Source: Terramyces sp. JEL0728
Taxonomy: Eukaryota > Chytridiomycota > Chytridiomycetes > Rhizophydiales > Terramycetaceae
Assembly: GCA_027603945.1 (NCBI GenBank)
Contig: JADIIU010000064.1
Coordinates: 1 to 64,000 of the forward strand
Reading direction: 5' to 3'
Length of the DNA stretch: 64,000 bases
Shown here: positions 1 through 64,000 of the stretch, in pieces
How positions within the stretch are numbered: the first letter of the stretch is position 1
How the letters are laid out: every line of letters starts with the position of its first letter
Notes under the pieces: model-generated
The model's input: only the letters and a program-made list of their open reading frames with translations
What the model was told of the DNA's origin: nothing
The model's database searches: none
Translations under genes and position numbers: made by a program

Positions 1-448
1 TCCAAAGAAGAAGTGTGTCAAGAAGACCACCACTATTGACATCCCAGTTGTCGCTACCACCACTCCATGTGCTGAAACCACCGACATCCCAAAGATCCCA
101 GAAACTACTCCATGTGTAGAAACCACCGACATCCCAAAGATCCCAGAAACCACTCCATGTGCTGAAACCACTGATATTCCAAAGATCCCAGAAACCACTC
201 CATGTGCTGAAACCACTGACATCCCAACCATCCAAACCCCAGTTCCAAAGAAGAAGTGTGTCAAGAAGACCACCACTATTGACATCCCAGTTGTCGCTAC
301 CACCACTCCATGTGCTGAAACCACCGACATCCCAAAGATCCCAGAAACTACTCCATGTGTAGAAACCACCGACATCCCAAAGATCCCAGAAACCACTCCA
401 TGTGCTGAAACCACTGATATTCCAAAGATCCCAGAAACCACTCCATGT
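1..448 (+). repeat. 243-bp (81-codon) tandem macro-repeat
   Basis: Bases 1-205 recur identically at 244-448 with a period of 243 bp, including third-codon positions. Inside each copy is a 45-bp minor repeat. Perfect identity implies recent unequal exchange or conversion. Copy number may vary between strains, and assembly may have collapsed copies beyond the window edge. Confidence 0.9.
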
Positions 449-769
449 GTAGAAACCACCGACATCCCAAAGATCCCAGCAACCACCCCATGTGCTGAAG
501 AATCCGATATTCCAAAGGTTCCAGCTACTACTCCATGTGCTGAAGAAACCGACATTCCAAAGGTTGTCCCAACTACTACTCCATGCGAAGAAGATACTCC
601 AGAAGTAACCACCACTCCATGTGATGTCCCAGTTGCTACTACTGACCTCCCAATTGTCCAAACTACTACCGCCGGAGGTGCTTATGCTCAAGGTCCAGTT
701 ATTGCTGGAGCTTTCTCCACTGGCGCTTCAGTAGTTGCCTTCTTGGCTGCTGCCGTTCTTGCTCTTTAA
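1..769 (+). CDS. GPI-anchored-like repetitive Thr/Pro/Cys cell-surface protein (3' part)
   Basis: The reading frame is open from the window edge to a TAA at 767-769, so the 5' end is missing. About 255 residues are visible. They are almost entirely tandem 15-residue units of the type ETTPCAETTDIPKIP, with one Cys per unit, interrupted by a Lys-rich segment (PKKKCVKK). The C-terminus is a small-residue stretch followed by a hydrophobic tail (ASVVAFLAAAVLAL) with no charged residues after it, the usual layout of a GPI-anchor signal. Such Thr/Pro-rich proteins are typically O-mannosylated wall or adhesion proteins in fungi. Function beyond a surface location is inference. No intron is visible in this part. 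Confidence 0.75.
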   Translation, partial: PKKKCVKKTTTIDIPVVATTTPCAETTDIPKIPETTPCVETTDIPKIPETTPCAETTDIPKIPETTPCAETTDIPTIQTPVPKKKCVKKTTTIDIPVVATTTPCAETTDIPKIPETTPCVETTDIPKIPETTPCAETTDIPKIPETTPCVETTDIPKIPATTPCAEESDIPKVPATTPCAEETDIPKVVPTTTPCEEDTPEVTTTPCDVPVATTDLPIVQTTTAGGAYAQGPVIAGAFSTGASVVAFLAAAVLAL

Positions 770-1036
770 ATTCATATAGACTATGAATAATTGTATGTTA
801 TAGAAGGTTATTTGAATAAATTACATTTCATTTAAATTAGTTTTCTTGGATTTGCTTACTATTGGGATCTGTCTGATAGTATTGTAATTTGAAATTCTGC
901 AAGCTGGCAGATTTTAGCTTGCAGAACGGGATAAAGTTCTTTGTTTTGCACTCTCCACAAAGTAATATTATCAATTACATGTGCTAAACTTGGAAAAACT
1001 TGCCTGAAAACAGCGGTTCAGATACTATTAATTTAT

Positions 1037-1639
1037 TTATAAATATACATTGCAGTTGTGTGTAAGTGGATACTCTGCGGGTAGAGAAAGTATCGACGCC
1101 GGCGAAGCAATAGGAGAAGCGTAATGCGAAACTGGGGAAAGCGATCTGGCTGGCGACGGAAGGAAATTGTATTCGTTCTCCAGCTTTGTGACTTCAAGGA
1201 TATCCTGCGAGACCATGAAATTGTCAAATAGAATCGGCGACGAGATAAGCGAGCTCCTTCTGTCATAGATTGAAGTAACAGAGGTTCTCCTGGCGTCAAC
1301 AGAAGGATCGTTGTCAATGGAAATATAGCTGGCGACCGAGTCTCTTCTTTTGGATATACTGACTGACGAGTTTCTTCTCTTTTGGATCTTTTTGATGTTC
1401 TTGTGTGGATTCCAGTCAAACTCTGGATAGTCAATCTTGTGCTGGTTGTGTGCTTCGATCGATCTTTGACGATACTGTTCCTTGACATCTGCAGATTCGT
1501 TTGCCCACAATGCAGAGCAGATCCTCGATACTTCATGGCTGTTTGAGGTTTGGTATTCCTGCTCGATCTTGGCTTTCATTTCCCTGCGATAGTAAAAGAA
1601 AGAGTTCATTGGCTTCTTGACAGCTGATTTAGATGACAT
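1037..1639 (-). CDS. HMG-box transcription factor, MATA_HMG/mating-type-like
   Basis: A 200-residue protein. An HMG box occupies about residues 8-76, starting at KKPMNSFFYYRREM and followed by the second-helix pattern SRICSALWANES and the third-helix end HKIDYPEF. The PMNSF...YR motif is the minor-groove-binding signature of the MATA_HMG/SOX-type class rather than the abundant non-specific HMGB class. The remainder is Ser-rich and Arg-rich, probably disordered, with several RRxS sites. The ATG at 1637-1639 lies just before the box. A candidate 24-nt intron overlaps the stop (splicing would add about 17 residues); I kept the unspliced stop. A role in mating or development is a family-based inference. 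Confidence 0.8.
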   Translation of the reverse strand: MSSKSAVKKPMNSFFYYRREMKAKIEQEYQTSNSHEVSRICSALWANESADVKEQYRQRSIEAHNQHKIDYPEFDWNPHKNIKKIQKRRNSSVSISKRRDSVASYISIDNDPSVDARRTSVTSIYDRRSSLISSPILFDNFMVSQDILEVTKLENEYNFLPSPARSLSPVSHYASPIASPASILSLPAEYPLTHNCNVYL

Positions 1640-2216
1640 TTTTCAATGACAGATTGATTTTTGTGGGCTTTTATGCTTGGATGAACGTGCAAGTGATCAA
1701 ATTGGTAAACGAACGGCCTACGCCATAATTTCACAAAGCGGTCGACGGTCAACGGCCTACTTTCGTTTGAACCCCATGAAATGTATTTTGACATAAATGA
1801 GTTTGACGGCTGCAATGAGATAGCAAATTCTGCCGCAAAATATCTCTTTGCAGATATATTCTGTATCTGATTTGTGCAAATCCGGTGGTTTGAACTTTGA
1901 TCTGCGAAAGAGAGATTGTTTTTTGCAGAGTTCAAGCTGTGCGGTCGTTGTTACACGAAACAAAGAGGAAGACGATCAAGGTCGCCGCTCTTTGAAACGA
2001 TAGTATCTGAGCCGGGATTTATCCGATTGACACCAAAGGATAACAGTCTACTTTCCTATGAGTAACTGTTGGAATTGAGGCATTGTTAATTTCAAGGTTC
2101 AATGACTCACGTTACAAGTAGAATTTATTTGTAATAAATATCAGAGTGAATCTACAGTTAAGCGTGGTTTCTAAAGATCATGGTCTACAGCCAATGGGAA
2201 ATTCAACATGGGCAGT
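1640..2216. other. Intergenic, no convincing gene
   Basis: The spacer upstream of the HMG-box gene (minus strand) and downstream of the acetyltransferase gene. Short open frames on both strands lack recognisable domains and cannot be extended by plausible introns. I see no tRNA or repeat. Confidence 0.5.
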
Positions 2217-2717
2217 TTATTCAAGCATCTTTTGGTAAAAAGCAACATCAATCCATTTATCAAACTTGTAGCCGACTTTGGGAAATGTTCCTACATACTC
2301 GAACCCGCATTTTTCATGTAATTTCACAGATGATTCATTCGGTAATGAAATTCCACCGATAATTGCTTTCATTCCCATTGCTTTCATTCCCATTGCTTTC
2401 ATCCGGCTAATGATTTCATTGTACAATGCTCTTCCAACCCCTTTACCTGTGGATTCATGATCTAGGTAGATTGCGCCTTCGACTGTGAACCTATATGCAT
2501 GTCTCGCTCGAAAACTACCTGCGTAAGCGTATCCGATAACTTTTCCTTCTTTCTCATAAACAACAAATGTATATTCGGATTGAATCTTTGAAATTCTATC
2601 TTTCATTTCTTGAACAGAGATTTCTTCTTGTTCAAAACTGACAATTGTGTTGCGGATGTAATGGTTGTAGATTGACACTATTTTTTGAGCATCTTCAAGC
2701 GTTGCGTCTCTTATCAT
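2217..2717 (-). CDS. GNAT N-acetyltransferase, phosphinothricin-acetyltransferase-like
   Basis: A 166-residue protein starting at MIRDATLEDA, matching the usual length of the PAT/YncA-type GNAT family. Visible features are the N-terminal strand-helix (MIRDATLEDAQKIVSIYNHY), the acetyl-CoA-binding motif A region (GKGVGRALY) and the C-terminal block LPNESSVKLHEKCGFEYVG followed by VGYKFDKWIDV, all typical of the family. Relatives acetylate amino groups of small amino-acid-like compounds; the substrate here is unknown. The frame is open upstream only from a non-ATG codon, so the conserved MIRD start is preferred. A 15-bp microduplication inserts an extra MKAMG before the IIGGIS strand. No intron. 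Confidence 0.8.
   Translation of the reverse strand: MIRDATLEDAQKIVSIYNHYIRNTIVSFEQEEISVQEMKDRISKIQSEYTFVVYEKEGKVIGYAYAGSFRARHAYRFTVEGAIYLDHESTGKGVGRALYNEIISRMKAMGMKAMGMKAIIGGISLPNESSVKLHEKCGFEYVGTFPKVGYKFDKWIDVAFYQKMLE
2362..2403 (-). repeat. 15-bp tandem repeat inside the GNAT gene
   Basis: Nearly three copies of a 15-bp unit encode the repeated MKAMG/MKAMG/MKAI stretch. The unit is in frame, so the gene stays open, and it lengthens the helix-loop before the motif A-B junction relative to the family pattern. Confidence 0.85.
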
Positions 2718-2934
2718 TTGGGTTTGGGTTGGAAAAAACATGTAATGACTCATCTGGTTATATTGTGCATGACACTGTCTCAAATCCAAAGACTCTCCAA
2801 CTGCTAGTAGCCAATTTATTTGTTCCTAAAATAATAATACATTGATTCATAAGTTTCACATCCAATATAAATCGTCCGTCCACTATCAAATTTCCAGCAC
2901 GCATTCATAGAATCCAAGACTCTGAATTGCTAAA

Positions 2935-3980
2935 TTAAATAAAAGCTACCACTAGTTTACTGTTTAACCAAGTCGATAAATTCAGCTTTATAATTTCTTG
3001 GTTTCGGCTTTTAACTTGATGGAATGAACATTTAATTACAGGTATATCTGGATTAGCATTGGTTACTTGTCATTGCTAGAAGCAAGTCTAGTCGCTTGAT
3101 ACATCCATAGATATTCAGGTATGCAAGGTTGGGAGCGTCTTTTGAAATATAGTAAATCAATTTATCGCTAATCGTGAAATTATTCGCTCTTGAAAGATTC
3201 AAATTCCGTAATTTCCTATTCAAGATATACTTGATTCCATTTTCAGTAATTGAAGAGCATTCAGTCAAATCAATTGTAGCGATAGCTTTGTTTGAAATAT
3301 GAAAGAGCGACTGATCTGTAATTAATGGCAATTTGATCAACCTGACTGTTTTTAAATTCAAGAATGACAAGTATTTTAAGCTGGCATCTGTTATCCGTCT
3401 GCAGTTTGACAAGCAAAAAGTTTCCAAATTCCTCGTTTTTTCCAAGACACCGATAAGCAACGAGTCTTCAACAGACATCTGGTAAAGTATAAATTACCGC
3501 GTGCAGGTTCAAAGTGCGGATAAATGGGCCGAACGTATTAAAAGTCCTTGCATTTGTGTAATTCCATTTCTGAGTTGGTTTATAGACTAATCTACAGTTG
3601 CATCGTCTGTCATCCAAGCAGTCATCTATGAATTCATCCAGTAGCTCTATCCACGATTTATTCGGTTGATATTTCGGGTTAACTATTTTCGCGAATGACT
3701 TTAATCTGCTTCTGGAATGAAAACAGATATTGCTATAGAGAATCGGTAATGCAAGCTGCATCCATTGGTTGTTTATCTGTATAATTTTGGATAATTCTTT
3801 TTGGTCAAGGTAAGAGAATATCTTTAGAAGGATGTCTGGTATACGCATTGCAGGGTGGGGAGTGATTACCGTATTGAATATCAGTGAATAGTCATAGTCT
3901 GGTATTTTCATTTTGTTTGAAAAATCTCCGGACACGTCAGGTATTCTTATCTTCCATTGTTGACCGCAATCAAAATTCAT
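2935..3980 (-). CDS. F-box/LRR protein, probable SCF substrate receptor
   Basis: Three exons joined by 19-nt introns at 3479-3497 and 3048-3066 give 335 residues. An F-box-like segment (MRIPDILLKIFSYLDQKELSKIIQINNQW, quoted in parts: MRIPDILLKIFSYLDQ, then KELSKIIQINNQW) lies near residues 45-75. It is followed by AMN1/Grr1-type cysteine-poor LRRs such as LETFCLSNCRRITDASLKYL and IDLTECSSITENGIKYIL. F-box proteins of this class recruit substrates to Skp1-Cul1 ubiquitin ligases; the substrate is not predictable. The first intron is well supported because the frame resumes exactly at an LRR-type helix. The last intron and short third exon rest only on splice-site appearance. Confidence 0.75.
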
Positions 3981-4046
3981 TTTGCAAGAGAAAATAAGCT
4001 GTGCATGAAAAAGATTGAAATCACTTTTTATTGTGGGAATTGCAAG

Positions 4047-4844
4047 CTACCAGGATAATCCAGGGTCGGTCTTGTCCGCATTCATTCTACCGCGCCATAA
4101 TTCTTTAATAACATTTCCGTCCTGGACGCACTCTTTATATATCTGCTCTACATGGCAGGTTTTCACTCTTCCGTACCAATCTGCAACCCAGATATCTCTG
4201 CCGTCCTTGTGATAAATAATAATATTTCCTGCAAATTTATGGCCGCCAAAATGGCTGACTGAAAGTACTTGATTATGATACTTGTTGAATTCCTTTACCA
4301 AAAGCGGTCCAGATACTCCACACCGCTTATCCCTTTTCTTGTGACTACAGACAAGCACCAAGTTATCTTGTACGTCCTTGTATTCCACTGGTGGCTTACT
4401 ATCGTCATTCAACGCAATCCACTCTGCCAAAATCGAAATATCATCCTTTGAAAGCGTAGGAAAGTACAGCCCTTTCGGATACAAATATCCCGTAATCCCT
4501 TCGTCCTCTTCCTTTTCAAACGCAGTCAAAACAACCCTTTCTTTGGCATTGTTGAGTTTATTATACGCTGTTTGAAAAATCGAGTCTTGTTCTTCTTCGA
4601 TAGAGTGCGGCCATAAATTTGCTTTGCCGGAAGATAGAATGAAATGCTGTGTATAAGGTTTGAATGAATTATACATTTCTTCATCGGATATTTTCTTTTG
4701 TAAATATTCTGGCAGTTGCTCATGAGTGCAAGGATCTTGGCATGCTAGACAGTCTGCGAATTGAATCAAGTTGGTTCTTGGCTTTGCTGTCGTGGAGAAA
4801 TACGAAGTTACTGAAGAAATGGTTTTGGCAATATTTTGAGCCAT
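4047..4844 (-). CDS. Sucrase/ferredoxin-like protein, Apd1/Aim32 type
   Basis: A single-exon gene of 265 residues starting at MAQNIAKTIS. It has the features of the Suc_Fer-like (thioredoxin-like [2Fe-2S]) family: an N-terminal DC..C segment (residues about 31-38), the central VCSHKKRDKRCG motif and the downstream HFGGHKFAGNIIIY block, ending in the usual GLSW tail. In yeast Apd1 and Aim32 the Cys and His residues of these blocks hold a redox-active [2Fe-2S] cluster. The N-terminus is Ser/Thr-rich and could be a targeting peptide, since Aim32 is mitochondrial and Apd1 cytosolic; the sequence does not decide this. Confidence 0.85.
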   Translation of the reverse strand: MAQNIAKTISSVTSYFSTTAKPRTNLIQFADCLACQDPCTHEQLPEYLQKKISDEEMYNSFKPYTQHFILSSGKANLWPHSIEEEQDSIFQTAYNKLNNAKERVVLTAFEKEEDEGITGYLYPKGLYFPTLSKDDISILAEWIALNDDSKPPVEYKDVQDNLVLVCSHKKRDKRCGVSGPLLVKEFNKYHNQVLSVSHFGGHKFAGNIIIYHKDGRDIWVADWYGRVKTCHVEQIYKECVQDGNVIKELWRGRMNADKTDPGLSW

Positions 4845-5020
4845 ATTTTTTCAATCTCTTTTTTCTTTTTATACTGGCGATTCCGAATATTACCCTCAGA
4901 TGACATTCCGATCACTTGAGTAATTCCGTTTAGCCGTTTATTGGTTTTGGCTAATCGGTGACTCTATATCAAAGAGTGGAACAAGCAAAATCTCTTTTAT
5001 TCCAAAAGGCTGCAAGGCGC

Positions 5021-5744
5021 TTATTCTTCGCTTGCCTTGACTTTATCGCTGCATACAGCAGCTGCAACCTCCTCATCATGAACAATTTTTAATTTCTTAC
5101 TGGCAGTTGGCTCTTCTTCATCCGAATCCGATTCAAGTTCCCTTGTCTTTGATTTCAGTACTGTTTCGACATAATTCTTCCTAACTGGATGTTCATCTGT
5201 CTTTGCATCTGCTCTGTTTAACGGAGTCCAGTTTGGATCCTGAATTAACGAGAATCACCTCTTTAAACAAACGCATAGCCTTCAAGTAATTGGTTTCATC
5301 GAGAATAAATCGATGGTAAGATCCAGCCGGCAAAATAATCATATCTCCTTTGAAACAGTGAATTCTGACCCATTTGTCTTCCTTGTCCCTGATATCAAAA
5401 AATCCAGATCCTGCTAAAATGTATCTGATTTCTTCATCATCATGCAGATGTCTAATTAATATCCAGTTACTCTGTAAAGAAAATCTTTAATTTTTCGTCA
5501 TAGTTTGGCAGCTTTTCTTTGGAGATATCAATCAAAGTTAACGAAAACGTACCTTGTCCCTGTGAGCGTATTCTCTTTCCTTGCTGATGGCATCGACCTT
5601 TTCCATTTCTGTGTCTGGGTTGATTTGCCATTGAAGGACACCAATAGAATCCAGCTGTTCCCTAGTTACTTCCCTGTTTGGAGTGAATTGGTGAAGAGCT
5701 CTTGGGTCTTCTTCAGTTTCATTGAAATACCAAGCTTGAACCAT
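5021..5744 (-). CDS. ADI1: Acireductone dioxygenase, copy 1 (methionine salvage)
   Basis: Four exons give 221 residues; introns are at 5533-5552, 5452-5470 and 5240-5258 (20, 19 and 19 nt). The cupin metal site is visible as [12 protein letters not shown], with His, His and Glu ligands, followed by the fourth ligand in LPAGSYHRF. The enzyme cleaves acireductone in the methionine-salvage (MTA) cycle, with the product set depending on whether Fe or Ni is bound. The start MVQAWYF is conserved with copy 2. The tail carries an extra, charged C-terminal extension of about 50 residues containing SKKLKIV, absent in copy 2. The first intron has no AG at its end in the frame required and seems to use a TG acceptor. 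Confidence 0.9.
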
Positions 5745-5953
5745 ATTTTGCAAACTTTTTTTCAATCTATCTGGTGATTTAAGCCACACTATTTCCAAAA
5801 AGTGCCACTACCAATTGATCTGTTAAAAAATAATTCAGTCTTGATTGGAGTTGCTTGATAATAAATTAGACCAATTCTATTTGGCAGGCCATCTCGTTTT
5901 ACTATAGTTTATTTAAGCACCATAATCTTGCAATCGGTAAATTATAAATCAAT

Positions 5954-6641
5954 TTATTCTTCAGTTAAAGTGGTCATGTAGGTCTTTCTAACCGGCATCT
6001 TGTCAGTTGCTTCGTCAGAGCGGTTGAACGGAGTCCATTTTGGATCCTATAATCAGCAAATATTACTTCCTTGAACAAACGCATGGCTTTCAAGTAGTTG
6101 GTTTCATCAAGAATGAATCTGTGGTATACACCTGCATTACTTTTTAATTACCAGCAGGGAGGACAATCATGTCACCCTTCGTGCAGGCGATCCTGATCCA
6201 TTTGTCGTCCTTGCTACGAACATCAAAGTAGCCGGATCCAGCTACTATTAGTTTCAAGTACCGAGAATGTATCTGATTTCCTCATCGTCATGCAAGTGTT
6301 CGGTAAAGAAAATCTTTAGTTTTTCTTCATAGTTTGGCAGCTTTTCCTTGGAGATGTCGACCTGCATTAGTAGCGGCTACCTCATCCCTATTGGCATAGT
6401 GTCTTTCCTTTGCCAGCTCGTTCACTTTGTCCATTTCGGCATCAGGATTAAAGTTCCAGTAAAGTACACCAAGCTTTGCTAGCTGGTCAAGAGGGACATC
6501 TTGGTTTGGAGTGGATTGATGAAGAGCTCTTGGGTCTTCGGAAGTTTCATTGTAGTACCAAGCTTGAACCATTTTTTTGTTTTCCTCTTTTTTTCTGGGT
6601 TTTAATGCTTTGGGCTGTGGCGGTGGCACATTTATCGACAT
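5954..6641 (-). CDS. ADI1: Acireductone dioxygenase, copy 2 (methionine salvage)
   Basis: Five exons; introns are at 6362-6380, 6242-6261, 6132-6151 and 6047-6066 (19, 20, 20 and 20 nt). From the conserved start MVQAWYY (6572) the product has 179 residues, the standard ARD length. An in-frame ATG at 6641 would add 23 mostly basic residues. Metal ligands are present in [12 protein letters not shown] and in AGVYHRF. It lies tail-to-head behind copy 1, about 210 bp away, so this is a tandem duplication. The distance in codons from start to last intron is identical in the two copies (149). Two introns are unique to this copy and one to the other, so intron content has changed since duplication. 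Confidence 0.9.
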
Positions 6642-6955
6642 TTCGCCAATGATATATTCACCATTATTGTAGCTTTAGCCATCTAATATGATATTGTTGG
6701 AATCGCATGGCAATGTAATCGCTTATTTTCAGAAATTAGAGCCTATTAGATTTGATCAAGAATTCATATCCATTGGTTAAACTATATTTGCAATGAGCGA
6801 TCAAATAGTTCAGACTCATATACTGGCTTTCCGAGAGCCTGGACGACTCACAGTGCGATAATGGTGGAGATTCAAGTGAAAATTACACGTATTTTTATAC
6901 GTTTGATAAAAGTCATTGAATTGCAACAACAATTTCGTACAACCCACATCTCAAA
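6642..6955. other. Divergent promoter region between ARD copy 2 and FHA-RING gene
   Basis: A 314-bp spacer between two divergently transcribed genes. I see no gene in it and no recognisable conserved site beyond AT-rich stretches. Confidence 0.5.
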
Positions 6956-8191
6956 ATGCATAAACATCTGCAATATCAAGCACTTATCTTGTGTTTAGAA
7001 ACACCCGACATCGACACGCTCATGACATCATCATCCTTAGTAATTCAAACTGAGCTATTTGCATTTACCCTCGCAATGTACAACGCCTCCACTCCTCCTG
7101 AAATACAAATCAATAAACAAGCAATTTTACTAAAACTAATCACTGAAAGGGAAATAATCGAAAGGGTAATTCCAGAAAAAGTAACTCTTAAAATTGGAAG
7201 ACAAGTAAAATCTCCCCAAGAAAAGTTGCTGTCGCAGTTAGGAGGGACAGAAGAGGCCCAAGACACGGTCAGACAACGAGCAGATTCTACTCCTACTGCA
7301 TTCGCAAATTCAGCTCCATCCTCCCCCGAGAAAGCCGGACCAGCAAGCAGCAACAAAAATACAGAGCCAGTATGGTTTAAAAGTAAAGTAGTTAGTAGAT
7401 CGCATGCAGAAATCTGGTTAAAAGATGGCCAGGTATCGTATTTCTAACACAGATATACTTACGAGATGCAGGCAGTTCTTCGGGAACTTTTTTGAATAAA
7501 CTGCGATTGAGTCCTGCAAACAAGATATCTAGACCGTATCCTCTAAAGGAAGGAGACGTAATTCAACTTGGAGTCGACTATCAAGGACGAACAGAGGGTA
7601 GCTATCACTAATATAGAAATATACAAAGCTGTGGAAATTAAAGTTTCGCTAGAAACTTCAGAATCCCACGCTAGGAAACAACTACAAATTTTAAACAGAT
7701 TCAAGAACGCACTCGTGTTGTTGTTGATAGCAGCAAATCCATACTCTACTCAAAAGGAGCACGATCATAAGAATGATACCAGCGTGGACTGTTGCATTTG
7801 TATCTCTGCGATCGGGCCTTTCCAGGGGTTATTTATAGCGCCTTGCTCTCACTGCTTCCATTACAAATGCATTCAACATATTTTACGTGAATCTATAATG
7901 TTTCCATGTCCAGTTTGCCGGCAAGTCGCAAATTTAGATGCCTCTGTTTCTATGGAAAGTTTATTTGAAAGGCCAGACACAAGCTTGCTGCGTAAATCTA
8001 ACTCAAGTTTGGCTCTTGGTGACTTGGAGGCAGATTTGTCTTCACAAATGGCTCGTCCGCTATTTGGCCTGGAATTGGCAAATAGGGTTGAAATTGACCA
8101 CAATGCTCCCATAACTGCTTCGCACGATGGAATAAACATTATTCCAGATGTTGAACACAAGATGGAAATAGATGAGGCTGTGTTAGATTAG
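6956..8191 (+). CDS. FHA-RING E3 ubiquitin ligase, Dma1/Dma2-like
   Basis: Three exons, with introns at 7433-7452 (20 nt) and 7598-7616 (19 nt), give 398 residues. The FHA domain spans about residues 60-215: LKIGRQV near its start, KSKVVSRSHAEIWLKDG in the middle and, after the intron, IYLRDAGSSSGTFLN, the phosphothreonine-binding loops. A RING finger follows near residues 265-315 (CCICISAI, PCSHCFHYKC, CPVCRQ), with the C3HC4-type ligands visible. FHA followed by RING is the arrangement of yeast Dma1/Dma2, which control spindle position and septins, and of animal RNF8/CHFR. The FHA domain contains a long Ser/Pro-rich insertion. Mitotic or septin control is an inference from the family. Confidence 0.88.
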
Positions 8192-8298
8192 GTATTTTTA
8201 TGAAATATACTTGTATTCTTTTGATTTCTTGTGATTAATTCTCCGATTGCTCAACAATGGACTGCTTCGTCACTCTAATCTTTATCGATTCGAATCAA

Positions 8299-8947
8299 AT
8301 GGCACAGCTAGGAGGATCAAACAACAAATGCGTTCGGTGCAGTAAAACCGTGTACTTTGTGGAGCAACAAACTGGACCTGGAGGATACTACCACAAGAAC
8401 TGCTTTACGTGTAAGCAATGCAACAAGCGGCTGGATTCACAAAACATGACGGATAATAACAATGAAGCGTTTTGCAAATCATGCTATGGCAGATTGTTTG
8501 GACCAAAGGGATACGGATACGGAAATACACTGTCAACTGAAACAGTTGTTCCAATTCCAGCACCTAAATTACCAGAAACAACCCCAATGGCTTCGAGCAA
8601 GTCGCAATCATCTGAAAAACTGTCATCGTCCAAAGAAAATATTTCAAGCTCAAAGGAAAACTTGGCTAAATTTGGAGCAACAGATAAATGCCCAGTATGC
8701 ACCAAAGCGGTTTATTTCGCTGAGCAGGTAATCAGGTGTTTAGATAGGCGCTTGGCCCTGGTAATATCAAATATCACAAGATGTGCTTCAAGTGCTCTAC
8801 CTGTTCCAAATTGCTGGACAGCAACAATCTGGCAGAAAAAGAAAATGTTCTATATTGCCGACCATGCCACACAAAAGCGTTTGGACCGAGAGGGTATTTA
8901 CTGCTTAATCTAGCTACGGATATGGTGGTGCGGTTTCCTTGGGTTGA
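8299..8947 (+). CDS. Two-LIM-domain cysteine-rich protein (CRP/CSRP-like)
   Basis: Three exons, with 20-nt introns at 8728-8747 and 8894-8913, give 202 residues. Each half carries one LIM domain. The first starts KCVRCSKTVYFVEQ and ends CKSCYGRLFGPKGYGYG; the second starts KCPVCTKAVYFAEQ and ends CRPCHTKAFGPRGYGYGG. Both have the eight zinc ligands and the GPKGYGYG tail characteristic of cysteine-rich (CRP) proteins, which bind actin-associated partners. The linker is Ser/Lys-rich with a duplicated SSSKEN. An in-frame ATG 42 bp upstream exists, but MAQLGGSNNKC matches the family start better. Without the second intron the final GYGYGG motif would be lost, which supports that splice. Confidence 0.88.
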
Positions 8948-9159
8948 AACGAATAAATCTTTTGCAGCTTTCCATGAATCAAATGAATGATACGGAATTT
9001 GAGCTTTGTATAGGATCCAGGCCAGAGTTGAGTTGCAAGCGAGCACGTCCTCAGTAGCAAATTATCGGATCCAAGGTCTTCAAGCTGCCCTACTCGCCAT
9101 CTTTGATTTTCTGGATTTGAAATCCCCAACACAACTCTTGCTATTTTTTCTTTTTTTGA

Positions 9160-9394
9160 ATGTCAAAACTTAAACCTCTCTCAGTCCTATATATCTGCGC
9201 TTTTCTATGTAGCTTAAGGTAAGCGTCAACTAACCAGTCTAATTTCCTATATGGCATTTGAGAGCGGATTCCAATTCAAACGATCGAGAGGAAAGAACGG
9301 AAAAGTTTCAACAAGAAAGAGGAAATCAAGAGGGCCATGGAAGCCTAAATCAAAAAAAGCTAGCTCTCTGACACCAAAGACCTTTTTTAAATAA
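9160..9394 (+). CDS. Small basic protein, unknown function
   Basis: Two exons with a 19-nt intron at 9219-9237 encode 71 residues. The N-terminal 25 residues are hydrophobic (LSVLYICAFLCSL) and could be a signal peptide or membrane anchor. The rest is strongly basic, rich in Lys, Arg and Ser (KRSRGKNGKVSTRKRKSRG). If translation instead starts at the internal ATG (9251), only the 47-residue basic part is made, which would look nuclear or ribosomal. I do not recognise a family. It fits neatly between the LIM gene and WDR59, in the same orientation. Confidence 0.45.
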
Positions 9395-9438
9395 AATGTA
9401 TTTTAATTTTACCTTTTTTGTTGTAAATCACATTTCAA

Positions 9439-12400
9439 ATGGATTCGACGATTTATCAATCCATTTCAGTCCCATTTGAACACCCAGTTACTAGTTTAAG
9501 TATTTCGCCTCTCGGCACAGATGCGGTTCTGGCAGCAAAGAGAGGATTGTACATCATTGACCTTGAACAGCCATTCCTGCAACCAAAGATGTTTCAACAT
9601 GTATCAAAGTGGGATGTTGCCGATGTATATTGGAATCCTCATATAGTCAGATCCAACTGGATTGCATCCACTTCGAATCAAAAGGCATTGGTATGGAATA
9701 TAGAGAGATGCAATTCAGGAGCATCACCAGTGGAATTTGTATTAAACAAGCATTTACGGGCTATTTCAGATATACACTGGAGCCCTTTCTTTCCGGATCT
9801 GCTTGCGTCTTGTTCATATGATGCCTATGTTCATTTATGGGATTTAAGGAGTAAACCAGACAAACCTTCAAATTCATTTTGTGGATGGAACGGTAACTGC
9901 TTATATAACGCTAGCCGGAGCTTCGCAGGTTAAATTCAATCGTGTAAATGAATATATACTGGCTTCCTCGCATGATACCGATATAAGAATATGGGATACA
10001 AGAGTACTTTTAGCTAACAATAGAAAGGATCAGCCCCGGTGACTCTAATCACGGCACATATGACCAAAATATACGGGATTGACTGGAGTATTTCACAGGA
10101 GCATGAAATCTTGTCATGCAGCCAAGACAAACTGGTCAAAGTAACATTATCCTAATGCAGATTTGGCACACCAATCAATCGAGAACCTGCCAAGCTACAA
10201 TTGAGACCTCCAGTCCATGCTGGAGAGCCAGATATACAGTATCCCCCAACTAACGCTATAGCCTTTTGGAAACGGGATTGTAACCATGCCTCAAAGAAAA
10301 GACAACAATTTGTATCTGTGGAATAGAGACAACACACGAGCGCCTGTATATACATTTGCTGGGCATAAAGATGTCCCTACGGAATTTGTTTGGAGATACA
10401 ATAGAGATTCGGCTTTCAATCACGGTAATTGATTCGTAATGATAGCTTATCAAGATTTTCAGCTAGTCACCTGGTCAAAGGACATGCATTTACGACTATG
10501 GCCGATCAGTTCAGAGTTGACTAAAGCAGTGTCCCCGCAAAGAGCAGAAGATCATTTTGCTTTAGATTCAATTCAACTGGGCGAGAAGCTCGGAAAACCT
10601 CTATTTCAAACAAAAAGAATACACTCTGAACCTCAATTGTATATATCCGAACACGTAGACGCGAAATTGTCCCGGGCATCATTGTCGCCCAGTGGATATC
10701 CAGTATCTGATCAAGACTTTTCTACTCACATGATGCAGATCGAAAAAGAACTTGTTCAGGTATCATTAAAGTGTCCTGGGATCTACATTGACAAATCCAA
10801 TCTACGATCAAGCAGACAATGCACAATCAGGTTGGATAGATCACTGGATCCTTCCAAGTTGTCAGGAATTAAAGCGAGCCCAAATATATTGTTCCAAGTG
10901 GATGTCACTTATCCAGAAAGATATCCAGATGAAAGCCCAATTTTTGAATTGAAAAAGTCTTCAATGATCTCAATGATAAACCGTACGTATCTGAAAAACA
11001 AGATTCAGCAAATCGGAACCAGCTTCGCGGCTAAAAAGGTTCCGTGCATCAGCGAACTGGTAAACTATTTGTTGGGAAACACAAAGAATGAAATACCAAT
11101 GCCTTATGTTCAAGATGGCTCAGACGAAGAACAAGAAACGCCAATCAAGATGTCCACGACTCCTGAAGGATTGATTGATGCTGGACTAAGCACCTCTTCC
11201 TCAAGTGATGACGACGACGAATTGTTACCTCTAGGACCAAGAGTTAAACCAAAGAAGACTTTTGGGAAAACAAACAATAATGTTCCATTCCCAGTTTTGT
11301 GCGGTGCAAGGTTTTCTCCTTCTGGAGACTTGATTTATTTCTTTTCCCCAATACCCCATCCCTCATTATCTAAATTTTCTCAAGGTGGTATTACTCCAAA
11401 GCAGAGCGTCCAATCCGCTATTCAGCCCAAGAATTATCCATTGTATGAAAGCTATCGTAACTTTGTACTGTCAAAGTATCCAAGGATGTTTATCAGCAAC
11501 AGCATGTCCAACTATGATGGGCAAACCCAAATCGACCTTAAAATTAAAGAAGAAAAGCTCAAAGACCGCAAACTGGACTATTGGTTGGATGATGAAGATA
11601 TTGAAGACGAACGGCCAGCAGTATTTTCGAGGTCAAAGGTACAATCGCATTAATTCTAGCTGTCTCTGATTCAGCCGCAAAATGAAAACCCTACTGATTT
11701 TCTAGCAAGATTGTACAAGTATATTAAGCTCTCAAAACCTGCGCAGATAATTCCTGTTGAAGGACGAAGACCTTCGATCCCAGACAAACTTCAAAGACTG
11801 TCTTCGCTTGTTATACCTCAAAATGCCAATATCCCAGACTCTACAGTTTCAGCAATGCCAGATGGATCACATAGTATACCTATCCAGAGAAGTAATTCGG
11901 TGGGTGAGCTCTCAATTAGCAAGTCTATCAAGCAATCCTATGATCCTGACAACGATGCTCTTGGAATACCTTTCATGGAAAATAGCAATCTGCCAATCAA
12001 CGGAGACTATGACATGGTTCGGCAGTCGTTTGATCTTGAACCTCCAGAGCACATCCTGAATATGATATCAAATAACACGCAGAAAAAACACAAGAGGATT
12101 GTGTCAGATACACTTGCAATTGACAACAGATTACAAAATTCAAATTCCTCGTTTCACAAAGACTTGCCGCTGTCTGACCTGTCCATTAGTTTGCAATCGG
12201 AAGAGCATGTCGGGTACGGAACAATTGTATACGTCCGCAAGATGGAGCATTTGCAGCCAATTAGCCAATATCTAGCAAAACATTATATGCAAGTTATTTT
12301 AATTGTAGATTGAAGAGCGTTGACAAGAAATCTATATCTAAACACAACAAGCAAATATCAAGAGATTACCGACGTCCCGATTTAGTGCAGATATGGAATA

Positions 12401-13240
12401 CTGTTGACATAATATTGGAGTTTGTGAATTTTGAACTCGGGTTATCCAAGCAAGAAGAATTAATCCTGAGCCAAATGTAAATCTCTTTAATTTTAGTCTA
12501 GCGTATCTCGATAAAATTGGTGATTTTCAAACAATCTCAATGATCCTATCACTATTTGGTACTTCGGTAATCGATTGCTTACTCTAGTTTAATTCAGAGT
12601 TGATCAAGCAGGAATTCATACCTGCCACCAAATCAATGCGAGTAAATTCATTTACATCTTCTCTGGCACTGGCTACCAAACCATCGCAGCTCTCCAAAGT
12701 CATAATAGAGTATCCCCAGGAGAGAAAGTCAAAGCTGGCCCTTTCGATGCATCGACCACTCTCTATTCTTAACGAAACAGCAAAATCAAATTCTCGATTT
12801 ACCCTCACGAAATCCCACGCTGCAAAATCTAAACCAGCAGCAGTTTACAAGAAATTATTGCCAGATGCAATATTTGCCAAATACAGCAATCATATTCAAA
12901 GCTATGCGAATTATTTGTATAATTTGGGATTATTTGAACAACGAACTCAACTTTTGGTCACAACAAAAACGTTTGGAAATGAACGCGGTGATCAAATAAG
13001 TAAACTGTGATTAATCAAGATATCTCTCTAGCATGCAACTGCGGATCTGATAACATCAACTGCCTTACTTGCACAAGAAAGAAATTCGCGCGATGTGTGG
13101 TTTGCAGACTACCTTGCAAAGGCATATCCACTTTCTGCTTTGTCTGTAAGCATGGCGGTCATGCAAAGTGTCTGCTAAAATGGTTCACCAGCAACGAGGA
13201 ATGTCCAACAGGCTGTACTTGCACTTGTAAAAATTATTAA
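9439..13240 (+). CDS. WDR59: WD-repeat protein WDR59/Mtc5, SEACAT (GATOR2) subunit
   Basis: Eleven exons and ten introns of 20-23 nt (9893-9914, 10004-10023, 10141-10160, 10239-10261, 10425-10445, 11639-11659, 12289-12308, 12477-12496, 12567-12587, 13000-13019) give 1197 residues. N-terminal WD40 repeats cover about residues 1-330 (VHLWDLRSK, IRIWDTR, LVTWSKDMHLRLWP). An RWD domain follows near 400-500 (YPERYPDESPIFEL). The C-terminal 80 residues form the Cys/His-rich zinc-binding module seen in WDR59 (CNCGSDNINCLTC, RCVVCRLP, HGGHAKCLLKWF). WDR59/Mtc5 is part of the SEACAT/GATOR2 complex that signals amino-acid sufficiency to TORC1 at the vacuole. Intron 12289-12308 needs a GC donor to keep the frame. 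Confidence 0.9.
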
Positions 13241-13242
13241 AA

Positions 13243-13746
13243 CTATTTATTAGCTTCTTTAGTTTTAGCAGCCTTCATTTCTTCATTCAGTTTTTGCAAC
13301 ACAATCTCATGCTCGCTCAATACTCCAGTTGTATTCTCTGGCGGTTGGGCAATAGTCCCATCTTCGTTTAATCTTCCGGTAGCTTTCAGAGCCGCCATTT
13401 CCGCTGAAGACAGAAATCTTCCACCTGGTCCTCTGGGCCGTCTCATGGCATGTTTATGTCTTGATTCATGTATATAACCCTTTTTAAAACAAAAATACTT
13501 TTTGGTTCAGCTTGGTTTGATGCGCATGTTCCCACCTTGCTCTGGCTTCTCTGCGTCGAAGTATACGATGATATTGTCTAGCATTTACGTACAGCGGTTC
13601 ATCAGTTGCAGTTGGAAGTAACATTTGCGAACTATTTATTGGTTGTTGGGCGAGCTTCGTTAGTCATGTTATACCATCGTTGGGTATTGAGGGTACATTT
13701 GCTGTAGTTGCTGAAAGTCTGTCTGTGCTTGCTGTTGTTGGTCCAT
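13243..13746 (-). CDS. HAP2: CCAAT-binding factor subunit NF-YA/HAP2
   Basis: Three exons, with introns at 13655-13674 (20 nt) and 13480-13498 (19 nt), give 154 residues. The conserved core is complete once spliced: the subunit-association helix EPLYVNARQYHRILRRREAR, a linker, and the DNA-binding segment ending in YIHESRHKHAMRRPRGPGGRF. These helices bind the NF-YB/NF-YC dimer and the CCAAT box. The N-terminus is Gln-rich, as usual for transactivating regions of the family. Its stop codon lies only 2 bp from the WDR59 stop on the other strand. The second intron interrupts the core between NQK and GYIHESRH, and the join restores the family pattern. Confidence 0.93.
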
Positions 13747-14019
13747 TTCTGTAAAATTGTTAAACTTTTTTTTGGACAAAATTAAGGAAATGTAGTTATA
13801 AGTTTAGGATCTAAGAAGTCTAATAATGAAATTGTAGTGGAGCGAGGATTATTGGTAAGCTTAATTTAAAATAATTCACGACACTTGATCGTATATTTGG
13901 CTTGTGTTCTCTGATGATCTTCAGAATCCTGAAAACTACCTGCATAAGCTGACAAAGTCTTTCTGTTATGCACAGCAGGTAATGTGGATGTCCAAACCAA
14001 AAAAGTCGGACAGAATCTA

Positions 14020-14841
14020 ATGAATTTCTACTCTGGAGTATCCACATTATTCTTTATCCCTGTAATTACACTAATATCAAACGTCAAATTCAACAAAGGA
14101 GGATTTTACCTCATGCAGCAGCCCATCACAAGAGCTCAGATAACCGGAATGATCACAGCAGTCACAAAGTCATCAAATAGAACAGTTATTGGGGTAGATG
14201 ACGGCACTGGAACAATGATTTGTGTATATTGGCTCAACAACGACGACCCTACGTTTAAGTTAGGTGATATGATACAAGTAATCGGAAAGCTTACCTATTT
14301 CCGCGAGCAAATACAAATATCTATTGAGAACTACAAATTCGTGGGGTTCAATGATGAATTATTGCATTCGTTGCGGGCTGCAGAGTTACTAGAGATTTAT
14401 TCAAAGCCAGTTAAAGTGATGGATTTAATCGCTGCTAGCTTGCAAGAACCAGATGACGATTTGAGGATAATCCGGGATTGGATAAAAACACAGCACTCAT
14501 TTGAATTCCACAAGTTGCTTGAAGATGATTCGTGGGGGATGTCTATTGCTACAAAACGAAAGCATGTCAAAGTCCTGCAAGAAGAAGGGTTTATATTCCT
14601 GTCGAATGAAGATAAGGATGAATTCACCCTGGTTGATGTTTCGAATCTGGGAAAGAACATTGTGGAGATTGCGCAAAGGGAGACGATGAAAACTGGAAGC
14701 GTTGGGTTCGACTTGATAAAATTCTACCTTCAGCCTGAATACAAGAGTGTGGGGTTCAAACAGATTAGCGTGATCATCGATGAACTGGTGCGGAATGACC
14801 AAATTATTCAAATATCCCAGAATAAATACAAGGTATTTTAA
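14020..14841 (+). CDS. STN1: CST complex subunit STN1 (telomere capping)
   Basis: A single-exon gene of 273 residues from ATG 14020. It has an OB-fold near residues 20-125: the strand ARAQITGMITAV-like segment (ITRAQITGMITAVTKSS), the motif VIGVDDGTGTMICVYW and the strand KLGDMIQVIGKLTYFREQI. The helix ending LLEIYSKPV follows, as in STN1. The C-terminal third looks like a winged helix (FDLIKFYLQPEY, ISVIIDELVRNDQIIQ). The VDDGTG pattern and the leading LFF...GFYLMQQPI segment fit STN1 better than its paralogue RPA32. STN1 acts with CTC1/Cdc13 and TEN1 in telomere capping and lagging-strand fill-in. It is about 100 residues shorter than human STN1, with one clear winged helix rather than two. 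RPA32 is the main alternative. Confidence 0.75.
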   Translation: MNFYSGVSTLFFIPVITLISNVKFNKGGFYLMQQPITRAQITGMITAVTKSSNRTVIGVDDGTGTMICVYWLNNDDPTFKLGDMIQVIGKLTYFREQIQISIENYKFVGFNDELLHSLRAAELLEIYSKPVKVMDLIAASLQEPDDDLRIIRDWIKTQHSFEFHKLLEDDSWGMSIATKRKHVKVLQEEGFIFLSNEDKDEFTLVDVSNLGKNIVEIAQRETMKTGSVGFDLIKFYLQPEYKSVGFKQISVIIDELVRNDQIIQISQNKYKVF

Positions 14842-14865
14842 ATTTATGTTATTTATTAGTCCGTA

Positions 14866-17800
14866 TTAAGGTATTGGGTTCACCATTAATCTTGGGGCAA
14901 TGTTCATCGCCATTAATTCTTGGAACAACAATTTGCATGCATATGGAATGTGGATTTGTGAAATTTGAGTCTTGTTTTTACAAGCTCTGCATTCAAACGC
15001 AGACTTTTTCAGGTGGGCTACTGCCATCAAACCACACAAATCACAAACATGGACACGGTAAGCATCAGAAGCATCAAACAAACGTTCCTACTATTAGAAG
15101 CAATTACTTTTAGGAAATTGGCTGCCCCGTGGGAAATCATACAATCACGTTCCATCTCCCCGAAACGAAGACCACCATCTCTGGATCTACCTTCAACCGG
15201 CTGTCTGGTTAAAATTTGTACAGGCCCCCTAGCACGACTATTGTTAATCACACTCACCTATGTATTTTATCGTCTACCATATGTTTAAGACGCTGATAAT
15301 ATGTAGGACCAGTATAGATTTGTGCATTAAGTTTACGACCAGTATGGCCGTTGTAAAGAACCTCAAATCCACGTCGCTGATATCCTTGGGCTGCTAGTGC
15401 CTGCGAAATCGCTTCGACTGTAACATCGGTGAAAGGGGTTGCGTCACCTTCACTGCCAGTAAATGTAGACACTTTGGACAAGAGACACTCGACCAAGTGA
15501 CCGATTGTCATACGAGATGGAATGGCGTGGGGGTTGATGACCAAATCAGGGGTAATACCATCTGCGGTAAATGGCATATCTTCTGTTCGATAGGTGATAC
15601 CAACAGTACCCTTTTGGCCGTGACGAGATGCAAATTTGTCGCCCATTTGTGGGATACGGATACTCCTAATACGCACTTTGACGAATTTGAAACCATCTTG
15701 GTTGGTGGTAACCATAACATTGTCAACAATCCCATTTTCTGTAGACTTGAGAGGAGTAGAGGCATCTCTCTTTGTGTGATTAACCGTTCTCTGTCCTAGC
15801 TCGACAGAGTTTTCCGGAATAGGCACAGTTTTACCAATAATAATATCAATATCCTCACCAGATACACGAACGCCAGGAGCAATCAATCCATCATCTTCGA
15901 GTTTGTCGTACGAGCCATGCTTCATTCTCAGAGTGGTATCACGGGTTGGCTTTTCAATACATTCGCTTTCCAACATACCACTCTTCTTTTCTTGATCCAT
16001 ATAAACTCTATAGTACAGTGACCTAAACAAACCTCTATCGATTGAAGACTGGTTCATAATCAAAGAATCTTCTTGGTTATATCCGGTGTAACAAGCAATC
16101 GCCACGACAACGTTTTGGCCGGCTGGTAATTCGCCGAAATTCATATATTTCATGGCTTGTGTGGTGGCGAGTGGTTTTTGGGGATAAAAGAGAATGTTGC
16201 CCATAGTATCCATACGCATTTGGAAGTTTGTGAGGAAAATCCCCATAGCTTGCTTACCCATCGCAGATTGATAGACGTTACGCGGAGATTGGTTGTGATC
16301 AGGGAACGGAATAATGCTAGCGCAAATACCTAGAATCATACTAGGGTGGATTTCACAGTGAGTATAGTTGCGTGCATAGACAGCAGACTTTAATCGCTGA
16401 TGTGCTTCCTGCTGTTGAACATTTTGGCCTTGAACTGCAAGTCTGGCATCCATCAAATCTTCTGGGGTCATGACAATCATAATTGTTTCTTCTTCTTCTG
16501 TGTCGATATATTCGACAATTCCGTTAGCCAACAAGTCACTCCACGTCATTTCTTTTTGGGTTAAAGCCTCAACAATTGGTTTTGTCAAGAGTAATCTTTG
16601 TTCCGGAGACACAATAAACAAAGATCGGCAAATTCTGCCAGGATCAGTGTAGATGCGCAATTCCTTGTCTCTAACGTCATGGACTACAGAGACTTCAGGA
16701 GAGATATCCAGTGATCTACGAAGGGTGCGCAAGTTATTTACCAGCTCGTCTGGATAACGGTGGACACCAACCCAAGCACCATTCAAGAAAACTTTAGTTG
16801 CCGATGGAATTTGCCCAGGATTGATATCTTCCAACGATTCCATGGTCCATTCATCCAAGAATTCAAGAACTGGCCTGGATGCAGAGCCGACTGTAATGTA
16901 AGCCATCAAAGACAAGTTCTTTACCAGCCCACAAGCTTGGCCTTCAGGGGTTTCTGCAGGGCATACCATTCCCCAATGAGTGTTGTGCAATTGACGAGGT
17001 TTAGCTAATTTTCCATCTCTTCCGATTGGAGTATTCAAACGACGCAAGTGAGATAGCGTAGAGGCAAATGTGTACCTGTTCAACACTTGCGAAACACCAG
17101 CTCTAGCCTGCATAAACTTCTTTTGGTCTCCCCAATTTCCGGTGGCTAACGAATATTTCAGTCCGTTTGTAATGATTCCAGACTTTACTGCCAAGCTAAG
17201 GTTGAATTCTTTTCCCATCTCCATCGATTTTTGAACATATTTACTGATATCTTTTGTTAATTTCTTGAAAAGCATTCTAAATAGACCTCCAAGTAACGGC
17301 CCGGCTAAATCCAATCTTTTCTTTCCAAAGTGATCACGGTCATCAGTTTCTCTTCTATCGAGTGCAGCTAAGAGCAATCTGTGAATCATATATCCAAAGA
17401 AAAACGCCTTTCTATTTTCCGTGTGTGGTTTGGTGCCAACGTGTGGCAGCATTTCCTTTTGCAAGATGTCCGCTGCGAGCTTTACACGACGTTCCTTTGT
17501 AACACCGACTGTGGTTCCTCTTTTACCAATGAAATCCAATGCAACTTCTTCCCCTTGAATGACGAACGCCTCTTCGATACACGGTTTGAGCATATTCAAC
17601 ATTTCAAAGTCGTTGAAATCATAGCAGATGTGATCAAGGATATCCCTATCAGCGACAATGCCCAAGGCTCTGAAAACTATAACAACTGGAATATCCACCT
17701 TGATATATGGTAGTGATGTTCTTATTACTTGTCCAGATCCAGATTTCTCGCCTTGAATTAAATGTGAATTACCCGATTTAGACGCCATCAATTTAATGAA

Positions 17801-18626
17801 AAGGGGAGAAGCTAGTTTAGACCCTCTTTCCATCTGACTTCTAATTTCACAAGAGAAAGAGAATGCCGAACTGTCAGACTTTTGAAAGACGTACACATGG
17901 TTGGACGACATTCTTTCTTGGGCAATCAGCACCTTTTCTGACCCATTGATGACAAAATACCCTCCCTTGCTATTATTTAAATATTACTTGGTCGTAAGGA
18001 CATTCTCCAACATGTTCCAGTTCTGAATCATCCAGTCCACTCAGCATACAAAAAGTAGATCGAAGCATGATTGGCACTTTACCAATGAAAATTTTTTGAT
18101 ATTCCAAATCTGATTCTTCAACTTCCCAAACCATATCTTGCAGATTTGTAGCATCGGCATTCGATGGATGGTTTGGGTCTGCCACCCTGATTTCCTTTTT
18201 CATATCAACATATAATGGTGCAGAATAAGTCAAATTTCGCAATCTACATCAACCAACGATTACCTCGCCTCGTGCGGCGATAGCTGCTGTGTACTACCGT
18301 CACTTTCAGTCATCATTGCCCTTGAGAGATAAATCTGTCCAAACATGATCGTAAATTGTTTCTAAATAAGAAAAATTTAGTACAGTAACATCATCTTCCA
18401 ATCCAGAGTACTGTGCATTTGTTTGATGGATGATTCTCGAGTCATCATCTACAATTTCTTGCATCGTATTGTTTACAAACTCGTCAAAAGATTCAATTTG
18501 TTGCCCAACAAGAGATTTTTCGTCAAAAAACGATGTGATGACGGCCCAGCAATCGACTTGGGTGACTTCTCCAATGTCTTGTTCGTTCTCTTTCGTTAAT
18601 TAGTAATTGCCAAACTCGAAATCCAT
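14866..18626 (-). CDS. RPB2: RNA polymerase II second-largest subunit
   Basis: Seven exons and six introns (18590-18610, 18362-18383, 18244-18263, 17966-17987, 15238-15257, 15088-15107; 20-22 nt) give 1211 residues, close to the 1224 of yeast Rpb2. The large fifth exon carries the lobe, fork and hybrid-binding regions: [40 protein letters not shown] (Mg-binding region) and KGTVGITYR. The C-terminal zinc site is CDLCG...CRACKNK. Every splice restores the highly conserved sequence, which makes this gene the best internal proof of the ultrashort introns. The first intron requires a GC donor; the N-terminal 5 residues are therefore less certain. It starts 77 bp from the kinase gene on the other strand, implying a shared bidirectional promoter. 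Confidence 0.97.
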
Positions 18627-18703
18627 AGTTTGCGATTGGAGATTTTAGTTTTTGAAACTTTTTTTCTTGATCTTTTCGAGCTTTAACTTTTTCCATTTTT
18701 GCA

Positions 18704-20725
18704 ATGAACGATTATTCGCTGTATGAGCGCATTGGAAAAGGTTCATATGGCCAGGTATTTCGAGGGTAAGCGTTGAATAACGACAGGGTAAATAATTCCA
18801 CCGGACAAATCGTTGCCATAAAAGTTGTTGATATGGATAATGACGAAGAAGATATAGCAACAGTAAGGAGAGAAATTGCAATATTGTCGACGTGTGATTC
18901 TCCGCTGGTAACCAGATACCACACATCTGTACTTATCGGAACAAAATTGTGGATAGTAATGGATTTTGCAGAAGGTGGCTCAATACGGCACTTGTTGAAA
19001 TCAGGATTAATACCAGAAAACGCAATTGCAGTAATTACGCAGCAGACGACACAAGCATTAGTATATCTACACAAGACTGCAGGGATTATTCACCGTGATA
19101 TCAAAGGTAATTTTACATTTTTATCTCAGCTGCAAATATCTTGTTGCATAGCAATGGAACAGTACAGCTGTGCGATTTTGGAGTTGCTGGACAGCTTACT
19201 ATGAACTCAAAGAGACACTCTTTTGTCGGAACCCCATATTGGATGGCTCCAGAAGTATCGATTGTCTAATTTCAGGTTATACAGAAATCAAACTATGGCT
19301 ACAAGGCCGATATTTGGTCACTGGGCATTACCGTGATTGAAATGGCGACCGGGAACCCTCCATTCGCCGATCAGGATATTAGAAACGCATTGTTTCTGAT
19401 TCCAAGGAGTCGTCCCCCTAAATTATCGGGAAATTTTTCAACTCTTATTAAAGATTTCATCAGCATATGTCTGAAAGAAGATCCTGATGATGTAATTCTT
19501 ACTTATTTAGCGTCCAACAACTGAAGAGCTTTTAAAGGCAAAATTTCTCAAGCTTGCCTCAAGTGATGGTTCTAAAGTCTTGCAAAAATTGTTGAAGAGA
19601 CATGCAATTTGGTTAAATGAGCAAGCGAATCTGTCAGATACCAGTTCCAATAGCCCAAATGAAATAGACGGGACATTTGATTCTTGGGATTTTACCACAA
19701 TTAAAGGAGCAAAATCCTCGAGAATTTTTAGCCAGGATGTCGATAGATTATATTTAAATACCAGCCAAAATGATCTAAGCCAACAATCACTGTTTAGTGA
19801 TCAAATGGACCAGTATTTAGAACGACAGCGAACTGCAAAATCTATAACAGAGTCGATTGAAACAGAAACCCCAACTCCTACTCCTTCTCACCCTAATCTG
19901 CCTTATAAATCAGTCCAAGATGAACCACCTGCTGCAGAAGTTACAAGTCAGAGTAATATCCGCTTGTTGCATAGTAAACGAAAAAAGACAACTCAAACTA
20001 CTTCTAGTGAACAAAACGGTGCCTGGCAGGGACCTCCTGGCTGGTCAATCGGGATTCCTCTCTCAAAAGATCCCGTGAAAGGAGTTAAAGAAAGCCCCTT
20101 TGATTATGGAAACGGACTTCAACATAAAGACATAAAGAAGGACCCATTCAATTTCAAGGGCAATGAGTTGGAAAACCTGAATACAAAACACACTCCCTTT
20201 GATTTCAAGGGTGGAGCAATGATGAAAACTGGAAAAGAGCAAATCGACGACCTCAAAACACCAAAAGAGTCTCCATTCGATTTCAAGAATGACGGATTAG
20301 ATCAATTAAACCCAACAAGCCATTTAGGAATAAATATTGATAATGCTGGATCGAAATTTTCAGGACCAGATAAATCTCACCGGAGAGTTGACTCCAGATC
20401 TATTTTTGAAAGCACGCAAAAGCAAGAACAACCTCATAGCCACGTACGTTCAGATTCAACTACAATCAATCCTCGCACCTCTTCAAAAGGTTTTGAAACG
20501 CCTAAGCAAAACAATTACATTCGATCAAGGTTAAGTTCTGAAACGCCAACCGTTGGCTACACTCCTCCTCGGTTAACTTCTCAAACTAGGCAAACAGAAA
20601 GCATAAAATCAGCTCCTTCTCCCAAACCGATTATTAATATCCGTTCGCCAAACAAAGTCTATCAATCTATCCAGGAAACTCTGTCTTTGATCGATAGCCT
20701 TGAAAAATTATACGCTTCAATGTAA
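18704..20725 (+). CDS. STE20-family (GCK/Sps1-like) Ser/Thr kinase
   Basis: Five exons, with introns at 18766-18786, 19107-19129, 19255-19275 and 19492-19510 (21, 23, 21 and 19 nt), give 645 residues. The N-terminal kinase domain (about 1-255) shows the Gly loop [18 protein letters not shown] lysine, catalytic HRDIKAANILL, DFG and the STE20 signature [10 protein letters not shown]. It resembles the GCK group (Sps1, Kic1/Nak1, MST) that acts upstream of MAPK or NDR kinases in polarity and morphogenesis. The long Ser/Thr-rich tail contains four copies of a PFDFK-type motif between 20085 and 20290 and ends in a short coiled segment ([16 protein letters not shown]). Substrates are not predictable. 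Confidence 0.9.
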
Positions 20726-21329
20726 ATAAATAATATATTACTTTCCTGGAATTGTCTGAATGATTTTGGTGCTTTTGAGTAAATGGCTCGGAGGCTACAG
20801 ATCAGATTATCTCACTCTTAATCAATGTAGTTGCGAAACTTGCTTTAATTTGGGAAAACGGCATTTTAAACCAGATTGACCCTGCATTCAATATTTTTGT
20901 AGCCATTGTTGCAGTCAAGTGAGCAAGGCTATCCTAATAGAATTGTTTAATCTCCCAAGTATTAAATTAAACGGTCTCTTATTCCCTCCTTTGTAATATT
21001 ATTTTAGAAGGCGGTGTGGTACGCATCTTACCGTTAGCCACCACTTTTCCTAAAAGAGACATAATCCGTTTGTGTGACTAATCATATAAATTCCAAACAC
21101 TAATAGTATTCAAAATACACTCAATTGCCCTCATATGCAATGTCCAGTTTACTTGGCGGATCCTGCACAAAAAATTGACCCAAAAACCAATACCGAATGC
21201 AAACTGCGAATCCAACATTGTACCATTATGCGGTGAATCATTGCAGCCGTACTCAGGAACTGAATGGAGTAATTAAAGGGAACTTTGTATAAATTGCAGT
21301 GTTTCTATCAGCAAATAACAAAGACTAGA
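20726..21329. other. Intergenic spacer, nothing recognised
   Basis: About 600 bp between the kinase stop and the secreted-protein ATG. No open frame with domain content, tRNA or repeat is visible. It is one of the longest gene-free stretches in the window and probably contains the promoter of the downstream secreted-protein gene. Confidence 0.5.
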
Positions 21330-21677
21330 ATGAAGATGAACTTGCAGACTATTATTGCCATGATGACCATTGGAGAAGTCGGTGCGTGGACTCTTACTAT
21401 TTTCAACCAAGAAAACTACCAAGGCAACCATTTGCAATACCATAGCAACACCGAAGCTAGAGGTTGCTACAGCTGGGGTACTTACTCAAACATGAATGAT
21501 AAAATTCATTCATTCAAGTGGGATGGAGATGCTTTGACTTGTCTTAAGTTCTATGCAGATGCAGAATGCCGTGGGGAAATCGTCGGTAAATTCGTCGATG
21601 ACACCGTCAGACCTTCAGTTACACATAACGGCCAAAGAATGTCCAGTGCTTTCGTAGATGGACGTTTAGGATGCTAA
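21330..21677 (+). CDS. Small secreted four-cysteine protein
   Basis: A 115-residue product. A signal peptide is clear (residues 1-19, hydrophobic LQTIIAMMTIGEVGA, cleavage likely after GA). The mature protein of about 96 residues contains four cysteines and many aromatic residues and glycines: WTLTIFNQENYQGNHLQYH, CYSWGTYSNMNDKIHSFKWD. The strand pattern FxxxNYQGxxLQY...INDKIxSFKW recalls beta/gamma-crystallin-like or small fungal effector and killer-type beta folds, but I cannot assign a family. An upstream in-frame extension begins with a non-ATG codon and is not used. Secretion is well supported; function is unknown. Confidence 0.75.
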   Translation: MKMNLQTIIAMMTIGEVGAWTLTIFNQENYQGNHLQYHSNTEARGCYSWGTYSNMNDKIHSFKWDGDALTCLKFYADAECRGEIVGKFVDDTVRPSVTHNGQRMSSAFVDGRLGC

Positions 21678-21721
21678 TCTCACAAAATAAATTGATTTCA
21701 TCTAAATTATTTCTAAATTCT

Positions 21722-22603
21722 TTATAAATTGATGTCTGTTGTGTCAATGCCGAGTTGTACGGAAATTTCATCTTTTCTGGTAGCAAATACAGATCTGTCC
21801 TTTCCGGCCATGTCCTTATAAACCATGCTGGTATATCCATATTTGATCAGGATGTCCTGTACCAATCGTCCCTGCGATTCGCCAATTTCAAAGCAAATAT
21901 ACTTGCTGATCTGTAAACTACTGATATACTCATAAAACTCTACCCCAAATTCGTCTCTAGTTACAAGCGCATTTTTATCTTCATAAAGCAATGATTTTGA
22001 TAAATTATTATACTCTGCTGGGGTAACATATGGTGGATTGCACACAAGAAGATCACACTGATTGAATTTGCAGCTGAACAAGTCTTGCAAGTGGAAATTG
22101 ACGCTAGTTTTGAGTTTCCTTTGATTGAGTAACGATAATTTAATTGCTGATTTGGAAATATCGAATGCATCTATTTTCAATGAGGGATAATAGTGACTTA
22201 GCGCCAGTGAAATACAGCCGGAGCCGCTGCATAGTTCAATCACACTGTGAATTAATGGTATTTTAGAGCCCTTTTGCAGAGATAGCGCTAAACTGTTTGT
22301 AGAACCTGATACACTTGGAAATGCTTCCATTGTTGGTAAAGCATCAATCAGCCTTTCTGTAATTTCTTCTGTTTCCCATCTTGGTATCAACACTGGTGGT
22401 CTGGTCAATATATTCAATCCTAAAAATTCAACCGACCCAAGTATATATTGCAAGGGTACGTGTCGGATCCTCCTCTGTATATACCAATCCAATTTATCTT
22501 TTTGTTTTTCAGCAGGTAGCGTTTTCACTGCGTCCTTCATCCATCTCAATTCTGCTTTGGCTTGTAACAGCGAACCAGTAACTCTTTGCAATTTCTTGAT
22601 CAT
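21722..22603 (-). CDS. MTQ1: HemK/PrmC-family protein-glutamine N5 methyltransferase, Mtq1-like
   Basis: A single-exon gene of 293 residues. The N-terminal helical release-factor-binding part includes YIQRRIRHVPLQYILGSVEF, the HemK signature. The AdoMet-binding strand VIELCSGSGCISLAL follows, then the catalytic NPPY motif (CNPPYVTPAEY). HemK enzymes methylate the GGQ glutamine of peptide-chain release factors. Of the two eukaryotic forms, the long N-terminal domain fits the mitochondrial Mtq1 type rather than the short Mtq2. A clear mitochondrial presequence is not obvious. It is divergent from the small gene at 22612, with only 8 bp between start codons. Confidence 0.9.
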   Translation of the reverse strand: MIKKLQRVTGSLLQAKAELRWMKDAVKTLPAEKQKDKLDWYIQRRIRHVPLQYILGSVEFLGLNILTRPPVLIPRWETEEITERLIDALPTMEAFPSVSGSTNSLALSLQKGSKIPLIHSVIELCSGSGCISLALSHYYPSLKIDAFDISKSAIKLSLLNQRKLKTSVNFHLQDLFSCKFNQCDLLVCNPPYVTPAEYNNLSKSLLYEDKNALVTRDEFGVEFYEYISSLQISKYICFEIGESQGRLVQDILIKYGYTSMVYKDMAGKDRSVFATRKDEISVQLGIDTTDINL

Positions 22604-22611
22604 TGGAAAAC

Positions 22612-22800
22612 ATGAAAAAAATTGTAAAGAGTTTGAAGGAATTAAAAAAGAAGCAGGAAAAGCGGATGATGGAGATTAGCCAAGAGCTGAAAAAAGTCCA
22701 TTTGATTCCGCTGGATGAGATTGACACAGATCTGGATTTTGAAACCCTGGTCTTCATGCTGGATATGTATGCGCAGGATATGGATGTGCTCGACGAATAG
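22612..22800 (+). CDS. Small acidic coiled-coil protein, unknown
   Basis: A 62-residue open frame. The first half is a strongly predicted charged helix or coiled coil (KSLKELKKKQEKRMMEIS); the second half is acidic and Leu-rich (DLDFETLVFMLDMY). Starting from a separate ATG 8 bp from the Mtq1 start codon on the other strand, it would share that promoter. I recognise no family. Small size leaves real doubt, but the composition is protein-like and unlike a random frame. Confidence 0.4.
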   Translation: MKKIVKSLKELKKKQEKRMMEISQELKKVHLIPLDEIDTDLDFETLVFMLDMYAQDMDVLDE

Positions 22801-22943
22801 CGGTTGTTGTTCCGCCAGTCTAGCTGTCAGCTTATTGCAGCTGGATTTAAATTGTAAGCAAATGGTTCCATTCAAGGTGTAGTTGGAGAATCAATTCTTA
22901 TTGGCCAATCTCATATTCAAAGTGAATTTATTTCAGAGATTTT

Positions 22944-23781
22944 CTATACTCTAACATAGCCGATGGATTTGGGATACTTTCCCTGCAGCTTTTGTTTTTC
23001 GTACCTAATTTTCGTCAATATAATAGAGATGGAGAGGACAGAGGGATACAGAGTGCGAATGTTGATTCCAAGATCAAAAAACCTGAATTAAATAGGAATA
23101 CCATAAAGTAGACACGCTTATCTCCAGCCCGATGCTGTCCAAGTATTGCATGTAGTATGCGAATGCTTCTAGTATCCCAAAGGGAACCAGACACACCAAA
23201 CGCAGCAGCCCGCTTTCAATCAATACTTCAAACATTGCACTGTGATCTTTGTTTAGCTTATAGACTTCAACGAGGTATGTGATCATTATTACGACCAAGA
23301 TCAGTTCTGTTAACAGTACATTGATTGAAATTGGCGAATCTGCAGCTGCTAGTAGACACATATTGAATCTGCATAAATTCCGAAACACGCGCAATACCGC
23401 CCCAACTATTAGCGATGTTACAAGAGCGCATCTTGCAACTGCAAAGAGTATAGAATTTTGGTTCATTACGCAGGATAGTTTAGAATAGGTAGATATCGAG
23501 GCAACATGATCGTTGATGTACCAGCCTATTTCGCAACCTATCCATATCGCGCAACACAGCGTATCTGAATATTCTGGAGTGTAATCAGCACCAATTAACA
23601 ACCATATAACAGTTTGAAATTTAATGGTGCTGAGTATCGCTAGTAATTTAATGGCTGGATTTGGTCTGGCTTGCGAATAAATGAACCATACGCAAAACAA
23701 ATCGACAAAATGGAGACATATTTGCTGCTGTGCCCATGTAGACATTTCTATTATCAGAAATCGAGTGGTTGGATCAAGCAT
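22944..23781 (-). CDS. Polytopic membrane protein, tandem paralogue A
   Basis: Two exons with a 19-nt intron at 23083-23101 give 272 residues. Six or seven hydrophobic segments are visible, for example DLFCVWFIYS, LLAILSTIKFQTVIWLLIG, ILVVIMITYLVEVY and LRLVCLVPFGILEAFAYY. It is clearly paralogous to the gene at 24066-24946: the first exons are both 680 nt and share WAQQQ, ISINVLLTE and CLVPxGILEA blocks, and the intron sits at the same codon. A further 22-nt intron in the last exon (without the usual TAAY element) would change the final 20 residues and move the stop to 22928. I do not recognise the family; no signal peptide and no catalytic motif. Confidence 0.7.
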
Positions 23782-24065
23782 TGGATTGGAATTCGTTTAC
23801 TTTTTCGTGATGTCATACTTGCTCTCTACTATGGTGATAACTTTGATACTTTATGGCAGAGAAGTGTTTGCAGATGCAAAGATATTTCCAATAAACGACA
23901 TGAGCCAGCTTTTCTAATCGAGTGCTAAGATTGGATATCTTCTAATACAAGAACAGCGAGTGTAGGATTGTCTACGTTCCTTAATGTACTGTATTCGCCT
24001 CATGTAAATCTTGTGACGGATACTCTATGAAGGCTAAAATGTTTATTAAACAGAATTCTGTAATT

Positions 24066-24946
24066 TCATTCGCCTGAAGAAACACTCTGTGTAGCTTTGC
24101 TCAGAGAATCAATCTTTGATTGACCCAAAGCTTTCCTTTCCAAGAGACATATAGTTTCGTCCTTAATCCGCAATCGTGTCAGCACAATCGCAAGTGATAA
24201 AATAGTTGGGTACATTAAACGAAAATCTACTCCAAGATGAACAAACCTTGGTTAACCTCGTGTTACCATAGCAACGAAGGTCTCATTGGTATGCCATTGT
24301 TATGTAAATGCTCCGAGTAGTAATCCAGAGCTTCTAATATTCCTAAAGGCACTAGACATACAATTCGTAGCAATCCGTTATCAATCAGCATTCCAATAGT
24401 GTCGCTTTTGACTGGCATTTTTTCGTAGACGCGATAGAGGTAATATATCAGCATAAATAACAAGATAAACTCGGTAAGCAACACATTAATTGATATCCAA
24501 GTATCCGCTTGCGCAAGTATACAGCAGTTAAATCTACACATGTTGCGCAAGACTCTTAGTACGGCCCCAACAATCAATGAACATCCTAAAATGACTTTGG
24601 AGCCTGTCGACATCCACTTTATATCCTTTGAAACAGACTGGACTGTGTAAAAAGTAGATATAGAAGCAATATGGTCGTTCACAAACCACCCAAATTCACA
24701 ACCCATCCAAATAGCATAACAAGCTGCGTTAGAGTAACCAGCATTGTAATTAGCACCTATCATCAACCAAACCACTGTTTCTAATTTGATTGTGCTGAGA
24801 ATAGCCAATAGGAATACAGAAGAGTTTGGGCATACTTGGGAGAAGATAAACCAGACACAGAAAAAGTCCAGAAATTGGAGACACGTCTGTTGTTGTGCCC
24901 AAGTTGCCATTGCAGCAATTGACGGCCGTACGATTGGATCAAGCAT
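24066..24946 (-). CDS. Polytopic membrane protein, tandem paralogue B
   Basis: Two exons with a 20-nt intron at 24247-24266 give 286 residues. It aligns with paralogue A along its whole length (MLDP...TWAQQQ..CL.F.D.FCVWFI start, CRFN.C.LA.AD..ISINVLLTE in the middle, and after the intron the conserved LYP/MYP..LS..I.LT.. segment). Without the intron it would stop after LLW, and the conserved last segment would be lost. Predicted topology is six to seven transmembrane helices with conserved CRFN and AD residues in a loop. The pair suggests a locally duplicated fungal membrane-protein family; sensor or transporter function cannot be decided. Confidence 0.7.
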
Positions 24947-25145
24947 CAGGTATTGTGGTGGAGGTAAGAGTGGGTGAATTTGCAGCTAGAATTGGTGATG
25001 TCATCATCACTTGAATAGGCACAAAGAAAGTGAAAAATATCTTGAATTAACGGATTATCGACTAGTCCTACGCGAAATAATAACGGTTTACGCAAACGGG
25101 AAATCAAGTTTCCATCTTTACGTTGGCTTCAATTATCCCAAAGTA

Positions 25146-26517
25146 TTATACTTTATTCTTCATTATATACACCATAGGCTGCATTCTAATTTCAACTGGA
25201 ATCGCAAGTTTATCCAAATGTATCTGCACCCCAGCATACCCATCGATACTTTTTATTACAGTGTACCTAGATTAACAGCTTGGTACTCTGTGTGTTTTTC
25301 AGGCTCATGAGAGATCAAGTAATCAAAATCATACACAGAGAGTGTCTCATTCTTGTAGTATGTACTATACGGAGACTCTTGAAATCTGCTTGCGCCGTTC
25401 ATACAAGTAAATGGATCCAAGTGGACAGTGCCATTGTATTTCCTAAATTCTGCCAAAGCAAATCCACCAGGATAATTAAATGCAGATATAACTGACATCC
25501 CCATTGATACAATAAACATTCCAAGGTATAACACGTAGATGAGTGGGTGCTTTTTCCCTATGGACGCGTTTAAATTCATAATTGGTAAAACATAGATAAT
25601 AAATCTGCGTTAGTAATACACACCTCCATTCTTTATGCTGAATAAACGATAAAATCAGTAAATGGCCAAATACTAGTGCATGGTACATGTTTGGTTTCTT
25701 TAAACAATACAGCAGGGATAAAGGACTGATCTTTGGAAGCAATCTGGTAAAATAGTAATGAAAAGGCGATACTCCCCATTCAATTGATTTGTTTTCTATT
25801 CCGTTGAACTGGAATACAGCCAATTCCGGCCATACCCAGTATCCCCAAAAGTACGAGTCGACAGAAACAGTCAGGATAATTGATACAATTGAACTAATGA
25901 TTCCACATAAGAGCAACTGCTTTATAGAATAATTGCCTACATTACAACAAATTACCCTTGTACAATCCAATCAGCAGTATCATGGACACTAACCCAAAGA
26001 GCTCGGATCTGAAGCAGACAACGACAAATGCAGATGACGAAATCATTAGAATTTGGTACTTGTCGAACGAATCTGAGCGTAAAAAGCATCCAAATATGAA
26101 AACAAAGAAAATCAACGCAAACACATTTGGTAGAGTCCTGCTAGCCCAGAATATAAAGTGAAACTGTGTAACAGTGAATAGAGTAAAGTGCATTGCTGTT
26201 CGTTTAGAGTATCTCCTTCTAATACTTTCCAGCAAGAACCAGTAAGCTATCGAAACGTATAGACTTAGTGCTATCCTCGCAAGTGTTTGTAGATACTGCT
26301 TTTCCAGAAATTTAAATGGTAGCAGGAGGGGAAATACTAGTAATGGACCGATGAATGTACGCGGGACTACACCTGGGAATTCAAGGTGGTCGTAGGGTGT
26401 TTGGTATAGTAAATCGTGTATTGCTTGCAAGTTGAATGACTCTTCTACTTTTGTGTATGGTGCTAGCAGGACGTTTAGCACCAGTATTGAAAAAATCAGT
26501 GCTGCAAATTTCAGCAT
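25146..26517 (-). CDS. ALG12: Dolichyl-P-Man alpha-1,6-mannosyltransferase ALG12
   Basis: Four exons, with introns at 25937-25955, 25605-25623 and 25267-25286 (19, 19 and 20 nt), give 437 residues. Family signatures are the lumenal loop PYTKVEESFNLQAIHDLLY, followed by EFPGVVPRTFIGP, and later HKEWRFIIYVLP, which only appears after splicing the second intron. ALG12 is a multi-spanning ER enzyme adding the eighth mannose to the lipid-linked oligosaccharide for N-glycosylation. The start MLKFAALIFS is used because the longer frame begins with GTG. The last exon supplies the short C-terminal lumenal segment (TVIKSIDGYAGVQIH), in keeping with the family ending. Confidence 0.93.
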
Positions 26518-26568
26518 TTGGATTGCTAATCTGGAAGAGGACGAAAAAAAGAGATGCACAAAAATAGT

Positions 26569-27391
26569 TTATTCGTCCAAAGGAGATAAATGCTTGCCAA
26601 TCAACTGCAGTTAAAACAGATTACCTTGTTCATTCCAAACATTGTCATTCGATTTGTTTGGAATACGGAAAACATCTTTTCATCGTTATTAATATGCTGC
26701 TTATTACTTGGGTCTTGCAACCCATTTGCTTTGATGTAATCCCAGATTCGTTTCACTACCTGCGGCCTTGATTCAGTCTCTACTTGTATCAACTGCTGTA
26801 ATTCGGTGGAGAGTTTGTGGTGCTTGTTGAATCCGCCTTTCTTTGGTTCTCCAGATCGTTCAGCCCGTTTCTTTTCCACAATGATTTGTGTCAAATGCGG
26901 CTGTAATAATTTGGCCATTTTCATCATATGCATCCGCTTTGTTTTAAAGACTTTGATCAATTTATCATCGCACAAGATGTATCTCCTGTCTTTTTCGTCC
27001 TGCAGGCTATTGCCCTTGATGTAATCCCAAATCTTTTTAGTGATTTGCATCTGCATTAAAACAAAGCTACTCTTCCTAGTTCGGTTTCTCCGATTAACTC
27101 TGATAATGCAGGACTGAGCGAGCATAACCCTCCATTAGACTTTTTCTTTGTGTCTATTAGCACACTGTCGTCATCGCTGTCCTCTGACTTTTCTGCTTTC
27201 GGTTTGGTATCTTGTAGCTTTATTACCGACTCTAAAATGTCCATTGCGTATTTATCAAATTCAGTTTTGTATTCGGCCAAGTCAACATTGTATTCAGAAC
27301 TAATGGATTTCCGCAATTGCTTTTTCGTTATTGTATCTATATTTTCTTTGATTAATTCTGTAATTCTGTCCTTGTATTGTTCGAAATTCAT
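26569..27391 (-). CDS. DEK-C plus double SWIB/MDM2-domain chromatin protein (Tri1/Uaf30-like)
   Basis: Three exons, with 20-nt introns at 27051-27070 and 26605-26624, give 260 residues. The first 60 residues (LIKENIDTITKKQLRKSI) resemble a DEK C-terminal helical domain. Two SWIB domains follow: ITKKIWDYIKGNSLQDEKDR...MMKMAKLLQPHL and VVKRIWDYIKANGLQDPSNK...MFGMNKLIGKHLSP. The second is completed only by the last, 36-nt exon. Yeast Uaf30 is part of the RNA polymerase I upstream activation factor, and Tri1 is its paralogue with this DEK-C/SWIB order. Two SWIB copies in one protein is less common than one. It starts 284 bp from the SPC7 start on the opposite strand. Confidence 0.88.
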
Positions 27392-27675
27392 TGAGAAATT
27401 TCAAAGTAGAAAATTGACAATGACAATTGTAGTATCTCACAATGATGCTAGTGGTTATTGTGCGTGTAAAGTAGCTGGTGGAGGGTTGTTGTATTCAGAA
27501 TATTTCAAATAATGGCTTATGAAAGACAAAATTATTTGGTGCAAACCGCTAGATCAAGACAATACTTTCATCTGCATCAGCTATATAGCTGAACTGCAAT
27601 CTACTATAGTCTGCTGTGCGAAAAAGTCCGAAGTAAAAGACAAAGTTTTCAATCTAAAAAACAGAATCCAGAATA
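27392..27675. other. Spacer between SWIB and SPC7 genes with an unexplained open frame
   Basis: A region of 284 bp between divergent starts. An open frame starting at ATG 27420 (MTIVVSHNDASGYCACK) and another after it (KIIWCKPLDQDNTFICIS, through 27700) look more protein-like than chance, but I found no 19-23-nt intron that joins them sensibly or links them in frame to SPC7. Either a small separate gene or plain promoter. Confidence 0.3.
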
Positions 27676-30600
27676 ATGGTAAAATAAAATTAAATCACAG
27701 GATCAGGACGGACGAAGAAAATCAAGTGGACGCAGAGTCTCATTTGCAGCAACGGCTCACGTCCGTTTATTCGAAAAGGATACTACCACAGTAGATGAAA
27801 ATCAAGATGAAGCCGAACTGGCTAAAATGCTGGCTGAATTTCATCCTGGAGAATCTACACCAGACAGATCTACACAAAACGAGAATTTATTCGATATTGG
27901 AGAGTAAATATTACTAAGTTTAGTGAAAGTGAATCAAAGAATAGTTTTGATGTTTCGCTCACTGGATCGCCAAATCTATTCAGAAATCTACTAAAGAATG
28001 AAACTCCGGTAAAGGATAAGATGTTGTCCAACGTGATTGGTTCAAGTACACCGCTGCTTGATAGTGCAATCAAAGCAATCACTCACCAAACTCAGTCTCC
28101 ATTGGCAGATATGGAATCATTTGTACAAACTCCTACGGCAGCTATAAATTCATTAGAAATGATTGTAAATGAACACGATACGCCAACAATGACTTTTAGC
28201 AAAACAGAAGGTATTAACAAGCTTATATAGAATCTCAATATATGGATATGGAGTCTACTGCTAATACACCAAGCAAATTTAGAGTTGCTACAGCATCAAG
28301 CACTCCTAAACTTACTGATCAACCTTTGGCCAGATTAACCCCAAAAGTATTGAAAGATACGCCAAAGAAAGGGATTCCAAAGATTACTCCAAAGAAAGCC
28401 AGAGATAGTATTGCACCATTCTTCAATAATACACCAAAATCCTCTTCCTTAAAATACAGCACCAAAGATATTAATGAATCTGTCGAGTTTTCACCTGTTG
28501 CACTGGCAGTAGAACCAGTATCACAAAGCCCTACACTAGCTATCAGTGAATTATTTGCGGATATTCCAGAGCCAGAAGTAAAAAGTGCAATGAAAAAGAA
28601 AGCTGTTCGCGATTCAATTGCAGGATTTTTCAAATCTGACAAAACTAGAGATTCACTTGGGGGATTATTTACCAAAAGTGCAACCAATAGTCCAGTCAGA
28701 AAGAGTCCAATGACAAGATCAAAGAGCGCATCTAGTACACCAAAACCAATCGTAACTAAAAAGGTACGGGATTCATTAGCTGGTTTCTTTCCACAATCTG
28801 CTATTAATAGTCCTCAAGACAGAGAAGCTATTTCACCAAAAGTGTCAACTGATAGCAGCTTTGATAACTCAATGGAAAGTATTGATTTCAGAGGTCGCAG
28901 TCCAACGGTTTCAATTCTTAAAACGACTGCAAGCCCGCTGGTTCAAGCAGTGGATAGCCCTATTAAGGAGAGTCCTGTCAAGAAACCAGCTAGAAGACCG
29001 AGGGATAGCGTTGCACCATTCTTCCAAAATGATAACTTGTATTCTCCTGGATCTGTTCTTGATGAAAGTGTAGTAATGTCAAATTCAACTGAGCCTGATC
29101 AATTAACAAAAATTCAATCTCCTGCTCCAAGAAAAACCAGGAAAATTGGCGGAAAGAATGTGCGTGATAGTATTGCGCCGTTTTTTGCAAACAATTCTGT
29201 TTTGGACGAATCGGTTTTGAATACATCTGTTGATGAAAGTGTCGTTGCTGAAAATGAAGAAATTACTGTTCAAGCTCTAACTCCAAAGCAAGGAAAACAG
29301 CGAAAGATTGGTGGAAAGAATGTGCGTGATAGTATTGCACCATTCTTTGCAAACAACTCTGTTTTGGATGAATCTGCAATGAATACCTCTGATATTGGCG
29401 AACAAGTTCAATATTTCAAACAAGAAAGAGATCACCAAAATCAAATCCTTGAAACTATCAAACACGAAGATTCAGCTGATGAATCTCAACTCGAAGTCAA
29501 GGGAAGCTTTTTTGAAGAGTCGATGGTTTTGGATCAAAGTCAGGATTTGACTGATACTCAAAAGCATGGAGATACATTCAGTCACGACACTATGGACTTT
29601 TCCCTACATTTGGATGACAAACGGGCTTTGATGTCAACCCCTCACAAGGAAAATGATTTCTCAATTTCCGATATTTCCCCCGTACCTGTCAAGACAGAAA
29701 CGCCAAAATCCATAAAGAGAGGTGGCACTCCAACAAGCGGAAACAAGTCCAAGAAAGTAGCCAAGACGCCGGTTTCTGTTCCTGCTTCACCTGTTACTCG
29801 TAGCCAAAGGAAGGTCAACACTCCGAAACAAAGCACTGTTACACCGCTTCGCAGAGCTGTCGTTGATAAATTAGTCGCAAGTGCCAAGAAGGCCAACACA
29901 TTTAACCAAAAGCTGCAAGAGGTTTCAAACGAAGAAAATATCCACCAAGAAGAAAATAAACCTACTCCAAAGCGTAAAGGTACTAAGCGCAAGTCTCTTG
30001 GTGGCGATGCTTTAGAATCACTTAAGCGTGAAAAGATTGAAGATGAGATGGCGGAATATTTGGCACACGACGATAATTCTCCTGATCAAAGTGAAACCAG
30101 TACTCCCGTCAAGGAATCAGCTACTCCAGATTCCATATTGTCTCCACTTAAACCGGATATGCCAGTATTTTCTCCAGACAAGACTAGGGATTTAATGGAA
30201 GAAGAACAGTTGCCAATTATGGACACTTCGTTATTGCAAGATGATCCTGAACCAAAGCAAATCCTTTCAATTGACGACTTTTTGAAAGCTACTGGTATTG
30301 CTTTCAGAGACTCTTACAGTGAACCAAATGTTGAAACCGAGAGTATTGGTACTTGTTTATTGATCTTAGAATTGTCCAGTGTTTCAAACAGAGTTCTGGC
30401 AAGGACTAAATTATTTGAACAAGTATGTTACAAGCAAGGATGTGAAGAATTGAAGATTACCATTAATGATTTGGTTGAAACTATCAATGGATTTGCTGAT
30501 GATATGTCTGAAAATGTTCCATTGTTGTTTGAGGAGTATGCGCAAGGAACTGATCTTGATCGAGACGAAATCATGTCAAACTTGCAAACTTCTAAAAAGT

Positions 30601-31802
30601 TCTGTTACTTGGAAGCCAGACTTGATTGGTACCCATGGAAGCGATTCTTGTTTGACAAAATATTCAGTGCTTTGGAATCAAATTTCAGCATGCTAAAAAA
30701 GGATTTGGATACTGTCAAAGCTTTTGGAGAAAGATATGCAATTTACGGACAAGAAACCAGTCTGTACAAAAATGACTTGATTGCAAACATTTCTGAAACT
30801 AAGGAAAGGTAAAGTGTAGTTAATAGTTGAAATGAAACCAAAACCAGAGAGCTTGCAAACGAACACTCAGAACTTATGGCCGGAAAAGTAGACCGATTAT
30901 CCAAGATTCGAGAAATGGAACATGAAATTGCTCGTCTACAAGCTGAAAACCAAGAACTAGAAGCCGAAATTCAAAGCATGGATATCGAGGAATCCGATTT
31001 GAGAAACCAGATCAGCCATTCTGAAAAAGTATGCAGTGAACTTGTAGTATTTGACCCAGCTGATCTTGTCTCACTCAGATCTGAATACAGCATTCTACTG
31101 ATGACTCATTCATGGAGACCGTTGGAAATCTCTACCAAGACTATTTCGTGGATTTATGGTGATGCCCTCAGTGTTACCTTTACAAAACAAGACAACGGAT
31201 TCCATCTGGCATCGCAAGTGTACATGAACCCTGACGAAAAAGTATTGATTGTTTAATGCCAGCCTTCTCTTGTTAAAGGGCCATGTAACAGAAACGTGGA
31301 ATTTATCCAAACTATTGATCCACTGCGAATTAACGAGCTATTGAAAAGATTTGACAGATCTGAAAAGAATATAAAGTCGGTAGATGATATGGCTCAAGTA
31401 ATGCTTAAATAACACCAGGTAATGCGAAAATTGGCCACCATTTGCGAATCGCTAAAGATGCTACGTTGGGATATAGAGATGGCGGAAAATTTCACAAGTT
31501 CTCCAATTGTGTTTGAGCCTTTTTCGAAAGCTAAATCGTCTGATGAACTGCTGGTGCTCAGTACCACGTTTTATTCTGTCCAGCACACGGCCCTTTTGAA
31601 GCTTTTGGTAAGCTTTAATCCCACGAAAACTTTCTTTTATCCATTTATGGACTGCCAGTGTAAAGTTTCTCTTGAATATGGCGATCTAAAGTGAATATTA
31701 TTTAACGTTAGCACTGCAGCTATTAATGACTTATTAACTAATATTGAACCATGCAACGGGTTGCTTGTGGCAATCACGGATGCTATAAGACGCGAAATTT
31801 AA
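27676..31802 (+). CDS. SPC7: Kinetochore scaffold SPC7/KNL1
   Basis: Eight exons give 1326 residues. Introns: 27679-27700, 27904-27923, 28211-28230, 30809-30829 (or to 30847), 31242-31262, 31398-31418, 31691-31711. The N-terminus has the PP1-binding RVSF motif in SGRRVSFAATAHVRLFEKD, as in other fungal SPC7. The middle is disordered, with seven copies of an RDSIAxFF motif between 28398 and 29350. The C-terminal third has the Spc7 domain start (ILSIDDFLKATGIAF), a long coiled coil (IREMEHEIARLQAENQELE) and an RWD-like end. KNL1 recruits the spindle checkpoint proteins Bub3/Bub1 and binds Mis12. The first coding exon is the ATG alone. Intron 4 lacks a canonical AG in the usual size range. Confidence 0.88.
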
Positions 31803-31839
31803 TAAACAGTTTTTCCTTATTTTTTCAAAACTCTTAAAA

Positions 31840-33518
31840 ATGACCTCTTATGATACACCAAACCCCACCGAGATCGACCCAAATAGCCAAATAAAACTAC
31901 AGACAACAAGAAATAGCGAAACAATATACACATTTAATTTTCAAAATACCGCTATTATGATGCGAAAAAAGGATTATTATATTAACGCGACTCAAATTCT
32001 AAAAGCTGTAGGAGTAAAGAACAAGGACGAAAAATTCCAACCACTCTTGAAAGAGGTCCTGAAATTTCCTCATGAGAATGTAAATCGAGGAAATTCGGCG
32101 TATCATGGAATTTGGTATTGTATAGTTTAAACCAGGATACCTCTTGATTCAGCAAGATCACTTGCTTCAGCACTAAATATTTTGCCGCAGCTTTCGCCAC
32201 TATTTGCACATGATGTTAATAGCGGGTTCGCTGGAATTGGTATTAACCATCTTTTCAAATTAAGACGGAAAACATCAGGTAAGATTATGATTGACAAGAT
32301 AATCTGGACTCTTCCGAAACAATAACGAATCATACAAACCTAGGAAAAGGAGATGAACACAATATACAAGCGATACACGATCAACAGCTTTACAATTCTT
32401 CATATCCATGGATCTACCCGGCAACTCCAGTACCATTTAGACCAGGAATGCCTCTGAATATGAACAATTCTGGAGTCCCGGCACATAATATACCACTTAA
32501 TTCTGCAATGTCACCACCAATAATGAATAATACGCAAATGATTCACTCCCAAAGCGGAGATCTGGAGGTAAATTATAGACCGAATATGCCAATGATGTAC
32601 AGCCGATCATATCCCGGGCCTAATCAACATCACACCAGCCATCCACCATTACCACACCTTCCTGTTGCTGATAATGCAACCCCACCACCTAATTTATCTA
32701 ATGTGTCTCCAGATGTACACACGCAAAAGAGACCCAAAATGGATCACCATGACAGCCCAACAGCTGCTGTACCAACACCCGGTAAGGAGCTTGATGTGGA
32801 TAGTGCATCCTCTTGTGCAAAAAATTCACAAGAAAGCAATGTAAATCTTGGTGATTGCAAAGCCTGTAGCAAAACAATGTCCATTGCAATTTTAGCAATC
32901 CCGTACTAAGTAATTAACCAATAGATGTGGGCATTCGTTTTGTGATAAATGCTTATCAGATATCGAGGATCATAAAGAGAAGGATGCGCAGCTCTCCTGT
33001 CCATGCTGCAAAAATCCCATTGCACATCATGTCCGAAATTTGGCTTTAGAAGAAGTATTAAAGAAAGAACAAACCCCGAAATTGCCTGTGGAAGGAAATC
33101 CAACTCTGCTAGAGGATGATCCGGTCAATTTGGCTACAAAATACAAAGAGCAATTATATTTAATTGAGGCACGGTTAGAGCATCTTGAGAAGGAATCAGG
33201 AGAGATTGGCATTGTACGTTGTATATAATCTAGAATGTAAAGGACAAGAAAAGTAAACTGGAGAAAGCGAGAGCTGTAATCGAGAAGGCTGAGGATGGGA
33301 TATCAAAAATTTCTGCAAATATAGAAAAGCTGAGGGACAAGCTGAAAACCTTGGATGCCATTGTTCAAGATAACCTACCAATTCGACTTGCCATTGAAAA
33401 GAGTATCCAAACATATGAAAATCGCAGAACGGGGATTTTTCATGAGAAATCGGCCCTTGTTGAGCGAAAAGAACGAGTTTATACTATATGGAAAGGCTTG
33501 AGTGATATTTCGAAATAG
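31840..33518 (+). CDS. APSES (KilA-N) DNA-binding domain fused to a RING finger and coiled coil
   Basis: Five exons, with introns at 32115-32135, 32279-32298, 32903-32924 and 33214-33233 (21, 20, 22 and 20 nt), give 531 residues. Residues about 25-130 are an APSES domain (MMRKKDYYINATQILKAVGV, then PHENV, HGIWIPLDSARSLA). A Pro/Asn/Met-rich linker follows. Near residues 325-375 is a RING finger: CKACSKT, then PCGHSFCDKC and CPCC. The remaining 150 residues are coiled coil (LYLIEARLEHLEKES, KIS..IEKLRDKLKTLD). Fungal APSES factors (Mbp1, Swi4, StuA) normally carry ankyrin repeats or no second domain. The frame is continuous from the APSES exon through the linker, so this is one gene as read. 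The RING relies on the third intron. Confidence 0.8.
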
Positions 33519-33561
33519 TATATGTTGTGAATAAAGTAGATTTTGAAACTTTATTGACAAA

Positions 33562-35427
33562 TTAGTACAGTCCAGCTAGAGCTCGAACATATGCTGGCTC
33601 TTCTGTCATTGCTACTCTATCTTCAAGCGAATTGAAAATCTTTGATACGCTTTCTGGCGGCTTGACATTATCCATCCAGTCAACAGTTTCCGGAATTGAT
33701 TTGATCAAATCACGGAATTTTGATGAATCAGATCCTAGAATTTGATTCCACAAGGTACTACTGGTTTTGGAGCCTGGAATGTTTTGGTGTTGGTGCTGCT
33801 TTTGAAGGTTTACTCTTTCGCGGCTATCAGTTCTTTTCAATGATTCTCTCTTTCCGCCTAAAAACATTGGAATTGATTGGATTGAACCTGAAGGAGAATT
33901 GGTTCCGTTCCCATTTACTCTTTGATTCGATTTTGTTGCAGACAACTTTCTAATTCTTCCCAGCGTTTCGAAACTTGCTATATCTAATTTGATACCACCG
34001 AATGCAGAAAATACACCGAAACGCTCATCATTCATATCGGGTGTTGGAGGACTGCTATCTCGCGAGGTTGGAGAAAGAACTCTTGTTTGTGGTCTGGGAT
34101 GTTCCATCCACGTAAGTTTGGCCCCCAGACTCTCCAACAGTGCTGCGACATCCAAATTGACGCTTTGAAATGCACCCCAGATCAGTTTGGAATCTAATTC
34201 GAATTTAGGGTCAATTTCTTTGATTTTGGAATGTAGGAACTTTATGGCAGCAATTTGGTGTCGAGTAAGGAATAGTTCTTGTTCAATGATGGGCTGTCTT
34301 ATACACGGTATTGGTTGCAGTCGAATAAATAGGTTCTTTTTGGTGATGACTGCATATTGTTCCAGTGTTACATTCAATTTCTGGCTGAAGGAATTCAAAG
34401 ATACCAAGCTTCCAATATCCAAGTTTGAAATAAACATATCTGCGCACTCCCAGCTTTCATTTGTGAGTGCAAGAGAGAAAATGTGTAGTGGGACACAGTA
34501 TCCACTGTCGTAGGAACGCATATTTGCAAGAATTGATCTAACTTGATCGTATCGTTTGGAGAGGATCGCACTTTCCAATAACTGGTCAAAGAAATCCAAA
34601 ATGATTGCATGATTGTCTATCGATAGTCCGTAAATTTTCTGAACTAGACTGGCATCGAGCTGCTTTTGAGTGTCAACATAGAGATTCCACAATGCTTTAA
34701 TATCGTCTGGAGCGTAATCGGAAAGCAGCTGGAAAACACCATTCCATCCTTTACGCTGTGCACGTGCCATGCAAAACAGCAAGCTGTCTCTAAGCCCTTC
34801 AATTTGCAACAATATTTTGACATGTCTTTCCTTGTTTAAAACACAAGCAAATCGAAGGGCATCTTCGATTGTTGTCTTTAATGGTGATAGTTTGCAAAAC
34901 AATTCCAATACCTTGACCCCAATGTCTTCATTACTTGATTTCAGAGGGTAGATTGATGCATATACGATACTACCCAGCAACTGTACGTTATTTTGGAGGA
35001 CACTGGCAAATGCATCGCTGTTTAATGCACTCGCAACTCCGGCTAGCGACCCTATAGAAGCAAGTGCGTCCCACCATACGTGGATCAATTCCTTTCTCTT
35101 TTCAAAACTGTATTCCAGTAGTTCTACCAATACTTCAGGTTGCAAGACAAACCGACTGGAAGTACTGCAGATCATATCAACCGGGAAAATTCTATTCGCA
35201 AGCCAGTCCCCGTATGATTTGAAAACATTTCCATCAGAATTGATCGCTTGGAGAGTGCTGGCCACGATTTTTAATTTCAGCGGGCGAGAGAGCAACCAGC
35301 TGGCACGTAACTTTGGATCTTTGGCAATAGAATGCCACTGTTTGTTCAGTCGAGAAGCAAGCAAGTAAGTCTCGGTGTACAATAAGATCCTTTGAATGAT
35401 CTCCAGTCTGGACAGAGCTTCATTCAT
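33562..35427 (-). CDS. Large protein with F-box-like N-terminus, unknown
   Basis: A single open frame of 621 residues with no intron. The N-terminus (LEIIQRILLYTETYLLASRLNKQWHSI, quoted in parts: LEIIQRILLYTETYLLA, SRLNKQWHSI) resembles a degenerate F-box. Most of the protein is helical and Leu-rich with a solenoid-like feel. The last 180 residues are Ser/Pro-rich (LSPTSRDSSPPTP, RESLKRTDSRERV), probably phosphorylated. I recognise no conserved enzyme motif. The convergent neighbour (APSES-RING) ends 44 bp away. An F-box-type ubiquitin-ligase adaptor is a weak guess. Confidence 0.65.
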   Translation of the reverse strand: MNEALSRLEIIQRILLYTETYLLASRLNKQWHSIAKDPKLRASWLLSRPLKLKIVASTLQAINSDGNVFKSYGDWLANRIFPVDMICSTSSRFVLQPEVLVELLEYSFEKRKELIHVWWDALASIGSLAGVASALNSDAFASVLQNNVQLLGSIVYASIYPLKSSNEDIGVKVLELFCKLSPLKTTIEDALRFACVLNKERHVKILLQIEGLRDSLLFCMARAQRKGWNGVFQLLSDYAPDDIKALWNLYVDTQKQLDASLVQKIYGLSIDNHAIILDFFDQLLESAILSKRYDQVRSILANMRSYDSGYCVPLHIFSLALTNESWECADMFISNLDIGSLVSLNSFSQKLNVTLEQYAVITKKNLFIRLQPIPCIRQPIIEQELFLTRHQIAAIKFLHSKIKEIDPKFELDSKLIWGAFQSVNLDVAALLESLGAKLTWMEHPRPQTRVLSPTSRDSSPPTPDMNDERFGVFSAFGGIKLDIASFETLGRIRKLSATKSNQRVNGNGTNSPSGSIQSIPMFLGGKRESLKRTDSRERVNLQKQHQHQNIPGSKTSSTLWNQILGSDSSKFRDLIKSIPETVDWMDNVKPPESVSKIFNSLEDRVAMTEEPAYVRALAGLY

Positions 35428-35621
35428 TTTCCAAGATTTATTTGGGACAATGATAATTTTTGATTATACTGAATCAGCCAATAATAAATATAATATTGTG
35501 TTGCTAATCTATGTAACCTTTGTCCTGTGATGATGCTGGAACATTGGCTCTTTTGCTTCCAAACCATTCCATTCATGCAATTACTAACGCACTCTGGCAT
35601 TGGTGTGTATGCACCTCCAAT
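35428..35621. other. Short spacer upstream of the F-box-like gene
   Basis: AT-rich; holds the 5' region of the minus-strand gene at 33562-35427 and the 3' end of SPO11. No gene seen. Confidence 0.4.
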
Positions 35622-36854
35622 TCATAAGGCCAAATATTTATTAATAAAAGTGCCATTGCTGCTGGTGATTAAACTCAACAGCGCTGATATTGGGACTATC
35701 TGAAGTTCAGCCTTATATCCAGCATGCAACATCTTTTGCAATTCAATTCTATTTCAGTAATTTGTACCTTATATCTCTTGTAAGGTCTCGTTTCAACATC
35801 TTGCATATCTTTATCTTGTCTCTGATAGATAGTGGGATCAGTTGATCATAATATTGTAGATTTACCAAGCAGCTCGTAATCTTCAATCCTAACCACTTAA
35901 TATCAACCGGAACTAGGTTTCTAGACTGATATTTTTGTCCCTAGGTTATTTCCAAGTACATTCGAGCCATTTTTGTACGAAAGCATGATTTCAATCCCAT
36001 CTGGGTCTGCATCTACCAAAACCATTGCTTCGATCGGGGAGCTAGTATCAGAAAAGTAATTGGTATTGACAGTCAACTTTGATACCTCATTTATAAATCT
36101 TCTTGTGTTGACGTCTGGAAACCCTTTACCCTGCTTTAATCAAAACTTACAGTAACTATAACTGCATCTCTGAGCTGTTTTTCGTTAATCAAAGATATGA
36201 AAGAGTTGAAAGTAGCTTCTTTTTCAATCACAAGCAGTCGTGAAGCAGTAAACAGAATCTCTACTACAGTTTCAACAATTGGAATCAATATTGGCTAACA
36301 GTTAACTGGTTTTAAAATAATCTAATCTATAGAGCTACTTACTACTTTTGAAGCATCTTGTATGGTCCCATTGCCCATCTTGAATTTGACATTTCCAAAA
36401 ACCAAGCCTTTTAAGGAGGCAACCTGAATTAAAGAGGTGTACTATATTCAATTGGCTCCTAGAGACGTTCAGCGAACAAGCAATTTCATCTACTATCAAA
36501 TCACATCTTGTTTGTGTTTTAAACAAATTCTCCTGTTAGTGCCAGGTACCACATTTTGATAAAATAAATCTCGCTTGGTGATCACTTGATCTTGTTGGAG
36601 CAGTCCCAGAATATTTTGTAAAATGTACAGATACATATCTTGTTAGTCGTGGGCAACTTTTTCTAGTCTTGACAGTCTTTATTCCAGATACGTCCGGTTT
36701 CCTGATTTTTAATGGAGGATCATCGCGGATCACAATGTTGACGATGGCTTGTATCCTCAATTTCAACCATTCCCTACATTAATCTCGCCTACCTTATTAA
36801 TTAAAAGTACTTTGTCTTGGGGATATCATACTCCTCACTTGTTACAAATTGCAT
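35622..36854 (-). CDS. SPO11: Meiotic DNA double-strand-break transesterase SPO11
   Basis: Nine exons give 343 residues. Introns: 36774-36810 (37 nt), 36639-36657, 36530-36549, 36424-36442, 36295-36342 (48 nt), 36131-36150, 35941-35959 and 35749-35767. The winged-helix catalytic motif TKRDLFYQNV contains the active-site Tyr (about residue 80). The next block FKTQTRCDLIVDEIACSLNV is typical. The Toprim fold shows LLVIEKEATF (Glu) and ALVDADP-like VLVDADPDGIEI (Asp-x-Asp), and the family tail VDIKWLGL is intact. All lengths keep frame and key residues, so the gene looks functional. SPO11 makes the breaks that start meiotic recombination. The 37-nt intron looks like two adjoining introns of 18 and 19 nt. 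Confidence 0.9.
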
Positions 36855-36978
36855 ATGGTTAAAAGGAAAGAAATCCCATCTATTTGTACCCCCAATTCAA
36901 CTATAATCTTATTTTAACCTTTTTCCCGGAGACATGTGAAGAATCGCGTGATTGGACATTGTTCAAAAACTTTGCGAA

Positions 36979-38442
36979 ATGGATTTAATACGACAGCCTA
37001 AATTACCATGGCTGTTGCTGCTACTGACATGGTTATTCAACGGCCGTCAAACCCTAAAACAAATACTCTCACAGCCGATTTCTACTAAATTGCCGTGGAC
37101 GTTATTAGTTTTATCCTGGGTATATTTCACCAGTAAAGAAAAGATTGACAAATTCGTATGCATTGTTAATCCTAGCTGTTTAAACCTCAGAAAAAGATTC
37201 ATGCAACCGCCAAGTATGCGAAAAAAGCAGTTGTCAAAGCTGCTCCTGTTTCTGAAGGAGAGAAATCACCAACTGACTCTGTCCAGTCTGGAGAATCCAC
37301 TACTTTGAATACACTCACGGAAAAAGGCAAGCTGTTGTCGGAAATTACTGTGGACGAATTAATCAAAGAAGCGGATGAGAATGCACTATTATTACCTCCA
37401 ATTACACACAGATTGCCCGTTATTAATAGGGGATTGGCGTTAATGAAGCGAGTATTGCCTCTGAAAGAATGGCAGGCAATGTCGGAAAAAGATGGCATAA
37501 ATATCTCCAGTCTTCCTATCAATGGACTAGCATTGCCTTTTATCCGAGGCGACGGTGTTGTCAACGGAAATTTCACTCTGCAAGAAGTACTCAGTGTAAT
37601 CAATAACTCCTATGCCAGAAAGACATGTATCAATTATTAATGTTAGGGGATGCAAGATTTGACAGCTCTCAAGTATTGGAATTCTTGGGCCAAACCGATT
37701 TAGTGGTGTATAATGTCCAAAAGGGAACCTTTCCTGTTTCTGCCAGAGAACTAGTTACCGCAATTACTGTTGTTGAGGATTCCGATTCCTTGACTTATGT
37801 TGCAATGTCTGTTCCAGATGAAAAAGATCAAGCACCGCCTGCCAATGGAAAGGTTCGCGCAGAAATTTTGCTTGCTGGATGGAAGCTGACAAAAAGTTCC
37901 AACGGAATCTTTGCAACTTATATCGTGCATGTAGACCCAAAGGGTTCCATTCCCAACTGTAACTATTATTAACATTAGCTATTATTAGATCCATTCAAAC
38001 TCAAACACCACTATGTATTTCAGGGGTATCCAATTACTTGTCAAATTATGGATGCTTGCCATTCCCAGTTGTCGGTAGTTTGAAACCTAGTGGAGGAATA
38101 TCGTTCAATTCCAAAGAAGTGACTACTTCGCTCTTTGCCATGAAATACACTATCGCAGAACTCAAGGAAAACGAAAAGAGTGACGAGTTAGGCACATTGC
38201 ACGTCGCTGTGCCGGTAAAGAACTTTGCAACTGGTGTAAATGTATCTCTCAGTTGTTCCAATCCTGATTTTGCTTACAATGTTACCGGTATTCCTAAATC
38301 CGAATGGAACGGACTTGTTTCAGATAATACTGCTTATATTTTGAAAATTAAATGTCAACCAATCAACGAACCACAGTCTGTAACTCTTCGAATCGAGCCG
38401 GGCAGTGGTGAAAAGATTCTCGTAAACAACAAGGCCTTATGA
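36979..38442 (+). CDS. START lipid-binding-domain protein with N-terminal membrane segments
   Basis: Four exons, with 20-nt introns at 37156-37175, 37627-37646 and 37959-37978, give 467 residues. Two hydrophobic stretches near the N-terminus (PWLLLLLTWLF and PWTLLVLSWVYF) predict a hairpin or two membrane passes. A charged linker follows. A START domain covers about residues 195-340: YNVQKGTFPVSARELVTAIT, AGWKL and TYIVHVDPKGSIP, the family's diagnostic C-terminal block. The last 115 residues form a further domain I do not recognise. START domains bind sterols or phospholipids, so a membrane-anchored lipid-transfer role is likely; the ligand is unknown. It is divergent from SPO11, 124 bp apart. 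Confidence 0.8.
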
Positions 38443-38681
38443 ATAAAAGCCATAGTTTCTGTAGTATTAGCTGTGTACAAGACAACGATCTGTACTATTC
38501 CATGTATTGTAAAAGTAGTCCAACAGCTTTCAGTGGATCCGCAGCAGATACAAGGGACAAGTGTATGCAGATGTCCATGCCTTTCTTGTGCTTGTATTAA
38601 AAGATCACTCGCGTGTATATTAAACCAAACCTGGGATAAATTAAACTGTTTATTAAAATTGAGCAAAAACAAAAAACAGGC

Positions 38682-39289
38682 TTAGACTTTCTCATCAGAG
38701 GGATGAGCGAGTGTGACAGTTTGTGCGTCTATATCTAGAAAACTTGTTTCTAATGATTTGAAAAACATTTGCTTATCAAAATTGGGTTGAAATTGTTGAG
38801 GTTCGTATTTAGTGGTATCAATGAACGAGTCTTTAGGATATCTGTAAGTTTCATTATCTTGGGATCTGTCGAGGAAATCTGGATCGAAATCACTGAAATC
38901 GTTGCGCAGCTCTTCCTTTTCCGTCTTTCTCTTCTTTTTTCTTGGCTCTCTAACTGCATCTACACACTCTATCCCGTATGTATTACATCGCTGACAAGGC
39001 CGAGATTCTGAACACTTTTTGCACGCTTTTCTGCAATTCGCTACGTTAAAAAAATAGTACTGCACGCCAACTTTACCTGCTCCCTCTTTTTTGGCTTTTC
39101 TAATTGTCGGTAGGGATTATCGTCGGGCTTGCCCTGTAATATCTGGTCAATTAACGACTGTCGTAATATAGGATACGGAACTTGAAATGGAGTGACGAAA
39201 TTCTTTACTGTATTAATCGAGATTTTAGGTGGATAGTATGCAAACGGGAGCGGTTTCAAGTTCTTTTTTTCCTCTATATTTCCAATCAT
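38682..39289 (-). CDS. Zn2Cys6 binuclear-cluster transcription factor
   Basis: Two exons with a 20-nt intron at 39041-39060 give 195 residues from ATG 39289. The intron falls inside the zinc cluster. Splicing yields KLACTNCRKACKKCSESRP followed by CQRC and ECVD, with the six cysteines of the fungal Gal4-type fold. A basic patch REPRKKKRK follows, likely a nuclear signal. It lacks the large middle homology region of many family members, so it is a short version. The frame extends upstream without an ATG; a further 5' exon is possible. Confidence 0.8.
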
Positions 39290-40150
39290 TAAAACGTTTG
39301 CCGCATGTTTAGACTTTATACTTTCAAGCCCGCTGGCTGAGCTTGACAATTTTAATATGTAGGAAAAAATGAAATGAAAATTAAAAAATTATTAAAATAA
39401 AGATTTATATGGGTAGAGTTATCAATCACCGTAGATTTATTATTTATTATCTCTAGTTTGATTTCCATTTGAGCCGGATTCTTTGGGATTTTTGTGGTTC
39501 TCAGGACCCTTGCGTTTTGTAATTCAATGCCAAACGCGTCGTTTGCAAGGGGTTGTGATGAATGATATAGTTATCATGTGTGCTTGCATATTGGAATCGA
39601 GTAACTGACCCTTTTAATTTCTTGTATTCAAATGACACTCATGCAGACTTTCTCAGACACAACTCTATTGTTCAACTGTCAATGTTGCTGGCTTGATCCA
39701 ATGTTCAGTTTATCGGAAACTATACTCGTTCAAGTGCTCCCATGATATCACTTGTCAATTGCGATGATTTTCCATACTTTTTAAAAAGTCCTACTGTATT
39801 CAATCACCTACCCAATCGGACACCAAGACCTTTATTTAATTCATTTGTGTTTTTATTTCATTCGCCATTGCAGTTATCGGGTTTATTGATTGTTTGTGCA
39901 ATCAATCACATTCAAGGCCGAATTAGATTTTTGATATCGCTGTCCTTGGTAGAATTTCCGGTAAACACTTTGGCAGTGTATTGATACCAATAGACCGAAT
40001 ATCGCGGACTACTTGATGGTGAAACAGCATTACCAATTGCTCGGCCAATTGGGCTGGAATTACTGTTGCATTCATACCGAGTAATCCCACATCATTCTTA
40101 ATAATCATCTACATGTTTGGTACACCTTTTGAAGGTAAATATAAGCACAT
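39290..40150. other. Long spacer with uncertain open frames
   Basis: About 860 bp between the Zn2Cys6 and NSE1 genes. Open frames exist on both strands at 39742-39984 (+) and 39923-40108 (-). The minus-strand one (MIIKNDVGLLGMNATVIPAQ) reads like a real helical protein, but I can neither extend it through introns nor recognise it. A short gene here is possible. Confidence 0.35.
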
Positions 40151-41146
40151 TTATTCACTGTCATCGCTTTCAATAACATTTCTCGTCCTTTTTTGAGAAG
40201 ACTTTGCTGACTTTTGAGTTTCGCTTTGCTTTCTTTTATGACTTTGATGTTTCTCGGTATCAGATATAGCCGATTCGTTGTCAGATATTCCAATCTCATT
40301 TTCCGATTCATTACTTGGTTGTGCTGATCCGTTGGTGATTGCCTGAGACACCTGTTGAGATATTTCATCATCTTCAATCGCAGCGTCAATCGTATTTGTC
40401 TCAATTGAACAAGGCAAAAGAGCTGCTAGCCACTCTTCCCTACATTCTGGACATTTCTTTGTGGGATTTTTGGCAATACAATGAACGTGAGCTACAGCAT
40501 TACAATCATTAGTGTCACAATACTCATGCTAGATTAAATAGCCCGCACCTTGTTCAAAATAACTTCTTTGCAAAACAGGCAAGTCTTGATATAGTCTGCA
40601 AACTGCTGTTTCAAGTACAAATCTAATTCTAGAATGGAAGATAATCCCAATGAAATCCTTCCCTTGACAGAGATTAACCAGTTATCGGCCACCAGCTTGT
40701 CAAGTGCAATTTCTGCAGCCTGTTTCGTAATTGGAGGAACTAGTTTGGAACAACTGTTGAGTGCGTCAGTAGAAGAGAGATCCAATGAAGTGGAATCACT
40801 AGTCAGGATCGAATCAATCTAAGTTAGCAACAAGTACAATCTTTTTAAAAAAATTAACTTCATTTGCATTCAAATTGGTTGCAGATAAGGATATTTCATC
40901 TGCTTTGCAATTAACCAGGCAAATAAACTTGTCTCCAGAAAAAGGATCTGCCCCCCTTCTGATCTTCATATCCACTAATTCCAATCCGGCATTTGTAATT
41001 TTCATAAATTCTACATACGATTCAAAAGATGAATTTGTGAATTGTTTGCATTTGTTGTACAGCTGCTTTGCAGAGTCTGATGAAAGGATTTTGTGGGATA
41101 TTATATGCGACAGGAATAGTCGATTGGCATTTCCAAATTCAGTCAT
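40151..41146 (-). CDS. NSE1: SMC5/6 complex RING subunit NSE1
   Basis: Three exons, with introns at 40819-40837 (19 nt) and 40529-40548 (20 nt), give 318 residues. The N-terminal winged-helix part shows FICLVNCKADEISLSAT and NEVNFFKKI, typical of NSE1. A second winged helix includes AEIALDKLVADNWLISVKGR. The variant RING (NH-RING) near residues 180-230 is CLFCKEVI, then CDTNDCNAVAHVHC and KKCPECREEW. NSE1 is a ubiquitin ligase that works with NSE3 in SMC5/6, required for repair of DNA breaks and stalled forks. The C-terminal 75 residues are acidic/basic Ser-rich and probably disordered. The RING is complete only when the second intron is removed. Confidence 0.92.
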
Positions 41147-41307
41147 TGCGAGATTAAAAATATTGTCCAGAAATCTTTCAGACTTTAATTGAGGTCATTA
41201 TCATCACTGGGAGAAATTCCATTTGGACATTTAAAATATTGGGAATATGGTTTGGTTTATTAAATGGTTGTTCTAATAGAATTTCTAGCTAAAAACTGCT
41301 GCAGCGT

Positions 41308-41712
41308 ATGCTCAAAGATAAAAGTGAATATGCAAATCTGAATCCCTGAGATCCCAGTAACGCTAAAGTTGGCTCAGATTCAGCGCAAGAGAAATCCAAC
41401 ACCAGCAAATTTGAAAAAACCAAGATACTCATCTTGGTATTCATTTTACTCCAAGTACTCCAATTCGCATGCTACATGAGTTCTGGATGGGTAAAAGTCT
41501 TGGCTAAATCTGATGGAAACGCGATAGGATTGATTGAACCGCTAGCTGCAATTGGAACTGGGCTCTCTGGATTGCAAATTGGCATTTTTACCATTGTGTT
41601 TCAAATTATTATTGATATCTTTATCAAATCAAAGTCGGGTGATAACTCTGGTGATACACGTCCGACTACTCAGACTCGTAAAACTCAGCCATCAACAAAT
41701 TCTGCGCTTTGA
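41308..41712 (+). CDS. Small two-transmembrane protein, unknown
   Basis: Two hydrophobic helices (ILILVFILLQVLQFACYM and LSGLQIGIFTIVFQIII) with a short loop between, then a Lys/Thr-rich tail (TRPTTQTRKTQPSTNSAL). The frame for the first helix opens upstream without an ATG. A tentative join 41308-41323 plus 41351-41712, removing a 27-nt intron, supplies an ATG and 125 residues. That intron is longer than nearly all others here, so the exact start is doubtful. Family unknown. Confidence 0.5.
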
Positions 41713-41800
41713 TGAATAAAGAATGACTGATTGTGTTTATTTCTAGATAGAATACTAAATTTGCACGGAAAAATCATATTTTATTACAAATAGAGATAAC

Positions 41801-43168
41801 TTAATTGCCCTTGTCGTTGTATCGACGAAGAAAAGAACCCCGTATAACAGGAGGCAGAGTCTCAGACTCTCTTCTATCCGCGCGGGTTTCTAGATAAGAA
41901 TCACTGATCACTGGCGGTAAAATGGCTCCTTCATAGTCACTGTATTCATCATAATGCGGTTCAGTATCATCAAATCTAGTTTTAGATTGATTGGACGCAA
42001 ATACAGTGTCGGCCATTAGTACCGGTGGCATTGCATTCTCAGTCGTTGGGGACTGCATCACTCCTGGATTAACCACTGGAGATCCAACAGACACTTGATA
42101 CTCTCTTGGTTGATTTGTGGGTAATGTGGTATTTCGCGGTGATGGATAGTTTGAGTGATTCATTTCAGTCGCTGCAGCCATAGGAGAATTTCTTGTTTCT
42201 CTTCTATAAGATTGCAGTGGAGATTGAATAGGAGCTTTTGCAGTGCTGTTGGAAGAACGACTTGAAACCGTTCCTTCCTTATCTGGATATTGACGCGCAG
42301 AAATAGGAGAGCTGTTGACAAGCGATGGTGAATATTGAGATACAGATGTTTCAGAAGAACCAGCCTTGCTGTACCTTTCATTGTGATATCCGTTGTTTGC
42401 CATCTGTTGATTTACGTATCTTTGAGTATGCGCCATTTTCAAATCATTATATTCCTTTGGGGGAGATTGTGGTGAAGTAGAAGGCGAGGACGTTGATTCG
42501 GTTCGTTTCCTTCTGGAGTTGTAAAAAGTAGCACCGATGGCAGCCATTGAAATTACTGCAACAACCACAACTATTCCAATAATTAATCTAAGCGGATGCG
42601 CCAACATTCCATTCGCAGTTGCGTTTTGCGAGTCTGGGTAAAATCTATGTGGAAGTGTAGTGCAGCTGAATTGAACATTTTCACAATGCAATGGCTTTGT
42701 CTTGACACATAAATTAGCATCGTACGGACATCCATTGTTATTTTCTGGATCAATCGTAGTTAAATTTGCATTTGCTAACGAATCCGGAATATATCCTGAA
42801 AACGAGTTCAAGTACATCTCAAACCTTGGCGTGCCAAACGACGTATTTGGCTGAATAGCAGGAATTTCTCCGTAAAAGTTGTTTTCGTCGACATCCAGCA
42901 CAGATAAGCTGAGTTTGGCCATTTCAGGCGGAAGTTCTCCAGTCAAATTGTTGGCAGCGACACTGAATATCCGTAAAGCATCCAATTTCCCAATATCGCT
43001 TGTAATTGTGCCATTGAGATAGTTTTCGTTCAGGTTAACTCGTTGAAGCCTTCCTTCAGAGCAAATTACTCTTGCCCTCCATGTGCAACAATTTGTCTGT
43101 GTAAGTGTTGTGTCTGTGCCTCCCATTGCTTGATACAACGCATAGAAAACTGGACAGTCTGCCGACAT
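41801..43168 (-). CDS. LRR single-pass membrane protein A (PPV[LI] tail)
   Basis: An intronless gene of 455 residues. It begins directly with the family's Cys-containing cap: MSADCPVFYALYQAMGG and TQTNCCTW. Plant-type LRRs follow (KLDALRIFSVAANNLTGELP, LSVLDVDENNFYGEIP), then a closing Cys cluster (GCPYDANLC...C...FSC). A transmembrane helix lies near residues 190-215 (LRLIIGIVVVVAVISMAAIG), followed by basic RRKR and a long Ser/Pro/Asn-rich tail. The tail carries three short repeats: MPPVLMAD, LPPVISDS, LPPVIRGS. No signal peptide precedes the cap; the upstream gap to gene B is only 88 bp and contains none. There is no kinase or RING domain. Probable surface receptor or adhesion protein; ligand unknown. 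Confidence 0.85.
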   Translation of the reverse strand: MSADCPVFYALYQAMGGTDTTLTQTNCCTWRARVICSEGRLQRVNLNENYLNGTITSDIGKLDALRIFSVAANNLTGELPPEMAKLSLSVLDVDENNFYGEIPAIQPNTSFGTPRFEMYLNSFSGYIPDSLANANLTTIDPENNNGCPYDANLCVKTKPLHCENVQFSCTTLPHRFYPDSQNATANGMLAHPLRLIIGIVVVVAVISMAAIGATFYNSRRKRTESTSSPSTSPQSPPKEYNDLKMAHTQRYVNQQMANNGYHNERYSKAGSSETSVSQYSPSLVNSSPISARQYPDKEGTVSSRSSNSTAKAPIQSPLQSYRRETRNSPMAAATEMNHSNYPSPRNTTLPTNQPREYQVSVGSPVVNPGVMQSPTTENAMPPVLMADTVFASNQSKTRFDDTEPHYDEYSDYEGAILPPVISDSYLETRADRRESETLPPVIRGSFLRRYNDKGN

Positions 43169-43256
43169 TTCTAATCTTTGGAAAACACAATGAAACTCGG
43201 GCTTTGGTTGCAGCAAAGACGTGTGGCTGAAAGCACAATTCTACGAGATATATTTA

Positions 43257-44672
43257 TTATTTCTCATCAAATGCCCGATTCCGAAGCTCATTCATTTCAG
43301 CCAAGAAATTATTTGGAATTGTTGGAGGCATCATCTCTACACTTTGCGATCCAACAGCGATTGTTGGCGGCATGAAATCTACATTACTTTTTTCGGTTTC
43401 TTCCTCTTGTTCTATAGCAAGTCTAGGCTCTTCTATCGGAATAGCTTGTTCTAAATGTCTCGGTTGTTGAGTTAAAGTTCCGCTCAAATCATTGTGTCTT
43501 GGCTGTGAACCAAGAGTTGCGAATTGCGGGTTGACTGTAGGTGTATCTGGAGTCATCAAGGTTGAAGATCGTGATGGAAGGTTGCCGGTAAGTGCGGGAG
43601 ATTGAGCGGTTGACGCATTTAAATCAAGAGGTTGTGGTTGGATGGTGGCTATAAACTGTTGGCCATTGATGGTAGTCAAGAATTGCTGTGGTTGATACCC
43701 AATTGCATTTCCATTTTGGTCAAGAATAGCGTTGGATATATTCGTGGACTGAAGGGATGGCGAGGATGGGACAAAAGCAGGATTTGGTGGTTGGACAAAT
43801 GGGGGTTGCCCAGGAATATACTGCGGTGTAGTGATTGGGCTTCCAGAAACTGGGTCAAAGGTGTACCCGCCTTCATTTTGGAATTGATTTGCTTGTTGGC
43901 CGACAAAGTTATGAATTGCCGAGCTTGTCTGCGGGGAATTGGCAGACTTAAGATCATCCACTTGCTTCTTCTTGGCAAATACAAGCAATGATACACCGAC
44001 TACAGCTGCAATCAACACTAATGCGCCAGCAGCCAACGCAAGAACATTTCCGGTATGTGAAAAAAACCCATCACCGCTATTAGACTGTGGAATGGTTGAA
44101 TTAGCAGTTGGAGTAGCAACTGCAAATCGATGAGGGACACTGGTACAAGTGAAAACTACATTGGCACAACCAAGAGGAGGAGATTTCACACACAGATTGC
44201 TGTCGAATGGCTACAGTTAATTGGCAATTACGCATCCTCCATTATCTTTTCCATTCACAGTAATATTGGCAGAATAAATTGAATCTGGCACATTTCCATT
44301 AAACCCATTCTTGTAAAATTCCGCATAATACTGGTTGAAATTAGTATCAAAAGTAAGCGCAGGTATAGATCCATAGAAATTGTTGTCGTCCACATCAAAA
44401 ACAGCGTATTTAGGGATAGTGATTTCTGGCGGTAATTCACCAGTGATTTTGTTTGAAGCTAAACTAAACAATTTTAATCCAGTCAACTTGCCAATATCAC
44501 TAGAAACAGTCCCATCCAAGCCCATCAATTCCAGTTTAATTTGGATAATTCTGTCTCCAGAACAAACTACTTTGTGAGCCTCCCATGAGCAGCAATTGGT
44601 CGTAGTTAACGTAGGATCGTTGCCTCCTAATGATTTAAATAGGTTATAAAATGCCGGGCAATCTGTTGACAT
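43257..44672 (-). CDS. LRR single-pass membrane protein B (PPTI tail)
   Basis: Two exons with a 21-nt intron at 44211-44231 give 464 residues. It is the closest relative of protein A: cap MSTDCPAFYNLFKSLGGND and TTNCCSW, LRRs (LKLFSLASNKITGELP, DDNNFYGSIP), closing Cys block GGCPFDSNLC, completed only by the splice. A transmembrane helix (VLALAAGALVLIAAVVGVSL) is followed by FAKKKQ and a 200-residue Gln/Pro/Asn-rich tail with MPPTIAVG and MPPTIPNN near the end. As with its neighbours, translation begins at the cap with no signal peptide. The intron lies in the same region as the join in paralogue E. Confidence 0.85.
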
Positions 44673-44805
44673 GTACTGCCCTACTTTTTCAAAGAATTTC
44701 CTTTGGTTCTTTAAAAAGTATTCCGAATGAAAACTCGGGCACCATCAACTGTTACGACTGATTGTAAGACATGTGCTTGGGAAACCGGATCAAAGGAAAG
44801 AGTAT

Positions 44806-45762
44806 TTATTTATCAAACGGAATTCTCTTTACATCCGTGTACTCGTTTAAGCACAAGCTACTGGTATTAGTTTAATTTTACCACACACCATGTCGCGGAT
44901 TTAGTTGTGCGCAGCTTTTGCACAGAACTTTATGGTTACAAGGAAGTACCGCATGTGTTATACGTTCAAAAGTGCAATTCATGCAAGATGAATTTCTTTC
45001 CAACGTAAACATTGTGGATCCGGCTGTATTAGCAAATCCTCTTGAATTTCGTGTGCTGGATTCTTTACTGGGTTCTCGTTTGATTTCAAAGTCGCTGAGC
45101 TTGAATCGTTTAGAGCACAAACCAAAAGCAATCGATCCCAGCACCAAGAATCCTAAAACTAGCCCGCCTACAATGTAAGCAAAGATGGACGATAGCCCAA
45201 ATAATATTCCATTTGACGCTCCACCAGCACTGGAGGTTTGATTAAGAATATTAGGCGTGCATGTAAATGTAACATTAGGACAGGATAATACACTGGAATA
45301 GCTGCACATGTTATTATCAAATGGACAATCTCTAAATTGCTGTGCAGCTAATAACGGTGGAATATCATTTGCGCCAAAATAATTGTTTTTAAGATTAAAG
45401 TATGGTATTCCCAGTTCATTACTCCCACGTATAAAAGACAGTGTTGGTATCGTCCCACTCAATTTGTTGCCTCCCAAAAGAAATGCAGCAAACGATTGGT
45501 TGAATTGCGGTATATTCCCGTTCAAACCAATATCTGTCAACTGCAGGGTCTGAAGCAAAGTCAATTTAGTCAACTGCGATGATAATCGGCCTCCGTTTGG
45601 TAGGATTTTGTTATCCAGTGAGATTTGAAATATTTTGGAATCGCTGCATACTATATTTTGTGGTTTCCATGAGCAGCAATTGGTGTCAGTTAGTGAATTA
45701 TCATTCCCTCCTAATTCTTTGAATGCGTTAAAGAATATTTGGCAGTCAGTTTCTATATCCAT
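44806..45762 (-). CDS. LRR single-pass membrane protein C with cytosolic RING finger
   Basis: Two exons with a 21-nt intron at 44861-44881 give 311 residues. Cap: DCQIFFNAFKELGGNDNSL, TNCCSW. LRR-like turns include LLQTLQLTDIGLNGNIP and FNLKNNYFG. The Cys block is DCPFDNNMC...C...FTC. A transmembrane helix follows (YIVGGLVLGFLVLGSIAFGL). The tail is short and ends in a RING finger starting SCMNCTFERITHAVLPCNH. Ligand spacing is C-x2-C-x11-C-x-H-x3-C-x2-C-x9-C-x2-C, where the last Cys pair (CSLC) is encoded after the intron. Unspliced, the frame stops inside the RING right before that pair. This predicts a membrane-bound E3 ubiquitin ligase with an LRR ectodomain. Confidence 0.85.
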
Positions 45763-45931
45763 TGAAAAAGAATCGCAGTCGCATTCGGCAAATGAACGAA
45801 AGACCGAATTTAAAAGATGACAATCGAAAGTACAGCTGGATCAATTCCTCGGGATTAGCAGCTGTCACTGGCGAAGTTGGAAACAAAAGAATCTACTGCA
45901 AACAGACAATACAAGATATTTTATTTCTAAT

Positions 45932-47288
45932 CTAGTAATTGCGAGCCAAGAACAAAGCTGGAATAATCGGTATGTCCATTACTTGAGATTTAACCGGTTG
46001 AGCAACAAAGAATCGTTTATCACATAGATTACTAATATTAAAAGTAAATTACCATATTCCTCCTTCTGCATTCAATTCTGCGCATTCTGTACAAAACACT
46101 TCATGGTTACAAGGGCTGACGATGTGAGTGATCGCACTTTGGTGGCAGTTTAGACATACTTTACCGATTGAATTGCTATAGTGAGAGGGTAAATTGTAGG
46201 CTGATGGAATATTAGAGTAGTTTGCAGTGAGATTGATGTTGGCGGGAATGCTAGGATTCAATTCGTAGTTGGCTGATCTAGGTGCAGTTGCTTGGTATTC
46301 ATTTGAACTTGTCCCTGTCAATTGAACTGGTGCTCCAGGCTGTCCCAATAGCACTGCAGGTGAAAACATCTGGGGAGGCATGACTGGGCTTTGATAATTC
46401 AACCCAGGTGTATCATTAGATGAAGGGGGAGCTGGAGGATATCCATTGAGAGGAAATGGATTTCCATTGGATCTTGCGCCAACAGACGGCGCTTTTACAG
46501 AATTCTGTTGAGGTGCAGCCTTCTTTCTTCCTCCTAGCGTTACTACTGCAGCAATGATGAGAATGAAAAGTGCGCCTATCGCACCTCCAGCACCATAAAC
46601 TATATTTTTGTTCACTCCAAACAGCGTGTCACTCTGGCCATCAACTACAGGTGTGGTGGTTGCAGTAGGAGCAGGAATACCAGTAGCTGGAACAGCATTG
46701 GATTGGCAACTAAAAGCAACTCCAGGACAACTTGTAACAGTGCCAGATGCACACATGTTTGAAGCAAACGGACACTGCGATCCTTCCAGCCCAACACTAA
46801 AATCCACACTTGCCAAATTCGACGGCACTTTCTCTTTTCCAAACTGATTATTAGTTATGTTGAAAAATGGTTTCGTTACTCCAGCGACATTCGTGACATT
46901 AAATTGAAAATTAGGAATTGGACCGGATAATTGGTTGCCTTCTAATAGTAATACTGCAAATTGCTGTGGTAGCGGTGGAATTTGTCCAGTCAAACCTAGG
47001 AATCGCAATTGTAAACTGATGAGTGATTTTAACTGTCCCAAAAGGGGAGACATTGTCCCGCCTTTAACAGAAATATCCTTTGGGGTAAAAATTCTGAGTT
47101 AGTTACAGGTACATTTGGTTAATTTGAGAGATATTTTTCTCTGAGGCTTTGTCAAATGTTGTTGTGCAATTAACGTTTCTTGGGGACCATTGGCAACAGT
47201 TGCTTGCTGTTAGATTCGTTAGTTGGCCATTCAGCGCTCTATATATTGTTGCAAATGCTGGGCAGTCTGGTGCGTCTGCATTCGACAT
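45932..47288 (-). CDS. LRR single-pass membrane protein D with cytosolic RING finger
   Basis: Three exons, with introns at 47094-47112 (19 nt) and 46032-46052 (21 nt), give 438 residues. Cap: DCPAFATIYRALNGQL, SNCCQW. LRRs: LISLQLRFLGLTGQIP, LLLEGNQLSGPIP. Cys block: QCPFASNMC...C...FSC, then a transmembrane helix (GAGGAIGALFILIIAAVVTL). The Pro/Asn-rich tail ends in the RING VCLNCHQSAITHIVSPCNH, finishing with CNLC after the second intron, at exactly the ligand spacing of C and E. A further in-frame ATG at 47396 would add 36 hydrophilic residues, not a signal peptide. The RING-splitting intron is at the same codon and phase in C, D and E. Confidence 0.85.
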
Positions 47289-47451
47289 TTCACAAAAAAC
47301 CTCAAAGAAACTTTCCCGATTTTCACGGGACTTTTGATATTGGATCATATCAGAGTGTCTGCAGTTTTGAAAGGGATATTCTCGGTAGACGTGCATCGAG
47401 TGTTATTAATTCACGGCATGCATTGTGGCCGATAATGGAAAACGTGTTTAT

Positions 47452-48719
47452 TCAGTATCTATAGCGTGGTTGACTGTCATCTGCCTGTGGTGTGTTGTAT
47501 CTAGGGTGTTCAGATACCTCGGTGGCTGCATACCTAGGATGGTCAGAGGTTTGAGCAGGAGATTGCTCAAACCTTGGAGGTGATGTTTCAATAACGGTTT
47601 GTTCTACACGTGGTTGTTGGGCATCACTGTGAATAGGTTGTGCAATCAAAAATCGTTGGTTGCACAGATTGCTAGGGTTAGTATAGAGTTACCAGACACC
47701 GCCGTCGGCATTTAGCTCAGCACATGCAGTACAAAAGATTTCGTGTCCACAAGGAATTACGGCATGGGTTTTCGGATTGAATCCACAGTTCAAGCATATA
47801 TTGTTTGGCTGTTGAGGGCTAGGTACAGGGGTAAGCACAACATACTGTTGGCCATTTGGCAACACATATCCAGCTGGACCTTGATAAGATTGTTGCGGCG
47901 GAGAATATTGTTGGGCAAAAATATTTCCGTTCTTGATAGACTCTGCTGGAGGTGCCTGTGCAGTTGGCTTCTTTTTCCCAACAAACAGCATTGCAGAAAC
48001 TACAATCAAGATTAGGAGAGCGATAGCCCCTCCTCCAACCCCATAAGCTACTGGCTTGTCCAAGCCAAAAATGGTATCTGCACTGGTAGTTTGTTTAGGA
48101 GCGGAAGTTGAATTTGCTGATGGTGTGCTAGTAGCTAGTTGGTCCGCTTGACAGGTAAAAATAACTCCAGGACAACTTTGAACAGTAACATTGGAACACT
48201 AACATGAAAAGAAATATACCATATTAGTAGCGAATGGACATCCAACATTAGCATTCCAGTTGATTCCAGCCAATTTAGGTGGAATAGTAACACCCCCAAA
48301 GTTGTTGTTTTTCAAATTCAAGAAAGGATTTCCCAACTGTGCGTTGTTTATAAAGAAATTCAAGTCTGGAATAGGTCCTGATAATTGGTTTCCAGCCAAC
48401 AATAATCCAGATAGCATTTGTGGTAAGGGAGGAATTGGGCCTGTCAATCCGATATCAGTCAACTGTAAGGTTTGAAGTGTAGGCAATTTTGCAAAAAGCG
48501 GTGATATTGAACCGCCTTTGATTGGAAACGACTTTGCATTGAAAGAACTAGATTAATTCAAGAGTACATTTGATAAATATTGGTTGTATTTCCAGGTTTA
48601 GCACACACGACGTTGTTTGGAAACAGTGTACAGCAATTGGTATTTGTTAGTGAAGTATTTGTTCCTCCCAATTGTCTGTAGATTTGAGCGAATATGGGGC
48701 AATCTGGCGACGAATCCAT
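47452..48719 (-). CDS. LRR single-pass membrane protein E with cytosolic RING finger
   Basis: Four exons, with introns at 48548-48567, 48199-48219 and 47672-47692 (20, 21 and 21 nt), give 401 residues. Cap: DCPIFAQIYRQLGG, TNTNCCT. LRRs: LQTLQLTDIGLTGPIP, LLLAGNQLSGPIP, FLNLKNNNFG. Cys block GCPFATNMC...CPG..FTC joined by the second intron. Transmembrane helix GGGAIALLILIVVSAMLFVG. RING near residues 293-332: ICLNCGFNPKTHAVIPCGH, closed by CNLC across the third intron. The tail after the RING repeats HPRY-type motifs (SDHPRYAA, SEHPRYNT, QPRYRY). An upstream in-frame ATG (48800) exists but gives no signal peptide. Confidence 0.85.
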
Positions 48720-49087
48720 TTCTAGTGTATATTTTTGTAAAACATTTCGCAAACGCCAATTTCTTTCAAGCACCGAAGCTCGGGACCAGAAAAGAGCCAT
48801 TCGGCAATCTCCTTCAGCTCAAATTATACTTGCTCTTATTTCAACAGAAGACAGCTCAAATTAGGCGTGATTACAGAAACATCAAAGCAGTCGTCTGCTA
48901 TTCCTTTGGGATAAGCATTCGTTTGACCGAAAACATCTGCACTCTTCAATATTGATGGCTATTTTGATCAAAGGTTTCTAGTAATTTATGAACAATTCCA
49001 TCGCTATTCGTAAGCAAAGCATCAGTTCCGCCGAGTTGTATATCTGGGTAGCTGTCATGATAAAGATTAGGATGGGCAAAGTCCGAA
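48720..49087. other. Spacer upstream of LRR-RING gene E
   Basis: About 370 bp between two genes of the same (minus) strand: the 5' side of gene E and the 3' end of the MT-A70 gene. It contains a CTCGGG element at 48779-48784 that recurs upstream of three neighbouring LRR genes. No gene seen. Confidence 0.4.
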
Positions 49088-50038
49088 TTATTCAGATATA
49101 TTCTCAATATACAAAGTGTTATTAAACTTTAACGTTTCATTCCCCCAGCTTGTCCATCCTTCTAGACAACACCTGCTAAACAGTTCGAGCTTCCTTTCGC
49201 CGTCAAACATGTCCAAGACTGGCTTTTTTGAATGAAATGTCGGCATTCCGGTTAAACTGATCATGCCGGGCAGTTCTTTCTTGTACAGGTGATATTGGCA
49301 GATATATGCGATTTCGTATGGCTTTCTATGTGGATTATCCAGCTCTGTAATTAATTCGCCTTGATGATTCACTTTAATCCACACTAGTTTAGATGTACAT
49401 TCAAGCCCATACGCAGGCAATAGTTTATCAAGAACAAATCGATGATATTTACTATTGTTTGTAATCCAGATGACTAATATCCCTGTGTCTGATAGTATCT
49501 GCCTCATTGGAATTTTGAATAATTCGTAATGGTCGAGCTCATTGTAAGCATTACTACGAGCTACACTTGCATTTGACCAAGGAGGATCCATTACTACCAA
49601 ATCGTACTTGCCTTTAATTTCCCAATTATGAAATTCAGACAAATGAAAATTGCAGTGCGGTGGAATCAGATACTCATGAATTGAGACATAAACCCAAAGA
49701 CAGTCGTTGGTATCGTTTACGAACTCGGTCTCTATCAAGTTTTCGATTTTGATTTCCTGATGATTTGACAGATAAACAGGCTGCGATACACATAAATTAC
49801 TTTGTGATTCTTTCGTCTGAAGGGCAACAAAATCCAGACCATTAAATTCTTGGAAATTGTATTCTGGCTCTGAGATTTGAAATGGAGTTTCAAGGCTTTT
49901 CTTGATGAATTCTCTGAATTGCTGATGGATCTCTATGAACTGATCGAATGCTTTCCGCTTCTTGTTTGATCTGAATATTTTGATTTCCTTTTGCTTGTAT
50001 TTAATTATTCCGATTTTGTCAATGTAGTGCGATTGCAT
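49088..50038 (-). CDS. MT-A70 family N6-adenine methyltransferase, METTL4-like
   Basis: A single exon of 316 residues from ATG 50038. The catalytic motif is DPPW (VVMDPPWSNASVARSNAY). The AdoMet/target-recognition blocks follow: GILVIWITNNSKYHRFV, NPHRKPYEIAYIC-like (DNPHRKPYEIAYICQYHLY) and the final HSKKPVLDMF with EGWTSWGNE. The order and the NPHRKPYE segment fit the METTL4 clade, which methylates adenine in U2 snRNA or DNA, rather than the METTL3/14 mRNA writers. DNA 6mA is known to be abundant in several early-diverging fungi; a role in that is inference. The basic N-terminus could bind nucleic acid. Confidence 0.88.
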   Translation of the reverse strand: MQSHYIDKIGIIKYKQKEIKIFRSNKKRKAFDQFIEIHQQFREFIKKSLETPFQISEPEYNFQEFNGLDFVALQTKESQSNLCVSQPVYLSNHQEIKIENLIETEFVNDTNDCLWVYVSIHEYLIPPHCNFHLSEFHNWEIKGKYDLVVMDPPWSNASVARSNAYNELDHYELFKIPMRQILSDTGILVIWITNNSKYHRFVLDKLLPAYGLECTSKLVWIKVNHQGELITELDNPHRKPYEIAYICQYHLYKKELPGMISLTGMPTFHSKKPVLDMFDGERKLELFSRCCLEGWTSWGNETLKFNNTLYIENISE

Positions 50039-50170
50039 TTCGAATTTCAAACAAATTTACCAGTATGACTTTTTTAAATTATGAATTGAATTGTAGTAAT
50101 CTATATCAATATGAAATTAATGCCAAACCTCCAGTTCAAGTGGCGCTCAACTTGAACTTTCCCAAAGCAA

Positions 50171-51676
50171 ATGAAGGTTTGGCAATTACCAAAGGATATC
50201 CTTGAAAACAACATTTTTTACTACTTGGATTCTCAAGATTTGATAAATCTTTACCTGGTAAACAAAGAATTTCATTCTCGCTTGTATCCAATTCGACTTT
50301 TGGAACTTTTGGGGATCAATGACGATTTCTGGCCTTGTTTAAAGTTCATTACGAGGGACGATGATTGGAATGATGACAAAATTCCTTATTTTGAAGAGTT
50401 GAGCAAGTCAAGATGGAGGTTCATCAAGTTCACTGTTGATTCGCTCACCTTTTCACACATTAAAGCCCCAAAATCCTTTGAACTGAATCTAGTGGTACAC
50501 AGGATTCCAAACAGCAACAAATTCATCCAATTGCTTAATTCAAATATAGTGACAGAACTGAATATCGATTTTAACAGCACAATTACAATGGAGGCAATCA
50601 AGGCTATCATTCAAAATCTACACCGGATGAGTAGGCTGAATACACTGGCAATTAACAGCAAAAAGCTGGATATTGGATTTGCATTGGCACTACAAAAGAG
50701 TCTCGCGCTGACTCAAATAAAGACTTTGGATTTAAAAACTAGCGGAATTGACGATGATTTCCTTGCAATATTATGCCATGTTTTACCACATACCAAAATA
50801 GAAATCTTGGTTTTGTACTCTAACAAAATCGGAAATCAGGGAATGCAAAATCTTGCAGAAATTCTTCCAGCAACAAACATCCAAGAGCTAGTGCTTAGTT
50901 ACAACTTGTTTGGAGTTGACGGGTTGAAAAGTTTGGCAAAAGGATTGATTGGTTCAAGTGTAAAGTCATTGGCAATCCCATCTATTAAAATAGCACAGGA
51001 CTGTATCCCAGAATTGTTTGACAACTTTCATTTAATGAAATTGGAAAAGTTTGAAAGCTATAGATACATTGGACATGAAAATACAACCATGTTGATTAAA
51101 AATTTACCAAAATCGAATATAAAGCAACTGGTGGTTGACATCCATTGCGATTACCTTCAAGATTTCATTGTTGCGCTATCTACGTCCAAAGTTACAGATT
51201 TGTACTTGTGTAATGAAGATGCCAACAAATGTTGCGATATATTAGCATCTAATATGCAATACATCAAACTAGAAAAGTTGCGGCTAGGTAAAAGGATTAC
51301 GAATACAGGAATACAAGCACTAATGTCCACTATGGAACATATTACGGAACTGGATTTACAAGAGAATTTCCACCTCGGCGATAGGGAAATGAAAATTATC
51401 GCACACTACCTTTCCCGTACCAAATTAAAGAGACTTTGTTTGAGTGGATGCAATTTTGAGGATCATGGATTGGAACTTTTACTGCAAGGTTTGAAAGGGT
51501 CGCAAGTAGATTATTTGGAAATGAGATATTTGAAAGCATCCACTCAAGCAGTCCAAGATTTTGTGAAGCAATGTACGTGCAAGGTTTTGGACGTTTCTTA
51601 TGCGTACAATCTGGATAAAACTACAGTCAAGTATCTTGCAGAAATGCGTCCACAATTAAGCCTAATTTTTCAATAA
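50171..51676 (+). CDS. F-box protein with RNI-type leucine-rich repeats
   Basis: A single exon of 501 residues. An F-box is visible at residues 3-45 (WQLPKDILENNIFYYLDSQD, then LINLYLVNKEFHSRL). From about 140 onward there are RNI/AMN1-like LRRs, about 28 residues each (IKTLDLKTSGIDDDFLAIL, IEILVLYSNKIGNQGMQNLA, KRLCLSGCNFEDHGLELLL). This is the cytosolic LRR class, unrelated to the extracellular LRRs of the neighbouring membrane proteins. F-box/LRR proteins present substrates to SCF ubiquitin ligases. Its tail-to-tail neighbour is LRR membrane protein F, 32 bp away. Confidence 0.82.
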   Translation: MKVWQLPKDILENNIFYYLDSQDLINLYLVNKEFHSRLYPIRLLELLGINDDFWPCLKFITRDDDWNDDKIPYFEELSKSRWRFIKFTVDSLTFSHIKAPKSFELNLVVHRIPNSNKFIQLLNSNIVTELNIDFNSTITMEAIKAIIQNLHRMSRLNTLAINSKKLDIGFALALQKSLALTQIKTLDLKTSGIDDDFLAILCHVLPHTKIEILVLYSNKIGNQGMQNLAEILPATNIQELVLSYNLFGVDGLKSLAKGLIGSSVKSLAIPSIKIAQDCIPELFDNFHLMKLEKFESYRYIGHENTTMLIKNLPKSNIKQLVVDIHCDYLQDFIVALSTSKVTDLYLCNEDANKCCDILASNMQYIKLEKLRLGKRITNTGIQALMSTMEHITELDLQENFHLGDREMKIIAHYLSRTKLKRLCLSGCNFEDHGLELLLQGLKGSQVDYLEMRYLKASTQAVQDFVKQCTCKVLDVSYAYNLDKTTVKYLAEMRPQLSLIFQ

Positions 51677-51708
51677 ATACAGGTAAAAGCAATGTCAATC
51701 AAAATATT

Positions 51709-53449
51709 TTATTTAAAATGCTCAGCATTCTGGTATTCTACTTGTTCTTGGTCAACGTAATACAACTGCGATGGGTCAACGAACGTGTATCCAAACGAAG
51801 GATCAACTTGGTTGTGGGCATAAGCTTGAGTCTGGGTACGACCAACTTCATAAGCTTGTATTTGAGAGGGATCAACATAAGTGTATTGATAAGCTTGGTT
51901 TGGATCGTAATAAACATTCGATTGAGGTGGTTCTTGAGGAACAGGTAAAGGTAATTGATTGGCAAACTGCATTGCAGAAGATCTATTAGTAATCTCTTTC
52001 GAAACATATTCTAAAGGTGATTTCTTTGTTTGATAGGTATAAACTTTACCATCAGGTGTTTGGTAGCTTTGCGTGTCTATTTCTTCAGGCTTCTGGTAAT
52101 TCAATGGCGGCTGATCTAAATCAATGTATTTTGGAGACTGTTCTTGCTGAATATTTTTGCCACGGCGAGCAGAGTCGTTAAATTCGTCATCTGGATTGTA
52201 AACTGTGCTTGGGGCAACAGCAACTGGGGTAGTTGGTGTACGGTGAGAATGAGCAGACGGAGCATGATGAGAGTGTGTTGAAGGTGCTTTATAAGATACA
52301 GCCGAGTTTGCTGATTGAATTGGCGGCGAATATCCCTTGGAGTAGGCGGTGGGAACGTATTGGTGAGCAGAGTACATAGAACCTGCAACATATCCAGAAT
52401 GAACTGAAGGAGTGTGGCCAGAATGAACCGATGATACTGCGGTGATTGGGGTTGTAAATTGCGCTGAAGAAGGGGAAATAGGAGCAACTAGGGGATCAGT
52501 TGAATGACCCGAAGTGGATCTGATTTGAGCATCAGAATAGCCACTGTAAGCAGCAGGCATAGCTCTATTGTCGGGAATAATCGGCAGGCTATATGCTGCA
52601 ACAGGCGAATGGGAGAGGGGCATATTCAATGTTGAGGCACTTTGATGTGTAGGAGCAATCATTGGGTGTTCGTGTTGCAACGGCGGCTGGTACGGTCTGT
52701 TGGATATTTCAGTGTGATACATGGTAGGCACACTTCTTGGTTTGATATCACTGACTTTTGCGTTTCCTCTCTTGAAGTGCCAAACTGTTCCAACGACAAT
52801 GACGATAAGTAAGAGCGCACCGCCAATACCAATGGCTGCAATCAAACCAGTTGACAATGCAGCCGAGCTGCTACTCGAACCACCTTTTATTGAACAAGTG
52901 AAAGCTGTGCTGTTGCATCCATAAGGCTTCACATTGTTGAACGGACACATGTTTGTATCAAAAGGACATTCATCCGCACTCTTTGTGTTGTCAACAAGCA
53001 ATCCAGGCCTGGTCAAATTGGCAGGAATTTGTCCGGCAAAGTTATTGTTTCTGAAACTAAAGTACACGTTTGGTACATTCAAGGTTTGCAATTCCGGGAT
53101 ATTCCCAGTCAAGCTGTTGTTACTAAGGTCCCTAGCGTCAACTATTATTACATGTTTGACCATATTGGGCGGGTAAATGTTAGCGGAATGCTTCCTGTGA
53201 GTTTCGAATTTGGCATTTGAAGCACTCTAATCTTTTTCAAAGTCCCAATATCCGCTGGTAACTGCGCTCCGCCAGTATTGAAATTTGGCAGTGTTCTATG
53301 TTAATTTACAAGTACATTTGTACAATGTTTCCTTGTGAATCGCATTGCACCATAGTCTTGTCAAACTTGCAGCAGTTGGAGTCTGTTAGAAGCGGATAGT
53401 TCCCACCAAGGTCTTGGAACACCTTGTAAAACACTTGACAATCTGTCAT
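51709..53449 (-). CDS. LRR single-pass membrane protein F with Tyr/Pro-rich tail
   Basis: Three exons, with 20-nt introns at 53296-53315 and 53132-53151, give 566 residues. Cap: MTDCQVFYKVFQDLGGNYP, DSNCCKF, again without a signal peptide. LRRs: KIRVLQMPNSKLTGSIP and, across the second intron, MDLSNNSLTGNIPELQTL. Cys block ECPFDTNMC...C...FTC. Transmembrane helix GLIAAIGIGGALLLIVIVVG, then HFKRG. The 350-residue tail is His/Ser/Tyr/Pro-rich (SVHSGHTPSVHSGY, SAHSHRTP) and ends with YVDPSQ repeats. No RING and only one weak PPL site (DQPPLNY). It is the most diverged LRR paralogue here and separated from the others by two genes. Confidence 0.83.
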
Positions 53450-53911
53450 CTAAGTCTATTGTTGAAAAAAACACTCTGCGGTAACCAGACGACTTCCTTT
53501 TTCGGCGATATTTCTTCCAATAATATCCGCTCCATGCTTCTCATGGAAACCGATTCAACCAAGAATGTATCTGAAGCAGGTTTGGATTCTGGGTACTAAA
53601 GCACTTGGCCATACGTGGATGGTGCACACTCAAATTGCAGTTGCTATTCTGGGCCGCATTCCTGAGAATCCTGAGAATCCTGAGTAATGGTGAAAAGCGG
53701 GCCAGATTCAACTTCAGTTGTCATATATGTGTGCCTATGCGAGCAATATTATGACTGGGACAGACATTCTAAGAATCATGAACTTAAATCATATCCAAGG
53801 GCTGTTGCTATTACTGAATGCAACTGCGAGATGCTGGTAGAATGATTTTATGCGGCTTAATCCATCTCTACCATCTCTTGCCATAACAAAAAAAAGATAA
53901 ACTTTCCAAAA
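53450..53911. other. Divergent promoter region, LRR gene F / HIS3
   Basis: A 460-bp spacer between divergent starts. A short direct repeat (unit TGAGAATCCT, two and a half copies) lies near 53662-53686. No gene seen. Confidence 0.5.
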
Positions 53912-54564
53912 ATGTCTGCAACCGTCGAAAGAAATACACTGGAAACTCAAGTCTCGATATCACTGGCATTACTACAACCATCCGAATATCACACTCAACA
54001 AATTGAAATTTCCACTGGAATTGGATTCTTGGATCATGTAATTGAAATTAACGTAGATGATTCATGCGTTGGCCAAACACAGTAAATGGACATTGAGTTT
54101 GAAATGCACCGGCGATTTGTATATTGATGATCATCACACAACTGAAGATACAGGATTAGCACTGGGAACAGCGTTTTCAAAAGCATTGCAAGAACTAGCG
54201 CCAGGGATGAAGGGCATTCAGCGTTTTGGAACAGCATTCGCACCGCTAGACGAAGCACTCTCTCGTTGTGTAGTGGATATAAGTGGAAGACCAAGTGCAC
54301 ATGTGGAGTTGGATTTGAAGAGGGAAAAAATAGGGGAATTAAGTTGTGAGATGATTCCCCACTTTTTTGAATCGTTTGCTAGTAATGCTGGGTTGACTTT
54401 GCATGTTGATGTGCTGAAAGGAAAGAATGATCATCACAAGTAATATCTGTTAATTTAGAGCTGAAGCTTCGTTTAAAGCAATGGCCCTGGCTTTGAGACA
54501 AGCAGTATCATTTACTGGCGGGCAGGATGTTCCCTCAACTAAAGGTACTCTCACTACTGCTTAA
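53912..54564 (+). CDS. HIS3: Imidazoleglycerol-phosphate dehydratase (histidine biosynthesis)
   Basis: Three exons, with 19-nt introns at 54038-54056 and 54440-54458, give 204 residues, the usual fungal length. Metal-binding motifs are intact: [18 protein letters not shown] (joined by the first intron), [14 protein letters not shown] and [12 protein letters not shown], and [19 protein letters not shown] (joined by the second). The tail DVPSTKG is the family ending. The enzyme performs the sixth committed step of histidine synthesis, dehydrating IGP to imidazole-acetol phosphate with Mn. Its presence argues that the organism makes its own histidine and is not a strongly reduced parasite. Confidence 0.97.
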
Positions 54565-54607
54565 CAATAAATAGTTGTTTAAAAGCAAAAGATTTATTAA
54601 TATGGAA

Positions 54608-55756
54608 TTATACTATTCCCGCAGCAAGTATAAGACTGTCAAACGAGTTTGTGCTTGAGAGTGAAGTGTTTTTGAATCTCTTTCCAGGTAGGTACAGTTC
54701 TGGCTCATCTGCTAGCTGCGAAGTAGGTACAATACGCCATTCAGATATCGGAGCCTTCTCCCATCTACCATTGAGAAACGGAGTAAGCTGATAGCCTAGT
54801 TCTGCCAGAGTTGACAAAGCCCGTTGACACTTGTCAAACTCTGACTTTATGTATTCATAGGAATTTGGATTTGGGTCAGGGATTTTTGAGCACAGGGTGC
54901 AAGCAGGCGGACTGGATATCGTCAAATACTTGCTGTATGGCAGTCTTGGCTCGTTTCCTTTGTGTATGCATGTACATGAGCTGGCAGTTGGGGTATTTAG
55001 GAACGGGACGGATTCGGAAGAGTTCAATTGGTAGGATTTCGAAAATTCAAAATCATTAATAGTAGAGGAGAAGCTAGAGATCCCAGGAAGCTTTACAGTT
55101 TTGGTGTCTATTGGTTTGTTTAGAGATTCAGCGTTGCTTTTCCAATCAGGCCGTCTATCATTTAGCATTGGGGAGTTGCGGGACTTTGGAGAGTAGGTAG
55201 AATCACTATTGCCAGCTACATCTGTATCAGAGGAAGGAGGGGACTGGGGAAAGGAGCCTGAAGCAGCTAATATGGGAGATTCACGCAGTTCGTCTTTTCG
55301 CTTACGTTTCACCGACAGCTTTTGAATCAATTCAAAGTCAAACGTATCAAGTTGCTCTTCGGAGGTGCCATGCGCGAGCACATTTTCCCAACAAGTGCGG
55401 ATTTCAGGGCCAAGGGAAGCTTTCTTTTTCAGTTCTTTGCAGATTCTATACTTGTGCGGAGTAGGAGATATGCCTTCCAAACAATCTAGGACGGCTGCAC
55501 AATCCATTAGACGATACACCTTCAATTAGCTTTGATATACCTGTGCTCTTGATACGTTGAATCTCTTTAGGAAATATTGTTCCAAATTGGTTGATTGAAC
55601 TCTATATAGCTTGTGCTTGATGATAGTCCTTATCGCACAACACGTTTTGGCAAATGCGATTTGCTTTTCCCCGAAAGAGCTGCAGTCATAGTTTGAATGC
55701 TTGAGAACTGAAGGGGATATCAGCTTTTCCTGTTCGAGCAGCAGCTTGTCTTCCAT
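54608..55756 (-). CDS. Conserved-looking fungal protein with SRAQVYR helix motif, unknown
   Basis: Two exons with a 21-nt intron at 55520-55540 give 375 residues. The N-terminal 120 residues are helical and Cys/Lys-rich: FAKTCCAIRTIIKHKL, YFLKRFNVSRAQVYRLMDCA, then RICKELKKKA and IRTCWENVL. The intron splits SRAQ from VYRL. From memory, similar SRAQVYR segments occur in uncharacterised proteins of Mucoromycota, which may be regulators, but I cannot name a domain. A basic cluster (VKRKRKDEL) resembles a nuclear signal. The rest is Ser/Pro-rich with a Cys-containing segment (CTLCSKIP). A DNA-binding regulator is plausible but unproven. Confidence 0.65.
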
Positions 55757-56579
55757 TTTGGTGGGAGACAACTTCAGCCCTTTTTATATCGGAACAGTCA
55801 CGTGCCCGCAAAAATCAAAAGTTTAAATTTTTGTTGATTCATGCAGAAATAAAACAGAAAACGGGACTTGTTTGGATATGCCTTTAAAAATAATATTAGA
55901 TCAGACGAACGTTTTGCGGGACCGTAAATACGATTTTCTTTGATTAATCGATAAACACCTAATGAGGTAATGGAATGTGGGCATCCCCCCATTCCGCCAA
56001 AAATCACACCTTATCGCGAAAATAAATTGCGCGAAATTGCACGAACCTTTGTAGATCAAACCAATTAGCTTTTTAGGTGCATTGGAGCCAGCTCCAGAGC
56101 AGAGCTGCTTGTGAGGACTCAATGTATGCTCCGCTACGACCATAGGGATGCACTCGGAACTCTCTCCGATCGGAACAAGGATTGAAGTCGTTTTGGTTTC
56201 GGATACTTTTCGTAATAGCCCCTGGTTATTTATAATAAAACAACGAATGCACTAATGCATTTGCCCAAAAGTTACGGATTCGATATATTAAACTGCGAGC
56301 AACTGACTAGAATTACAATAATCATATGAAAGTTTATAGTCATATGAAAATTACTAATGAATGAAAGGAGAAAGACTGTCTGTGGTGGTGAAAGCACACT
56401 GATTTTGGTGGCGATGGTCTTTTATTAAACGCCTTCAAGAATCTTGAATTTCATTGGCTCCATTTTTAATATTTTCACGAATGGCCCAATTTCCGATTGC
56501 GAGTGCCCGTAATATCTTTTTCTTGTACGTTCTACATCAATGCGCTGAATTCTCCGATAGAATTACGCGTAATTTTCAA
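55757..56579. other. Long divergent spacer upstream of DRC7
   Basis: Over 800 bp between divergent genes, the second-longest gene-poor stretch. It contains a 5S-rRNA-like fragment near 56130 and AT-rich segments. An alternative DRC7 start at 56481 would shorten it. No other gene seen. Confidence 0.45.
56131..56232 (+). pseudogene. Possible 5S rRNA-like fragment
   Basis: The segment starting GCTACGACCATAGGG, followed by CTCTCCGATCGGAACA and GGTTTCGGATACTTTTCG, has the order of elements seen in 5S rRNA (5' stem with GACCATA, CCGATC loop, then the helix near GGATA-TACT). The 3' internal control region (TGGGTGACC-like) and a closing 3' stem are missing, so if related it is degenerate. Chance similarity is possible. 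Confidence 0.25.
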
Positions 56580-59272
56580 ATGCTAGCTGAGCAAGGCAGC
56601 GAACCAAACATACTCGACCCTGAAAAGGAAGAAAACACAGAAGAGGCGGCTGAAGAGAACAAGCATGCAGACGAATTATCAAAAGAAAACTCTCAAGAAC
56701 AGATTCTTGATTCAGTAGAACAACATGAACAGCAATACATTGACCAGGACGAAGAGAGGAGAGAGAAAATCAAGCAAAAGCTGTTGGATAAATCTCTTGT
56801 CCCCAAATCGTACTACTCGAATTCTGCAAGAGAAATTTTGATTTTGCAATACGTCGAAAACTTTGATAGACAGTATACGCAGATATATCCTGGAAGAAAA
56901 ACGCTGGCTTTGCATCGAGAGAACGAATTCGGAATTAGAGTACCGATTGGCTAATGTAGAAATTTGTTTGTAGCACAATTAGGCCGACAAAGCTGGAATT
57001 CAACGAAATATTTGATTTTAGGAGCTGTGCCGAATTCGTTGCAGATTTCATTGAATATCAGCCATTAAACCCCTCCCACGAATTGGTAGATTAACATTAA
57101 CCGATAGCCCAGAGTATTACCGTCGCCAACATACACTGTCGGAATTCAATCGGGAAATTCGTTTGATATGGCTACATTGCTAGTGTCGCTACTGACTGGT
57201 GTCGGATATGACGCCTATGTAGTATCGGGCTATGCGACCAAAGCTGTTACGCTGCTAGATCAAAGTAAAGCAAATGCAAAAGAATTATACGAGCTCGTAC
57301 CGGAAGCTTTCAGAGCCAAAAAGCAAGATGAAACAGCTGAAGAAGTAAAGAATAATCAAAAATACAGAGTAAAACCACCAAAGCAGCTAAAGAGTGCCTT
57401 CATCATGAAACAAGAAGCTAAACTCAAACAATTGCGGATGCAAGAAGAGCAACGATTGCGTGACCTGGCGCTGCTTGTACTATGCACTAATATAGGAACC
57501 AGAGGTGGAAGAGGAAGACAGTTTGAGAGGTTTACGGGTTCACGCTTGGGTACTTGTATTGCCTGGAAAAAGAGAGGTTTCAGAAGCATTCTTTATCGAA
57601 CCAACAACAGGAAAGATTTATGACTGCGAGCATGACCAATATCTTGGTGTTGAAAGTGTTTGGAGTGCAACAAACTACTGGGTCAACATGCAAATCTGCT
57701 ACGATGGTCTAAAAGGAATCTCTTTTGATTTGGGGGATAACGTTAAATGGGAATTTGTGCTACTGGACAACACTGTGCCAGGTGTAAAGCAAAACAAGGA
57801 TGGCGACGATGCTGGGTCTGATGAAGAAGAGGAAGAAACCAAGATCAACGAAGTGATTGATTTACCGCGTTCTTGGGTTTCCCCCATCAGCATTACTTTG
57901 GAACAATTTGAAGCTAAATGCACAAATGGCGGAAAGACCATTTACTACAAGAATGCAAAAAAGGTTTATTTTTCTAACCCAGGAAATATTTGCAAATTTC
58001 CATCGACCTGACGGGATGGTCAACAGAATCACATTCTATGAAAAAGATAAACTATATCCCAACATGACAATAGAAGTATTTGCCAACAGAAGAGATAAAC
58101 TGTTGAATAGAGTCAGGCTAAACGAAATTGTTCACGAGTTTTTCCATGCTGGTAGAACCCACGGACTTAAAGAACATATTAAGATTGATGGGAAAACCAA
58201 AGAAATGAAATTCTATGGATCAGCAAGACCTGATGGATTGGTGAACAGGACTGAGGATAACAGAAAAGTTGTATTCTTGTTTGAAGATCGCGATGACTTT
58301 TTGTGGTGCAAGAGCATTACTTATGAAACAGTTGAAGTGGATGGACTAATGGCAAGAGGACCAATGGTCAAGATGACCGAAAAATTCCTTCCAAACTCTG
58401 GTATATCTGTTCTGACATAGAAAATACTCTAAAGGATATTGCCAAAAAGACTTACTTTTGGAAAGACGAAAGAGTAACAGGTATTAACATAGATTCGTAT
58501 AAATTTCCACCTAGATGCTGGCCGCATTGTCGCGTCATTGCGAGAGTTCAGGAAACCTGCCGCAGATCAAAAAGGACAAGTATTGGATATAATGCAAGAT
58601 TTCGAAGTCGATCCTTATGTTAAACCAATGAAGAAACAGCACTTGTACAGTCAATTGACAGATCTGCTACGAACTGAGCAGCTCTTTTTACAATCAATTA
58701 AAGTGTATGAAAGGGAGCTAAGCGACATCCTGCAATTAAGAACACTTGAAGAACAAGATGTATCGCTAGTAGTATCAATCTACGATACTCTAAGAAATGA
58801 AACAAAGCTACCTGTTGACGAGCAAGGAGCCGAAATACATAAAGGCGACGAAGAAAACCAAAAATCAGTTGAAATAGACTACTTGTCACCGTTCCTAATT
58901 AATTTCGAAACCCCAGATAATCTGTCCAGAGATGACATGGTGTCAGTCAAAGACGCTTGCTTGAAATCACTTCGCGAAAGACTAGTGGAAAAAGCAAACA
59001 TAATCCAACGCAGATTAGACGAAGTAACTGCCGAGTATCAAAAACGACAGTTGGCTTATTCTAGGAATGCCGATTCCATGACCGTTGAAGATACTGAAGC
59101 CTATGTAAAGTTTTGCAACGAAGCGCTGTTCAAGATCCACATTCTTGAAAAACGGCTGGCAAAGGTAAGTTATTGTTTATTTTAGCATAAGGAGAGTGCG
59201 CCAGAGAGGTATATTGAGCTGGACGGTCGCTTACGTTCCGATCCAAGGCTTTCTGCTGCGTTTGGTCAATAA
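56580..59272 (+). CDS. DRC7: Dynein regulatory complex subunit 7 (flagellar axoneme)
   Basis: Eight exons and seven introns (56940-56959, 57086-57107, 57477-57495, 57964-57982, 58401-58420, 58474-58492, 59165-59185; 19-22 nt) give 850 residues from ATG 56580. An ATG at 56481 would add 33. The order of conserved blocks follows DRC7/CCDC135: FVCSTIRPTKLEF, a transglutaminase-like segment (SGNSFDMATLLVSLLTGVGY, DAYVVSGYATKAV), RVHAWVLVLPGKREV, SVWSATNYWVNMQ, YYKNAKKEIFANFHRPDG, FYGSARPDGLVNR and a coiled-coil C-terminus. DRC7 sits in the nexin-dynein regulatory complex of motile 9+2 flagella. The gene appears intact, so this fungus should make flagellate cells. All joins restore the family sequence. 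Confidence 0.93.
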
Positions 59273-59429
59273 AAATGTATTTTGCGATTGGATAGTAGCA
59301 GAGGTTCAAGTAGCACATTGCCTGATTGTAACATGATCGGTTTGTGCTTTAATGGAATTTTTATTGAAAAGTCTGCATTGTACCAAATTATCTCGGCTAT
59401 ACTGCAGCTTGGATTAGATGTAAGAAAGT

Positions 59430-60221
59430 TTATTGAGAATATAAGATAGGAGGTTGCTCTTCAACAGACGTTATATTTGCAGTCGAAGTTGAATTGACTG
59501 TATCCTTGGTTTCTAATTTGCTAGGTAGCAGAATAGGCGGTTGGCTAGAGGAAGTACTGTCTGATTTGGTTGGTAATAGAATTGGTATTTGATTAGAGGA
59601 TGTAATGCTTTCTGCGTAAGGTAGTCGCGGCTGGTTGTTCAATTCTGCATTGTGAATATACACTGACCGTTGGTTATGGGGAAATACATCACTTGCAGTT
59701 GATTTTGGTAAATTATTCTTGTTCGAGTCATCTTTTGAATTGAACGTTATTGTGTTTGTACTGAACATTGTTGTATCGTCACTATCTTTATGAGCCTTTT
59801 TCTTGTAGTGTCGATACCCACAAAATCCAATCCCAATTGAAGCCGCTACAGCAACAACAATCGCAATTACCAATGCATATTGAAACCTGGATTTATTGCT
59901 TCCAGGGATAAACAACTGATTGTTTTGTATATCCAAATCATCAAATGAATTATCACATGCTGGAACTGTAGTGCATTTCGCATCGTACCCACACTCAGAA
60001 TCGTTATAGTTCATTTGGTATCCTTGCAAGTCACCCTTGAACAAGTGGCAGGTTGCATCATAGTGTGTCCAGTGAGTGCAGTCAGTTGCTACTGTGCAAA
60101 GGGAAATGCAATTGGTAGAGTTTTTGCTGGCGAATACATTAATTTCGTTTGTTTTTGAAATGAACGTACAGTTGGTTGCTGTTATTCTTGAATGGACTAG
60201 CGGAAGTAGCAGGAAAAGCAT
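59430..60221 (-). CDS. Single-pass membrane protein with PAN-like Cys-rich ectodomain
   Basis: A single exon of 263 residues. A signal peptide is present (MLFLLLPLVHSRITA). The ectodomain of about 95 residues contains eight or more cysteines with a PAN/Apple-like stretch (NCISLCTVATDCTHWTHYDA, TCHLFKG). A transmembrane helix follows (YALVIAIVVAVAASIGIGFCGY), then KKKAHK. The tail is Ser/Asn-rich and carries IPILLP, QPPILLP and QPPILYS near the end, the same short motif as in the LRR proteins. PAN domains bind carbohydrate or protein; the ligand is unknown. It differs from the LRR family in having a conventional leader. Confidence 0.8.
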   Translation of the reverse strand: MLFLLLPLVHSRITATNCTFISKTNEINVFASKNSTNCISLCTVATDCTHWTHYDATCHLFKGDLQGYQMNYNDSECGYDAKCTTVPACDNSFDDLDIQNNQLFIPGSNKSRFQYALVIAIVVAVAASIGIGFCGYRHYKKKAHKDSDDTTMFSTNTITFNSKDDSNKNNLPKSTASDVFPHNQRSVYIHNAELNNQPRLPYAESITSSNQIPILLPTKSDSTSSSQPPILLPSKLETKDTVNSTSTANITSVEEQPPILYSQ

Positions 60222-60383
60222 TGTGGAAACTATTTTCGAGGCGGAGCTTTAAGCTTTGGCCAAACAAGAATTTCGTACCATTAAACTGGTCGAGGATGAT
60301 TCATCATTGTAAACGGTAACCATTTCGCTGGTATTACTGTCGAATGAACGCTGGCAAGCTAAACTCGAAAACAAATTAATATA

Positions 60384-60746
60384 TTAAGCATTATCAACAA
60401 AAGTAATGACAGGTTGATGAGATTCATTTAAGTCCTCCAGTCGATGGTCAGATATATCCTCCAGTTGGTGGTCCTCTGTGGAATAAGCAGTTTCAAAGGT
60501 ATCTATTCTATGCACTGGTACTACTTTTGGTCTATTCCTAAAACTCCTAACAAAAAACAGTAGAAATAATATCAGACATACTACCAGCATTGCTATTTCA
60601 ATGATAAATCCTGCATTCGAGTCTGGTGCTTGGGAATAATTGGCGCTTGTTTGTTGTGCTGGACTGGTTGTATGCAGACAGTCAATGTAGCATAGCTTAT
60701 CAGCCAATGTGAATGGAATTACAATGAATAGTTGGATCATTGACAT
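60384..60746 (-). CDS. Small single-pass membrane protein, unknown
   Basis: A single exon of 120 residues from ATG 60746. Signal peptide MSMIQLFIVIPFTLADK, a short ectodomain with two Cys (CYIDCLHT), a transmembrane helix (IIEIAMLVVCLILFLLFFV) and a cytosolic tail with the repeats HQLEDISDHRLEDL. The frame extends upstream without an ATG. No family recognised; located beside the PAN-like gene in the same orientation. A 5' exon with more ectodomain cannot be excluded. Confidence 0.6.
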   Translation of the reverse strand: MSMIQLFIVIPFTLADKLCYIDCLHTTSPAQQTSANYSQAPDSNAGFIIEIAMLVVCLILFLLFFVRSFRNRPKVVPVHRIDTFETAYSTEDHQLEDISDHRLEDLNESHQPVITFVDNA

Positions 60747-61002
60747 TCTGTGTGAAAAAAGAATAACTGCCTCCAAAACTGTGGACCCGTTAAATCCAGA
60801 CTTTTTTGGAAACACAATGCTTATTGCTATTTGGATTGGTATGCATGCTTCAGTGTAACTTTTATGTTTCAATAGTATATCGATTCTCTAGAACAACCCA
60901 TTTATCTGGTAATTGAACTCTACTGCAACAGTAACAAGACAGTTATGAATAGTATTCTCGTAATACTGTTGCCAGAGATACCAACAGTGGTTTTTTGTAA
61001 AA

Positions 61003-61591
61003 ATGAAAAATATCCTTGCATCTGGTTCACCTCGTAGAAAAGAAATTCTTGAGAGATTAGTAATAACCAATTAACAAGGGATTGGAATTCACAGTCCAAA
61101 TATCTGATTTCCCAGAAAACTTGTCGAAAACACTTTTACCACAAGACTATGTTTTACAAACAGCAACTGCAAAAACTCGATCAGTTTATGATAAAAACAC
61201 GGACGCATTAGTGATCGGAGCAGATACAGTCGTAGTATTAAATAACCAGATATTAGAGAAGCCGAGTTCAAAAGAACATGCATTTGAAATGCTAAAGAGT
61301 TTATCAGGAAAATCACATTTCGTATTAACTGCAGTTTGTTTGATCAAGGATGATAAAGTACACTCATTTGTTGAAAAAACAGCAGTTAATTTTGGCGATT
61401 TGAGTGATCAAGAGATTTTGGATTATGTAGAAACAGGCGAACCTATGGACAAAGCTGGCGGGTATGGGTACCAAGGATTGGGCTGTACACTGGTGAAAAG
61501 TATTGAAGGATGCTATTATAATGTGGTTGGCTTGCCAGTTTACAGACTGGTTCAGACATTGAAATCAATTGGTGTTGCAGTTGGTAAATGA
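61003..61591 (+). CDS. Maf/ASMTL-type nucleotide pyrophosphatase
   Basis: Two exons with a 19-nt intron at 61060-61078 give 189 residues. The Maf start ILASGSPRRKEILERL is encoded by exon 1. Exon 2 carries ATAKTRSV, the catalytic block VIGADTVVVLNN, the segment SGKSHFVLTAVCLI and the end motif GEPMDKAGGYGYQG. These residues form the active site of Maf proteins, house-cleaning enzymes that hydrolyse modified or non-canonical NTPs such as m7GTP or pseudo-UTP. Length and residues are complete. The eukaryotic homologue is the N-terminal half of ASMTL; no methyltransferase half is fused here. Confidence 0.94.
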
Positions 61592-61734
61592 CAGTTTCAG
61601 CTGGCAATAAACTATCTTGTAGATCTCTTTGAAACTTGTCCCACAATTTCTGTGACAGCTCGTCTTTTAGTTGAATCCAAAAAGACGTCACACTCATGCG
61701 GAACAATTTTCACGAATAAATAACAACGAATTGA

Positions 61735-62676
61735 ATGCACAGTATGTTTAAACTACTACTATTCATGTCTATTGTCTTTGCCCAGTCGACCAAGAATCCT
61801 CGGCCAACCACAGCACCGCAGCCAACAACTACCAATCCTCCAATTACAACTCCAAATCCTCCCACTACAACTCAAAACCCTCCTCTTTCAACAGATATAC
61901 CTCCACCAGTTACCGCAACTGAACATCCTAATAATCCTATAACTAGTGGACAAATCACACTGACAAATAGTGCCAATTCACCAAGTCAATCAAATTCAGG
62001 TTCAAGTGATAATACTGGTTCAGCTTCAGGAAAGCCCAATGATAATAGCGGTGGTGGGATGAGCACCAATCTAATCATTGCATTAGCTGTCTGTCTAGGT
62101 GCTGTATTCATTGGCATAGTATCATTTGCCTGTTGGAAAAGTAATGCAAAATCAGCATTAAAAACAATTACACCGCTGAAACGATCTAGCGAGCCTTCAC
62201 CAACAGTAAAGCCATTTGACCATGAAGCACGTCCAGTGCCTTATTACAACCGACCATCGCCAAAACAAGAATATAATCAAACAACTAGAGAAACAACAAA
62301 AGCAGTGTACACCCAGCAATACGCTACCTATGAAACTAATGATGACTCGTACGAGTACTATGATCAGCAGTACTACGGATATCAAAATGATCCAAACAAG
62401 ATCTACCAAAATGATCCAAACAAAGTCTACCAAAATGATCCAAACAAAGTCTACCAAAATGATCCAAGCGAGGTCTACCAGGCAAATGTATATCAAAACC
62501 AACCAAGAGAAATTCAAGAAACATTGGAACGTGGTGAAATACCTATTATGCAAGCAAAAAAATCAAGTTTAGAAGAAATACAACCACCGATCATTAACCA
62601 GCAGAAACGAGATGAAGGTACAATTCATAGTATAGATAAAGGGACTTTGCAACCACCGCTCTTGTCCCCAGAATAA
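61735..62676 (+). CDS. Mucin-like single-pass membrane protein with PP[IL][IL] tail
   Basis: A single exon of 313 residues. Signal peptide FKLLLFMSIVFAQS. The ectodomain is Thr/Pro/Asn/Ser-rich without cysteine (NPPTTTQNPPLSTDIPPP), expected to be heavily O-glycosylated. Transmembrane helix LIIALAVCLGAVFIGIVSFA, then basic SNAKSALK. The tail has a Tyr-rich run (YEYYDQQYYGYQ), a four-copy 8-residue repeat (YQNDPNKV) and ends with IQPPIINQQ and LQPPLLSPE. The design matches the neighbouring proteins despite an unrelated ectodomain. A sensor of the Wsc/Mid2-like type, with a stiff glycosylated stalk, is a reasonable but unproven comparison. Confidence 0.8.
   Translation: MHSMFKLLLFMSIVFAQSTKNPRPTTAPQPTTTNPPITTPNPPTTTQNPPLSTDIPPPVTATEHPNNPITSGQITLTNSANSPSQSNSGSSDNTGSASGKPNDNSGGGMSTNLIIALAVCLGAVFIGIVSFACWKSNAKSALKTITPLKRSSEPSPTVKPFDHEARPVPYYNRPSPKQEYNQTTRETTKAVYTQQYATYETNDDSYEYYDQQYYGYQNDPNKIYQNDPNKVYQNDPNKVYQNDPSEVYQANVYQNQPREIQETLERGEIPIMQAKKSSLEEIQPPIINQQKRDEGTIHSIDKGTLQPPLLSPE
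62380..62475 (+). repeat. 24-bp tandem repeat, four copies (YQNDPNKV)
   Basis: Four in-frame copies of a 24-bp unit in the cytoplasmic tail of the mucin-like protein. The central two are nearly identical at DNA level, implying recent expansion. Each unit holds a Tyr that could be a phosphorylation or docking site. Confidence 0.9.
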
Positions 62677-62708
62677 TATATTTTCGTCTTTTCAAAATGA
62701 ATAATTGG

Positions 62709-64000
62709 TTATTTATTGAGAACTGGTGGTTGGTTGTTTGGGTTTCCTACCAAATTCACTGGAGATCTAATGTTTGGAGTTAACTGTGGTGACTGGAGTG
62801 GAGAATTCATTGGCACTAATACTGGCGGAGCAGGAGAGAACATTCCAGGGTTATACCGATTAATTGCATTGTAATCAGCCATCAACACGGGTGGTAACGG
62901 CGATCCTATTTCCGATCTAGGCAAACTGGATGAATACACTGGTGAGCTGATTCTAGAAACTACAGGCGAACTGATTCTAGATGCTACAGGCGAACTAGGT
63001 TGAGAAATCGAACTCTTGGATTTCTGCACTAATCTGGAGTTAAATGGTATGCTTTCGTACCCAATTTGTCTATTAAACGCGGTTTCCATTGGACTATCAG
63101 CAATTGAACTAGGTGAACTTGGAATGTTTGACGGAATGTTTGATGGATTGTGCCGCGGAGTCATCGGATAATCAGATATGTTGTGCATTGACATACCTGG
63201 CGAACTAGGACCATTTGAAGGATAAGTCAGAGGACTACTTGCGGTTGCTTTCTTTCGCTGATTCACTGTATACAAGAACCCACCACCACCAATTATAACT
63301 ACAGCAAATACAACACCGCCAATTATCAATCCAAGGTTTCCAGAACTGGTGGTGTTGGTGTTTGACGAACTGGAACTTGTCCCTGTCGAGCCAGAGTTTG
63401 CTGAACCATCTGAATTGGTTGATCCGTCATCGCCGTTTATTGAAACTCCGCCTTGAGTGTTTACAGATCCATCGGCATTTGTTTGTTGAGGATTATTAGA
63501 GCCAGTTCCGTTTGGAGTTGGTTTATCACTGGTTTGAGGTGAACTAGATCCTGTACTAGTTCCAGAATTTGAATTGCTATTTCCATTTGTTCCTCCGTTT
63601 CCGTTATTACTACTACCTGAACCGTTGTTATTGTTTGATCCGTTCCCTTTACTTCCGTTGTTGGAGCCGCTGTTATCCCCGTTATTTCCTGTGCTTCCAT
63701 TCCCTCCGCTTCCTCCGCTTCCGTTTGAACTCGTAGATCCCCCAGAGGATCCCCCTGAAGATCCACTAGATGATCCCCCAGAGGAGCCGCCTGAATTTGA
63801 ACTTCCATTGCCTGTATTTCCACTTCCTCCATTATTTCCACCTGTGTTTCCAGGATTTGAAGATGGGGGTGAAGGTGGAGGTGTAGGTTGGGCTTTTGGT
63901 GGTCTATCGTTAGTAACTTGCTTACGGCGGTGGAGGAGGTGGTGGAGGTCTATATTAAATTCAACTTACGGTGGTGCTTGAGGTATTGGTAACTGATTTC
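62709..64000 (-). CDS. Gly/Ser/Asn-rich single-pass membrane protein with PPVL tail (5' end missing)
   Basis: Visible exons: 63970-64000 (partial), 63926-63949 and 62709-63903, with introns at 63950-63969 (20 nt) and 63904-63925 (22 nt). The 24-nt exon encodes only prolines, extending a Pro-rich run (QAPPPPPPPPPKAQP). The ectodomain is then a long Gly/Ser/Asn-rich, Cys-free stalk (SGGSSGGSSSGSSGG). Transmembrane helix LIIGGVVFAVVIIGGGGFLY, followed by NQRKK. The tail is Ser/Pro-rich with SRISSPV repeats and has LPPVLMAD, APPVLVPM and QPPVLNK, the latter at the very C-terminus. LPPVLMAD matches the MPPVLMAD of LRR protein A. The N-terminus lies beyond the window. Confidence 0.75.

Follow-up and report, generated by a model that had tools for sequence, protein, structure and literature searches.

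Three neighbouring genes of the chytrid Terramyces encode candidate LRR-TM-RING ubiquitin ligases with a RING split by a 21-nt intron

What would a chytrid do with three adjacent genes that each join a plant-type LRR domain, through one transmembrane (TM) helix, to a RING, a domain whose usual task is to attach ubiquitin to proteins? Genes C, D and E lie as neighbours, head-to-tail on the minus strand, at 44806-48719 of the window, the 64,000-nucleotide stretch of contig C64 (78,452 bases) analysed here. It belongs to the 15.0-Mb, 231-contig assembly of Terramyces sp. JEL0728, a chytrid (Chytridiomycota) of the order Rhizophydiales and hence a zoosporic fungus, in line with the original prediction. 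Scanning the window against Rfam and for tRNAs gave no matches, and an NCBIfam scan gave a single weak one. The three genes share one layout: a Cys cap, plant-type LRRs, a second Cys block, one TM helix and a C3HC4 RING. We think it somewhat probable that all three proteins are RING ubiquitin ligases anchored in the membrane by a single pass, with an LRR ectodomain of SERK/SOBIR1 shape on the outer or lumenal side. Taken from the anatomy of the genes, this receptor-ligase reading is plausible, and what it describes is conserved over two genera.

The spliced models agree with the original prediction of three LRR-TM-RING genes of common layout at this place. Gene C (44806..45762; exons 45762-44882 and 44860-44806) encodes 311 amino acids, and its first exon is also found in the public protein P0015. 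Gene D (45932..47288; exons 47288-47113, 47093-46053 and 46031-45932) encodes 438 amino acids counted from the Met before the cap; its Boothiomyces macroporosus orthologue, P0128, is identical at 281 of 437 residues, and no public model of Terramyces D was found in protein searches. Gene E (47452..48719; exons 48719-48568, 48547-48220, 48198-47693 and 47671-47452) encodes 401 amino acids, and the public protein HDV01_006496 of Terramyces sp. JEL0728 equals the spliced model at 100% identity, with introns of 20, 21 and 21 nt. Behind the cap, D carries a 19-nt intron (47094..47112), over whose join P0128 is continuous, and E a 20-nt intron (48548..48567); the latter and the 21-nt intron of E at 48199..48219 are both used in the public model. 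Within the RING, sequence and spliced models place a 21-nt, phase 2 intron in each gene, at 44861..44881 in C, 46032..46052 in D and 47672..47692 in E, the last again used in the public model. This intron had been predicted to precede the last Cys pair at the same codon in all three genes; the codon is indeed the same, and it is itself split, being that of the seventh RING ligand, the first Cys of the last pair, cut TG/T in C and D and between TG and C in E. Unspliced, C, D and E each terminate in a Trp-stop, because each of these introns starts with GTAA.

C, D and E belong to a larger family. Twenty LRR-TM genes were modelled in Terramyces, after a near copy (L017) of L018, a sequence with no clear TM helix (L030) and a partial copy of L022 had been dropped. 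Of the members returned by ectodomain searches, seven are on C64, with A-F inside the window and G at 68.2-68.7 kb, and the rest are spread over eleven contigs. In the window, the minus-strand paralogues are A (41801..43168), with a disordered-looking tail and no RING; B (43257..44672), also with no RING and with a 21-nt intron at 44211-44231; and F (51709..53449), whose tail is without the RING pattern and whose introns lie at 53296-53315 and 53132-53151. Our gene models limited introns to 18-23 nt and started at the Met nearest the cap, so the intron lengths of this LRR-model set and its start sites are biased that way; the splice-join counts in the window and at other loci, and the upstream-start search, both described below, are less biased. 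The tail of model L018 is doubtful and model L037 extends past the end of its locus. Boothiomyces has orthologues of both D and E. In a tree of 17 ectodomain rows, the five that come from RING proteins group together (support 78/89, 77% of 200 bootstrap trees), which favours, short of proof, a single gain of the RING.

The original prediction described a receptor-type, plant-like LRR ectodomain, and fold comparison bears this out: the folds most like it are those of SOBIR1, SERK1, TMM and further plant receptors, and the length and both caps match those of SERK1/BAK1 and SOBIR1. Plant-type LRRs with caps are present in the ectodomains, yet no Pfam LRR model exceeds its cut-off on C, D or E; the LRR fold of the three proteins is shown by sequence profile together with the predicted model. 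As we picture the preferred reading, this short LRR domain with its two disulphide caps would lie outside the cell or in the lumen of a compartment, and the TM helix with its trailing basic residues, in place of the missing cleavable signal peptide, would act as a reverse signal anchor. The C3HC4 RING would sit on a flexible cytosolic linker and may recruit an E2 and ubiquitinate whatever the LRR side holds nearby, sibling LRR-TM proteins or some other membrane protein being the likeliest substrates. Control of the ubiquitination by a ligand is conjecture. The proteins might instead be quality-control or turnover ligases of the membrane, bound through the LRR side to a fixed partner there and with no ligand switching. 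The ectodomain is short, of SERK/SOBIR1 size, and thus resembles a co-receptor rather than the long ligand-binding type, as such a ligase would have it, but the tandem expansion A-G better fits diversifying recognition, and we regard a pure turnover role as a serious, if unlikely, possibility.

Whether C, D and E are ligases at all depends on the RING, which spans, intron included, 44851..44985 in C, 46022..46156 in D and 47662..47796 in E. The spacing C-x2-C-x11-C-x-H-x3-C-x2-C-x9-C-x2-C, predicted to be identical in the three genes, was found in 5/5 sequences, namely spliced C, D and E and two Boothiomyces E orthologues. PF13920 (cut-off 27) scores 28.1 bits on E, 30.3 on P0002 and 29.3 on P0003; C (26.2) and D (23.7) fall below. 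The nearest solved RINGs by sequence are those of XIAP, cIAP, MEX3C, TRIM21 and CBL-B, otherwise different proteins; the matches are weak (best E 6e-4), and the PDB profile match to XIAP spans profile positions 2-34 and for the most part leaves out the last ligand pair. A search of the Terramyces genome with the E RING returned, besides C, D and E, a single RING on contig C119 that looks unrelated (33% identity). In the AlphaFold2 model, made from a seven-row alignment, block means of pLDDT were 24-47 for the RING and 36-55 for the TM region, so that the RING is not confidently modelled. The RING is the best conserved segment of E (35/38 and 36/38 against the two Boothiomyces sequences). The readable RING part of D is identical to P0128 at 27/34 positions, below the ectodomain (157/188). 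Between paralogues, C and E share 21/38 residues of the RING and 87/168 of the ectodomain, and D and E share 26/38 and 91/176.

Active RINGs commonly have a Pro between the last two Cys and an Arg or Lys after the last Cys, features that are not needed in every active RING. In the sequences at hand the last two Cys are separated by NL or SL, with no Pro, and the residue after the last Cys is N, D or L, never Arg or Lys. The lack of the Cys-Pro step and of a linchpin-type basic residue would suit a RING that is real but serves as a zinc-binding module for dimerisation or docking, borne by a receptor or adhesion protein. The scores of C and D under the PF13920 cut-off point the same way, as do the 17 sibling LRR-TM proteins, which work, if at all, without a RING. 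Against such a module stand the eight ligands with their spacing, kept in all five spliced sequences, and the 92-95% identity of the E RING between genera; we find it rather doubtful and retain the ligase as the preferred reading.

The side of the membrane on which each domain lies was judged from hydropathy and charge. C, D and E have one strong hydrophobic stretch each (45109..45186, 46526..46603 and 47968..48045, the last modelled by AlphaFold2 as helix 208-232 at low pLDDT), with net charges of +2 to +4 behind it and 0, 0 and -1 before it. Over 20 rows, the charge behind the helix is +2 to +5 in 16, the rest having 0, -4, -1 and -1, L030 with no clear TM helix among them. Basic residues thus lie on the RING side, in line with the predicted single helix and cytosolic RING. 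No hydrophobic start or signal peptide was found on C, D or E, and a signal-peptide-like start is absent in 17/18 of the LRR-TM genes examined, these three included. For 18 of the 20 genes we searched 400 nt upstream for a longer start, allowing at most one intron of 17-120 nt. In 12/18 there was no such path; six genes have one, with best hydropathies of 0.58 (A), 0.84 (D), 1.12 (E), 0.27 (F), 1.75 (L018) and -0.23 (L035). As positive control, a soluble LRR gene on contig C140, whose clear signal peptide precedes a 20-nt intron, gave 1.46, which makes L018 the sole exception among the 18. The Met used lies 2-9 residues before the first cap Cys in 19/20 modelled genes and 54 before it in the gene on contig C77; the nearest Met was the script's choice, and the public models of E, C, Boothiomyces E and Boothiomyces D share it.

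Since C, D and E have no signal peptide, the outward position of their LRRs is read from the TM helix and the charge rule, and 'ectodomain' is to be taken in that inferred sense. For the same reason a reverse signal anchor is the likeliest mode of membrane entry of the LRR-TM proteins. The missing signal peptides, together with the 12 genes that have no alternative upstream start path, would also fit an LRR domain in the cytosol, with the RING, if folded, on the other side, or a protein placed on an organelle. We consider this improbable in view of the basic residues after the helix, the even count of conserved cap Cys and the Asn-glycosylation motifs before the helix in C, D and E, and ectodomain caps as in plants.

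The RING of all three genes is complete only if 21-nt introns are spliced. We counted joins in which GTA..[CT]AG links two frames of at least 45 codons, comparing the real motif with four permuted ones. Joins in the window peak at 19-21 nt, with 13, 17 and 9 at 19, 20 and 21 nt (total 39), against totals of 3, 10, 3 and 8 for the permuted motifs. At 30-80 nt there is no excess (139 against 135, 88, 137 and 104). This stricter motif was adopted because a looser GT..AG test was too noisy, giving 32, 33 and 19 joins at 19, 20 and 21 nt with five controls reaching up to 31, 32 and 12. It was tightened after a first look at the data, and the count at other loci is a repeat of the tightened test: 31 loci of other contigs (89 fetched, minus 25 on C64 and 33 taken for overlaps or duplicates) gave 62 joins against 7, 6, 7 and 5. 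A YTRAY motif, with its A in most cases 5 or 6 nt from the following exon, is present in 20/27 introns of the LRR models. Introns of 19-21 nt thus form an ordinary class of the Terramyces genome and are not special to C, D and E. Comparable sizes are given in the available text for chlorarachniophyte nucleomorphs (18-24 bp; PMC4035089) and for Stentor (15-16 nt; PMC9505925), and no report of such tiny introns in chytrids was found in the literature searched.

With this intron class genome-wide, an intron switch peculiar to C, D and E was rejected as the main reading. The metagenome protein P0016, which by eye nearly duplicates the E protein of B. macroporosus, reads through the intron without a Trp-stop and with the frame shifted, so the Trp-stop is not kept there. 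Read-through or pseudogenes were rejected, as the paralogues C, D and E and their orthologues hold frame and ligands only if spliced. That ordinary gene callers end these proteins at GVW or GIW proved true in part: P0128 terminates ...AELNAEGGIW and P0015 is C fused to gene B with its RING lost, whereas E is whole in the Terramyces annotation. Callers that forbid introns below about 25 nt can thus clip a RING, as in P0128. Apart from that public D model stopping at GIW, little speaks for the 21-nt segments being no introns and the genes encoding plain LRR-TM proteins that end in GVW or GIW, which is hardly credible given the general intron class, the recovery of the same ligand pair in three paralogues only by splicing and the joined RING in the public E models of Terramyces and both Boothiomyces.

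The anatomy of C, D and E resembles several known systems in part. Trypanosome ESAG8 combines LRRs with a RING-like finger, is nuclear and is not known to have a TM helix, unlike C, D and E. LRSAM1 is cytosolic, with SAM and PTAP parts. Like C, D and E it has LRR and RING in one protein, whereas they have a TM helix and no match to SAM or PTAP parts in Pfam. Plant LRR receptor kinases (SERK1/BAK1, SOBIR1) have ectodomain length, fold and both caps in common with C, D and E, which differ in carrying a RING, no kinase (Pfam) and no signal peptide. The animal PA-TM-RING ligases ZNRF3/RNF43 likewise combine, in a single chain, an ectodomain with one TM helix and a RING in the cytosol, but the ectodomain of C, D and E is an LRR with no PA match (Pfam, up to E 1), a signal peptide is missing and the RING is of another subtype (C3HC4_3). 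According to the available text of the sources, LRSAM1 is an E3 ligase (PMC12375608), and the ZNRF3/RNF43 ectodomain binds R-spondin together with the LRR receptor LGR4 (PMC10319729). TM ligases with a ligand-binding ectodomain are already known, and the LRR version would be new by architecture.

As predicted, the direct LRR-TM-RING arrangement appears undescribed: no such family was found in the literature searched, the accessible portions of two chytrid genome papers (PMC5364385, PMC13391722) hold nothing on LRR-TM-RING proteins, and the terms sought are absent from a third (PMC9926174). A 2010 survey of fungal genomes lists, in the part available, only five LRR-TM proteins, none with another functional domain (PMC2939053). 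Fungi are reported to have hardly any LRR receptors. As Pfam LRR_1 stays under its cut-off on C, D and E, surveys based on LRR_1, that one included, could miss such proteins. Protein searches found LRR-TM-RING proteins in Terramyces and Boothiomyces, plus the metagenome fragment P0016 without an ectodomain. Among the matches listed by the profile search (best 120 of 505 proteins), PF13920 occurs only in P0001, P0002, P0003 and P0016. A TM-RING search of 198 candidates of about 0.55-1.75 x 401 amino acids, a range that longer LRR-TM-RING proteins would escape, returned P0001, P0002, P0003 and P0128 at E up to 10.

If active, C, D and E would amount to a fungal LRR receptor with ubiquitination as its direct output, a signalling layout that the literature searched does not describe, and to a compact model for receptor-controlled ligases. 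Tentatively, they may be part of a Terramycetaceae receptor system of some 20 LRR-TM proteins that lack signal peptides, with SERK-like ectodomains and varied outputs, in which direct ubiquitination would take the place of the plant kinases; the conserved RING intron could then be a switch, leaving six of eight ligands when kept. Besides the RING of C, D and E, such outputs might include the tails of the siblings. Eight of these were scanned: one, on contig C67, holds an SH3 domain (28.2 bits, cut-off 22.9), and the other seven have no domain over cut-off. Some LRR-TM tails carry a repeated QPP[ILVM][ILV] motif, which was noticed first and counted after. Next to E, at 49088..50050 on the minus strand, lies a METTL4-like (MT-A70) gene, 66% identical (192/289) to the N-terminal part of P0003, a protein with an MT-A70 match; this public B. 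macroporosus model fuses a METTL4-like gene with the E orthologue, in synteny with Terramyces.

Joins of the form GTA..[CT]AG spanning 19-21 nt and bridging two frames of at least 45 codons were counted against four permuted control motifs. The whole window contains 39 such joins (3-10 with the permuted motifs), and 31 loci on other contigs contain 62 (5-7 with the permuted motifs). Introns of 19-21 nt are the ordinary class in the 15-Mb genome of the chytrid Terramyces sp. JEL0728; nucleomorph introns are equally short.

We modelled 20 LRR-TM genes on contigs C64, C5, C131, C219, C3, C44, C48, C67, C77 and C120. None of the 20 proteins has an evident signal peptide, the candidate exception being L018, the single gene among the 18 searched upstream in which an in-frame upstream start is readable as a possible signal peptide. 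In contrast to the LRR-TM proteins, the product of a soluble LRR gene on contig C140 carries an evident signal peptide.

In one sibling, L037 (contig C67, 46.8-48.5 kb), the tail behind the TM helix contains an SH3 domain, which scores 28.2 bits against a cut-off of 22.9. The motif QPP[ILVM][ILV], counted after it had been spotted, occurs 10 times in 6 of the 20 tails (L018, L022, L038, L040, L042 and L083), against a mean of 0.1 and a maximum of 2 in 2000 shuffles; the same count found none in the tails of the three LRR-TM-RING genes, C, D and E. Behind its RING, the E tail (47452-47671) repeats x-Pro-Arg-[Val/Phe/Tyr] five times, and such repeats are visible by eye in the Boothiomyces E orthologues too.

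The public Boothiomyces macroporosus gene model P0003 joins a METTL4-like methyltransferase to an LRR-TM-RING protein, a fusion that is probably an annotation error. According to the Pfam list, the metagenome protein P0012 fuses a U-box-like domain to LRR repeats. Contig C29 carries three RING genes at 24.6-27.6 kb and three more, about 27 kb away, at 51.6-54.5 kb; scores are equal pair by pair between the two sets, which look like a segmental duplication.
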